Shown one piece after another: positions 1-64,000 of a DNA stretch of 64,000 nucleotides; the stretch's first letter is position 1, and every line of letters starts with the position of its first letter. Origin of the DNA: Heliocybe sulcata (taxonomy: Eukaryota > Basidiomycota > Agaricomycetes > Gloeophyllales > Gloeophyllaceae); contig ML213538.1 of assembly GCA_004369045.1 (NCBI GenBank), positions 1 through 64,000 of the forward strand, written 5' to 3'. The notes below the pieces were generated by a model. That model did no database searches and had not been told where the DNA came from. It saw nothing but the letters and a program-made list of their open reading frames with translations. The position numbers and the translations under genes were made by a program.

Positions 1-46
1 CCTAACCCTAACCTAACCTAACCCTAACCTAACCTAACCCTAACCC
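1..46. repeat. Telomeric repeat array (C-rich strand)
   Basis: The first 46 bases are only CCTAA and CCCTAA units. They alternate as 5, 6, 5, 5, 6, 5, 5, 6 bases before a final CCC. This is the C-rich strand reading inward from a left chromosome end, so the G-strand is a mixture of TTAGG and TTAGGG. The array is short here, probably because the assembly clips telomeres. It marks base 1 as a true chromosome terminus. Confidence 0.96.
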
Positions 47-50
47 ATCC

Positions 51-1078
51 TTGAGTCGTTCATATCGACTTGCCGCTGTGAACCTCCTCACGTCGGCGGG
101 TTTGGGCAGAGTCACCGCTGACTGCGACCTCTCTCGACCTCGCTGGCTCACGCAGTTGCCTTCCGACCTGCGCGTACGCATTATCGGGTCGTACTACGTC
201 GTCGGGAATAACAACGAAGGCTATTTGTGGTTTCCAGCACCTCTCGACGCTTACCAGGCACTCAGATTGGCTCTAGGGACGACCACTGGCTCTCGAATTG
301 CGAGTACTGGGTCCGCGATCGTTAACAGTGGCATCCGCCACTTCCGACCGATCTACGGTGCCTATGTGGATAAACCACCGTATGCACCAGTCTTCCGATT
401 GGCTCCCCGACCGGAAGATCACCACTATACGCTTGCTGATTATGAGGCGTACTCAGTCGTGCGCGAGACATTCATGAGGGATGAGGATCATGCTCGTGCC
501 GCTATCATGTCCGGTGGAATACTCTGGCGACTGGCTGTGGAATGTATAGGCATCGAGCGCGCCGTGGTCCTCGCAGAGGAGGGACCATCGGACTATTCTA
601 TCCGCTCTGGGCGAGCAGTATGCCTCGAGCGTACTGGCACCCATAGCTGGTGGGAAGACAGCCTCTCCGAGGAGGAGATTGCACTCTTAGTAGGCTCCTA
701 CTCAGTCGAAGAGCCCAGTGAGTCGAGCCGCTTTCTATGCAGCAGTAACTAACTAAAGTGTGTTTAATTTGATTAGAGATGCCCACGTATCAGGTAACTT
801 GGTGGCCCACGCCCACGGAATGGGCCAACTCTGGCAGAGGCATCCAAGGGTATTGGACCAGCGGCGATGAGTTCTGGTTTCAAAGGCGGTTGAACCATAT
901 CCCCCAGGGCAAGGCAAAGCCGCTCTCAGGCCGTAAATGGCGAAGCCATCTACGACATGCCCAGTCGTCCGCAAAGAACATCTCTCGTACCTTCGAGAGT
1001 GCCGCTTCTGATGCTTTTCGTAAGTTCTCGTCTCATCTTCGCGAATACAGCTGCCAATCCAAGATCCAGGTGCCCTGA
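51..1078 (+). CDS. Subtelomeric protein of unknown function, apparently cut at its 5' end by the telomere
   Basis: The frame is open from base 33, inside the last telomeric units, to 717. A consensus GTGAGT...CTAAC...TTAG intron at 718-776 (59 nt) joins it in phase to a second exon at 777-1078. The product is at least 322 residues. There is no ATG between the telomere and residue ~142; the first in-frame ATG is at 474. The N-terminus was therefore probably lost, or translation starts internally. I recognise no family. The first exon is a mixed globular-looking sequence with a late acidic stretch. The second exon is rich in Trp and basic residues (e.g. VTWWPTPTEW). The spliced phase match supports real coding descent. 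Whether the gene still works is unknown. Confidence 0.55.
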
Positions 1079-1357
1079 TCAGATGAGCATCATTGTCTGT
1101 GTCCCTTCCCCATCGTTTGTTAGCCATCTCGCCGTGCCTGATGCCATGGCTTCGTCTCCTCGTACTTTTACACCATCTGAATCTCGCTTCTTGTTCTGTG
1201 ACTCTGTCCTACATTGCTCCACTAATTCTGCTGAACCTTGACTCTTGTACTTGTAGCTACTACTATGCGCGAACAATGTTAACAGTGACACCCGACGGTC
1301 TTACCGCGCTATAGCAATTTTGCACTAAATGCAGTCGTTAATTATGCTCGCCTGTAT

Positions 1358-2650
1358 CTACTCTGCATCCACTGGGTTCCAAGTAACAGCTCCCGCCTTA
1401 CCCTTGTCGAGTGTATCCAACTTCTTCATGTCCTCCTCCGCAATCTCAAAGTCGAAGACCTGCGCATTCGCGACGACGCGCTCGGGATTAGCAGACTTCG
1501 GTAGTGGTACGAACCTGCAATTCGCCGAGAACAAATCAGTATGTTTCTCCTAGCACGAGCGAAGCATTGGAACGTAGGACTCACCCGTGCTGCAAGCTCC
1601 AGCGGATTGCAATCTGCGCCGTTGTCTTGCCGTACTATCAAAGTATTGTATAAGCCGGATACTTGATGTCGTATTACGCTGACATACCTTAGAAGCCGTG
1701 GAGGTGATCACTGGATCGTCGAGCTTGCCTCGGACGAGCGGGGTGTAGGCCTGCACTAGGATATTATTGGCCTGGCAGTACTCAACGATCGGCTTCTGCT
1801 GGCAAAAAGGGTGCAGCTGTAAACGGTCGTCAGCATCTCTTCGGCTTTTGGAATGACCATGATCGCGGTTAGTTAACGAGAACGCAGACACACCTCGACC
1901 TGGTTCACAGCCGGTAACTCCAATCCCGCTTCACGGATCTCTTCGATATGCTTCGGCGAGCTACAGACACACAGCGTTGAACCGGCGGCACACGGCTAGT
2001 CGACCAATGATGCTCACTAGTTTGATACCCCGATGCTCTTCAGCTTACCCTCCTTCTTTGCCTGCAGCAGAGCCTTGTATGTCTCGAGACGCTTCGCCTT
2101 GCCCGAGAGCGGGGAGTGGATCAAGTAGAGGTCAAGGTAATCTGAGAGGAAGGTAGGATCGGACGGAGATGTGATGTGACTTGAGACACGCACCAAAGCC
2201 GAATTTGTTCAGGGAGTCCTGGACTGCCTTGAGGGTCGAATCATAACCGTGCTCGGGGTCGTAGATCTTGGAGGCTAGCCGTACATAGGAGAAAGGACAC
2301 TCAGTCTCTCATGATACAACGCTCCCGATGGCACCGAGTGCAAAAAGTGTGTACGCACTGACAAAGACCTGCTCCCTCGGCACGCCGCTTTCCCTTACTG
2401 CTTTTCCCACCGGCGTCTCGTTCCTGTACATTCGCGCAGAGTCGATGTGTCGGTAGCCGTGCTTCAGCGCAGCGAGGCATGCCGGGACGGGATTTTCGTT
2501 CTGGTATACTCCAAGTCCGAGGACCGGCATCACATTGCCTGGAGATCAGTCAAGTTCACTGGTTAGCACGGAAAGGAGTTGCTGGTAGCAGAGACAGGAC
2601 TTACCGTCAGACAGGTTTACAGTCGAATCGAGGGAGAGCGTAGACGCCAT
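1358..2650 (-). CDS. Aldo-keto reductase
   Basis: NAD(P)H-dependent aldo-keto reductase, about 290 residues and full length for the family. It probably reduces aldehydes or ketones in the cytosol. Exons on the minus strand start at an ATG at 2650 (MASTLSLDSTVNLSDG), are separated by GT-AG introns of about 50-70 nt, and end at a TAG at 1358-1360. The N-terminal glycine/hydrophobic strand (VMPVLGLGVYQ) is followed by HIDSARMYRNE (catalytic Asp and Tyr), SASKIYD (catalytic Lys) and DLYLIHSPL (catalytic His). Later come the cofactor-site signatures IGVSN, NQVELHPF and FVPLPKS. It lies 280 bp from the telomere-abutting gene and is transcribed towards it. The substrate cannot be told from sequence. 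Confidence 0.9.
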
Positions 2651-4182
2651 CGTTGTAGACTGAAACTACGAGGTTGTGGGGGGGCAGCCGACTTTGTATA
2701 AAAGCCATGCTGACTCAGTGTCGAGGGTACGATGGGAATGACGTTGATATTCGGGGAACAAGATGATCTTCGCCTGAAGGATTTCGCGTGAGGCGAAGTG
2801 TTGTGGCGGTGAGAGTTGTGGCGGCGATGGAGAGCTGTGGCGCAAAGAATTGCGGCTTGCGGATGGTAGACGGTGGACGGGAGCGAGAGTTGCAATGAGC
2901 TTAAGTCTAAAGTCAGAACTAATGACTTCGTCGCCCGTCAAAGTATTTCGTTCTAGATACAGGATGCCTACGCAGCGCCGCATATATAAATGCTGGAGAT
3001 ACACGAGTACGCCGACTCAAATATTACAGTCATTAAACTGCCAGGCTCCGCTTGATCAGCATATCGAGCTGTCTGCTCGAAGAATGTCCAGGGAAGACCG
3101 GCCTCTGCAGAACCGTAGTACTGCTGTGTGTCCAAAGTGGAGAGGTGAGGCGGGCACCGCAGTCCATGGTACCGCTCATCAGAATGTCCAAGTTTACCTC
3201 GTGCCTGGTGCCTCAGCCAATAAACCTTCCATTCTGCATTCCACACGCTTGGTGCAATAAAACGCAGAGCACGCGGACTGCCACCAAGTATAAGCCGCGC
3301 CCGGCCTGATCAAATTCAAGTAGGTATGCTCGGTAGGCCGGATCCTCTTTGCTGATACGGCGTTGACGGGCGCTCCTGGCCCGGTGGAAGGGTGCGGTTC
3401 AACGGCCAAGTAGGCGTGCAGGAGATATATCTAGACGAACGATTCACGACTCAGCAAAAGATGGAAAGGGTGCCTAGATAGGTCGTCCCATACCGTGGTA
3501 TGCGAGACAATAATCCAAAGGGTACCCGCTGGTCCGCTAGACTTCTATTTGCAGTGAATGTCGACATGGCAAATCGACGTACCTGGTCCCCACCGCCACC
3601 ACCAGATCCGAGGTGCCTCAGACAGGCTCGTTGCCAGCAACTGTCATATAGAACGATTTGTATTGCTTCGCAGAACATGAGGGATTACCTACGGGCATAG
3701 TAATGACTCGGCGTAGTTCTTCATTCCATACCCGTGCCGCCTCAGAGTAACACAGCTGCGGCGCCACAAGGCCGTCAAGATTAAATGCCGCCGAGTAGAC
3801 CGAATCACAACATATGAGTGCAGCCAAAGAGGATGTCGGGTTAGTCGTTGACGACGATGAGAGGGTTGAATATTGAGGTATCGAGGTTGAGCGATGGGTC
3901 GGACGAGGCCAGGAAGGAGACGACGGAGTAATGGTCCCACGTGGTAGCATGCCCGGGTTAGTGCGGTTTACTTGCCGGCTAGCTCAGAGCTTTTCTCTCG
4001 CCGCACTCGATTGTTCGTCGACTCATTGTCCTCGTCGCGTCCGACGACCACGACGGTGCTGGCGACAGTCTGCAGAGTTGCACAGGGCGCACACCATTCT
4101 ATGACATTCCCGATCGTTTCATTTTCGCCTGCGGAAATTACCGCCCGTTGAATACTTCTTCCCCGCTCGACGCTTATTGACG
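2651..4182. other. Intergenic region, no gene seen
   Basis: About 1.5 kb between the divergently transcribed aldo-keto reductase and the Ser/Arg-rich gene. There are short low-complexity purine or GGTGG-type tracts near 2790-2830 and 3590-3605. I found no reading frame with introns or motifs that would support a gene. It should hold both promoters. Confidence 0.5.
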
Positions 4183-7011
4183 ATGCCTCCCTCGACCACG
4201 ATGGGCTCTCCTCCTCGCTCGACCAGCAAGCATGCTCGCGCACCCGTCCCTCTACTGCTTTCTTCGTTTCCGACGCCCCCGACGCATATACCTACCTCGC
4301 CGCTCCCTACACCCTCTCCTTCAGCCGATGCCCCTTTCGCCCCCAATAACCCCCCACCCTCACGTCCACCGTCCTTACCTTTACCCCCCGTTCCTGGCCC
4401 CTCGCCTGTCACGGAGCGGGAGACGCTCCTGTTCATGTCAAGCCGCTCTCGCCGCTCCTCGAAGCTCTCCAACACTTCCTCTATCTACTCGACGCGGTCT
4501 TCGTCATCGTGGAGGGATTCCACCACCGCCAGCTCGAATAGTGGAGATGCTGCCTCGGTTTCGCCGTCACCGATCAGCTTTGGAAAGAGGGAGTCGACGG
4601 TGTCCGTGCATTCAGTACGTTCGCTCGCGTCGTCCTCGGGCTCCCTGTCTGTCCCGACCACCCGCCGCTTTCCCCGCTCTCCGCGAGCCATCTCACCTGC
4701 CTTATCCTCTCGCCCGATATCGGAAGAAATGTCCGAGGAGTTGGACGACTACGGCCTGGCGACCGCACCCGACCTGGACATATCCGACTCGTTGTCAGCG
4801 GGCGATGATGGCATCGAGAAGGTCCTACAACTGCCGCCTTCTCCTCTTCTCCCATCTCCCATTAAAGTCAGTGCGGACCTTGACGATTCCCTGGCTTCCT
4901 TTTCAATATCCGACCTTCCCGACGATGACACACGTCCTGACGACCTCGACCCCGATACGGAAGCCCAAATTCTCCATCTCGAGATGCGTGCTTCACGCTC
5001 CAAAAGTGACAGGCACAAGCGGCATCTTATGAACGCGGCGGAGACGATTCGCTCGCGTTCACGTTCAGCAAGTCGCAGCCGCAGTGCAAGTCCCAGGCGT
5101 GCTCGTCAGTATCAGAGAGACGAAGAGGTTCCGCCACTGCCTTCTTCCACGCCTTTCACCATCGGATCACCTGTTGATCAACAAAGATCATCATTTCGTG
5201 CTGTGCGTTCCCGCAGTCCTGATATAAAATCCATCATCCAGCAAACGCCTCGCCCACGTCGACCTCCATCCTGCTCTCGCTCAGTGTCCCGACGACGCAG
5301 TGAACGCGTTTCGTCCTCTTCTCCACGTAGTTCTGGTTTCTCTCGTCGCAAGAGCGAAGGGTCTGCAATCAGCGGCCGCTCTGTTTCACCCAGCGAATTG
5401 GCTTACATGAAGGATTACGGGTCCGTTATCGGCGTTGACGGGCACGGGGAGATGGACAGCCTCGATGGCGAGGAAGCAGACCGTCTGGAGGAGGAACTAG
5501 AGGGAAGCGACACTGATTCGGACTCGAGTATCGACTTGCACACACCTCTACCGTAAGTAGGCATTCTTATTTGCGTTCTGTGGCGTGATGTAGTGATCTG
5601 CGTCGCTCTCGCTCGAGTATGCTAATTTTGTACCCTTAGACATCTCATGCTTCGCGACGGCCTCCTCTCTCCAAACTCACGGCTTTTACCCGGTATGGCG
5701 CGTACACCCTCCCCCTTACTACCGGCGGGTGACCGTCCTGGGAGTATGCTCTCGACCAGTAAGTCCAATTTGTCCTATGCTGGCACCTCTGATCATTGAT
5801 CCCGGATTTCTTCCGGATAGCCGGGTCAGTCATGACCAAAAGCGGGATATACAAGGACGAGCGGGACACGCTGCAGCGTCGCACGAGACACCGAGATGGA
5901 CGTTTACTAAAAGCTGGGATGGGCTTGACGACGGGACTGGGGTGGAGTGATAGGTGCGTCATCAGATACTTTTCCTCTTTCACGGTTGTTTAGTGGGCTT
6001 GACAGCGAGGACGAGGATGCTCCGTCTCCTCTAACCCGGCGGCTATCGTCTATGAGCGTTGGCTCTCGCAAGTCATCCAGCTCCCTCCGTTCCAGTCCGC
6101 ACCCTCTGTCGAGATCCGTTAGTGGTCCCTCCACGCCAGAAGCACGAAAGCGAACAAAGTCGAGGTCCTCGGCTCCACCGACGTCATGGCAGCGTCGTAC
6201 TGTTACCAGCAACGCATCCCAGCTGAGCACCGGCAGCGCAGCGTCGAATAGGTCTCTGGCACTCAGCATACCTGAGAGTGCTTCCACGACGTCTCACGAG
6301 ACGTTGGCAAGCAGGCGCGACAAGGACGCTGAGATGTGCACGCCCTCGACGTCGTCCACGAACAGCATGCCCATGACGCCGCACGATACGGAGGCGACTG
6401 TGGTACCGGCGGCGAAGCCATGGGAAAAGGCGAAGGAGAAGGCCCTTCCCGCGTTGCCGAGAAGGATGGCGTCGAACTCCAGTCTCCGATCCGTCTCATC
6501 TAGTCATCGTCAGATCGCTGTGCCCGTACCAGTACCCAGGGCCCGGACAGTCTCAGCCGCGCCTTCGATGTCTACTCCGGGAGTCGCGAACCGGATCAGT
6601 GTTCCCGAGCCGTCCGTGCCTCCAATGCCAGCTACGCCTCGCTCCCCTCGTCCACTCAGGCTTCCTCAGGCGCACGCACAGTCGCTGTCCAAGTCCCCTG
6701 CTGGTGCACGTACAGACTCGTACGTGCCGTCGAGCACTCAATCCGTGACTAGGTCGACAGGACCTCCGGTGCGGCAGATCTCGCGCATGCCGTCTGCATC
6801 GCGACTTGCGCGCCCGTCGTTTACGCCTCCGTCGAGCTCCGGGCCGGCCCCGATTGTTGGGCCCAAGCCAAAGCCGCGCACTGGCGCAGGAATGGTGTAC
6901 CGCAGTAGCTCCAGTAACGCAGGGAGCACTTCTCGGTTGCGGCTGCCCAGTGCTGCAAGCTCGGTCTCTGATTTACATGGTGATATGGTGGGCGTCGGGA
7001 TTGCCATCTAG
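4183..7011 (+). CDS. Ser/Arg-rich conserved fungal protein of unknown function
   Basis: Four exons (4183-5552, 5640-5758, 5821-5953, 6006-7011) join in phase to an 875-residue protein. The start is the ATG at 4183, not the upstream TTG. The protein is mostly disordered. It has a Pro-rich N-terminus (residues ~20-90), many SRS/RSRS stretches, an acidic patch (~180-260), then a short ordered, basic segment spread over exons 2-4. That segment contains DERDTLQRR, RHRDGRLL and GLGWSDSEDED. I recall this segment as the conserved core of an uncharacterised Agaricomycete family, but I could not search. The C-terminal third is again Ser/Pro/Arg-rich and low in structure. Such composition suggests a phosphorylated scaffold or regulator, but that is inference. 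Confidence 0.8.
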
Positions 7012-7694
7012 TTTGTATTTCTTCTGTGCCTGACCCGTTGTATTTCTTCTGGATTCCCTAAGGGTTGTCGCTATTACTTGTTTATATGCCTGACAGATAC
7101 CCGTCCACTCGTTATCCTTCTTTAGTACACCGCTATACTTGGATTCATGCAACTCACTATTAGCTATACCCCATCTCTTCTCGGCGGAAAATAGGGGATA
7201 TACTAATGTATAACATACATAACAGTATCTATCGTAGAAAGGACAGTGTTCTTCTACATGTATGAATCTTGACGAGCATCAAAAGAGTGACTGGAAAGGA
7301 AGAGCGTAATGCGTGATCGACGTGCTCGAGCCGGCAAATCCCACCACCCAACCTCCCGTAGTCGGCAGCTACGCTCGAGCATCACCACCAAAGGGAGCAT
7401 TTACCAGGCTTCATTAGGACAAGCGCATAGGATACAATGGTTGACCATGCAAGATTCGTACACACAAGGCCGGGGTTTTGTCATACGGATTTGCGGATGG
7501 GTCTCGGGGCCACTCGCGCTTCCTGTCCTCCTGGTCCTGGCGGTCCTTCAGATTATCAGCCCAAAGCACTTGCAGGTCCTCGGGGAGTTTGATATCTTGC
7601 TCTTCAGAACATGGGAGCCCGAATTGATTTGCTCGGACCTTCGAAAGCTTTAATTACTATTCGAGCGACGTCGTCACCTTCTGTGGCGTATTGT
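7012..7694. other. AT-rich 3' flank, no gene seen
   Basis: This stretch follows the Ser/Arg-rich gene and has an AT-rich part at about 7080-7260 that could be the 3' UTR and terminator region. A 114-codon open frame at 7309-7653 lacks family motifs and I do not treat it as a gene. Confidence 0.4.
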
Positions 7695-7815
7695 TGTAGG
7701 CTATGGCAACAGGGAGTGAGCAGCTTGTCCACAGCGAGTGAGCAGGTCTATCCGGACGTCCCGCTGTAGACAAATTATTTTCGGACCACAACGGACCCCG
7801 GACACATCTATATGT
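7695..7815 (+). repeat. Inverted-repeat copy of the 3' end of the HNH-like gene
   Basis: About 120 bp here match the reverse complement of roughly 10204-10330. The first ~75 bp are nearly identical and the rest about 70 %. The match runs through a reading frame (LWQQGVSSLSTASEQVY, PDVPL, stop) into what would be its 3' UTR. The partner encodes the same C-terminal residues with M for V and N for D. It is a solitary, inverted 3' fragment of the gene whose larger piece lies at 10264-11075. It may have been copied or moved during rearrangements of this transposon-rich block. Confidence 0.8.
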
Positions 7816-8093
7816 AGTCTCTGCTGCATTAATATCTAATACTTGGGAAGCTCCGACCGCCGTCGGTAACTAACCACTCCTTTCATAACTAGTATGCCTC
7901 GAGCTCAACGAGCAAATGCGCCGATGTTCTTCTTTTTCCCTGTCTTTTATCCGTCGTTTTCGGCTGTTTTTGCAACTTCGTGGTTATCTTGCGCGTAGCC
8001 GCAGCGCCACCGGAAGCAAATACAGACAAATTTGGTAAATGCCGTGGTCTCCAACTTGGAGAACCCTTCCAAAAGGAGGGGCATTGTGGCAAG

Positions 8094-8722
8094 TAGTGTT
8101 GCCACGGCACGGCTCAAAACCGGTGAACCGACCGGACCGTGCCGACTTTTGGGTGACGGCACGGCTCTAGATGGCTCGTGGCTCCACGTGGTCCGGTCCC
8201 GGCTCGAGCCATGGCTCATCCCGATTTGTACAGCAGAGTCGAGAATCGCTTCTTACAACACACAGAGTAGTCCCATCCTCCCAAAATTTAGTTAAATGAT
8301 GATTGGAGGTACATATGTTGGAGTGTATACTAATTTTCAGCACTGTAAACCGGAATTGTGTGTGCAATAGACAGTTACCTTTTCCGGCCCTCTCCTTCGG
8401 GCTTCTCCGAACACAGCCACCAACGATATGGAAGATAGCATTCTCATGGCGTACTTCACGCTGTAATAGCCGCTCATATGCATCATGAGCATCTCACAGG
8501 GTCACATAGGCACCTACAGCATGATATGATGGGCCTTGCTCTTTCAGACAGCTGTTCTGCTCTTAGTATCCAAATCGGGGAATGAGCCATGGCTCGAGCC
8601 AGTTCCACTCAGCTTTGGCTCGAGCCAGTTCCACTCAGCTTTGGAGCCGAGCTGTGCCATCGCGTGTGAAAAGCCGGTGAAAGCCGAGCCGTGCTGGACC
8701 GAGCCGGACTGTGGCAACACTA
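8094..8722. mobile_element. Non-autonomous hAT element (MITE) with perfect 8-bp target duplication
   Basis: A 629 bp element with 12-bp perfect terminal inverted repeats, TAGTGTTGCCAC at the left and GTGGCAACACTA at the right. It is flanked by the identical octamer GTGGCAAG at 8086-8093 and 8723-8730. An 8 bp duplication and TAGNGTTG-type ends are typical of hAT transposons. The subterminal zones are crowded with GGCTCGAGCC- and GCACGGCTC-like motifs in both orientations, as is usual for transposase binding in this superfamily. Two adjacent copies of a ~26 bp unit lie at about 8589-8642. No coding capacity is visible, so it would depend on a transposase supplied elsewhere. The perfect duplication points to a fairly young insertion. 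Confidence 0.93.
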
Positions 8723-8730
8723 GTGGCAAG

Positions 8731-10203
8731 CCGGAGAGCAGCTTCTTTTGTGCGACGCCCAGCAGGCAGCGATGCCTCACAACCAAGGACAAAGCGACGG
8801 CGACAAAATCTGTGCTGAGCGTAGCTACAACATTCTCCAGCCACCCTTTCCGTTACCCAAACCCCTCCCAGCTGGTACACGATCTGGCTGGGTCTTCCTC
8901 GCAGCGGCCTCAGTGGACTGCCAGTTCCGATCCTCTTGCCGCTTCTCGCTGTCGTTCTTGATCAGGGTATCTTGCCGCAAGCTGCTTTCCTGCTTCTTGT
9001 ACTCTCACCACGATCTGCAATCAATAGGCAGTGGTCTACCGCCGTTTTCTGCAGTCATAACCGACCTTGTGGTACTGCCATTGGGACAGATGGCGCTATG
9101 CGGGAGAGGATGGTCACCAGTGTATTCTTTCAGACAGAAATTTAGTGGCTAACACTCGAGCACATCTGATCCGGAGTGCGAACTATGTCCGGACTGAGCT
9201 CCTAGTCCGAATCACATATGGGACTTGCAGACATGACCATGTGTTGTGGTGGCTCAGGAAGCGGTTACGAAGGCCTATGAGGTGTGTTCCTTCAGCCAAG
9301 GTCACTTAATTTATTCAAATGACTCTGTTCATGAATTTACAGCTGTATTTGTCCGCATTTTAAGAATTCACCGCTCCCCTCCTGCTGCCCATCATAACTT
9401 ACATGCTCCGTGTTTGTAGTTGTCACCACCCTCACAGTGGCTGGGATGTGGGCCTGCACTGCTTCAGCCATCGCGTTGTCCAGCTCATTGTCATCGAGAG
9501 CACTCTCGTCCATGTGGCTGTTGCTGATTGGCTTTATCTGAACCATCAGAATGCGGTTTCTCGAGCTCGGGGAAGTTGTCTGTGGCATGTTCTGGCGCCC
9601 TGGGAGCTCTCACAGGAACTTAGAGGATCAACTTGGCCAGGTGCTCGCATATAGAAATGGATGGCAATTGGATTGTACCATTCAGCTGGATTGTATGTGA
9701 TGCAGGTATAGCTCAAGGTGGAACTTACATGTCTTGCCCCTACTAGGCTCGGTGTGACACGCTGGGCTAGCATGTATTGCCCTGTTCCCTGTACTGTACT
9801 TATTGCTTGCTCACAGTCTCTGAATCATGCTCACTGAATATCTGGATGATATCAAGTACTCTTGTTCACGAACCCAAGTCCTTCGGATAATGACTAGAAA
9901 CAATCCTTATGTGGATACAAATAGATGGAGTTTGCTAATCATACCTGCTCTATATCAGCAGTTGTTGCGAGCTGCGGCGGCGCTAGCGCGAAAGGGGCAC
10001 AAGCTGCATCTCAGGCACATTACAATGTGCTTTACAAGCCGCGATGGAGGTCGAGCGTATATTTGCTAACTTCAACTATTGACGAAGAGAAGCGACATCA
10101 AATACTTATAAGTAGACTCAGACTAGATACACCATACATATGGAGTATTCTCACAGGTAGTACCAGATCTTAAGTTGCAATGCAATGCCACAATATTGAG
10201 CTT
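8731..10203. other. Degenerate, gene-poor sequence between MITE and HNH-like gene
   Basis: No gene could be assembled. On the minus strand a frame (about 8865-8731) continues in the same phase across the MITE site into 8085-7889. This suggests the MITE landed in a formerly open frame. A minus-strand frame at 9337-9588 has coding-like composition but no recognisable domain or flanking exons. The region reads as decayed transposon or gene debris. Confidence 0.4.
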
Positions 10204-10330
10204 GCGACTAACATGTCAAGTACAAGTGTGTCTGGGGTCAGCTATACTCCAAAAATGGTTTGTCTACAGCGGGACGTTCGGATAGACCTGCTCACTCGCT
10301 GTGGACAAGCTGCTCATTCCCTGTTGCCAT
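10204..10330 (-). repeat. Inverted-repeat partner of 7695-7815
   Basis: This is the larger-context copy of the inverted repeat. It covers the last ~25 codons and stop of the HNH-like gene (stop codon at 10264-10266) and about 60 bp beyond it. Similarity stops where the two copies enter unrelated sequence at both ends. Confidence 0.8.
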
Positions 10331-11075
10331 AGTAGGCTGCTGGAACTTGTGTTAATGGATTTTGCATCCTGCGCCGTCGAGCTCTCCGTGCTGACTGGGC
10401 TAGCCTTCGGATGTGTAGAGACAATCTCAAAGTCTGTGAAATAATGGAAGATAGTGCAGGCGAATCGGAGGAAAAGGAGGTCGCCATCTTTACGGTCTGG
10501 TAAACGGGGCTGGAACAATGGAGATGAAAGACTCCCGGAAATATAGAGACGAAAAAGGCCATGAACGTGTCGCTAACAGGTATATAGGTCCAGTGCTGAC
10601 CCTCCCAAAGCCTGTGGATGTCACAGCTATGGGGATATCGCGCAGATCGTGCACCTTGTTCCTTGGCAAAAGCCTTTCAGGAATTGGAAGCGAATGGTGG
10701 AGCCGCTTGCTGATACGATGGGCAGTGTACTGCGTGTATCAGCACGGGCGAAACGAAGATCACATGTCACTGCATACCCAGGCAGCACACGCGGCTGGCA
10801 CAATGTGCGAACCCTCCGTAGGAATGACGGTGCAAGAAAGAACACATTCTTCGTCAAGCCGCATTGCAACTTGTCAGATAGCAGACGGGCTTGTATCATC
10901 GATCGCAACCCAGTCCAACCCGCTGCGCAGTCGAGGAGCCTTTTCGGTGAACCAATGTTCAGGCACCTCTTCACGAGTCCGGGGGACCCAGTGATCAAAG
11001 TACTTGAAGACGGGATAGTCCTGGTGAGGGTCGTCAATATTCAATGTCGAGGACTAGGTAGTAATTTCCAGCACC
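10264..11075 (-). pseudogene. HNH-nuclease-like fungal gene, 5' part missing next to the hAT element
   Basis: Minus-strand exons can be joined in phase. A segment with FKYFDHWVPRTREE ends at about 10937 and is followed by a 45-nt intron. The next segment carries CVLSCTVIPTEGSHIVP and ends at Trp; after a further intron comes a segment with PRNKVHDLRDIP. A last exon (to 10264) holds LLFLRFACTIFHYF and a Ser-rich tail. The C..C..T-PTE-x-SHIVP pattern resembles the first half of the HNH endonuclease domain that is widespread, and functionally obscure, in Agaricomycetes. The N-terminal part expected upstream is absent because the hAT element begins at 11085, only tens of bases away. The central intron borders are uncertain. 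I call it a truncated gene; the family assignment is tentative. Confidence 0.5.
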
Positions 11076-11084
11076 AAGGATAGA

Positions 11085-14000
11085 TAGTGTTGTATATGGC
11101 CTGGCTCAAAGCCCAAGCCGAGCCAGGCCAAGTCCTCTCGCAGCGAGCAAAGCCAGGCCCAAGCCCTCCCAAAGCCCTGTAGTTGGGCTTGGCTTGCTCT
11201 CAGCAAGGCCAAGCCAGGCCCGGCGAGCCCGAGGCTTACATACCAAATTTGGCACACCAGACTGGAATCCGAGTCCGCCATCAATGGACCGTGATCCGAA
11301 GCGAAAATCAGTCCACGCAAGCGTCGCTTCCGCTTTGCTGGCATCCACCACGCTGTTCTCGCAGCGATAAGCGCGTTTGCTGTGGCTTCGCAAGTGAAAA
11401 GGTTAAACGGTTGGCTCAAAGAGTCTGCGTTCCTTTGATTGGATAGCATGTAAGTTTCCACTCCGTGGTTCTTCTGCTCACCTTTATCTGACCGCGACAA
11501 GTTTGCCAGGCACTGTCGATACAGTAGAAATTACCTTACAGTACTATTCCACAATAAAAGGTCTCAAGTACTAGTGTGCCTGACCATGGCCGACAGCATT
11601 GTGAAGCACGCACCGGACGGTTTCTGTGCTAGGGGTTAGACGACACCAACAAGTCCGAAACAAGAAGATGACTGCACTTCAGTTGGACCATCTGCGAGTA
11701 TCCACATGGGCATGCATGCTCACTAACCTGCTTAGTGGGTTTAGGTTAGGTAAGCTGGCTGGCCCTCGAGGACGAGATACTCATAAGGCGAGGTCAGAAA
11801 AATTGACCCTGCCAACGCGCGACTCCTGACTCACTATGAGGCCGGTGAGACCTCTCCTCGTAGCAAGCACCCCAGCGACCGTGGCAGCAAGGCCTATTTG
11901 GCATGCTCTACCGCTCATTTTCGTATTCAGCGTGCTCCCGATCCTGTCACTCATCTTGTCGAAAACCTATGGGATACGTGTCCCGCTCGGTTTCTCTAGC
12001 AGCTTCGTTGGTGCGCCCAGATTGCAAGATGGATCTTCGCAGTTTATGAACCATGCAGACTCGGTTGCGTGGCTTTTCACGGCTACCATTGTTTACAGGA
12101 ATTTTGCTATTCTGGCGCTCGGTACATTTTACTACAACAGGTCCAGGGAGTGTATATATACTTACAGTCGGGTTTTACAGCATCCTATCTTATGCCAGAG
12201 CATGTCCCCCTTCATCGACTACTTCCAGAAAGCCTGCGGACAGGTCTGCATACTCGCCGGACGCGCTCCCACATATCCAATCTTAGACTGGACCGATTTC
12301 GGCGCTTACTATGTGATTGCCCATTCACGGTCTTTATCGAGGGCACAGACAGCTGTGGTACAGTGCCTATTCGTAAGTAGTTAATTGCTATTAGTGCGGA
12401 TCCCTGCTGACCGCTGCCATCACTAGTTGCATCACGACACATGACCGCCCGTGATATTTTCAGCGCTCTGCAGGCGAGTGGTCTGATTCCGTTGTCATAC
12501 GCTGCAACCTATCGCCTCTACCCGTCTGGGAAGAACCACCCGGTATCCTTGAGTGATACACTGGGTGGACTCAGACTCGGTGATCTTTCTCACCTCCACT
12601 TGCGTGTCCTTTTGCCTGGCGGAAGTGGTAAGTGACTTTATACTGAATCGTCAGGCCTCCATATGCTCATTTTCACATGTTTAACAGCAAAGTCAGCCGA
12701 TGCTCCCACCCTTCGCACCTCCAGCCGTGTGCCAAAACCAAGCGATAAAGTCACAGATATAAATAACATTGAGCGTGCGAAAGCGGGAAGCGCCATACGA
12801 CATCCTCTGACTGAGGACAGTGACTCCGACCCTTTGACCATCACGCAAGGAGGTGCCGATCATGAATTACTGGAGACTTTGCACTCCCAGCTCGGCACCG
12901 CAGCTAATACTCTTGATGGGACGGACCGAGACGCCCAACCGAAGGCAAGTGCAAAGGGCAAGGGTAAAGGTATGTGTAAATGACCCTGTATGCCGGATCA
13001 TCCTAATGGATGAACATAGCTGCAAAGCATGCGGTCGAATCGGATAGTGACATCGAATCACGCGAAGAGACTGGCCCAAGGCACAAGAAACAAAAAGCAC
13101 CAGCCAGCACTAACGACGAGGAAGTAGTTCCTGATCTTGTCAACCTCTGCGACAGTGACACCGATGATCAAGACGAGACGGCACCTGGGCCATCGAAGCA
13201 AAAGCAGCGAGGCAAGAGGAGCATTCGGAGTAAGCCACCGCTCCATTCTCACTCGTGCTATTGACTAATACGCACATACAGAGGGCAAGGATAATCCCGA
13301 GGATGAGTTGCATGACGATGGCATGCTCAAAGACCTGGACCATATCAAGGCACCAAAGGATGAACCTCCTCGTCGCGATCCGACAGCAGATATCAAGCAG
13401 TTCTTCCACCCGGTCTACAAGCGTGCCAGGCAAGGCAAGGAAGATGCAAAAGTGCACGACTGCAAGATATGCAAGTAAGTATTTGTTCTTAAGACTTGGT
13501 TATGTATTCAACGGGGTTGATAGGAAACGTGGTGTCTCTGACTTTACCAAGGTAGCTGACTCGACGACATCACGAAGACATATGGCTTCTCATCACCCCG
13601 TGCGTTATAGATTCATAAACACTATTAATACCCGCTAACCAGTAGGCAGGTCGAGTACCGACTATGGTGCACCCAGAATGACTTCTTGTCGATGCTTGAG
13701 AAGGATATTAAGGCACGAAAGCTGCAAGCATCAAGCAAAGAGGATCAAGGCACACTGGACGGACATGTTCAGCCTCTGCCGATGAAGTCAGTGTTAGTAT
13801 ATAGTGACAAAGGCTTCAAAGACCTGGCAGTCAAGTGGCTCATCGCAGCTGATCAGGTATGTGCCTATCATCGATCTTATGGCTTTGCAACAACCTCATA
13901 CTTTTCGCAGCCAATTAGTGCTCTCGAGCACCCAGCATTTACGGCTATGATAGAATTAGCAGCAAAGGCGAAGGGGAATGGAGTGGTCATACAGCGCCGC

Positions 14001-16498
14001 GTCACCACTCGGCAGCATATCATGCAAGCCTACCACAAGCACCTTATAGGCCTATCAAAGTGCCTTAATGTATGCTCCGTCATATATAACCCTGTGTTGA
14101 TAGCTGACAGCTTCGTACATAGGGTCCCACAGTCCGCGGGAAGATCTCGCTTACGTGCGATGCCTGGCAAGCTAGTAATGTTGACGGATACTTTGCCGTG
14201 ACTGCCCATTGGATCGCAGAGAAGACAAGTGGAAACTGGTCTCTGGACGGTGCACTGATCGGATTTGTTCGGATGAATCATGCCCACCACGGGAAGCGGC
14301 TTGGCCAGGCCCTGTACAAGGTTGCCGCACGACTCAGGATAGCAGAGAAGGTTAGTAGATTCTTGCACGAAATGGATTTACGCGACTGATTATGTCGATC
14401 ATTGTAATCAGATATTCATGGTGACTTGCGATAATGCATCACCAAACCTGACAATGATGAAGGAGCTTGCGAAGCAGTTGCGCAAGCACCACAATATAGT
14501 CATGGATCCATCTGAGCGACGTATAGGGTACGCCGCATGACATATGCCGCCTACTGTAATTAAAAATTTATTCATTCTCGCACAGTTGCCTCGCCCATAT
14601 TGTAAACCTCGCCACGCAGGCTGTTATTTCCACACAGAGCAAAGCACCATATTACGACCCTCAAGACCCGGATGCTGACACTACGGAAGGTACTGCAGGG
14701 ACTCGGGACGAGGTCGGACTCGTTCGCGCTATTTCTGTTAAGGTATGTCCATGTCTTGGATCAAGTACCTTGGTTAGATGGTTTGTGCATAGGAGCGCTC
14801 CTCTAGTCAGCATAAGGAGCGCTTTCGAAACATCCAAGCTGCAGCTGGTGTCACTGTGAAGCATATCAAGACCTTGGTCATTGATATGAAGGTACGCTGG
14901 TCCTCGACTTACATGATGCTGAACAGGGCATACGAGCTGCAAGACGTGAGCACCATTCACTGTATCCAGCGTAGTATTTCGACTGAACCGTTCATGTCTC
15001 GATAGCATATATCTAAGTTTATAATGGAGCTCGGGCGCACGGCCAAAGATAGTGCGACTGCAGTCAAACTCTATTCTCTTGCACCGACTCAGGAGGAGTG
15101 GAAGCAGGTAAAACTATTCCAGAAGATCCTCGGGGTAAGCCATCACATTCTCACTCAGCTGATTAATTTGTTCACAATTGCATGAAGGATGCCGACCGCT
15201 CTCAGCAACGTTTCTCCTCGGAAACAGCACCGGCACTTCACCTTGGTATTCCTGCCCTCGAGGAGCTGCATGCTGCGTGGATCGATAGACAAGTCAAGAC
15301 TGGGTACAAGCGCTTCAATAGAAGTCTGCAAGCAGGCCTCGACAAGATTGCAGAGTACTATGACAAGACTGGGGACAATGATGCCTATGTTTTCTCTATC
15401 AGTACGTCAACTATTTTGTCTGCCTCCTGTGTTGCTTCCATCTGCTTTCTTAGTCTTGGAGCCAACGAAGCGTATGGACCACTTCCGGCAGCACTGGTCA
15501 AAGGAATTGCAATGCGAGGTTGAAGCGCTTGTGAAAGAGATTGTAGGCTTCCATATCAGTTCCTAAATCTCTCAGCTAAGCTCGTGCATTATGTCCAGTT
15601 TGAACGAACATACAACAGCCTGCACGGCGGCTCAAGCAGCCAACTCCCCGTACGAGACACCCGTCCTTCTGCTTTGCAAAGACATCCTTCAAACCTTGCT
15701 GATCTCTCGGACGACGAGGACGATGTTATCATGGCAAGCTCTACGCATACGGTAGCTCCATCCGAGGCAGCTTGGGAGATCGAGTACCGACGTTATATGA
15801 ATCTGGATGATGTCATCGAGGCTGGCACATCGACCATCCAGTGGTGGGGTGTAAGTTGGTATTACGGAGATGCTCTACCTGAACTGACCTCGATTGCAAC
15901 GGTTCAATCAGATGAATTCCCATAGGTTCCCGACATGGGCAGCACTTGCCCGGGACTACCTCGCTATCATGGCGACTTCAGTATCGAGTGAACGCGCGTT
16001 CTCGAGTGCAGGTATCACCATCACCAAGCGTCGCAACAGGCTCAAAGGGGATATTGTCGAGGCCCTTCAAGTCTTAAAGTGTGCGTACAAGAATGACCTT
16101 TTCTTTCAGGATGGTGGCCCTTCTTCTGCTACAGAAGATGCTGTGGACAGTGCAGAAGATGAAGCTGATCAAGACTTGCCTACTCCGACGTGCGGAGGGG
16201 AAGGGAACATTGATCTAGCTATCAACCTTGACTCAGAGGAGGAGGATGAAAGGGGTGATATTGACGGAGATCTTTAGCACAATATTGTAACGGATTATGC
16301 TATGTTCTATCATCACCGTACTCCGAACACGACTGCGATCATTTCTCTCATATAAAGCCCTGGGCTCAGGCCAAGCCAGGCCCGAGCCAAGCCAGAGCCT
16401 GATGAGAGGGCCTGACCTGAGGTTCGGACAAGCCCAAGCCTACCGAAGCCAGGCCAAAGCCTGCGGCTTCAGGCCAAGCCGAGCCCTCAACAACACTA
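11085..16498 (+). mobile_element. hAT transposon, about 5.4 kb, with an open transposase gene
   Basis: The ends are TAGTGTTGT (11085) and its complement ACAACACTA (to 16498). Each is followed inward by 100-150 bp packed with CCAAGCC/GGCTTGG-like motifs in both orientations (11100-11230 and 16355-16490). This is the typical subterminal structure of a hAT element. Between them lies one gene on the plus strand with all hAT signatures. The octamers next to the two ends (AGGATAGA and GTGGTGAT) are different, so no target duplication supports this pair of ends. Either the flanks were rearranged after insertion or the ends come from two elements. A 182-codon open frame at 11836-12384 overlaps the 5' exon region and is probably not a separate gene. 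Confidence 0.85.
12192..16277 (+). CDS. hAT transposase with BED finger and an N-terminal ubiquitin-like segment
   Basis: From 12427 to the stop at 16275-16277, 16 exons splice in phase with no internal stop, giving about 1,000 residues. A further 5' exon ending at 12372 joins through a canonical intron (12373-12426); its start is uncertain (ATG at 12192 or 12069). Domains in order: FTVFIEG...LSDTLGGL...LSHLHLRVLLPGG, ubiquitin-like with a terminal Gly-Gly; an acidic, Lys-rich linker; a BED zinc finger (CKIC...HMASHH); and the RNase-H-like catalytic core. The core shows LTCDAWQASN (first Asp), MVTCDNASPNLTMM (second Asp), CLAHIVNL, a VRWSSTYMML motif, and the C-terminal dimerisation block ARDYLAIMATSVSSERAFSSAG preceded by QWWG. 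The tail is acidic. It should cut and paste this element in the nucleus. Intactness suggests recent activity. Confidence 0.88.
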
Positions 16499-16594
16499 GT
16501 GGTGATGCGGTACGTTGTTCGGCGCTGTATCGTATCTGAACACGCATACTTACTACATTGACCTAGGAACTCTAACGCTGAGGTGAATCAAGTC

Positions 16595-17298
16595 ATGACC
16601 ACTCAGGCGACGAGTTCTACGGAGAATCCGACCATTACAGTGTCTTCAGCTTTATCGGTGCCTGAGTCCTCTGAAACTGCAACAGTGGCTCCTATTCATT
16701 CCGAGCAAACAAGTGGTTCATCCGCGCCGACACAGCCAGAATTGCCATTGGCTTTCTCCCAAGATCTCCAAGGAGCTTTCGCTGCCACTAAGAAACGTAC
16801 AGCAGACGAAGCCGGGCTTGATGAGCCGGTCATCGGCAGTGTCGACTCTCCTTTACTTATCCGTAAGTCTTCCTTTCAAATAGGTATTAATTGTCACTCA
16901 TTATTCAAAAGCAGTGCAAGAGCCGGCAGTGATAGACCCTATTGAGCTCTGCACAGCAGACTCTCCAAGTTCCGGCAACATGGACGTCGACCCCGATGTT
17001 GTCGCGGCTGAACCGGAGGGTCCGGTCGAGTTTTGCTGGTGCAGGGGGCCAGAGGAAGGTGACATGGTGCGATGCGACGGCCCCGACTGTGGCGAATGGG
17101 TGAGCTTATAGGTCTTAGTCTTCCGTCGTACAGCAGTTGCTGAAATTTTGCATCCCACAGTACCATTTCGGCTGCGCCGGATTACTTGATGAACCGCAAG
17201 GCGAGTGGTTCTGCTCTGATACTTGCAAGGCAAAAGCAAGCTCCTCCCTCAGAATCAAGCTTCCAGCGTTGAGCTCTAATAAGCGTGCGCGAGTTTGA
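16595..17298 (+). CDS. Small PHD-finger protein
   Basis: Three exons (16595-16862, 16915-17099, 17161-17298) give 196 residues. The N-terminal half is a Ser/Thr/Pro-rich disordered region. The C-terminal half is a PHD zinc finger with the Cys4-His-Cys3 order: CWC, MVRCDGPDCGEW, YHFGC and GEWFCSDTC. PHD fingers of this kind read the histone H3 tail, often Lys4 methylation, and the WYHFGC...WFC pattern is close to that of ING/Cfp1-type fingers. A short basic tail (NKRARV) ends the protein. The gene starts only 97 bp outside the right end of the hAT element and points the same way, so its promoter may lie inside or be replaced by the transposon. The ATG at 16595 is preferred over the upstream GTG. 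Confidence 0.8.
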
Positions 17299-20200
17299 AG
17301 GGAGCGTATAGGTATAGCGACTCTGCCATCTTCGCGCTCGACGAAGCCACATAACAAAATATGCTGTCAGATTATTACCGTCATCTTGACATACCCCTAC
17401 TCAGCCGGTGCATTGTATGCTATCTTCATGGAACCTTGCGTGAATTTTCCAGCCCTCTACAACATGTGCGAGACATAATTTGCCATATAGGGACATGTTT
17501 TGATGGTGAGATCCTTCCCGATCACCAAAAGTATTCCAAATTGGGAAATATAATTCCACGGGAGGGGGGGGAGGGGGCCTCGAGGGCCCCTTAATGAAAC
17601 TTGAGACATAGGGTCTTAAACTTTCTTTCTGTCCGCCCCTTGATGCTGCGTGTACAAACTTATTAACTTTATCCAAGAGTCCCGGTATTACACTCTCTGT
17701 ATGAACCAAGTGTGCACCGCTGCTCGCGAATCTGTAGTGTGGCCTACCGAGTGGACCTGCTCGTCGCGTGACTATTGGGCTCAGTTCTTCAGCCATATCC
17801 GATATCTTATTTCCCATGCCGATCTCAGTGCGAAGCAACCCGAGGTTGGTCAGATGAGGCAATCCGTCTCGTGTATAAATGATACGGCTCTACGGGCTCA
17901 GTCAGCTCAGTCCAGGACGATGTGGACGCGCATGACACTCGTGTAGAAGTCCGCTCAGCGTTGCGTAGCAGTTGCCTCTCTACAAGCACAAGAGGACCGC
18001 GAACGAGTGGGACGAGTGCAACGAGAGTAGAAGAATGATTCAGGAACGGGAGGAACTATACGCCTGGGCTGAAGTGGGACAAATGTCCAATGGCAATGGA
18101 TGACGAGAGCGGCGACCTTACGTGCTGGTACAACACGCGCCTGACGGGTACCGAGCGTGACTGTCGAATGTCAGTGCACCAGTACGCTCAACACACTGGG
18201 GAAATGTCACATCAGCACGTACCGAGCGTACGAATGGCGCGTGAAAGGAATTACATCTGAATCTCCAACACGTCCCGAGGCTAGCTTGTCTACTGACAAA
18301 CTGGAAGGATCATCTAACATTAGACGGGCTACTCACCCAGACCAACATAAGTTCGAGTTACACCATGCACCTTAAAATAGTCCGAGCGCTTAACTTACCT
18401 CGTTTCTGCTCTTCCGTACCAGTGCCAGACCCGCGCAAGAACGTCCTTATCCAGTTGGGAAAACGGAGGATGACGATCATTGGGAGGTAGACCGGGTGTG
18501 GGTACTTCTCCAGGGCCCGGCATTCGCCAGCTCGTATCGAAGCGCCTGAGCCTACGAGATGAAAACTCTGTCGGGCTGAAGCATTGCACAGACTTCAGTG
18601 AAGGGAAGACTTGAAGTGTGGCGCAGAGCGCAGGCGACCGGGGATGCAACTGCCGGGCAGTGGACGTGAGGACGTGTCAGATGGTTGCATGCCCTTTCAC
18701 CGTCAACGTTTCAACCCAAAGCTGGTGGCGCAAACGCCGACGAGAGACCAGCCGGGCACCATTATGCGAGCCGAGTGATACGGATCTGTGATTCATGAAG
18801 ATTAATATTGCAAGTGGACGTCGTGAGGCAAGACAAATTAATACGATGATGTTGAAGGGCTGCGATTCGGGTCTACGCCTGGATGATCCGTCTTTTATTG
18901 CGAGTCGTACCCGACAGGACGGAGGCATTTAGCGCTGAGCGCCAGGCACGCTGTATCGTGTTATCGTGGTCTTTTCAGCCTGTTGACCACGTAGCATTAC
19001 CTACGGCGCAACATTGGCCGAAAATCTAGAGTACAGGTTAGCATAACAGACACCTTCCAATCCGTCGTATCTGCGCACCGACGGGCATATTAAACTACTA
19101 GGAGAAGAGGACAAAAGGGTCGCCTAAGTAGGAATATCAATGGGAGGTATATGTGTTTTAAATTTAGGTTGACTGATGACAGAAGATCTGTGATTAGCTT
19201 GGGTGCATTGTTCAATTGGGTTCTTTCGACTTTGACGAGCTTGAGCTTGATGTAAAAGGATGCTTTGGCGGTGGTAGAAACGTTGACAATGACAATGCGT
19301 GAATGTTTGTTTGATATTTACGGCGACAACCGCCCAATTGAGCGTGCCTGAAGGAAAGCGCCTCGGGTGATCTTGCTTCGGCAATACCGACATGGTTATT
19401 AGTGCTGCCATATAAAGGATTATCTGGACTTGAATTAAAAATTACGTCAGCTGGACCTCTGGCACTTATTTTGTTCAGAAGTTGGGGAGCTGTCACATTA
19501 AGCCACTTATGGCAGGACACCTTCCCGTTAAAATGACCCAAGGCTCTTCCTGGACGCTCTGATACGTCATGTGACGCATCTACCGCACCCTCTCTTTCGT
19601 ATATAAAGGCCATGGTCTCAAGTTGTCCCTTCCTTAGTTTCCTCCCTTCTCTTCTCTCCTCGTCCGAGGCCGCGTTGTGTAACTTTGTCTGCCTTGGTCT
19701 ATTCCTTACCGCATACAGCCTGATAAGAAAGATAATACCATTTATAAAGTCAACTGTAAGTTTACCTCTTTGTACAGCAGGTACGTCAGATTGCCTCGCA
19801 TTATATTCCTGACTTCTCTTTCTATTGACTGGATTACAGGGTCCCGGCTCGCCTTTCGTACTCCGACGCACTTGCCGAGCCCAGTCACTGGGCAGGCTCA
19901 GAGCTGTGCTGCGATCAGATCTGCGTACTAGCGAAACGCTCGACCCAAGCAGGCCGCTCAAATGCCCTGACGTTATCGCGGAGGACGTTGGCGAGGATGC
20001 TTACCACACACAGCGGCAATGCCTGCCCGGCATGTATAAGCTGTTCCCCCCCTCCTGTCAGGAGCTTCAGAGCGGTATCCAGCGTCTTGCTTTCGAACTG
20101 CGCAACGTCTGCTGCTTATCGTCAACACCCGAGATAACTGCCTGAAACTCTAGCGTGCGTGGAGTAAGAAGAATAACGAAGCCACGACTACACCATATAC

Positions 20201-20472
20201 AGGCTCGCGACTCGGCAGGTCTGTTTCCCTCCTTTATCCACATCCTTTCGCTGACACCGCGCCCCGGAATCTGATCATGTATCATAACGCGTCGTCAAGG
20301 CCTTAGAGATTCTCCTTATAATAGACTGATCGCTGCAAGGCGCGCGTCTAACGCAGCTATTATCCACTGGTATGTCCTTGCCGTCACTCCGAAATTCTCC
20401 ACTCATTCCCCCTCAGCTTGTCGATCCTTGCCCCAGTCGCTCCTTACACAGGTCGGAACACGAACGGACAGC
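17299..20472. other. Gene-poor 3.2 kb region; a TATA-bearing promoter- or LTR-like stretch at ~19490-19840
   Basis: No gene with family support was found. At 19599-19608 there is a strong TATATAAAGG. It sits within a stretch that begins TGTCACATTA and has a pyrimidine-rich zone after the TATA box. Downstream, two frames (19612-19755 and 19840-20145) would join in phase through a GTAAGT...CAG intron to give 149 residues. However, the TATA box lies only a few bases before that ATG. A 249-codon frame on the minus strand (19212-19961) overlaps the same region without recognisable motifs. A poly-G/GGGGAGG tract lies at 17560-17590. None of this is enough for a gene call. Confidence 0.4.
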
Positions 20473-22315
20473 ATGTCTCGTCCCGTTTCCGTGCATTATG
20501 ACGTCTCGGCGTCCCGATCAGTGAGTCTGGTCATCCCGTTATTTTCATCTTTATCGGCCGGCGTTGCTCGCCCAACCCGGTGTTCATGGAGCACTCGGCG
20601 CTGGGGTCTCGTTTCATACTCTTGAAAATGTCCCGCCACTGCCATTCCCATTTACTCTTTCAACCTCATACCTTCCGTTCACTACCCTGCCGTCGAACCG
20701 TCGGATACTTACCACCGCTCGTTTGCCCCAGCCTCGTCCGAAATCGATGCACACGTACGCTTATACCTACAACCCCGATGCCCACCCACAGCACCAGCAC
20801 CAACTGTCCCCATACCTCCCACCTGGGCCATACCCGTCCTCCTCGAAAGCCCCGTCACCTCTCTCGCATTCCTCCTCTCACAACGCACTCGCCTCAAAGC
20901 AGTCCCGTCCTCCGGTGGGTCCACGGAGGCACACCGTCACTACCAACGCCCCAACTCCTGGTTCGAAACCCATCCGCTCGTCACCGCTCGCCGGGCCGGC
21001 TCTCTCTCGCTCGCCCACGAACGAGAATGGCGACGAAGATGGCGGAAATGAGAAGGGGAAGAAGAAACCTAGGAGGATCTCGAGCTTCGGAGATCTGCTC
21101 GGCAAGAGCAGGGACAAGGACAAGGAGGAGTGGGACGCGGTGACGGAGTCGACGCATACCCACCACTCGTCGGCGTCGTCGCACTCGCATCCTGGGTCCT
21201 CCGGGGGCTCACCGACGAGCACGACTTCGGCGTCGTCCAGGAGCAGCACGTTTACCAGTGCGTCCCGGGCGACTTCGTTGACGTCGATCGCTTCCATTGG
21301 GAGCGAGAAGAGCTCCAGGCTGAGCAAACGGCTTAGCGGGCTTAGCCTGTCGAGCTCCAAAGGCAAGGAGCGGGGCGTGCCAGAGGTGCCGAAGCTGCCC
21401 GAGTGGGTGCGTTCCAGCTCGACGCAATCCGCGCCGTCTTCCCCGCTGTCCAGCCATTCGCAGCCGTTTCCCGTCAAGCCCGAGACGCAGCAGCGGCCTG
21501 TGTCGCACCGCTTTTCCTCCTTGACCGCCGCCTCGGGCAATGCGGACTGGATGACCGCGAATACGTATGGCGAGATACCCAGATTCTCGCGCTTGGGCGT
21601 GGCGGGGAGCGGGGTGGTCATGCCCGTGCGGAAGGCAAGCGCGGATGGGATCAAGGTTACCCGGAGGGCTAGTATGATTAGCCAGAGAAGTGTGGCTAGT
21701 GAGAGGAGCATGGGCAAGGGGAAGGGGAAGGAGAGGGCCCCGATACCCGAGTTTAGGATCACGCCACCCGATGAGGTGGATGGCGGGATGGGGGATTCGC
21801 TGGCGCTGAGCAGATCGGCGTCTGGGTCGAGTGCGGTCAGCAGTGGGAGTGTGGGGAGTATGAGCAGCTTGGGGAGTGTGAGGAGTGTCGGGAGCGCAGA
21901 GAGTATGGCGAGCGTCGGGGACGGCAAGCTTGTAGGCTGGATGAGAAAGAAGATCGGGAGGGCTACAGGGCTGCCGGAGTCGGATGCGAGTACACTGTCG
22001 GATGCTTCTAGCTCCAGGTCCTCAACGGCTGTGGATGAGCGTCGGAGCATAGACGTAATCGCGGAGAGCGAAGGCGAGGACGGGGAAGAGGGTGCGAGGG
22101 ACCGGGCGCTCGCTGCACTGGAGGGTGTCAGGCCGACTCCGAGTAGGGGCACGCATGGTTTCGCGGTTGTGAGGGGGGCGAGGGGGAGTATCGAGAAGAG
22201 GGAGGAGCGGGTGGCAGTAGATGTGAAGGAGGAGAAGAAGAAGAAGGGCGGACTGTGGAGGAGGCTTACGAGTGTGAGGAGGAATAAGGTGAAGGGGAGG
22301 CAGGGGACGATGTAA
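20473..22315 (+). CDS. Ser-rich, largely disordered conserved fungal protein
   Basis: A long open frame covers 20567-22315. The safest start is the ATG at 20747 (522 residues, MHTYAYTYN). An upstream exon at 20473-20520 (MSRPVSVHYDVSASRS) joins in phase to 20732 through a 211-nt GT-AG intron, giving 543 residues; I prefer this model moderately. The protein has a Pro/His-rich N-terminus, poly-Ser/His stretches, the short basic motif KKPRRISSFGDLLGKS at about residue 150, many SGSVGS-type repeats and a basic, Lys-rich C-terminus (KKKKGGLWRRLTSVRR). The C-terminal KKIGRATGL and GLWRRL elements look amphipathic or membrane-associating. I recognise no domain. It is convergent with the next gene. 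Confidence 0.72.
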
Positions 22316-22727
22316 GTTGCGGCAGAAGGCGTTGCCCAATTGCGTGCATATACCTCGATTCTTTTGGTGTTGTTCTGATTATCTTGTCGCTCGTTTGCTC
22401 TACTCATGTGGACTCTAGATTAGCCTGCGTTAGCTGTTATTCTTACTCTCTATGTTCAAGTACACGCCATCTTGTGTGTTAGTATCGTACCATTGTATAC
22501 CACTTGCTTAGTGTATGGCCATGAATCTGGACTTATTGGGTATTTATGCTTAGATCGTATATATGTTCTCTTCTTATGATACAATTTAAAGTCCTCTTGT
22601 CGGTGAGGAATGCGTGCGCTGTTGAGGAATCTTGCGTACTAGTACAGAAAGGTAGGGTACGGACTGAAGCTTCTTTCCTGGAACATTGACACCGGCGAAA
22701 CTCCATCCATCAGGCAGTATAGCAGTC
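22316..22727. other. Convergent intergenic region
   Basis: About 410 bp between two converging genes, AT-rich after 22440. It probably holds both 3' UTRs and polyadenylation signals. No gene is seen. Confidence 0.5.
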
Positions 22728-23904
22728 TCATACGAGCAAGCTCATCTCCACACATCTCTCCTCGGCCTGGTCACGGATGCGCCCAGCTAACACGGCGCCA
22801 CTCGTTATTCCAGACTCAACAAGTTTCCTTCTTGCCGCATGGGCACCTGTGATCCAAACCCATGCCACATCCCACCTTTTCTCCTCACCTGCAGTCAGGT
22901 ATGCATCGAGTGTGGGGTGCTCTGGAAGTGCCCTGACGTTCACAGATTGCCATCGCTCCCAGTGGTTAGCTCCATTCTTGAAGTAGATGCCAGGTTCGGA
23001 GTCGGAGAGGTTCAGCCAGATGTCTCCCGGCCTGCCTAGGCTGGCAGCATGCTCCTCAAGGCTCTTGGGAGAAAACACCGCAGTGAAGTAGGCATAGAAG
23101 AATACGTCGTCGCGGGCGTATGAAAGGGGAGACTGTCGTTTACCCTGGCGCACTTCAACTTGGACGGCGTCGGCATGCTCCGGTGGTACCCATGGGGGAC
23201 CCGTTCGGTATGGGTCGTCGGCGGCATCGTACATTTGATTAGCATTCCTGCGCGTAAGTAATCAGTTGGATATGATGACCGTTGCTGAGGTGCACGTACG
23301 GAGTAGCACGACGTGCCGACTGGGCACGCACGTTCCCCTGGTGTTTCTTCGCCTTGCTGGACGACTGCTTATATATGTTCAGCGCGATATCAGCCCCGCT
23401 GGTCACACCCGCATCCTCGAGCTTTCGTCTCCCCAGGCTGAGGTTCTTGATGCAGTGCCAAGTGAGACCCCACCTCCTAGTGCCCGTGCCCGCGTGTAAG
23501 TACGCCACAGCCCACGGATGCTCCGGAAGACTATCATAGAACACGCGCGTCCAGAGCGTCCAGGTGTTGTTCTCGGTCTTGAAGTGGATGGAAGGCGCGG
23601 ACTCGGAGAGGTTTAGCCAGAGGTCGCCGGGTCGGCCGTGCGACGGGCTAGGGATATACGGCGAGCTGGAGGTCGTGGTGAAGCATGCATAGTGTAGCTC
23701 GTTATTCACAGGTGCGGAGTATGGATAGGTAGGTTTTATGGTCGCCATTCTTGAGTGTTTGATGATCCCTTGGATGTTGAGCTCCGGTGGCATGAATAGA
23801 GGCGTCGTTGCGTATGGATCTGGTATAAGGGTGTTCATACCGCCGCCTTGACGGACAGCACCCGTTTCTATTCTGTTACAAGCAGTGGTAATGGGTGCAC
23901 GCAC
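22728..23904 (-). CDS. Two-repeat protein of unknown function (GRPGD(I/L)WLNLS domain twice)
   Basis: Two exons on the minus strand (23904-23300 and 23247-22728) splice in phase into about 374 residues. The protein is an internal duplication. Each half starts with a DPY-containing lead-in, then GRPGDLWLNLSES (first) or GRPGDIWLNLSDS (second). An aromatic strand with IHFK/IYFK follows, then a LPEHP motif and a C-terminal helix ending GRRKLEDAGVTSGA or ARRKLVESGITSGA. I recall similar single or repeated domains in Agaricomycete hypothetical proteins, but no function. The start at 23904 is tentative: the next ATG at 23838 also fits, and an upstream exon is possible. No signal peptide or membrane segment is visible. 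Confidence 0.78.
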
Positions 23905-25291
23905 GGGGATAAGACGAGTATTCTGTTTCTGCTTGAGCCGTCGATTCGAGACTTTATGAATCGACTTGATCGCGGATGATTAGCCCACTTTTCTCGCGTG
24001 AGATTGAGCTCTGATATAAGCGAGAGGCCAGCGAAGATGAAGACAGGTTGGCAGATATCGGATGTGGTTCAGAGGTAAGTGCCGCCACAGAGACTCATTG
24101 CTCCAGATCAACTTGTGTGGCACGATCAATCGCGGTGCCACAGTTTGCATTTCCCACGGATGGGCATCAACGTGAGCCACATGATGCCGCCGGCAGTACA
24201 GATTTTTGACGACGCTTTAGAACAGATGGGCCGCCCATTTCTTAGCTATAGTGTAGACTAATACTTCTTACTGCACTGAGAGCCGTCATGTTTAGAAGGC
24301 CCAGGGAAAGCCTGCCGGCGCTTGACACTGGATCGACAGTCTTTTGGTTGCTTACGGGCTCCTCGCCACAGGACAAATAGAGCCAAAGCGCGGGCGTCCT
24401 CGAATCCTCGAATCCTCGAAAGCTCTCGTCGATGTCGATGTCAGCGGGTTGGCCCAAACGCATAGTTCTTCTCTGCAAGCTATTCTTATTGCTTACTGCT
24501 GAGCGCTGAGCACTGAGAGCTAATGCGCGTCAGGCGTAGCACTAATTCTAGCCAAACTTTCTTTGATATGCTTGCCACATCGGCTTGGGAGGAACCTCGG
24601 GACTACTGCAACTCCTTGTTCTCTGAGTATCCTGATCTCCTGGAGCACAAATGTCTGTCCACTCTGCCGTCGACGTTGCCAGTGATAACGAAGCAGCGGT
24701 CTCTTCTGGCTATACACTCAGCTATGTATACACTTGACAGAGAAGTGGGTCTGGTGCTCGCTCTCCACGTAATGCCAGGCGACCGCTGACCTTGCGCCAA
24801 CTGTGCCCTCTCTTCCATTCCTCCCTCCAGTCTCGATCCAGGGCAGAAGGCGACTGAACATCGAGTTACTGGCTCGCCCAGATCCGATGTGACCAGCGAA
24901 GAAGAGCCTTTCATAGAGCATGAATTGTGCGAGTAACATTGCTCCCAAATCCTCCGTGTTCTGTCCTGCGGGATACGATAATGGTACAGGTTCTACCAGC
25001 TACTCGCATCCATTGAACTCGCGCCGTATCCCATGACAGAGACGGTCCCATGCTGATGGTCCTTCGTGTTCAATCGGTTTCTGTTTGCAATTGACGTAGC
25101 TGATTCCTTGTCGTGTATGGTGCACGAGAATACATCGCAGGAGAGTTCTTCTAATGACATGGAAGGAAGGTCAGTTGTCGACAGCTCTGACGTCGACTGC
25201 AATGACGATGCCGAGCTCGATTTGCTTAAAAGCCTCTACGTTGAGCATGGCATCCTCGCAAACCAGACTTGCGATTTTAGCACTACCCACC
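23905..25291. other. Intergenic region, no gene seen
   Basis: About 1.4 kb between divergent genes. The only notable structure is a short tandem repeat of TCGAATCC units at about 24400-24420. An in-frame AG just before the start of the decarboxylase (about 25280) could be the end of a 5' UTR intron. Confidence 0.4.
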
Positions 25292-28200
25292 ATGTCCAGA
25301 GTTACCACCTCTTTCAACCAGAACCATGAGCGTGTCGGCTCATGGTTTCTCGGGCCCAAAGCCGAAAATCTCGACCATTTTGCCCGACTCTTCCATATTG
25401 TCGTCGAAGATATGAAGAAAGGACGGCTGAACTTTGGGCCCGACGATTCTGTGCGTTCAAATATGGCTACTCTGTTAGCACGCTAATTCACAGTATCTTT
25501 AGGTGTCTATCAACAACGACATCCGCACCTCAGAGGCATTCATGCAGAGCATGGGGGAGACGGAAGCACTCGTTGGAGCGCTCTCCAGCTTCATGGCTGA
25601 CCATAATGTTCCCTTCTATTCACCCAGATACATGGCACACATGTCCTACGAGAATACACGTGAGTTCTCTGCCTTTGCCAAAGTAGCATATATTCACAAT
25701 TCTCGATAGTCTCCGCCGTTATAGGCTATATGCTCGGTCTATTCTACAACCAAAACAATGTAAGTTCCCCGCTGCGTCTGGTGTGCAAGTGTAGACTTAC
25801 GTGTAAAACAGGTTGCAGTGGAAGCATCGCCTTTGACGACCTTGATTGAGGCAGAAGTTCGTTCGGCTCCGTTAATGCTCTAGGTCAGTTGCTGATGCTA
25901 TGCATGGCTCACTTAGGTCGGACAGCAGTTGTGCGAGATGCTTGGGTACAAGCGCCGTGCACGAGACTCTGACTGGAACCCCGATGACAAGCACTCGAAG
26001 GATGATGAACCGTTCGGCTGGGGTAAGGCGATTTGTAGTTGAGATGGTGTTCTCTAAACAAGTATGCCTAGGTCATATCACTTGCGACGGGTCGGTTGCG
26101 AACTTGGAGTCCATGTGGTGAGCCATTCGAGCCCGGTCTTGCGTGTTTGTCTCATACATGATTACCTGCTTTGTCTAGGGTCGGTGCGTAGTCGTCAAGG
26201 TGCCATCCACGCCTTGATAAGGTGCTTACATCTATTATATAGCCCGCAACCTAAAGTTCTACGCACTCTCTCTGAGAGACGCCATGACGGAAGAGAGAAC
26301 CATCTCTCAGGACGGCAAACTCGTAAAGATTCCTCCGCCTCTGGCTTTTGCTTACGACACCTTTATGGTCCAGCCTTGCGTTGGAGCTGCGAAACTGTTC
26401 AAGAACTGCAGTACCTGGGAGCTGGTCAACTTGAAGCCGCACACGGTCCTTAGCCTCCCCGAAGAGTTGATGGAGCAGTTCGGGGTGTCCAACGACTTTC
26501 TGGAGGGGGCGTTGAACCCGTACAGCGTCCAGACCGTAGGAAAGGACGCTTTTATCCAGAAATACAACCTGCCTCAGCCCGCCTATTTTGTCTCAAGGAC
26601 GAAGCATTATTCTTGGCCCAAGGGCGCCGGTACGTACACGGATCCGAGTTTGTCTTCTACGAGCATTTCTGACTGAAGTTGCGATCAGCTGTCTCGGGTA
26701 TCGGTTCTGAGAACCTCATCGACGTCGATGTTGACTTGTGTGCCCGCATGGACTCTGAGCGTCTGAAACAACTGCTGGACACGTGTCTTGAAGAAAAGCG
26801 TCCGGTCTACTGCGTCGTTGGTATCATGGGCAGTACCGAGCATGGTGCCGTCGATCCCTTGTCAGAAATTTTGCGTCTCAAGTACGCGTACGAGGAGAAA
26901 GGTCTCTCTTTCATGGTCCATGCGGACGCCGCCTGGGGTGGCTATTTCGCCTCGATGATGAGGCCCATCGCGCAGCCAAAGACTGGCGACCCGAACAACC
27001 AATATGTGGGCACCATTCCACTGTCCGCATATACCAACGAGCAGATGAACATGATGAGACTGGCCGATTCCATCACGATAGATCCGTGAGTCGTGCTTGC
27101 GCTCCCCTATGTGTCCATGAACACTCACAGTGCGTGATAGGCACAAATCTGGCTACGTGCCGTACCCGGCGGGAGGCTTGTGTTACCGAGATGAACGATA
27201 CAGGTATCTGGTGACGTGGACCAGCCCGTACTTGGATGGTCAACAAGGCGGCGTGGAAAGTATCGGCGTATACGGTCTTGAAGGGAGGTCAGTATCAACT
27301 TTTATCTCTTGTTGCATTACTTCTGACGTGCGTCCATAGCAAACCTGGAGCCTCGTCCGTGGCGACGTTTATGACCAATGAAACTATCGGGCTACCCCCG
27401 CACAAGAATGGATATCATATCTTACTTGGGGAAGCCGTTTATACCGCCTGCAGGGTGAGCCTCGTCTTCCTAAGCTGTCAGAGCATTCATCTGACCTCTA
27501 CAAGATGTATTGTCATTGGGTTACCATGGACACTGGCTTAGACGGCATTATGACCGTCCCTCTCCAGATGCTCCCGGCCGAGAAGGAAGGTGGCGATGTT
27601 GAAGGGCAAAAGGAGATTATCCGTGCGACTATCCTCAATCGCCCTAACCTCGAGCTGGTGGAAGATCAGGCAGCATACAGTCTCTTGTGCGAGCTGGGTT
27701 CGGACCTCATGATCAACACCTTCGCCTGCAACTTCCGTATCGGCCAGGACCTCAACACTGACGTGGAAGAGGCTAACTACTTGAACAGGAGGTTGTACGA
27801 AAAGTTCTCCATTCTGAAACCTAGCGACAATATGCACGAGCGTGATCTCATCATCATGGCGACGAGCCTGTCGCAGGACAGCTACGGCGCCTGTCTCAAG
27901 CATTGGAAGACGAGGCTGGGTCTGCAAGGCGAAGAAGACCTCTATGTTTTGGCTAACGTGTGCATGTCCCCTTTCCCTACCGCCGGCAACTTCATCAATG
28001 AACTGGCGGAATCCTTCCAGGAGGCCGCTCAAGAGATATCTGCTGTAAGTGAAACTTTTTCTCCCATGTTTTGCTGTCCCTAATTTCAAATATAGGATTG
28101 TCGCTGGAGGGCGACCGTATCCCAAGACCGCCATACATTCCTTCTGCGGGGCTCTAATCCCGCGTATCTTGTCTATCTTCCCATGCTCCAGGCCGCAAAT

Positions 28201-29052
28201 GCCCAGAAACAAGCTATCGTCCAGGTCCAGCTTCCGCACGATATTCGCGCAAGAGCCACCACCGATGATTCGACCAAGTTCTACACCTTGACCACGACCG
28301 ACACAGTGACGCTGGACTCTATTTTGCGAGACGGTGCCTCTTTCTATGCCTCCCTGAACGAGGGTTACCCGGCCGTTGGCCAGACCGGCACGCAGGAAGC
28401 AGTCTTGGTTTCGGATGTGAAGGTCGTGCAGGACAACCCTCTTGACAGGAAACATCTGCTCGCCGACTATCCCACAAACATGCCGTTCTATCTGTACGGG
28501 ACGCCGCAACAGGCGCATCTCGAGCACCTGCTCTTGCGAGCGCCCAACGTCCAGATTTCAGCGAGCGACGTCCAGCTGGACTTTGGATCATCTCAGAGCG
28601 CAGTTGAAGAGAGGCTGGGCAGTGGCTTGATTGTCGTCATGAAGGACGTGCTGGAGTACGCGATGCAGCCCTTCACGTCGAGCAATCGCCCCAAGATCTT
28701 CGAGCCTCAGTCTCTCCCTCATACATTCCCTGTTGAGGTATACGAGGTCGCTGTGGGAGGCATCCACGGTCGTGACTTGAGCGCAATGCTTGGCCAGAAA
28801 GTCGCAGATGGTCATGTCACTGTCACCACGCCGGTCTATATCGACTACGACTGCCTGAACGCTGATCCCACGGATCCCACGATCGACGGACCGCACACAA
28901 TCATGAAGCGGTTTATCCTAGAGAAAGCTAGGCTCTGGGACTCGTACCAGCGCAAGATGGCTACGCGTCGTGAGTGGAGACACGCATTCTTCGACCATCT
29001 GAAACACGGTACCAAGCGTGGTGACTCGCATCATGGCGGGAGGCACTCGTAA
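25292..29052 (+). CDS. Non-canonical aromatic amino acid decarboxylase (PLP-dependent), basidiomycete type
   Basis: Thirteen exons, one of only 5 nt, splice in phase into 1,036 residues. The start at 25292 has a strong context (CCACCATGTCC). The N-terminal ~560 residues form a group-II PLP decarboxylase: a LGPKAENLDHF opening, YSPRYMAHM, DGSVANLESMW, HADAAWGGYF (cofactor Asp) and ITIDPHKSGYVPYPAGG, whose Lys binds PLP. It is much longer than plant or animal aromatic decarboxylases (~500 residues). The ~450-residue C-terminal extension is characteristic of the basidiomycete non-canonical enzymes that decarboxylate tyrosine or tryptophan in the cytosol. The product amine cannot be fixed from sequence. 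No neighbouring gene looks like a tailoring enzyme, so a role in a cluster is not supported. Confidence 0.92.
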
Positions 29053-29786
29053 GTCGGCGCGTTCTCTGTCAACGGCAAGCGTACAAAAATTCTGTATGAA
29101 TACGATGGGGTCCGTGCCGGAAGGCTCTTGTATTTCTTGCTCTGGACGGCGTCGTGATGTCCTGCCAAAACTTGTAATGATCACGATGGTGTCTCCTGTA
29201 CTAGTAGCAGACCATGATGTGTCAAATCAGATGCTTGTTATCACAATCCTTTGATATATAACATTCAACCACCTTGCGGCGCCAGCACGGCAGCTAAGAT
29301 ACTCTCGTTTTAATGGACGGTCACTGGAGCTTGCATCATTGAATGCCACAACACTCCTCTCCAGAATCAAGGACCTGCACACTTGGCTACGATGGAGGCC
29401 AAAAGGGAGAAAATTCCTCGTATCCTTGACCACATCGGTTCGGATTCTCATCGCTGTTGATTGTGACCTGTGACTCTTTCAGGCACGTGCCAAATGACAA
29501 GCGCCCGTGAGATGCACGTGATAGTGTCTCGAGCCACATTTGACTTGAGCCGAGGAGCACTTGATAAATAGTAATCCCGAGTAGCCACGGCCAAGCCGTG
29601 CATTCGAATTATGACTAGGACAAGAAACACGACTTTAGCCAGGATTTACGGCTGTCAGAACTCTTACGCTCGAACATCGCATAGGTAAGTCGTGCAGAGA
29701 GAGAGGGATGTGTCGGTCCAAGCAAAAGTCGAGGGAGGAATAACTACACGAGGGGTCCATTCGTCCCGACCGCCCAAGATAAACAA
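29053..29786. other. Convergent intergenic region
   Basis: About 730 bp between the converging decarboxylase and amylase genes. I see no gene or repeat. It is expected to hold the two 3' UTRs. Confidence 0.5.
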
Positions 29787-31472
29787 TCACAAGCCGCAGA
29801 TGCCGGAGCCCGCTAAGAGGGCCTTGGGGTAGAAGAGCTTCGGCTCCGCCCCGATCCAGAAGGGCAACTCGCCCTTCCACCCCGCCCTCGTCTCCTCACA
29901 CGCCAGCACGTCCATCAGCTTAACGCCCACGCCGAACCCGTCCGCGGTGACCTTTGCCGCGGCGCCGCTCCCCGCATTCGTGAGCGCGAGCAGCATGTTG
30001 CCCTTGCGCACGCTCAGGACGCTCGCGCTCAGCGTCTTGTAGATCGGCTTGGCGGTGAGGAAGCCCTTGTCCTTGCCGCGTGTGGAGATGGCGTTGCGGA
30101 GGGTGTTGAGCTGGGTGAAGTAGGCGACGAGGTTGGCGCCGGTGGTGGGGTAGCCGGTGAGCCAGAGGGCTTCGCGGTTGTTGGGGTCGCTGGCGCCGGT
30201 GAGGAGTTGTTCCTGTCCGTAGTAGACGACGGGGATGCCGCCGCTGAAGATGTTCAGAGCGGCGTAGTTCTTGAGGCGCGCCATGTCGGTGGTGAGGCTG
30301 CCCATGCGGGCGTTGTCCTGGTTCTCCATGAAGGAGCCGAGGAGCGAGACGTCCTGGAGAGGCACGGTCAGAGTGGATGGGATGTGGGATCGGTGGGACG
30401 GACCTTGCATTGGTTGGTGAGCTTGGAGGCGACGCTGACGAGGTTGGTGAGGCTGCCTTTGGACGTCTGGAACGCGGAGGCGGCGTATTCCTTGATGGGG
30501 TAGTTATGCAAGCCGTCCATGACGTTCTGATACGGGCAGAAGTAGCTACACAAGCGTGAGACCGTCGTTTTCTATGATTGGAAGCTGTATGCGCGTACCT
30601 TGGGTCGTTGGACCACACCTCGCCCTGGCAGTAGACGCCTGCGGCCTTGCAGAAGCCAGGCCAGAAGTCCTTGCGGACGTTCTTGGTCGCGTCGATACGG
30701 AGGCCGTCGACGCTGTACTCCTTGACAAAGTCGGCGATGTAGGCCTCGAGCGTGTTGACGACATATGTGTTCTCGGTGTCGAGATCCATGAGCGGGACTT
30801 GGCCGTTGCCCATCCAGCACTTCCATACCGTCAATCGCCAGTCCTCGAATTTGACGAGCCAGCCGACGTACCTGCTCCACGGACGCCTGGTTGGACCAGT
30901 TGATCCAGCACTTTTTGTGAAAGTAGCTGGAGTTGTTGAAGGGCACCAGCTCGGAGTAGGGGATACTGCCATCGCCCCATGACGCAAAGTGGTTAACGAC
31001 AATGTCGACCATGACATACATGCCGCGGTCGTGCAGAGCCGTGACAAGGTCATTCAGATCCTGTTCTGTCCCAAAATTAGGGTTGAGCGTGTAGTAGTCC
31101 TTGGGCCAATAGCCTAGTCTACCTCGTTAGTTCCAGTCGAGGATATATAATCGACAGTGGAAACTCGCCGTGGTAGGCCTCGCCCTCATCCGTGTTGCCA
31201 TATATCTGCTCGATGACGGGGCTGATCCAGATGGCGGTGAACCCCATGTCCTGGATATAATCCAGCTTATTGATGATACCGCGCCAGGTGCCTCCGCAGA
31301 ACACACGGTCGGCGGTGTTGCATGCGGCAGTGGTGGACCCGTCGGTACGCGCAAAGCGGTCGGTCACGACCTGGTATATGGAGCGACCGCGCCATTGGTC
31401 GGCGGTGGCTGCGAGTGCGCCGGCGGCGGCTGAAACGAGTGTGAGTGCTGAAAGGAGCGACGGGGCGAGCAT
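29787..31472 (-). CDS. Secreted GH13 alpha-amylase-like protein with altered active-site motifs
   Basis: Five exons (31472-31169, 31113-30872, 30819-30599, 30545-30404, 30353-29787) give 491 residues. A signal peptide covers residues 1-~20 (hydrophobic core, cleavage near GALA-ATA). The GH13 barrel follows, with DIVVNH (region I), [10 protein letters not shown] (region II, nucleophile Asp), QGEVWS (region III, acid Glu) and FMENQDNAR (region IV, third Asp). The three catalytic acids are present. Fungal amylases normally have FVENHD and ...KH at these positions; here the two usual His residues are Gln and Asn. The enzyme may therefore have weak or changed specificity. The first intron, 31168-31114, appears to use a GC donor. 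It adjoins a secreted protease on the same strand. Confidence 0.9.
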
Positions 31473-32037
31473 GGTGGCTCTGTAAAGAACGGAAGAGGTG
31501 GGTACCTCGAGGGGGTTGGGCGGAGAGGAGACACTGTTAGGGGAATGGCCCGTCTAGCTTTATGAGCTGCCCGGGCATTTCTGAAGGATTGCGACGGGTC
31601 GCCGCAGTCTGGCCCTGAGGGTATACGAATCGCCGTTTACCGTGCCTTGGGCTATATGGACCTACCATATTCACTGGCTTTTCAGCTTCTGGATTCAGTA
31701 CTTCTGATAATGCGTCGGACCTCATGAAGGAGTGCAGTTGCTGATAGATTTCGCTGTGAAGAAGCAGTCGACGAGACGGGGACCACCGCGGTGGCTGTGC
31801 GACTGTAATTAGCCGACGGCGGGAGCAGCCAAGCTGGTATGTGGCGCTATAGCAAGTCGCTTGCAGGTTCCATAAGAGATAGATCATTATAATTGCCAAA
31901 AGCTGCAGCAAAACATCGTAATGTCTCTAAACTCGTACCACAGGACCCAGATACAACAACGATAGCGATACACCTCTAAGCGGACACATGAAGGTCCCTC
32001 TCCACGCTCCCAAATTTTGTCAACCTGCTCTTCCCGC
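31473..32037. other. Amylase promoter region and protease 3' flank
   Basis: About 565 bp between two minus-strand genes. It should contain the amylase promoter. No further reading frame of note is seen. Confidence 0.5.
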
Positions 32038-33497
32038 TTAAGCGAGGGAGGCAAAGCCCACTTGGTCCGTACCAAAGTTGAAGGCCGTGTACACGTTCTT
32101 CATAAAGCTGCAGACGAATGTCAGAATGGGTACGAGACAGACGCGAGTGCTGCGCCTCACCTGTCGCCCAAGAGCCACACACCGCTGCCCAGACCGAGGT
32201 CCTGGCCAGCGAGCGCACCGACGCACTGGCCCGAGCCAGACTCCGTCTCCCCAAGGTTAAAGCTACCCCAAAAGTCAGCACCGCTCCCTCCCACCAATCG
32301 CAATCCACTCACTTGTCAGCGCTGATCGCCCAGTTCTTGCCGCCCCAGCTGAAGGACACCGAGGGCGCGCTGTTGCAGGGGTACGAGTAGTACCCGTTCT
32401 CCGAGTCGTACACCCGGCTGCCCGAGATCCGCGAGTAGAACGTCCGGATCGCGCTCGGCGGGCCGTACATGATCGTGGTGCCCGAGTCGATGATCGTCTC
32501 AAAGCCCGACACCGCCGTCGTGGACCCGACGTGCGCGCTCGCGCCGCGCGCCTGCCAGAAGCCCGTCGAGGTATCGACAGAGTGGTACTCGATCGACCCG
32601 CTGTACATCGCGCTGTCCGTGCCGCCCAGATACAGCTCCGACCCGGACGACGCGAGCCTGAACCCGAAAATGTCGCGCGAGACCGCGCCCTGCGAGTACG
32701 CGGTGTTGAAGAAGGGGTCCTCGCCGAGGTTGGAGATGGCGGGGTACGCGAGGCCGAGGATGCCGTCGATGGGGTCGCCGGAGAAGGACGAGGAGAGGGT
32801 GGTTACCGGCGAGAAGTACTGGTTCTCGGCGGTGATGCCCGCGACGGTCACGGTGTCGGTGTAGACGGGGCCCGAGACGGTGGAGCCGTCGCCGTATTGG
32901 ATCTCGAAGGTGCCGGACCGCCTGGAGGCGGACGAGGACGGCCTGTATTTGTTCTTGGAGGAGCAGGTCGAGGAGCGGCAAGAAGAGGAGGGGATCCAAA
33001 GGTCGGCCGATCCAGCTGTCAAAGAGTCGCGTGAGATTGTGAATAGCATAGAATGACCTCTGCTTACTGTCAAAATCGATGAGGAACCTCTGGCCGCCGA
33101 CAGAGATCGTGCCTGCCCACTCCTCATCATCGTCCTCATCGGTCAGGGCCTCCTTCTGCCTCTTCTCGAGGGCCGCAACGGTCGTGTTCGGAAGAGCAGC
33201 TAGAGCCTTGATTTCCTGCCCGGGCTTGAGGCCCGAGTTCTTCTGAAGGTTGATCAAGTTCTGGCGATGCTTGCTATCGTGCTGTTTAGTATGTCATATA
33301 GTGAGCAGCGGTGACGGTACTCACTTCTTGGTCATCACCGTCTGGACGATGGCACGGTCGTGGTCGAACGTCCCGTCGGCCTTGGTGAGCGAGGCACGCT
33401 TCCCGAGGGGGATGCGGATACCCGTGTCGCGCTCTACGGGCGTAGCAGAGGCCACGAGGGCCAGGGCGACAGTGAGAAGCGAGGCTTTGCAGAACAT
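32038..33497 (-). CDS. Secreted aspartic protease (family A1)
   Basis: Five exons (33497-33325, 33273-33068, 33015-32313, 32262-32161, 32107-32038) join in phase into 417 residues, the usual size of a pepsin-like zymogen. A signal peptide is at residues 1-18 (LLTVALALVASA). A basic propeptide follows with KHRQNLINLQKNSG and a KR site near residue 90. The N-lobe holds FLIDFDTGSADLW (first catalytic Asp), the flap region YGDGSTVSG, and GILGLAYP. The C-lobe holds TIIDSGTT (second catalytic Asp) and a Cys pair (YPC..., GQC). The C-terminal GDSFMKNVYTAFNFGTD block is typical of A1 enzymes. It is expected to be exported and to digest protein at acid pH. A TATA box lies about 110 bp upstream. Confidence 0.94.
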
Positions 33498-35279
33498 CTT
33501 GAGAGTAGTGAGAAGAGAGCTACTGCAGATGAGTGCTTAAAGCTGCTGCTAGTGAAACGAGACGAAAGCGACCCGATGGAGGATAAAGCAGAAACATTCG
33601 AGGTTTTATATGCGCCATGACCGAGACTGTCACGCTGGCAACAGAAGGGTGCAGGTGGTGCGGGTGAACTTGAGATTACAAGAAGCAGGTGCTTGAGACG
33701 ATCGGTGATAAAAATAGCCCGTTTGCGCGTGAGGTGCACAGCAATTCTCGGAGGCTATAATGGGTGGCATATGCCTGCGTTGAGATCTGGACTCACCGGG
33801 ACTGCAAATGCCCTCAGTTCGTACAGCCGTCGTGACGCCAGCGCTTGATGTTTGTAACAGCCAGTCGAGGTGCACGTGTAAGGTGGTAGTGCGGTACAGA
33901 GCAGCGCTGTTGTTGTGAGTCGATCGCCCCCACAAGGCTCCCAGATAAGAGACGTGCATGCGCTATTTGGCAGGAGAATGGAAGACTACTTCTCGTCGTT
34001 GTGATGGGAGACCATACTCCCCAGTAGGGCGGGAACCAATCAGAAGATGGGACGCGGATATTCAGCAAGTCCGAGATGGGAAGAATTCGACGGCCCGCAC
34101 GGCAACGGTAAGGGATGGCCACTGCCCATGCGCGTAACCGCCGGAGCATAACTGATTACGCGGAGGCTGCACAAGCAGTCAATGGGGGCAGAAGACAAAA
34201 GCTTTGCAGGACCACGAGCAAATGTTGACCGAGACTCTGAATGGGCAGGACGATGTGGTTGGTGACGAGACCAGCATCCTGACAGTGTACCAGCGTTCCC
34301 GGCACCTCCGTCGCGGACCATCATGTGGACTCACCTGCGAATTGACAGCTCGGCGTGGTCCCACCGCTGATGGCGGGGAAAGTCATTTGATCTTCTCTTA
34401 TCTGCGACGACGGCAAAGAGTGACGTTGGTAGCCCCGCACGCAAGGTATTCCCTTCCAGTCCATGAGCTCCCTGGTCCCCGAGCGATCAAAGCCATATGC
34501 ACGGCCGGGGGTTGATGAACCCGGTTCCACCTGCTTACATATCTACTCACCAAGGCCATCGTTGACCATCCAGTCCACGCTATTACTCGGATTTGTCACA
34601 AAGCAGTTGAGGAACGCGCATGAGGCGGGCGCTGAAGGCGACAGGCTATGCCAACGGATACTGCCGGATGCCACAAATAGCTCGCATACACTTGGCAAGA
34701 TTGTGGATGAAGGATATCATCAAGGACGCTGGAGGACCAGCGTCAACGTTAACATGTGTGAAGAGAACAGACAAAAACACAATTCGACCTATATGCGGGT
34801 TGTTTGTACATATATAATGTACTCGTCTTATGTACTCGTCTTGAACTTGATCTCTGAATCAAGTTTCGAACAGTACACTAACAAGGACCTTCAAAAGGGA
34901 AGATGTACATGTATTGTAAAGATGATGCGCGCGTTCTGATATGTACATCCAGTACAAAAGTACTATAGGAACCTGATTTCTGACACGTACCTGAATTCTC
35001 TGCTGCCTTGTCCGAGAAAGGCCTCCGCCTTTCCGAATTTGGGAGGCTCGCGATTCTGACAACGAATACTCAAGCATTGAATATTGAGCATGGAATATTG
35101 AAGCTTGAGGGGCAATTGTCGTAAGGTATGGCATCAGCATCCAAGGTTGAATTGTATCCACTTCAACGAGGAAACCAACCGATAGCTGATTCATCCTGTA
35201 GAATGCACTGGGCGCTGCAACGGCGTCTGTTCCCGAGTGTAGAGCACATGTGATACAAGTAGATATAGTACAGTGTAAA
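33498..35279. other. Intergenic region, no gene seen
   Basis: About 1.8 kb between two minus-strand genes. Short repeats such as two adjacent TGTACTCGTCTT units (~34817) and GAATATTGA units (~35080-35100) are present. None of the scattered frames has splice partners or motifs. It includes the protease promoter and the 3' flank of the ETF-QO gene. Confidence 0.45.
33604..33610 (-). promoter_or_regulatory. TATA box of the aspartic protease gene
   Basis: TATAAAA on the minus strand, 107-113 bp upstream of the protease ATG. A pyrimidine-rich leader lies between them. Distance and sequence fit a focused fungal promoter. Confidence 0.6.
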
Positions 35280-37247
35280 TCAAGTAATAGCTGCAACAAG
35301 AAACGATCAGTGACAAAGAACCCCAAGGTTAAGAACCACTCACTATACTTTGGCCCGCCTCCTCCTTCAGGTACAGTCCAGTTAATATCCTGCGTAGGCA
35401 CCTTGATATCGCACAGTTTGCAATGAATGCAATTCTGTCACACAAACATCAGCCTCGCCATGAAAGTCCAACAAACCAACACATACCTGGGAGTTGATCA
35501 CCAAAGCCTTTCCCTTCCACCCAGCCTTCTCCGCCGCACCCTCGTCCTCCACATACTCATACACAGCCGCAGGACACGCCCGCCCCAGCAGCCCCGCAAA
35601 CTCCTCCGTATTCCGCCTCACATGCTCCCTCCTCACCTCCGCATCCTCCCGCCCGTCCTTCGTCACCCTCAAATGCACAGGCTGGTCCTCCGCGTGGTTC
35701 GTCCCCGTCAGCGCGAGCGACGTCAGCAAGTCCGTCGACAGCGGCGGCTGGAACGGCGGGTACTTTATCGGCTGCACCTCCGACACCTTCTTCGTGTGCG
35801 CCGCGTCCGTCGCCTTCTGGCGGTTGCGGAACGTCCAGGGCGTCCGGCCCTTCAAGATGAAGCTGTCCAACCCCGAGTAGGCGAGCCCGCCGAAAAGCCC
35901 AAGACGCGTGTTGAACGAGGGCCGCAGGTTGCGCACCTCGTGCAGCTCATCCCAGACCCAGCTCTTCTTCAGCGCGTCCTCGTACGGGCGCATATCAACC
36001 GCGCTCTCAGAGCCGGCCGCGAGCGCGTCGAACGCGCTCTCCGCAGCGAGCATCCCGCTCTTCATCGCGCAGTGCGAGCCCTTGATCTTCGGCACGTTCA
36101 CGAACCCCGCCGAGCACCCGATCAGCGCGCCGCCCGGGAAGTGCAGGCGCGGCACGGACTGCAGCCCGCCCTCGTTCAGCGTGCGCGCGGCGTAGGCCAC
36201 GCGCGTCGAGTCGCCGCCCAGGAGCTTCGCGAAGTACGGGTGGTGCTTCATGCGCTGCAATTCGTTGTACGGGCTGAGATACGGGTTGGCGTAGTCGAGT
36301 CCGATGACTAGACCTAAGCTGACGAGCCCGTCCGCCATGTGGTACACCCATCCCCCGCCGTAGGTCTTGGTGTCGAGTGGCCAGCCCATGGTGTGCACGA
36401 CCTCGCCTGGTCGGTACTGACTCGGATCAACGCGCCATACCTCTTTCACACCAATACCGTACGTCTGCGGATCGCTGTCCGACCGCAAGTCGAACTTGTT
36501 GACGAGTTGCTTGGTTAGGGAGCCGTGCGCGCCCTCGGCGATGAGTGTGACCTTTGCGCGGAATTCCATGCCGGGATCGAAGGTGTCCTTCATCCGGAAT
36601 TGCCTGTCCAGCCCGACTTCGTTGGTCCGGACGCCGAGGACTGTCTTGCCGTCTTCAGAGTAAACGACGCCGGCCCCGGCGAAACCTGGATATACCTCCA
36701 CGCCCATCTCTTCTGCAATGGACCCAAGCCAAGCAGTATAACGAGACAGGGAAACGATATAGTTGCCCTTGTTGGACATCTGTGGGGGATGCGGCATCGG
36801 GAAGGCCATGGTGCTGGTGAGGAATTTCATGGAGTCTGACAGGGCCGGCTGTGTAAGAGGATGGTCATCTCGCTCGGACCACGACGGTAAAAGTTCATTG
36901 AGGGCCCTGGGTTCTACAACAGCTCCAGATACGATGTGTGACCCTAACATAGGAGACACAAAATCAGACCTTGACGGAGTCGTAGAGCTATCCCTCGGCG
37001 CACCTATTTCGGAGCCCTTTTCCAACACCACGACTCTGACCTCCCTCCCCTTCTCCTGCTCCAGCTGCTTTAGACGGATAGCAGCGCTAAGCCCTGCAGG
37101 ACCTCCCCCGACAATACAGACGTCCACTTCGTCGGATGGTCGTTCGACATTGTTGGGGTCGAACAGTTCTCTTCGACAACGAGCGGTGCTGTGGAGAAAC
37201 CGGAAACGCCGCACAGTGAGCGACCTGTATCGCCCCGACCGCAGCAT
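35280..37247 (-). CDS. Electron transfer flavoprotein-ubiquinone oxidoreductase, mitochondrial
   Basis: Four exons (37247-37004, 36943-35487, 35434-35344, 35290-35280) give 600 residues. The enzyme passes electrons from reduced ETF to ubiquinone in the inner mitochondrial membrane, downstream of fatty-acid and amino-acid oxidation. A basic presequence ([17 protein letters not shown]) is followed by the FAD-binding [15 protein letters not shown] motif and the [14 protein letters not shown] motif, which is formed across the first intron. GGWVYHM and the ubiquinone-region segments follow. The C-terminal 4Fe-4S ligands are the Cys of [10 protein letters not shown] plus NCIHCKLCD. The C-terminus [10 protein letters not shown] is family-typical. 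The 60-nt first intron is open in frame, so retention would insert 20 residues. The last coding exon is only 11 nt. Confidence 0.95.
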
Positions 37248-38100
37248 CGAGTATCGCAGAGGGTAGCCTTATAGCAGTCCGAGGAAAGGAAAGTGCAATC
37301 ACGGGCAGATAATTGGCGCCCACAGACTCGGTCGATCATGTGAAATCTGAAGATCCCGCTTGCCACAGCCACAATATCACTCGCCACAATGGCCACTGCC
37401 ACATACGCGCATTCGCTGCGTGGCTTTGTATCAATCTCGTGATTACAGAAGGTCATAGCACGGTGCTGACCATGCTCAAGACTCGAAGCTTCAAGCTCAA
37501 GCTCTTGCCTTGACTGCTATTCCGGGTCTCAGAGGCATATTGACTGGTAAGAAATCAGCAAATATCGCCGAGCTCGAGATCACAGAAGACTTTGCCACTG
37601 TCATGAGTGCCATCGATACCGTCTGAAGCTTAAAGCACACCATAGAAATTCGAACTTGTCATTTTGTTGGCCGACAGCAGGAAGGCAGAGCAGGAAACGG
37701 CATTCGAATGGAGAACAGCGTGAACCACGAGCTTCGTGAGCGGCCGGACGGGCTGACTGGGGCTGACTGGAAGCCCAGTATTCCGCCTTTCCTGCCCACC
37801 AGGCTTGTTGTCCAGGGGATTGCATACCTTTCCAGTCGATGTTTACGAAATGGAGGACAGAACCCGTTAAGGGGACGGCGCTAGGTGACAGAAACAGCAT
37901 GCGATGGTGTGATATGCATTGCTCAGGATGGCACTACGCTTCGCGGTTAGAAAGGACAACGATCCTGTTCGAAATGTGCAATCAGAACTGAACATCGCCT
38001 CGTCTGGGCAACTCGAGGTCCTAACCTTACGTCGATGATCCCGTACCCATGTCGATCATACCGACAAGAGATTCCAGCTCCGCTATATTCCAAAATACAT
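37248..38100. other. Intergenic region, no gene seen
   Basis: About 850 bp between the ETF-QO start and the end of the AP-1 mu gene, both on the minus strand. It should hold the ETF-QO promoter. A short CAAGCTCAAGCTC-type repeat lies near 37480-37505. Confidence 0.45.
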
Positions 38101-39795
38101 CTACATAGGAACAATCGGCGCGCTACCCTTCTCGATCGCCGTCCGCAAGCTGCATTAGCATCAGCATCCACGTACAAACACACAGGAAACATAGCACACT
38201 CACCTATAATCGTCCCCATTCTGTGTGATATAGCGCACCCACGGCAGCGCCTGGTACCCGCTCTTCTCGACGATCTTGAGGTACCGCACCTGGATGCCGG
38301 ACACGGTGAAGTACGGGATCTCGTACTTGACAGTGATCGGCGCTCGTTTTTCTGCGTCTTGCTCTGCGTGTATTCATGTAAGGAGGAGGGATGAAAGGCA
38401 AAGACACAGTGGAACTTACCGGCTCGGACACTCGGCAGCCCGAAATGTGCGCGCATGAGGAACTCCCGTGCGCCGCCGAGCTGCTTGATCTTCCACACGA
38501 AACACGACTTGTCCGGTGCATATTGTACGCTCCCTGTTGACGCCTACACCGCCCATCACCATATCACCTCACTTCACAGCAACCAACCCACTCACCCTGA
38601 ACTTCGGGCTGTCCGCATCGTCGGGCACAGGCACGTAGATCTCAACATTGTTCGCCGTGCTCCGCCGCTTGAACTGCGCTTTGCACTTGACCATGTACTC
38701 GATCCGGCTGCCCTTGTGGCTCTCCACCGCCGCCTCGACCCAGATCAGCGGCTTTACGGGCGTGGAGAGGCGGTAGGACATGAGCTCGAACTCGCCGTCT
38801 GGGGGTATGAAGGAGATGGTCCGGTCGTTCTCGAATCGGGATAGCCGCACGCATTGGTGGAATTTGACGTCTTCCATCTCGATCGCCTTGCCGCGGGATG
38901 CTGGGAGAGGTCACATGGGATAGGGAAAGAGGGGGAGGCAGGGGAGGAGACGCACTTCTGCCTGTCGTTTCGAACATGACTTTGTCGTTCAGCCCTAATC
39001 GCAGCTCCGGCATTCCTGAGAGGTAGCACTTCATCTTGACGGCGCCAAGGATCTCCGAGCGTACAACATTCCCATTCGCGTTTACCTTTGCTCGTGTCAG
39101 ATCAGAGTCAGAGACCGGATATGAGCTTGGATCAGCACGCACCAGCAAGTTAACACTCTCAATAACGTCCAAGAAAACCTCATTCTTCCGGTAGCGTATC
39201 CCCTCCGTCCTCCACGACACAGCATTCGTAACCGCCATCGGCGGGCGCACCTGCACCTCCAGCTTATGCGACTCCTGAGTAATGTACCTTCCCCGCCGTC
39301 AGACGCAGTACAGTGAGTTGGAAGTGGTAGAACACACTCTTGCAGGATCTTGCTCTCCGTCGTCTGCGGGTACCCAAAGTCCATCATCTCGTCCATAAGC
39401 TCATATATAATCACAAAGTTATCCCGGATCGACTCCTCCTCGAGCTCCTTGAAGTACTCTGTGAGCACCGAGACCAGCCGGTGCAAGAAGATGATGATCT
39501 CGGCCGCATTGCTGTTCCTTTTCGATAACGCCAGCACTGTACACCAGCAGACGACTCGTCAGCCAACGAGAGACGCGAAGTGATATGCCCGCGCACGGTA
39601 GAGATTCGAGTGTCGGATATGCATGTAATTCACCCCTTCCTTGGAGATGCACGGCGTGACCTGCTGGCCCTCCTCCTCGATATCCAGCACAAGCGGCATG
39701 AAGCGCTCGATATACGACGTCGGCACATCGTCGCGGTATGTCCGTAAGATGAGTGGCTTTCCTTTGAGGTCTAGTATAGCGATTAAGCTGGCCAT
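38101..39795 (-). CDS. apm1: AP-1 clathrin adaptor complex, mu subunit
   Basis: Eight exons (39795-39597, 39536-39338, 39287-39143, 39085-38956, 38900-38596, 38543-38420, 38363-38204, 38149-38101) splice in phase into 436 residues, the normal size of a mu-1 subunit. The N-terminal longin domain begins MASLIAILDLKGKPLI and contains EEGQQVTPC and LALSKRNSNAAEIIIFLHRL. The linker has MDEMMDFGYPQTTESKILQEYIT. The mu-homology domain contains WRTEGIRYRKNEVFLDVIE, MPELRLGLNDK, and the cargo-site region IPPDGEFELMSYRL. It ends PYFTVSGIQVRYLKI and GYQALPWVRYIT. The complex sorts cargo between trans-Golgi and endosomes. Intron 39142-39086 (57 nt) is also open in frame. The start is the MASLIA methionine, not an upstream ATG. 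Confidence 0.96.
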
Positions 39796-40018
39796 GGTGA
39801 CAAGACGCAGGAGTAGTTGGCTGTGGCTGAAGGGAAAGCGGTGGTAATTAGCGCGATCAAAGTACACATGCAGCTCTCACTGGACGAGCTCAAGATATAC
39901 GCAGCATACGATAAAGACTATGGCGTTTGTAGTATACAAAAGTGGACTCCGAAAACAAATACCGACAAGAGATACTTAGCAAACCCTAAGGTACACCAGC
40001 TCATCCAAGATCTGATCA

Positions 40019-41521
40019 TCACTTTCTCCGTCCGAACCACGACCGCCAGCCGCCCTCTTCCGCCTTGCTCGCCAACAGCGGAGTCTCCTCGTCCATCCTC
40101 TGCTCGTACACCGACCCTTCAACTGCATCCTCGACCGCCTGAGCAACAGGGACTCCATCATCCGGTGCTCTTGTAATGGGCACTGGGGAGTCCTCTTGGT
40201 CCATGGCGGAGGAGGAAGGGGACAAGGGTTGCCCAAAGTCGTCAATCTGGAGCTTGTGCGGGCGGAACTTCCAGACAATGCACATGACGAGGAGGGTGCC
40301 CTGCATGATCCCTGCTACGGCGAAGGTGATCCAACCTGAGGGAATAGTAGGTTAGATAGTGCGTATAATCTATGTGAAGGGAGCATACTCGTCCAGTTCG
40401 TCCCTGGTCTATCATGCGAAATGCAGTTGAGCAATCCTGGACTAACGAAGTCAATCTAGGCTTACCGTAACGCGATAGATAAGACCATCAACACAGCTCC
40501 GGGACTCTGTATGCACATCATGGGTATACTCAGCGCGCCGACCAGCTTCATTTGGTAGGTATGAACTATCTGCGGCGCATATTGGACTGCAGCGAGGCCC
40601 GCCGAAGCCACACCCAGGAAAGTCGCCCACAGCTCGATATGCGGCGGAAGTGGCGCGCCGAGCGTAGAAGGAGGCAGAGGTGTGGTGATGAGCAGAGCAA
40701 AGGTGATAAAGATGATGAGAATGCTGTATAATGCTCACGATGAGCCAGAGAATCTGAAACAGACTGGATTTCGAAACGAACATGTGTATGAAGACTACCC
40801 ATGCAAGGGTGATAGATAGCCGCCATTCATCGCTCTTGATACTGGTTTTAATATGTTGTGGCGGCCTGGTGTCGTGCGCATCCACGTCGACCTCGGCGTA
40901 TCTGCGGTGCTGTGGGTAATAGAGCATGTAGAGGACTAAGCTGTCGGGACATGGACATCGTAAACCCAACCACCTCCAGTTATACATATGGAAACGCACA
41001 TGATCGTGAACATAAACCACTGAAGAAAGACCTGGAATACTCCTGCCGTCATTTCCAGGCAGCTGCCTATGCCCTTGGATGGCACGTCAATTGCGACGGA
41101 AACTTGAGAAGCGAAGGTACATACGACGAAGCGGCAGCATCTCATTATGCTCCATTGCATGACCACCCTACGCCATCGCGTCTTCTCGTTCCAGCAAGGC
41201 CACAACCAAGACGACATAACGGCTCTCACATGTTCAGCATGCCAGAAGCAGCGGACGTGCTTCCGAGGAGAAGGAACCAAGGGCTAAACCCTTCCGAAGA
41301 TTTCGTCGCAATAATGCGAAAGTGCTGCGGACATCTATTAGTCTCATTTAAAGCTCAATACGAGATCTTACGAACCTGGGGTAGATAGGAGATGACAAGA
41401 CCGGCGCAGAGCCCACTGGTAAGGAGAGCCGTAAACCAATCATGATGCTGGAGTTCTATATATCAGTTGTTGCGGTTGACGTTCAGATGAGGGTACTGAC
41501 AGGCCTGCAGTTGTCCGACAT
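40019..41521 (-). CDS. PQ-loop repeat transporter (vacuolar amino acid exporter type)
   Basis: Nine exons (41521-41501, 41447-41376, 41324-41230, 41167-41125, 41073-41000, 40940-40782, 40723-40466, 40408-40389, 40335-40019) give 352 residues. Two PQ loops are visible, GLVISYLPQHFRII and GLAAVQYAPQIVHTY. They are embedded in about seven hydrophobic helices and separated by a charged loop with RPPQHIKTSIKSDEW. This is the layout of the YPQ/PQLC2 family, which moves basic amino acids or cystine across vacuolar or lysosomal membranes. The cytosolic tail holds an acidic dileucine signal (EETPLL) that would direct it to that membrane. The first coding exon has just seven codons. It shares its upstream region with the divergent giant gene at 42039. 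Confidence 0.9.
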
Positions 41522-42038
41522 GGTGCAGAACAGCCTATTCGACGGTGGGGCACAGAGAGGAGGAAGCACGTGACATAGTCGCGCAGTGTGACAGGTAACT
41601 CACTGCTGATTTCCCGGACTTTCAAGTTGAAAAGACTGTAATATACAGGTCAATAATATTTTGATACAATAGGGATATCCGACGCACTCTTTTTGACTTT
41701 CAGCTGTTTTTGACTCTCTGAGTTATGTGGACAGTACCCACTACATCATGTCCAGGTATACATGCGGTAATCTAATTATAGATCGTCATATTGATCGCAC
41801 TTGCCGCCGGTTAGGCGTACGCGTAAGGAGCAGCCTTCACCCTTACTCACTACTTATTCAAGGACACGACTGTTTTACGACTCAACACCTGGCGGCACAT
41901 AAAAGAGGAGAAGTTTTGCCAGAAATAATACCCTGCTGGTCAAGGAAACGCGCGAACTATTGTTGGATCGCGCATACACGCCCTGTACTCCCGGTGCTGC
42001 GGGATATACCCTATATCTGCTAGTATCCCTAACTCGTA
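41522..42038. other. Bidirectional promoter region
   Basis: About 515 bp between two divergent genes (PQ-loop transporter and Hsp90-like giant). It must contain both promoters. No reading frame of note is seen. Confidence 0.5.
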
Positions 42039-45000
42039 ATGGCGCATCTACGGGAAGCATTGGTGAGTCTATATCCCGTTCAGCTTCAAGCTTGGAGAGG
42101 CTAATGGTGAATCCGATAGTGGGAGAGCGGCCATGACGAGTCAGTCGAAGTAAACCAGCGTGCCCTTATAGACAAGGTTCTAGCTCGGTACTCAGGAGAG
42201 TTTACAGGTATGTTCTGCATGTATGTGCTCTATCCTCTTATGTGTACACCATTATCTTCCAGTTTTCCGAGAGTTGCTACAGAACTCGGATGACGCAGGC
42301 TCCTCTGCCGTAGAGATCCACTTCGAGACCTTAGCATATACGAAGAGGAAGACAGACGATGGGGAATCTGAGGGAGATGCTAATGCCTCTTTGCTACCTT
42401 CTGGGAAGCAGGATTTACCGGATCTGAAAACTGTGCAGGTACGTTCCCGGATTCTGATCAAAAGTTCATCCCTGCAACGGTTGGATAGGTGCATCAGTGG
42501 GTATTTAAGAATAATGGCCAAGCTTTCCGAGAAGAGGACTGGAGCCGGCTTAAGAAGATAGGTGAGCGACAAGTTATGGTCAGAATGTGAGGCTGTCATG
42601 AACTCGAATTCAGCGGAGGGAAATCCGGACGAGGAGAAGATCGGCGCCTTCGGCGTAGGTACGTTAGGCCACGTCAGTTTCTAGGGTACATCTAACGTCT
42701 ACTATAGGCTTCTACAGCTTATTCTCCGTGACCGAAGATCCATTCGTGACATCAGGAGACCAATGGATGGGTTTCTACTGGAAAGGAGACCAAGTATGTA
42801 TGCCAATACGCTCAGTATCACCCACTAAACAGAGTACAGCTCCTAGCCCGCCGAGGCAACACGTCCAAAGAGCCCGATCCCTGGACATCCTTCCTCATGG
42901 TTCTGCGCGAGCCCTCGCCACTCCCGCCCGCCTTCGACTTCACCCGCTTCCTCGCCTCGTCGATCACATTCATGGCACATCTACGCGAAGTCAGCCTGTT
43001 CCTCGACGACAAGCGCCTCGCGCGGCTTGTTAAGACGCCCGGGCACCCGAAGGCTCTTGGTATTCCACGTGGACTGAAGAGTACTAGCCCTGGTGGAGGG
43101 ATGGTCGTCAAGGGTATTCAGGCTACGCGTGAGTTTAGTAACACATGTAGTGTCATTGAGGACTACTGACATGTCCCCCTCAGCGCTTCATATCAAAGCT
43201 GAAGTCCTTCGGTGGGTGTACTCGGCCGGGACTGAGAAGCCCCCGCCAGTCATTGTCCAGGCTAAGTCCAAGCAGGCGCCGTCGTCGGGCGGCTTCTTCT
43301 CGAATTTGTTCTCATCCTTGGGCTCTACACCTTCACGTGCTTCTACTCCTGTTCCGCAGCCACCACCGAAGCCGCAGCCTCAGGTCAACTTGCTTGAAGT
43401 CAACGAGAGCAGTGTTACGCTGTCGATATTCACTGCGGATGTGGAGGTAAAACTGGACAAGAAGCTTGAGAAGGAGCTGTATCGGAGTACGAAGAAGAAT
43501 CCGCCCGCGAGGTTGAAGTATGAGTTGATATATGTATGTGATAGTCATTCAGTGTGGGACTGCGCTAACCATTGCATAGACCGGCAAGGACGAGTACGAC
43601 GACAGTAAGAAAGAAGACGACAGGTACCCATACACCACCGGTAGTATATTCCAGGGTTTGCGTGCGGACTTGGATGGGTCAGTGCCTGGGATGAGGTATC
43701 CAAATCTGGCTTTGCATTGACAACGTTTTACATAGTACGGGATCCGCTCGTGTTTTTATTGTAAGTTTCCATCCGAATTCTGCGTCTCGATTCTGACCTT
43801 CGCGACCAGGGACACGCCACGGGCCAGACTACAGGTATCGGTGGCCATATGGCCGCGCGCTTCATACCCACCGTCGAGCGTGAGTCCATCGATCTGATGG
43901 ACCGCAATGTGGCCAGTGAGTCTCTACGTTCGCTCTTTGCGCGTTACATCGGCTGATTGACTCTCCAGTATGGAACAAGGAACTCCTCTATGTGGGTGGC
44001 TTCCTCTCACGCGCGGCATACACCATCGAGCTCGCCAACATCCGGGAAGTCTGGAACGGGCTCGCAACAGCACCCGACGAGGCGTCGAAAGAGATCAAGG
44101 CCCATCTGTGCAACCGCGGCCTTCATGTCCTCAAATTCTTCACGTTCCATCCCTCGACGCCGTCTTCGACAGTCTCACAGCTCTTGCAAGACGCGTTCTT
44201 CTCGTGCGGTACGGGCACGGGCCAGGGGTTCTTGATCATATCAACGGCGGGCGTTCAAGATGCGGGAGAGGTACGGATGCCGGACGAGGCCTTCGCCGGG
44301 TTCTTGAAGAATCTGCCTGTCATACCTGCAGAGGTGCTTGCCGAGGCGAAGTTGATGGTGGACGTCTTGCAGGCACGCAGACTACTGAAGGACGTCACAT
44401 TCGATGATGTACTGAAGGAGTTGAGGCTGAGGCCGCTGACCGAGGTGGAGACGGTTGCGATGCTGAAGTGGTGGATAACGGTGCACAGATCGGGGCAGGG
44501 TCATGTGCGTGTGCGGACGGAGCTGTTGAACGCTGCTGTCATGTCGACTGGGACGCCAGGAGGTCCGGACGAGAAGATTGTCCAGCTGTCCGCAATCGAG
44601 ACGTTCATGAATCCCAAGCAGACTGGTGCAGTCATTCCTACGGACGGTCCATTGCCGGAGCATTTGCTGCCTTTGAGCATCAGCAAGGCGCTGGAACTGG
44701 ACATGCTGGTGGTGACCTTTGGGTGGCGGGAGCTTACGGTGATCGACTGGCTCAAGCACATCACGAATGCCGGACTGAGGGAGAAGGATGTGGAGCATGA
44801 CCTGGCGAGGTCAGCTGTGTGGGCTGAGCGGGTATTCACGGGCATATCAAGGCAGTGGCCGTCGTTTGGCCAGCCCGTGCAGAAGGAGATTATCGGCTTG
44901 CTGAACGATATTGCTTGCGTGCCTACGACAGCTGGCATAAAACGAGCAGGAGAGGCTTACTTCCCGAATGTGAACCTGTTCGGAGACTTGCCGACTGTTG

Positions 45001-48000
45001 CTTTTCCCTCTGCGATGCCTATTAAGGGGCAGCTGGAGAGGCTTTTGACCGCGCTGGGAGTTCGCAAGCATGTGGATCTGCAGGTGGTCTTTAACAGGTA
45101 GGGAGGGCAGCTTTATCGTGTTTGGGGACGTACGCACATTACTATTTTTCCAGGATGATCAAGACGGGGGATTGGACTATTGCCGACCTGACTAAATACC
45201 TGGTATCGGTGCAAACCACACTTGCCAATGAAGAAATCACACGTCTTCGCAACACTTCCGCCTTTCCTCGTGAAACTTATCCTGGAGAGGATGCGGAGAA
45301 AAACAAGACGGTCCGATACAAAGCATCAGATCTTTATGAACCTTTGGATATTTTCCGTGAATTAAAACTTCCAGTGCTTGACTGGGGCGGCCAAGTCAAG
45401 TGGAGGGGTTCTTCGGAAGAAGGTTTGCATGTCCATTATGATCCGCCCATTCAGTACTCATAGCGTGCCATGACTTTATAGCCAAGTTTCTGTACCGCCT
45501 CGGCCTGCTCAGATTTCCGCCCTTGGAAGTCATCATAAATCTTGCCGCAGGTCCAGATGCAGGTGCTCGGAAGGCAGCGATGAAGTACTTCCTGGACAAC
45601 TTCGCGTCGCGGTATTCCGATTATAATCCGGATCAGTTCGGAGATAAGGCCTTTATACCCGCCAGAGACGGTGGTCTCGCGAAACATGGCGAAGTCCGCT
45701 GACAGTCTATCTAAATAGGCATAATACTGATTCTTTTCAGGTCTTCGCGAACTCGGACTGGGAGAAACTGGGCTATCGGATAGTAGATGACAGCATACGC
45801 AATGATGCGCTCACCAAGCTCAAAATCTCTGAGCATCCGCATCCCTCTGGTCTGGTATCCTTACTTCAACGTAAACCGCCACCTACAGAAGCGATTGCGA
45901 GCCAGTGGTTTGCCGTCTTAGCGACCAGGATTTCAGGTATGCATGTGCTCCACATGTAGAACGAGCATGTGGTTGATGATTACGCCAGCCTTTATGCCTA
46001 GTCAACTCAAGACACTGTCGCAGATGCCTATCGTTCCGACGCGCTCCGTCGGTACGGAGAAATCTGTAGTACGCATGCTACCCCCGGGTCAGTGCTACTT
46101 CGCAGGCGATTCTGATGGTCAAGTGCACTCTAAATTATTCGTATACGTCGACTTTGGACCTCAGGCCAATAGCTTCCTCATGGCATGTGGGGCCAAAAAC
46201 AAACCATCGGTGGACGAGATAGCCCAAATGATGCTCGGTGATCCCCGTCGATTTTACAGCGAGGTAGGAGGCAGACTAAAGTGAGTCCGGTATGCAGATT
46301 CAGTAGGCGGTATGGCTGACCTCACTAGCTTCTTGATGGAGTTGCGCAACTTGGCTGCCAACCGGCGTGCTATTGCGCCCGCAACTTTCACCAGAATGAA
46401 ACGTGCACAAATCCTCTTAGGGTCTCGTAGAGTCAAGACAGGCGCTTCCAAAGTCCGGGATGCAGCAGCTCCTAATCAAGATGTAGATGAGGAGGATTGG
46501 CAGTACGAATACGACCTAAGACGGGCTGAAGAAGTCATCGTGGCGGATGAGATCAACTCATACCGGCTTTTTGGCGAATCTATATTTACCGCCCCACAGG
46601 AAGACCTTCTCGAAGGTAAGCAATGTTCGCAATTACAGTCCGTACTCTGACATCAGTCGTATAGAGTTCTACATCGACCTGGGATGTCCGCGTCTCAGTC
46701 GCCTGGTGCGAGAAGACTACAAGACAAGCAGCGAAATCAGAGGAGCGAAGGTGGCGGCGGAGACAAGAGCTCGTGTGCTGGAACGTCTGCCGTTGTTCCT
46801 CCATGAGCACCGACATGAGAATCTACGTTTCACGTACAATTGGCTCAACTCTGGTAACAACTTTGTAGTCAAGACTTTCGGGAAGCTCATCGTGACCAAA
46901 TCGATGAAATATGGAGCGAAACTTCTCTCACAAGAGCGGGAAGCCTCTGCAGCAGCGAAACGCGATGGAAACGGACCTGCACAGCTGTGGTTGGCAGGAA
47001 ATACGCAGGTCGACATGTATGAGTGCGTAGTAACTACACACTGCATGATTGGCTGAAACTAACGGGGGCTGGTCAGGGTCGCCACTTCATTATGCCATCT
47101 CCTGTTCCAGAACCCTCGGAATAACGATGCGCTGCTATTCATGACCATTCTTTCCACGGATTTGAAGTCTCTGATGCGTCGAGGGTACAATGGTATGTTT
47201 TTCGCTATATTACCGACGACTCTCACGTGACACCAATGAAGTCGACAGAATCTTGCGGCAACAGCAAGCCCAGCGTGAAGCCGCCTACAATGCCGCTAGA
47301 GAGAAGATGGTAGCTGAGACAGCCCTCGTTTCGGATGCTTCCCCTGCCCTACCGGCGGACCTACCACCTTCGCAGTCGCTGCTGGGTAATGCCCCCGAAA
47401 GACCCGAAAGTACCGCAGAGACACTGGTGTCTTCCGATTCAACTCCTCGCTCATCTTTGGAAGATATGCGGCGTGAACATCAATCTCAGCCACCCAGAGC
47501 TTCCTCGACGGCCAGTAATGCATTACAGCACCTGATGCGAAGGTTCAATCGTCCACAGTCATCGTCGTCGTCGTCAGGAGGTTTGCCCGCGCCCAATCCT
47601 GGTCCGATGCCTAGGCCTTCCTCGTCTACCGTGACGCCATTGAGTAACATTGGTACGTAGCACAGTTCTACTTCAAGTCATTGCATGATGGTCCTAACTG
47701 AGAGCATAGCTTCCAATATCGATACGGCAGTCAAAGCCTGTCGAGAAGAGAAAAGCGACCTTGTTAATAATAGAAAACAAATGCAAACTGTCAAGGAGAC
47801 CCTGGATGAGGGATACTGTGACGTCTCTGGGTACTCTCGAGACCTTCACAAAGCAGGCATGTCTCCATTGCCAGTCTGTGCTAAATCTACTCACCGCCTG
47901 TTTAGGAGATATGGGTGGCATCCCCGTCTTTGTATCACCTGGTACGTTTAGTGTTGTAGAAGCATCGCCCATGCTCATCCGTTTGTTTAGATGTTCTCGA

Positions 48001-48566
48001 CCGTTATCGAACCCAAGGTAAGCCGCTCGGCCTGTGCTCTCCAGGTTCCATTTTGACAGAACAGTGCCAGCGGATCCAAAACGAAGCGACCCGAAGCGAG
48101 GTTTCATGGAAGACAAGCACGACCCCTTGGCAAGGTTTATCTACGTAATTCAAGAGCTGCGGGACGTGTACAAACTTCCCGCCAAGAGTCTGCATATTTT
48201 CTGCGACGTGGGCGGAGAGCTTATTGCCTTCAACCGGGAGGGAAGCCTCTATTTGAATCTGAGATATTACGAAGCATGGCGTGAGTCTACAGTTCCCGTA
48301 GCTCCATCCATCTCGCGTGGCTCATCAGTTTTCCATATAGACGACGAGGAGGTCAGTGCAGGCGATCGTTCCAAAGCCTACATATCGTGGTATATAAGAC
48401 TCCCGCTTTCGATGATGAGAGCCTACTGAATGTTTTCTCTAGGTACTTCACTCTGGCCCACGAAATTGCTCACAATCTAGTGCAACCCCATAACTCCGAG
48501 CATGAGTTCTATTTCTCTGCAATCTGCGAACAATATCTAGTTCCCTTCGCTCGGCTGTTATCATGA
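42039..48566 (+). CDS. Hsp90-type ATPase (sacsin-like N-terminus) giant protein, DUF3684-like, with C-terminal HExxH motif
   Basis: About 20 exons starting MAHLREAL at 42039 and ending at a TGA at 48564-48566, roughly 1,700 residues. The N-terminus has the GHKL/Hsp90 ATP-binding signatures: LLQNSDDAGSSAVEI (N box) and EEKIGAFGVGFYSLF (G1 region). A long conserved middle follows, with an insertion rich in Ser/Pro (near GGFFSNLFSSLGS), GHATGQTTGIGGHMAARFIPTVERESIDL, and blocks such as KRAQILLGSRRV. Towards the end are a Ser/Pro-rich linker and a final block, FTLAHEIAHNLVQPHNSEHEFY. That block contains HExxH plus a downstream His, as in WLM/SprT-like zinc peptidases. I place it in the fungal family of ATPase/DUF3684 proteins. 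The client or substrate is unknown. The role is perhaps in protein quality control (inference). Confidence 0.85.
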
Positions 48567-48786
48567 TCCTTCACTTGTACTTCTTGTCGCTATGTATAGT
48601 ATCCTTGCTTGTATGGTCCGACGTTAAAGCGGTATCACGTAGAAAACCCACACTATGTAGTACCAAAGCGGACAGAAATAGGTGAAGGCTATCAAAGCCG
48701 TGTGCTTAGGGACCGATCGTAATAGGCTTGGACCTACAGACGCTGCCTCCGGCGAAAGCCGACAGCCGTCTTCCTACTAGCACTAC

Positions 48787-49866
48787 ATGCCTTACAGCCA
48801 CCACTCTCATTCCGGTCAGTTCTGCAGACATGCTACGGGCACGCTCGAGGAAGTCGTAAAAGAGGCCATTAAACAAGGCTTTCATACCTATGGTTTGACT
48901 GAACATGTGCCGCGATACAGAGAGGAGGATCTGTATCCGGAAGAGGTACCCGTTACTTTACAGACCTGCTGTTTCCGGGTCCACTGAAATCACTCACGTT
49001 TAGGCTGGGTGCGGGACGGATATTCTCAGCAAACAATTTGATGACTTCCTCGATGAGGCACATCGACTCAAGCTCGCGTACGCCTCCCAGATACGCCTTC
49101 TAGTGGGGCTGGAGACCGAGTATATCACCGAAGTCGACCTTGAGAATCTGGAATACCTACTCCAGAAGCACCAGGGTCGCATTGATTACCTTGTGGGATC
49201 GGTCCACCATGTCAACGGCGTCCCCATCGATTTTGATGCGGCGACTTACCAGAAGTCGGTACGAAGTCTTTCGACCGATGACCCCGCCTCGGATTCCTCC
49301 AGCCCGGACGCTCTGGATCGATTTCTGTGTTTCTACCTGGACGCACAGTACACCTTAATGCGTAGAGTTCACCCGGAGGTCATCGGCCACTTTGACCTCT
49401 GCTGTCTCTACACGCCGGAAATATCTCTGCCAGAACGTCACCAAGCATGGGAAAAGGTTGAACGTAATATCCAGTACGCAGTTCGCTATGGCGCAGTCTT
49501 TGAGGTAAATGCAGCTGCTCTGAGAAAGGGCTGGAATTCTCCGTACCCAGGCTCCGATATCCTGAAGGTTCGTCGCCTAGGCTCTCACCGCGTCGTTCTA
49601 GGCGCTCATGCCTCTCGTAACAGAGGATTCTACAGTGCGGAGGAAAACTGGTTCTTTCCGATGACAGCCATGGGCCTCACGCAGTGGGCCTCAACTATGC
49701 TCGCTTGGCAAAATACTTGATGAATATGCAAATCACCAAACTGCATTATCTGCAAGCGACGGAAGCACCGAACCCTTATGGACGGAGAGTATCCCTTGTC
49801 CCAGTAGAGGAAAACTGGTGGGAACATCCCTTCTGGAAGGGCAGCCTCCTCACTAGTCAACCGTAG
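48787..49866 (+). CDS. HIS2: Histidinol-phosphatase (PHP family)
   Basis: Three exons (48787-48945, 49004-49567, 49636-49866) splice in phase into 317 residues. The enzyme removes phosphate from L-histidinol phosphate in the histidine pathway. Metal-binding PHP motifs are in order: HHSHSG at residues 4-9, GLTEH, LLVGLETEYI, YLVGSVHHVNG, VIGHFDL, FEVNAAALRKG and LSDDSHGPHAVGLNY. The order and length match fungal HIS2. The second intron ends at CTACAG just before the CGGKLVLSDDSHG exon; reading through it would break the last motif, so this border is firm. The gene lies 220 bp after the giant ATPase on the same strand. Confidence 0.95.
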
Positions 49867-51381
49867 GCGGATGGGATCGTCGACACTGCCATGTGTAGCG
49901 TCATTCGTCTCCCTTCTAACAGTGCGTGCACCCCATTCACAACACATTCCAGTTAGGAATGTTTTTCGGACCCATGACCTTGTCGGACCGCTCGACATAA
50001 AGTGGTCCGATCCGCTCGAAGATCCCGCAGTCATGTTTGATACTCGTGGAATATCGTACCTAATGTCTGGGAACGGCGTATTCACGGAACATTCACGTCT
50101 TCCCTGTCATTTTTGCCCCTCTATTTTTTATCTGATTGCCTGCTTCGCAAGTCGCAGGAAGGCCGACCGACATATACCTGAAGCAATGAAGATAAGGGCA
50201 TAACGCCGTCACGGTATGTATAGCCATGTACACCGCAGAGTGACTGGGACGTAAAGTCAGAGCTGATGATATGTATCCAGAGTCCTCAAGTGTCCGCCAG
50301 AAGCTTCTGGGCGTTATCTCATGGAAGATTCGCCGCGTCCGGAGTGTTCCCGCGAGAGGTAGGCAGTCTGTGATTGCCTTCCATGTGCCGCCTCTGTCAA
50401 GTAATGTTGGCACGCAACGGCGGGTCGGCGCCACAAAGCTCGGACAGTCGGGATCTTAGTGAACTCGTGCCCAGCGCACTATCGCTTGATCATGAAGAAG
50501 CACCCAACGTGGATCCGTGCGTGGATCAATAATAGCAAGCGAGACGCAAGAGTATTCATCTCAACACCGTGTCCGTCTACCTATTCTCATTTTAACAGAT
50601 CCGCGGCAAAGGATGCTGCAGCTGCAGAACGGAGATGAGAAGATAGGAGCAGCTTCGCCGCGGGTCTTCAATCTAGATGCGGCGAGTGCCTATCTTGACA
50701 TCTCACGGGCAGACCGAGTGTTGACGGAACCTATTTCCGCTGACGTAGGCGTACTTGACGTCTCACATTCACTCGGACCCGGCTCCACTGTTGGCGATCG
50801 TGTTGCCAGTATACACAGGTCTTGAAACAGGGATGGCGGCGCTACTTCTTCTCTGTGTGGCAGAATCAACCCTCGTAAGGATCTCTCCACGCGAACCCAC
50901 TGGTACGCAAACGGCAACTTTCCGATTGCCGCGAGGACTAGGAAGCGCTTTGTATTGAAATCATCTGGGAGCCCGCCGTATAGTCGTTTCGCTCCCGTCA
51001 CGACAGGCCCTTTCGCGGCATCCCAGCAACCATACTGTTGTTTTCTGTCAGTCTTTCACTCGCATGTCGCCGGGACGGTGCCGAGACGTGTTTGCCTGCA
51101 AATGGTACCGGCTCTGAGAAGCGCACAATGTTGCCATTAGACTATGGTGCTGAACCTTTGACAGAGTGAGCCGGTGCCTGTCTGGAAGCATCAAGGCCGC
51201 ATTCTCCCGGTGGATCTGCGTTCTACTGACCTCCAGAGCATGCCTATGTCCTCGCAGACAATATAATGCATCGCGGATCTGTACTGTCCCCGGTCACGAT
51301 TATGCTGCAAACCCCAGCAGTCGCCTGTGGATACTGACTAGATTTTCCTGGAGAACTCACAGGTGATACCACGCATGGGGG
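49867..51381. other. Intergenic region, no gene seen
   Basis: About 1.5 kb. Scattered frames at 50093-50434 and 50517-50825 have no splice partners or motifs. The region ends in the TATA promoter of the small Cys/His gene. Confidence 0.4.
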
Positions 51382-51389
51382 TATAAAAG
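51382..51389 (+). promoter_or_regulatory. TATA box of the small Cys/His-rich gene
   Basis: A consensus TATAAAAG stands 117-124 bp before the ATG at 51506, followed by a pyrimidine-rich leader. A strong TATA box is common for highly or conditionally expressed small fungal genes. Confidence 0.7.
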
Positions 51390-51505
51390 CAGGCCTTGTA
51401 AGGCGACGTTCTCCAGCAATTTACTATCTCGTTCCCTCTCGTACGTCGCTAGCTGTGCCACTCTACCTAGTCTAACTGTTCTAGAGCATACTTTGCGCTC
51501 ATAAC

Positions 51506-51836
51506 ATGTGCCGAATCCAAGTCCCGATGGCCACCCACTCTTGCGGCCACACTGAGGCTCATGGAGAGAATATAGTAAGTTCCCTTATACTCGTCGACAG
51601 CGTACCCTGACGGCGCCAATTCAGGTCGACTGCCACTCTGCCACCTGCGTCTACAGCGTCGACCATCCGACAGACTGCAGGGATTGCGCCGCTGGTGGCA
51701 GACGCTGTCGAGCTTTGTCAGTTTTCTATACCTTCATATGACTTTGACTCTGACAATTCATTCAGCAAGGTGCGACAGGCCGTCCCAGGCCCCACCCTCA
51801 GCACCCCGTGCCACAGTTGCAGCTAGACGAGGTGTA
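51506..51836 (+). CDS. Small Cys/His-rich protein of unknown function (73 residues)
   Basis: Three tiny exons (51506-51574, 51625-51716, 51776-51836) with GTAAGT/CAG and GTCAGT/CAG introns join in phase to 73 residues. The protein carries nine Cys, arranged as MCRI, HSCGH, DCHSATC, DCRDC, RRC and a C-terminal CHSC. This spacing could bind two zinc ions or form disulfides; no signal peptide is visible, so zinc is the likelier choice. I recall similar short proteins opening with MC(K/R)...CGH in Agaricomycetes, function unknown. Phase agreement of three exons and the upstream TATA box support the gene. Confidence 0.68.
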
Positions 51837-52074
51837 CCACAGTGATGGAATGGGAACGATGTGCTCTCCGCACGGCCTTGTTATTTAAGAAGCTTGTTAT
51901 GGTCACCCTTTGATGCGCATATACCATATACTATTAGCTCGGAGACGTTGCGATAGCGTACGTGCATGATCTAGGGCAACGGATCTACGCGAAGCATGAG
52001 CCGGCAAACGCCGATTCGCTTAGATTGAACGGTAGATCTCGGGCACCTGCAGTACACCATCAACAGCCTTAAGG

Positions 52075-53700
52075 ATGAACGTGCAACTGACGCCTCAGCA
52101 GACCGCCGCCTACCTGCGCACTCTCCCTTCTATCCGGGAACGATGCGGACGCGTACACGACCTCGCCAAGCAGGGAAGACTTGAATACTTCGAGTATAAT
52201 CCAGAGAAAGAGGCGGATGTCGCCAATTTCTGCGCCGATATAATCCATGTACGTTTTGAAGCTGGTTTATGTCGGAAATCTGCTCACGTAGACTAGAGGG
52301 ACTTTGGAAAAGACTATGCGAGTGTAAGGGTATCATGTCTATCTCATTAGCAGTGCTTATCCGAGCGCTGATTGCCTTAGATTCCTCCTCACGGACGCTG
52401 GAGACATCTCGACGCTGGACGACCTCGAATTGAGCCCATGATTGCAAAATGGAAGAGTACTGGGAACATCGACGACAAAGAAATCTGCAAACGACTCCTG
52501 GACCTATTCCTCGTGTCTGTTCTGCTCGACGCTGGGGCAGGAAATGCCTGGCAGTACAAGGAAGAAGACTCCGGTCAGACATTCAGTCGATCCGAGGGTT
52601 TGGGGGTAGCTAGCGTGCACATGTTCGCACACGGCCTATTCTCCGGAAATCCTGACCAGCCTTATATGGTGGATGGTGATTAGGCTTTTCATCTGCATCC
52701 CACTCCCCAGCTTTAATCATATTGTCCGCAGCCTTGGGACTGTCGAATATCACGGCGGAGAAGACTGCCACAGCGATGCAGGTGAACGAAGCTAATCCGA
52801 TGGTGGGAATTGAAGGCCGTGCGTCGCTGTTGTCAAATCTGAGCCAAGCATTACGGAAAAACACCGAGTTCTTTGGAGAAGAAGCTAGGCCTGGAAATAT
52901 GCTTGGTGAGAGTATCCTTGACGTCCCTAATTTAACCGACATGCTAATGATGTCCAGACTTCTTGGAGCGCAACACGCGGGTGGACGGGGCGGTCCGAAA
53001 AATCCATGTCTCGAGCTTGTGGCATGTCTTGATGGAAGGTCTTGTTACAATTTGGCCCGCGAGACTGAGCCTCGGCGGAATTTCGTTGGGTGACGTCTGG
53101 CCATGCTCCGCGTTGAAGCCCTCTGCTGTCCCAGGAGATGACCTGGTTCCCTTCCACAAATTATCCGGATGGATCACGTACAGTTTGATTGAGCCGATAG
53201 AAAAGGTCATGAAATGGACATTCGAGGGCGTGGAAGATATGACGGGGTTACCGGAATATCGCAACGGTACGCCCATTACGTCTCGGACTCATTTTTGCCA
53301 CTAAAAGTTGCGTTGTAGGTGGTTTGCTAGTCGACTTCGGCGTGTTGACTTTGAAGCAAGGTGCACTACCGGCTTCCTTCTATCCCAATCCGTCCTCCAA
53401 TATTCCACGCCTGGTCCCATCGCACCCAGCCATAGTGGAATGGCGAGCAATGACCGTAATCGAACTGTAAGTTTCCCCGGCCGTAGTAGCAACGTGCATA
53501 AACTCATGAACCGTTTCACGCCCAGCGACAGGATTGCTGATGCCATACGCGCGAAACTGGGTCTATCCGCATCCCAGCTTACTCTCGCTCAAGTGCTGGA
53601 AAGCGCTACTTGGAAGGGAGGCCGGGAAATCGCTAAACTGAAACGGCTCGAGACCGGAGGACCTCCCATCGACATCGAGAGCGACGGCACGGTATTCTGA
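52075..53700 (+). CDS. URC4: URC4-like protein (DUF1688), uracil catabolism
   Basis: Seven exons (52075-52248, 52297-52323, 52381-52675, 52732-52905, 52958-53266, 53319-53466, 53526-53700) splice in phase into 433 residues, full length for the family. Diagnostic blocks are YLRTLPSIRERC, HRDFGKDYASIPPHGRWRH, LDAGRPRIEP, SVLLDAGAGNAWQY, WPARLSLGGISLGDVWPC and MTGLPEYRNGGLLVDFGVL. In yeasts URC4 is needed, with URC1 and others, to use uracil as nitrogen source by the non-classical URC pathway. Its exact reaction is not settled. No other URC gene is recognisable nearby. It is convergent with the sugar transporter gene, 270 bp away. Confidence 0.92.
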
Positions 53701-53969
53701 TAAGCTTTGCGTCGTGCGTTACAGCCGGTGGGAGTTCCCGGCAAATAAAGGGACGAGAAGTTCGATGACCTTATTATACCAGATGTATACAACCTTAAAA
53801 TAGAGGGACTCAAGAGCATGATGTCCGGACAACGCGAGAAAGGAACACTTCATGATTTCCGCCGCATGTCCCTGGATAACCGACAACAGAGTACAAAGGC
53901 TACTGCGGCAGCAATGCCTCCTAATCTGGACAGCCCTTCAGCCGGCGCAAGCGTAGCGTTATTCATAAC

Positions 53970-56485
53970 TTACCGGAAGATGATTGCAACGGAATTCGGA
54001 CCATCTGGCACGTCGGCATCTTCCTGGAGTGCCTGTAGAAGACTGGCTGAACCGTTGTTATTCATGGCATCGACTCCAATTGCCGTGAGGTTGCCCGGCT
54101 TTGGGTTAGTGTTCCCGGGATGATGGCCATGCAATACAGATTTTGCCGGCTCAAAGATTGCAAAGATTATCGATGAGATGCCCGTGACGAGGAACTGTGG
54201 AATGACAATGAAGATGTTGTGTATGCCCTAGAAGCGGCGCGGATAAGCTCTGGGTATTCTCGACCCATGCCACAGACACGCACAAGTATCACCCCTGCTT
54301 TGGAGCTAAGATCATCGCTTTTGTCCGCGGTGTGGATCTCGCTCTCTGCGCTAACAGCCTCACCATACGTTACCTCTATGTCGGCCCTGCTAACACGAGC
54401 AGCCGCGTGCTGCATGAGCATCGCAGACCTTGGCCTGATATCGCCACTGCCTCCTTCGTCCGAAAGAGAGGTTCTCGTAGATAACACCCCATCGCTGGAG
54501 CCGTCCAAGTCGTCCTCATCCACGACCAAGAACTGGCGCTCCTCGTCGTTGTCATTTTGCCCACTGTGCCGTGGAATAGCTCCGGACCTCGTGTCAGCCA
54601 GACGGATAGATGATCCGTCTTCTCCGACGGACGAAGCACCCGAATGAATCGCTTCTCCGAGCTAGTGATGAGCCGGTGAATACGTAGGTTAGAAGGAGTC
54701 ACCACAGTGACAATGGACCACGCACCAGAGAGAAGGGAGCCCATTGAGTGATTGCCCAAGAGAAACCGACCACTGCCATCAGGACAGTTGCAGTGGAGAC
54801 GCTGGATGTGAACCTGCAATTGCAATAGTGTATCAGTAAACTCGATCGTTCCAGCGACAAAGTTGCACTTGCCATGTCACCGCCATGCAAATCGTGAACA
54901 GAAGGTGACTCGCAGCCCACAACGTTGACAGATGCATCTTCCACTCGGATCTCCTACCTTTCCCGGATAAGAGCGGGTTCACATCTCCATGCTGCGCGTC
55001 ATTACGGGAGACGAAGAAGGGCATGACGAAAGTGGTTGTGAGAGAGACGACTGCGTTGTAGAGCAACGCGCGTGTCCCAAGACGGGTGCCCTCGGCATCG
55101 AGCGCTGCGGCGGCATCCTCGTCTAAGGGTGTCGGAGAAGCTCTCTTGTGCAGCTCGCCGATGTACACAGTGGTGTAGAAGAGAATCGGAAACCACCCCA
55201 GCCACGCGCTGCGAGATTTTAGAGGGGTCCGGCCCGGAACGAAATAGAATGCTCACAAGAATTGGATCATGCACTGCGGGGACTCGTCAGCGTGGTGAGG
55301 ATGCAGTACAAATATGACGTACGATCTGTCGGATCACTCTAGGCAGTTTGAGAATATTATCCCATATGATCTTTATTTCTGCCCATACACCCTTCTTGCG
55401 GATGTTTCTGGGAAGCATCAGCTTCATACCGGCGCAGAGAACATAACACGGTACCCTACTTCGATGAATCCACCATGACCTTCTCTTTCACACAATACAC
55501 CGTGACGGAGTGCGTCAGAATCAGAAGAAGAGAAGCGATCACCGCTAAGACTTGCAGCTCCGTCTTGCCGAACATGAAGAATACTTGGGTCAAGTCGATA
55601 TTCCCGCTATCTTAATGCTAATCAGTTATGAAAATGGATTCCGGTGATCCACGTGAACTCAACACGAAGAAGCCTGCTACACTTCCAATGCCAAGCATCC
55701 TGGCTGCCCATGCATTGCCGCTCGCTTGCTCACCAGTGGGCAGGATATCCACTATAAGGGCGCGATCTACGGCCTGAACTATATGCATTGTATCATTATT
55801 TACAACAAATATCTCGAGACTATACTAGGACTTGCCTGCATTGACCGCAAAATCTATGCAATAAATCGCCCAGATGGCTAGCCAGATTGTCATGACATCG
55901 TTCTGACGTTCATGAGTTATCGATATGACATTTTCTGGCGTGAGCGTAAGGACAGCAACCTACTCACGGCGTACGAGTCTCGTGCAGTGAAGATTGTCGC
56001 AAACTGGCGGGTAAATCCCAGTAGCAAGACGCCGAACACGCAGATGACAGTGCCAGCAAGCATGTAGGGTCTCCTTCTTCCCAAGCGGGACCGGGACCTG
56101 TCCGCAAGGGTACCTAGAGCACACCTTCTCTCGTCTGAGGTTGTACAGCGGCGTTATGAATGTATCGTACCAATCAAGGGTTGGACTATAAGGCCAGACA
56201 ATGGGCCAGCCAGGAATACAATTGCCATTAATGATTTATGTAGACCTAATGATAGCAGGTACGGTGAAGCTGGTCGGCGTGTCAAACCGACGTCCTGGGC
56301 GACACGAGTCCTTGGGACTCACCGTAGGACATCTCAACCGACCAGAGTACTTGTACTCCAAGGAGCCCGACTGTCAGTGCGGGGGACTGTATCCATTTCG
56401 GTCCCAGTATCCTCGAGACTCCTACGAAGTGAGCGTCCTCCTCTCCTCCCGCCTCAGCTCCCGGCAATGCTGCGAACCCAACCAT
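53970..56485 (-). CDS. GPH-family sucrose / alpha-glucoside proton symporter
   Basis: A multi-exon minus-strand gene. In order it shows SPALTVGLLGVQVLWSVEMSY (helix 1), ASPYLLSLGLHKSLMAIVFLAGPLSGL (helix 2), QPLIGTLADRSRSRLGRRRPYM (loop 2/3 signature), ARDSYA and further helices. GTRALLYNAVVSLTTTFVMPFFV and ATVLMAVVGFSWAITQWAPFSL follow. A central acidic/Ser-rich cytosolic loop comes next, then the final helices GIHNIFIVIPQFLVTGISSIIF. The stop is at 53970-53972. The loop signature RxGRRRP is typical of the plant/fungal sucrose transporter group, which imports a disaccharide with H+ across the plasma membrane. The N-terminal methionine at 56485 is provisional, and several small internal exons were inferred rather than fully traced. 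Confidence 0.85.
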
Positions 56486-57462
56486 TCAAGTTCGCCTGGA
56501 TGTGCGGCTATAGCCAAAATTTGCGATTCCTCCCAGGGTGTTAATAGTGGAATATAGACTGTCTGATACAGGGGAGAACCAAGTTCATCTGAGACAGTTG
56601 GGGACAGAAGGCGGCGACATCAACGTTGACAGCAGTACTAGTTCAATGAGCTGTGGCCGTTGCGCCTGCGCACGCGCAGAGTCGCGCAGCCACAGTTGCT
56701 TATTCTGGATATGTTTTGATTCGTTACGTATTTCTGCGCTTGCTATAAACCAACATATCGATATGGGACTTCCCTTGCGGTGGGAGACGGCAGCTCACTC
56801 TACACCGGGCTCAATGCGAAGAGGCGACTTGTGGTAACTAACCCAAGTCGAGTTCGAAAGATACGGGTTATCCGTCCATTGGTTGCTCAAATCGGAAGGT
56901 TGTGAGAGAATGGACTTCGACGGGCGGTCGGTCGAACTAAACATACTGCAACCTCAGGAGTACTTCTTTATCTGTGCTTGACATACGGAACATCTTCTGT
57001 TTGTAGAGCTACCGTCGGATCGCATCGCTTGCCGGCAGTCATCTCCCCCCGACCAACTCTCCATCAGACAATCTGCTTCCGTGCGTAACCACTCTAAGCT
57101 CAGGCCACCGCTCTACGCGGTTCTTCCTACTGCGCTCTATACATTCAACGTACGTGGCTGCCTTATCACCACAGCTGCCAGCAACAAGGCAACATGGCCG
57201 ATCCACTGTGTGCAACCAATAGCCTGCCGCAAGAAGCACAGGTCATCCTAACCTGATTGATGCCGCCCTCTCTACCCAGCACCGCCCATGCAAGTCCATG
57301 CCACGCCCGCCACTGCCGCGCCCGGTGGGAGCGGTTAACGCCTCGCAGCTTGCACGCTTAGTCATAGCACTCAGGTAATGTCATTGATGGCACAGCTATC
57401 CTTAAATGCCTGCTGATCTTGTATTTAAACAGCCGCAGGATACGCTGAGATGTGTATTCACA
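56486..57462. other. Divergent promoter region, no gene seen
   Basis: About 980 bp between the divergent sugar transporter and P450 genes. A CGCCCRC-rich stretch at 57290-57340 lies upstream of the P450. No reading frame of note is seen. Confidence 0.45.
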
Positions 57463-59840
57463 ATGTTTCGACTTTTGCTCCTATGCCTGGGTGCCTTTGT
57501 CATCTACAAAATCGCCAGCCGCGTCATTCGCCCGCTGCTCTCCCCCGTGCGGAACCTCCCTGGCCCGCCAAACCCTAGCATTGTCTTCGGCCACATGAAG
57601 GCAATGTTTGGAAACGATTTTGCTTCGGTCCAGGAGGGCTGGCTCAGGGAGTACGGCCCTGTCGTCAGGTTCACTGGCATTCTTAATGCAAGTCGGTTCC
57701 CTTCTTCGGCGACCCCAGGGACACTAATGTTCATATACCCGTAGTCAAACCGCGTCTTGACTCTGGATACACGAGCGTTGAATCATGTACTTACTTCCCC
57801 TATTTATGAGAAACCTGCGGATGCTCGCCAGCACCTTGCGCGCGTCATCGGGCCGGGTAGGTCCCGTTATTCCTCGTGAACGCGCCCATGCTAACATCCC
57901 CGCCTGTGCCATTAAAAGGTGTACTCGTAGTGGAAGGTCAGTACGCCTTCCTTCCTCGCAGATCATGATTCTTTAGCTGACCACGATCATACCAGGGCCG
58001 GAGCACAGAAAGCAGGTGCGTGCAATTTAGCGAACAGGTGGATGATAGCCGAACTGAATTACGTGCAAAATCAGCGACGAGTCATGGTACGCATCCAATA
58101 ACTCCGACCTCACATCTTGTACTTGGTCATCTTATCTACTGAATGTTATATCCAGGCTCCTGCGTTCTCCCCAGGACACATCCGTGACATGACGGATATT
58201 TTCCTCGACAAGGCCGCACAAGTAAGACTATCGAGCATGCATGACTACCAGTTGAACTTAATCTGGCCAGCTCCGCGACATATGGATGACGCAGATCACC
58301 GAGTCTGGCGAGGCGGCAGCAACCAGGGTGGACGCTTTATCGTGGCTCGGGAAGCTAACGCTGGACGTTATTGGCATGGCAGGTCCGCCATATCTCAAAG
58401 CGTCACGTTATGCAGCTAATTAGAGAAATAATCCGGACAGGTTTTGGCTATGACTTTGACGCCCTCCGCCCCAAGGATACCCCCAACGAGCTTAGCGAGG
58501 CCTTCTCCACTATGTTCGGAGGTCCTCCTTCGTTCCGCCTCCTCCCTTTCCTGCAAGCCTGGGTGCCCCTCTTCCGCTTAATTGTACGCCCCCTTGTCCA
58601 CCTACCATCATCAACCTCCGACATCTGACTCCTTGTAGCCCGACAAACAAACCCAAGTCGTCGCCCACGCACAAGCAGTCATGACCCGAATCGGGCGGCA
58701 GCTGATCACGGAGAAGAAAGCCACCGCCCGTGCAGAGATGAGTGGGGAGAGGTTCGATAGGAAGGCGATGCAGGGCATGGACCTGCTCAGTCGCCTCGTG
58801 CGCGCGAACATGGCGACGGATCTGAACGAGAAGCAGAGGATGTCCGACGAGGACATCTTGGCGCGTGAGTCGCATTTCGTCGCGGGTTGTGGTTCTACGC
58901 TGATAGACACTTCTACTTTAGAGATTCCCACATTCATGGTCGCGGGCCATGAGACGACTAGGTACGCCTCATCCGAGCTTACGATGCTTCGCTGGGAGGA
59001 AACTGACGGTACCGCAGTACCGCGACGACATGGTGCCTGTACGCCCTTTCCTCCCACCCCGAGATCCAAGACAAACTGCGCCAGGAACTCCTGGACGTGG
59101 GAACCGAGGCGCCGTCGATGGACACGCTCATGGCATTGCCCTACCTGGACGCGGTGGTCCGGGAGACGCTGCGAGTGCACCCCCCGGTGCCGATGGCGGG
59201 CCGCGTCGCGCAGAGGGACGATATTATTCCTATGGAGGGCACGTTCGCGGATTTGAGTGGACGCGAGCGGGGGAACATTATGTGAGTGGTCATTTCGCTG
59301 GCGTTTTTGATTGGGGTTCGAGAGCTCATGTTCCGATACAGGGTGGCGAAGGGAGACTTTGTGCTCCTCCCGATTGTGGCTGTTAATCGGGCGAAGGAGA
59401 TTTGGGGTGAGGATGCGTTGGAGTTTAGGTACGTGGTCGGTTGTGTGGGCGGGGCTCATAGCTGAGATGCTGTGTTGTGGTTAGGCCAGAGCGGTGGGAT
59501 GCTATCCCCGAGTCTGCCAGTAAGATCCCGGGTGTGTGGGGCAGCGTGTTTAGCTTCCTTGGCGGCTCGCGGGCGTGTATCGGGTATCGTCTGTCGATCG
59601 TCGAGTACGTCGCTCTCTCTCTATCCATGTACTCTTACCCTGACTTAGTTGCTTGCCTTGCGTTTGGGTTTGGGTTCGGGCAGAATGAAGGCGATCTTGT
59701 TCACCCTCCTTCGGTCTTTCGAGTTCGAGCTGGGCGTGAGGAAGGAGAATGTGGGGAAGAAGGCGGGGATTGTGATGAGGCCTATTATAAAGGGAGGGGA
59801 GACGGAGATGCCGCTTGTCGTGAAGTCTTTGGGCAGGTGA
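57463..59840 (+). CDS. Cytochrome P450 monooxygenase
   Basis: Many short exons starting at the ATG at 57463 and ending at a TGA at 59838-59840, about 520 residues. An N-terminal membrane anchor (LLLLCLGAFVIYKIA) is followed by the Pro-rich hinge NLPGPPNP. GPEHRKQRRVM marks the C helix. The I helix FMVAGHETTSTAVAW contains the oxygen-binding Gly-x-x-Thr. The K helix has VVRETLRVHPP (Glu-x-x-Arg). FRPERWD is the PERF-like motif. The haem loop is FLGGSRACIGYR, with Cys as fifth iron ligand. It is an ER-bound enzyme of the expanded Agaricomycete P450 set; family and substrate cannot be named safely. All signatures are present and the exons join in phase where I checked. Confidence 0.92.
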
Positions 59841-60708
59841 CGTGGTCGTGTCAGTTATTTACTCGGATATTATTTTGAATGGCGACATCGGCTGATTGAG
59901 GTGGTCAGGACGTGATTCACTCATCGGCATTTCAACATGAGAAAAAACTATCGGTTGAGTGCAGTAGTTGCATGAGGGATGTGTTCAGCGCCGTCACTGG
60001 TCAACTGACGCCGCATGTGCATCTCCCGCATGTGCGTGTGTTCTATGTCAGTGCAGGTTGTGGCTCTTCTTGATACTTATCCTCATATTGCAGAGTCGGA
60101 CGTTCGTGGCTGGGCCGAGAGGACTCGGTCCTTTTGAGGTTAATAGTTCAGTCTGAGTTGAGACGCAGCAGTGTGATGGAAGATCTGCCTCCCGCCCTTC
60201 CGCCTGGGTGTGGGCGCGTATCCGTGGGTGTTCTCCAGCTGGAATTCGGGGCAAGTGTGAATCGGGACGTCTTGAGTGTCTCCTCGTAATGGCTCGCCGG
60301 GTCGCCGGTAGGCAGGATGGGGAGATCCTAGGTGCGTACGTCGTGGGGGGTGGGGGGATTGAGTCGCTGCGCGGATTCGTGCAGAGTGGCAGGTTGGGCT
60401 TGGGAGTACTGATTTTGGCGGTGGTATTTACTTTCCTACGCTGTCGGGGGGAAGTGAGAAGGACGGGGAGTGGTAGTGGTGCGAGGCTATTAGGAAGGCG
60501 GGGAGGCCAATATTAACAGGCTGGTGGCGTGATATAGAGGGGCTGGACTATGCTGGTTGTCATAATTTGATGTCTGCTGCTGGAGCTTTGGTTGAGTATG
60601 CCGCTTGTTCCGCGTGTTCACGTAGGTGGAACGTCTCGATGCAGACTCCGCTGGTTTACGGGAGCCTACCGTTACCCATCAAACACGTGAAAGTCGCCAG
60701 AGCCCCAC
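59841..60708. other. Intergenic region, no gene seen
   Basis: About 870 bp downstream of the P450. It is GC-rich with a GGGGGTGGGGGG tract near 60345-60358. The 102-codon frame at 60208-60516 has a hydrophobic segment but no other support. Confidence 0.4.
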
Positions 60709-60798
60709 GCATTAATGGGGTAGTGGTAACCTCAGTCGTTGCCACCTTACGGGCTGTTCATGTTCGACTGGCCGCGAGTTCGATTCTCGCTTAATGCA
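60709..60798 (+). tRNA. tRNA-Gly (anticodon GCC) with a 19-nt intron
   Basis: The acceptor stem GCATTAA pairs perfectly with TTAATGC, and the discriminator base is A. The D arm has a GGTA-type loop, closed by GGG/CCT. The anticodon stem AGTCG/CGACT is perfect. The T arm GCGAG-TTCGATT-CTCGC is perfect and supplies the B box. The anticodon loop reads T-T-GCC-A. It is interrupted one base 3' of the anticodon by 19 nt (60745-60763), the canonical position of nuclear tRNA introns. The identity assumes this intron placement. The gene stands alone between the P450 and the next gene. Confidence 0.9.
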
Positions 60799-61094
60799 TC
60801 CAGGGAGTGCCGTCTTTTTTTGAATTGAATTCATCGCAGGTGATATATTCGTGAGCTCTTTGCGTGCTACGCAAGTACTAAGAAGAGACAATGGATCACG
60901 TCTAATGCGCTCAGCCAGAGAATGAATGATGCGATGCGATACATCCACTGCCCCAGACTTGCGGGATCCTTGGTTCGTAGTGTGTACAGTATAGCAGATG
61001 GATATCGTACAATATTCTGGTCCATAGATATGTTGGTACATCCTTCCGTCTCCCGTAGTTCATCGTCATCTGCATCAACCCCTGCCGCTTCGCT

Positions 61095-61628
61095 CTACTT
61101 GGCCTCCCCGACCAACAAATTGACGATTTCCACCGCCCTCTTGAACTTGGCCTTCTGCTCGTCGTTGACCTGCACCTCGCTCACGCCGCCTCCACAGCCT
61201 TGCGGACCGCCATTGAACCACTCCAGATCCTCGCTCCCCCACGCGATGCTCGTGTCCATCCCGTAGATATCCTGGCTCCCCGGGGGTTGCTCGGTAGGCA
61301 GCTCCTTCAATATGCTGTGCAGCTCGTCGACGAGGTCGCCCGCGGTCTTGGCAGACGAGGCGGAGATGCCGGAGGGGGAGGAGACAGGGGAGGAGAGGGC
61401 GAGGGTGGTTGGGTTGAGAGAGGATTGGAGCTGGGGTGTGCCTGGCGGGCGGACGGCGGATTGGATGAAGAGGGAGGGGTTCTGGGTGGAGAGGGTGATG
61501 GTGTGGATGGCGTTGGGCGTTGGAGGCGCGAAGCCGCCGGTGATGCCTGTGTAGTGTTAGTCGGGTTGGGTAGTAGAGGGAGGGCGCGTACCGTGTTGGA
61601 GGCGGAGGGAGAACTCTGTCGGGGGCAT
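61095..61628 (-). CDS. Small conserved fungal protein of unknown function
   Basis: Two exons (61628-61592 and 61546-61095) give 162 residues. The N-terminus MPPTEFSLRLQHGITGGFAP is ordered-looking. A Ser/Pro/Thr-rich middle follows, then an acidic-aromatic segment (WGSEDLEWFNGG), a Gly/Cys patch and a C-terminal helix with KRAVEIVNLLVGEAK. The compact ends around a variable middle are typical of a conserved small subunit, but I cannot name the complex. It is divergent from the next gene across a 320 bp shared promoter. Confidence 0.75.
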
Positions 61629-61870
61629 GTTTGGTGGTGGTGAGGAGATGATGGTAGTAGTCGAGGAAGAGGTTGATAAGAAAGACTGAGGACGATTGAT
61701 TCGGACAAGACGCCACAGCAATGATAGACCGGATCAACATCCGATAATCCAGGTCCAGCCGGGGTTAGGGCTACGCTGTAAGGACAGTGCCTGGGAGCCG
61801 GAGCTGCAGTGAGCCCGCCACAGCATATGTATGACCTCATCATTCCATAAACCTCGGAGCGCGCACCTCG

Positions 61871-61877
61871 TATATAA
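61871..61877 (+). promoter_or_regulatory. TATA box of the Cys-tailed small gene
   Basis: TATATAA, 71-77 bp before the ATG at 61948, followed by a CA-rich leader (ACCACCTAACACC...). The 320 bp interval is shared with the divergent gene at 61628. Confidence 0.65.
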
Positions 61878-61947
61878 CCCTTTTCTCTCTGCCCTATTCA
61901 CCACCTAACACCTCTGCCCACTACCCACTACAACACCAACCACGACC

Positions 61948-62217
61948 ATGTCTTCCGAGCTCCGCTACCCACCCACCGCATTCACCCACACCAAGCGCGG
62001 CGACCAGCCGATCGCAGTCCAGCCAACGAGCGCACCGGGCATGACCGTCGCGAATGCGCAGAAGAGAAAGGAGGAGGAGAAAGCCGAGAGGCTGAGGGGC
62101 GGGTGTATCCCCTGTCCAGTGAGTGGTTCAGTTAGCTACATGGATGAGCGAGAGGCTGATGGGGTTTGGTAGGACGGAGGGTGCTGTTACATTATCCCTC
62201 TTCCGTGCTGCTGCTGA
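61948..62217 (+). CDS. Small protein with Cys-rich C-terminal tail
   Basis: Two exons (61948-62118 and 62173-62217) give 71 residues. The N-terminal two thirds are polar and disordered, with a Lys/Glu-rich helix (AQKRKEEEKAERLRGG). The C-terminus is GGCIPCP-DGGCCYIIPLPCCC, with eight Cys and a short hydrophobic core. This resembles CYSTM-type or palmitoylated tails that tie small stress proteins to membranes; the assignment is by pattern only. The intron has canonical borders and splits the tail exactly before DGG. A TATA box lies upstream. Confidence 0.78.
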
Positions 62218-63174
62218 GGTCTGAGGGTCGAGGATAGCATGAAGACTAAAACGAAGACATGATTGTATACTATACACGACGACACGGACCGGCGGCTTGT
62301 TCTTGGACTGAACTGTATTCTAGTACGTCGCGAGTGTGTGCGGAGAGGAGAGAAGGAACTACGGACGCGATGTAATGACGAAACGGCCATTGTACATACT
62401 ACCTAATTGCCGGTGTAGTAACATATTCCTGTATCACACAATACGAATCATACAGAGTCTCTGTTTCTTCAGTTGCATGCCTCTCATGCCCGACGAGCGT
62501 CCCAAATTAGTTGAACGTTGAAGAGCGCTAAACGCTGTGCCTAATACGGTATGCCTAATGCCTTCTTCTACAACAACTGGCTTGCTCTCTCTGTGCAGAA
62601 TGTCTGCGCCTATTGCAATGAGAAAGCCTCACGTATTCTGCCCGCTGATGGAGTCGTTCCAAGCCCGTCTCGCGCGTGCTCGCAGGTGTCGAACATTCAG
62701 ATGAAAGGTACCTCAGATACTGGACGTCGGTCGTGCGTAGGAGGGTATGCTGCAGGGATGATGACATCGTATGAGGTACATTGGATGATACAAGAACGTG
62801 ATGTTACATCGCTAGTGCGCCTGTTGGTGGTAGCAGGTTACTCTCACTTTGGCGGGCATCGTCCATGGGGCATTTGGAGCACCTACGGTTCTGGACGAGT
62901 CAGACGAATCTTCTGCACACTGTAGGCCGTCCATATCTTACCAGTGAACGTGCATTGCAGTTCTGGACTAGAGTTAGGGCCGCTCAGTCGGCGCTAGAAA
63001 ACACGTGCCCTCCACATGATCCCTTCCCACGTCGTCGGGCATGAGCCACAACTTGACTCTGTTCGTTCTTCTCCGCTTGCGTTCTCGTCTCTGCGCAGGG
63101 ACTAAACAACATCTGTTGCTCTGACTGGGCCGCACGTCTTCATTTACCAACACTTAACGCAGCGCTAGAGCACG
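62218..63174. other. Intergenic region, no gene seen
   Basis: About 960 bp. A 124-codon frame at 62551-62925 has no motif or splice partner. The region should hold the 3' UTR of the Cys-tailed gene and the promoter of the last gene. Confidence 0.45.
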
Positions 63175-64000
63175 ATGCAGATCCACCAAGTCCAGACACC
63201 GGCCGACCCCCAGGCAGAGCAGCGCCGCGTCCGGCGGGCGAACCTCGACAGGCAGAAGGCAAACCATGTACGTCTTTTTCTTGAGAGCGGGTCGGGAAGA
63301 CGCTGTTGGTCGAGCCTGCAAAGTCCAATGCCACCACCCTCGCCGTCGCTACTTGCCGCATGCAATGCTGACATTCCCCACAGCTCTCTCGCCAACTGCA
63401 GATGCGCCTCCAGTACGCCCGCATGAAGGTCGATCACGGCTGGGTGCGTGTTCTTGTCTTTCCTTTCGCGGGTGGCAGGCTCTTGTCCTGTCCATACTAT
63501 CCTCGCTGTTCTCGCTCCTTGTTTCTTTCGGGCTTTGGCTGTCTACACCCTGCATACCCTGTACGCCTTCTATACTCTGGCGTTCCTCAGGTGCTGCTCA
63601 GCACTTGCCCATTGACCACACCCCGGATTCCCTCCATTCCGCCTGCTTAACCAATCTCCTTTCTCCCTCCACCTTCCTCTCATCTTATGTGGCTACAGCA
63701 CCATTAACCACCCACCGACAGAAACATTCCAAACTCCAGGAAGTCGAAAACCTATACTACAACCGCAACACCCAACACCGCGAAGCCGCCGCCTCGCCCA
63801 CGCGCCCCCGTCCCCGTGCCACCGAGACTCCAACCATAGACACGGATACCGAGAACCCCGCCTCGGGCATGGACGTCGACCCGCCCTCGCCCTCGCCCGT
63901 CTGCCCCGCGCACCCCTCGACCTACCCCGCCCCCCTGCGCACCGACAACCCGAACGCGCGCGCGCCGCATGCGCTCCCGTACTCGACCAGGCCGTATTTT
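63175..64000 (+). CDS. Conserved fungal protein of unknown function, cut by the window end
   Basis: Three exons are visible (63175-63267, 63384-63443, 63722 onward), separated by introns of 116 and 278 nt, and they join in phase. The protein starts MQIHQVQTPADPQAEQRR with a basic, helical N-terminus. It continues LSRQLQMRLQYARMKVDHGW and KLQEVENLYYN, together a predicted long amphipathic helix. A Pro/Thr-rich tail follows. The RLQYARMKVDHGW...L.EVE..Y block is the part I would expect to be conserved; I cannot name the family. The C-terminus lies beyond base 64000. Confidence 0.72.

Follow-up and report, generated by a model that had tools for sequence, protein, structure and literature searches.

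A hAT transposase of Heliocybe sulcata with a ubiquitin-like domain ending in Gly-Gly behind a probable membrane hairpin

We analysed a window of 64 kb, the start of contig C36 (172 kb) in the 31.6-Mb, 51-contig genome of Heliocybe sulcata, and found in it a hAT transposase whose parts follow one another in the order hydrophobic hairpin, ubiquitin-like domain ending in PGG, RVPKPSDKV block, acidic and basic linker, finger, and hAT catalytic and dimerisation regions (Table 1). This layout, with hydrophobic segments, ubiquitin-like domain and transposase in one frame in two lineages, is well supported. Our preferred explanation, to which we give a probability of roughly 40%, is that the nuclear part of the transposase is preceded by a membrane hairpin of two helices and by the ubiquitin-like domain with its terminal Gly-Gly, and that a membrane would retain the transposase until it is freed. 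Insertion of the hairpin, its topology and the tethering of the transposase are what we infer from sequence properties, and release of the transposase from the membrane is speculative.

Table 1 Features of the hAT element in the window
Feature	Position	Strand	Details
Whole hAT element	11085..16498	+	5,414 bp; 8-bp flanks aggataga (left) and gtggtgat (right)
Left terminal inverted repeat	11085..11106	+	TAGTGTTGT...; 9 bp perfect, 22 nt 77% complementary to right end
Transposase gene	11836..16277	+	18 exons, 17 introns of 49-61 nt, 1,169 residues; open in window copy
Exon 1: basic N-terminus and both hydrophobic segments	11836..12121	+	
Hydrophobic segment 1 (probable transmembrane helix), residues 24-42	11905..11961	+	19-residue mean hydropathy 2.45; C17 relic 2.21
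Hydrophobic segment 2 (probable transmembrane helix), residues 77-95	12064..12120	+	19-residue mean hydropathy 1.58; C17 relic 2.04
Basic stretch between hydrophobic segments and ubiquitin-like domain	12181..12323	+	
Ubiquitin-like domain, first part (FTVFIEG...GTVPI)	12324..12372	+	
Intron 2, within ubiquitin-like domain	12373..12426	+	GTAAGT...TAG, 54 nt; same column and phase in C17 relic
Ubiquitin-like domain, remainder	12427..12623	+	Gly-Gly at 12618-12623
Linker (exons and introns)	12624..13385	+	Conserved RVPKPSDKVxDxNNI block, then acidic and basic clusters (HKKQK, KQRGKRSIRKGK)
BED-like zinc finger (C-x2-C ... H-x4-H)	13386..13685	+	Exons 6-8; motif in both lineages
First presumed catalytic aspartate (TCDAW)	14159..14161	+	Conserved in C17 relic
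Second presumed catalytic aspartate (TCDNASPN)	14430..14432	+	Conserved in C17 relic
hAT dimerisation region with SSERAFS	15909..16079	+	PF05699; presumed catalytic glutamate 15990-15992
Right terminal inverted repeat	16477..16498	-	...ACAACACTA

The gene model was built by hand on GT-AG sites, from the ATG at 11836 to the stop at 16277; the donor of intron 1 is weak in the window copy (GTACAT). Introns as short as these, 49-61 nt, are in keeping with a fungal gene. Two further copies of the element were available for comparison. Copy B lies on the same contig (C36:153179-158592, minus strand) and is 98.97% identical to window positions 11085-16498, with 56 substitutions and no gap over 5,414 bp. 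Its protein differs at 27 residues, of which two are stops, and GT and AG are kept at 17/17 introns. The other copy is a diverged relic on contig C17 (C17:647109-651348, minus strand), with 18 exons and one internal stop in 1,109 residues, so that the comparison of lineages made throughout is one of two lineages within one genome. The hAT part is 72% identical between the window copy and the relic (371 columns, stop position left out). The introns of the relic were placed by hand with the window model as guide. All 17 have GT-AG ends and the phases seen in the window, including the 12372/12427 junction, and 14 of the 17 fall in the same alignment column, the remaining three being off by 1, 26 and 4 columns and lying in or beside the variable linker. 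Because the sites were chosen by hand with the window as guide, the agreement in phase is partly built in; what is not built in is that usable sites exist at every intron place of the relic, leaving only one stop.

The ubiquitin-like domain comprises residues 144-225 and is split by intron 2. The original prediction had proposed an in-phase splice from 12372 to 12427, and this agrees with the gene model: the bases are as it described, and removal of the 54-nt intron yields FTVFIEGTDSCGTVPI joined to LASRHMTARDIFSALQASGLIPLSYAATYRLYPSGKNHPVSLSDTLGGLRLGDLSHLHLRVLLPGG. The junction also finds its counterpart in the relic, where a GT-AG intron at the matching place and phase gives GTVSI/LASPETMARE against GTVPI/LASRHMTARD in the window. 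Its further reading of SGAK directly after the Gly-Gly has to be corrected, as the next intron (12628-12687) makes this SAK. The central proposal, that a ubiquitin-like segment ending in Gly-Gly belongs to one open protein with the finger and the hAT transposase, was borne out in both diverged lineages. PGG closes the domain in each of them, giving it the C-terminal Gly-Gly of ubiquitin-like modifiers at a position internal to the protein, and variable sequence starts directly after it. The domain is 52% identical between the window copy and the relic, and differences at the three codon positions number 28/24/58 over 82 codons (third versus second p = 1.1e-4). This third-position excess indicates that selection has acted on the protein sequence. 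No dN/dS ratio is given for the domain, whose synonymous sites are saturated.

Resemblance to ubiquitin was assessed with ubiquitin sequences from the same genome. Global alignment of the domain to the genome's own ubiquitin scored 32.0 for the window copy (shuffle mean -20.7, sd 9.0) and 26.5 for the relic, and 0/2,000 shuffles reached the respective score in each lineage. None of the 1,719 open-frame stretches of 82 residues in the window reached 32.0 (best 19.5). A profile-profile comparison with four ubiquitin-family sequences of the genome gave a score of 17.3 over residues 13-75 (hhalign probability 3.7, P = 0.011); 0/300 column shuffles attained this value (best shuffle 17.0), and when 69 segments were slid over the protein, gap-rich ones having been left out beforehand, the two overlapping the domain ranked first. 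With an hhalign probability of only 3.7, the sequence signal by itself is weak. Searched against Pfam, in line with the HMM check suggested earlier, the domains of the two lineages gave no family at E<=10, and a PF00240 search of the whole genome gave 29 matches that did not include the domain. A longer piece of the relic matched only DAAF9_N in Pfam, below its cut-off (E 0.31). Sequence searches of the PDB retrieved no ubiquitin, only weak matches to a G-protein beta subunit (E 0.12) and an aldolase/racemase (E 1). Elsewhere in the genome (G000:C9:1097301-1097854; L034, L036) two stretches resembling ubiquitin lie about 150 bp from each other, one with an unusual ending, STLHLGG; they represent a host gene or pseudogene.

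Structure prediction, at low confidence, suggests a ubiquitin fold. The query consisted of 109 contiguous residues, of which 18 following GTVPI are intron-coded, with three aligned sequences. The resulting read-through model is of low confidence (mean pLDDT 56.3, pTM 0.51), with residues 1-41 below 50, later blocks at 65-83 and the last at 53. A Foldseek search of the PDB with this low-confidence model returned 841 matches at E<=10 and 0 at E<=0.001 (best E 0.011), with target TM-scores of up to 0.67 among the matches listed. By title, 50/50 of the matches listed, from the total of 841, were ubiquitin, SUMO, NEDD8, UFM1, other ubiquitin-fold proteins or their complexes. On the strength of this model and search, a ubiquitin (beta-grasp) fold of residues 144-225 is probable, not proved.

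The domain had been placed at the N-terminus of the transposase. The fusion itself stands; the N-terminal position does not, since about 143 residues precede the domain in both lineages, comprising two hydrophobic segments and a conserved basic stretch that the earlier reading had missed. The frames of both lineages open with an ATG two codons past an in-frame stop. A start at the ATG at 12441, named in the original prediction as a refutation, was considered and judged unlikely, because exon 2 is conserved as protein with a strong third-position excess and because the nearest ATG of the relic lies in another alignment column. Exon 2 is 58% identical to the relic over 53 residues, the last few of them within the ubiquitin-like domain, and for residues 103-143 the codon-position differences are 16/8/32 over 41 codons (p = 9e-5). 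Exon 1 is less conserved, with 28% identity, codon-position differences of 49/37/53 over 87 (p = 0.057), dN 0.81 and dS 1.39. Given this low identity and weak third-position excess, the case for exon 1 rests mainly on kept hydropathy and frame.

From their hydropathy, both hydrophobic segments are probable transmembrane helices. They are the only 19-residue hydropathy peaks above 1.2 in the window protein; the relic has a third, of 1.26, in its hAT part. AlphaFold placed helices at residues 19-45 and 66-94 with low confidence (mean pLDDT 56.5, pTM 0.27). Counts of basic/acidic residues before, between and after the helices are 3/0, 3/2 and 9/4 in the window copy and 4/0, 1/2 and 9/2 in the relic. 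The positive-inside rule relates such flanking charges to topology, and by that rule both ends of the protein would lie on the cytosolic side. The domain reading of the original prediction is thus probably right yet incomplete, as a probable membrane anchor ahead of the domain changes its likely function.

The downstream part of the protein has the properties of a hAT transposase. PF05699 matched the spliced protein with E 9.1e-17 (61.1 bits against a cut-off of 21.4) and E 1.5e-13 at genome level. The motifs TCDAW, TCDNASPN and SSERAFS are present in both lineages, and by comparison with hAT transposases we take their D, D and E to be the catalytic residues. The C-x2-C ... H-x4-H motif upstream we take to be that of a BED finger. 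At E<=1, Pfam contributed nothing for the spliced protein beyond PF05699 and Rua1_C; the latter alone covered the finger stretch, below its cut-off (E 0.19), and no BED family was matched. As the motif was thus recognised by eye, the finger is called BED-like only. Between the Gly-Gly and the finger, basic clusters occur in both lineages.

The ends of the element are likewise those of a hAT transposon. Inverted repeats of TAGTGTTGT are found at both termini, and the relic, whose 5' end was not found, terminates in CCAACACTA. The left end of the element occurs at two places in the genome, both of them element copies. Duplicated target sites of 8 bp are present, but their repeats are split over two copies: the window copy has aggataga on the left and gtggtgat on the right, the order is reversed around copy B, and neither copy alone has matching flanks. 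The exchanged repeats lie at window positions 11077-11084 and 16499-16506 and at C36:153171-153178 and 158593-158600, and the flanks of the two copies are unrelated beyond the 5,414-bp element. Such an exchange would arise if the inverted copies had recombined and thereby flipped the segment of about 140 kb that separates them; an erroneous join in the assembly would give an identical picture.

Several further observations concern the element and its surroundings. Among the 56 differences between the window copy and copy B, 53 are transitions, and 49 of these 53 lie in CpG. If all were C-to-T, they would be one-sided on the contig strand (47 G-to-A versus 6 C-to-T), a bias that may reflect deamination favouring one strand, or sequencing error, at methylated sites. 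Clusters of AAGCCAGGCC-type repeats near both ends, at 11109-11226 and 16362-16486, are possible candidates for transposase binding sites. Just downstream of the element, an open frame at 16884-17111 encodes a cysteine-rich stretch, FCWCRGPEEGDMVRCDGPDCGEWVS, presumably PHD-like.

In the explanation that we favour, the N-terminal hairpin would insert into a membrane, leaving both protein ends in the cytosol (or nucleoplasm), and so hold the transposase away from bulk chromatin. The ubiquitin-like domain would fold on the same side of the membrane as both ends. The DNA-binding and catalytic part would become active once freed, and basic clusters of its own, similar to nuclear import signals, lie just downstream. 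An enzyme that cuts DNA has to get to chromatin, so one anchored in a membrane would need either to be released or to act at the nuclear membrane. The likeliest route of release would be for a host protease of the ubiquitin or ubiquitin-like type to cut the protein at the Gly-Gly or close to it; a cut after the Gly-Gly would be the simplest. The more specific proposal, a natural split-ubiquitin-like switch in which a transposase made at the membrane is freed by a host ubiquitin-type protease cutting after an internal domain, we consider doubtful.

Ubiquitin itself has contact positions at Ile44, Val70, Arg72 and Arg74. The window residues aligned by eye with these four are Tyr, Arg, Leu and Pro, and with the contact positions changed, ordinary ubiquitin proteases may not accept the domain. 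The changes at Ile44, Arg72 and Arg74, by the same alignment, speak against a standard cleavable ubiquitin and lend some weight to a different role, in which the uncut domain docks factors of the host ubiquitin system (the proteasome, Cdc48/p97 adaptors or membrane ubiquitin ligases) and the membrane-held transposase is degraded or extracted from the membrane, as are other membrane proteins with ubiquitin-like domains. Degradation proteins such as Herp, TMUB1 and Dsc3 are known to combine a ubiquitin-like domain with membrane segments. However, a pure docking domain would not need a Gly-Gly, which here marks the exact end of the domain in both lineages with variable sequence next to it, and we regard such docking as somewhat unlikely.

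The kept Gly-Gly is also left unexplained if the hairpin instead directs the transposase to the inner nuclear membrane, to work there uncut on chromatin at the nuclear edge with the ubiquitin-like domain as a spacer or protein contact. The charges that put both ends on the cytosolic or nucleoplasmic side are compatible with this arrangement, and the downstream basic clusters could serve as import signals for it; we nevertheless think it unlikely.

The distribution of the domain bears on whether the upstream exons belong to the transposase at all. At least nine PF05699 matches are present in the genome, three of which are the element copies. In 9.9-kb stretches around the other six hAT loci, tblastn with the domain gave nothing below E 0.15, and a scan of the hAT strand of these six for a hydrophobic-GG motif gave one match (L018), unlike the domain. 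We counted this absence against our preferred explanation. Along with the weak constraint on the membrane exon, it fits the upstream exons being a captured host piece or an alternative N-terminus, with translation of the working transposase beginning further inside the gene and the ubiquitin-like part marginal to transposition. No separate host copy was seen: searches of the genome with exon 2 (E<=10) and exon 3 (E<=1) returned the three copies of the element and nothing else. This and the strong third-position excess in exons 2 and 3 argue against a captured piece or an alternative N-terminus, which we consider improbable. That the segment resembles ubiquitin by chance and is a small alpha/beta domain of another kind, as the missing Pfam and PDB sequence matches and the low hhalign probability would allow, is very improbable in view of the shuffle tests and of the ubiquitin-fold proteins or their complexes that make up all 50 listed matches of the fold search.

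Beyond this genome, scans with two short peptide patterns for each part gave, in viral contigs, 22 pattern matches for the DDE part and 10 for the N-terminal part, and in bacterial and archaeal contigs 42 and 188, with 0 confirmed in every case; as short-pattern scans of viral, bacterial and archaeal DNA, these have no bearing on how frequent the architecture is in fungi. Among the matches listed from open-access titles and the starts of abstracts, none described a ubiquitin-like domain in a hAT transposase.

With hAT DNA transposons (PF05699, Dimer_Tnp_hAT) the element shares short terminal inverted repeats, 8-bp target repeats, the D-D-E residues, the dimerisation region and a Cx2C...Hx4H finger, and it adds to them the two hydrophobic N-terminal segments and the ubiquitin-like domain. 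The bait of the split-ubiquitin membrane two-hybrid system consists of a membrane segment, a ubiquitin piece ending in Gly-Gly and a DNA-binding protein. The order of parts is that predicted for the transposase; the bait, however, belongs to an artificial assay, and a similar natural function of the transposase is conjectural. Nrf1, a membrane-bound transcription factor, parallels the transposase as a DNA-binding protein that may be membrane-held; its anchor is different and it has no transposase. FUBI-S30 is a processed N-terminal ubiquitin-like fusion whose cleavage is shown (PMC10611586). It too has a ubiquitin-like domain ahead of another protein in one frame, but there the domain is N-terminal, whereas in the transposase it is internal, behind hydrophobic segments, and any cut is hypothetical. 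Transposon proteins tied to the ubiquitin system are described for Ginger1 transposons, which carry OTU or Ulp1 (PMC2836005), and for Helitrons, which carry OTU or VTD (PMC9741609). In contrast to these, which bring a ubiquitin or SUMO protease, the transposase carries a probable ubiquitin-like fold instead.

A ubiquitin-like domain and a probable membrane anchor within a transposase would be a new form of gating of a DNA transposase. If release needs host proteases, transposition would be linked to protein-quality or stress pathways, and if the split-ubiquitin-like switch is true, transposition would be tied to the condition of the host's ubiquitin system.
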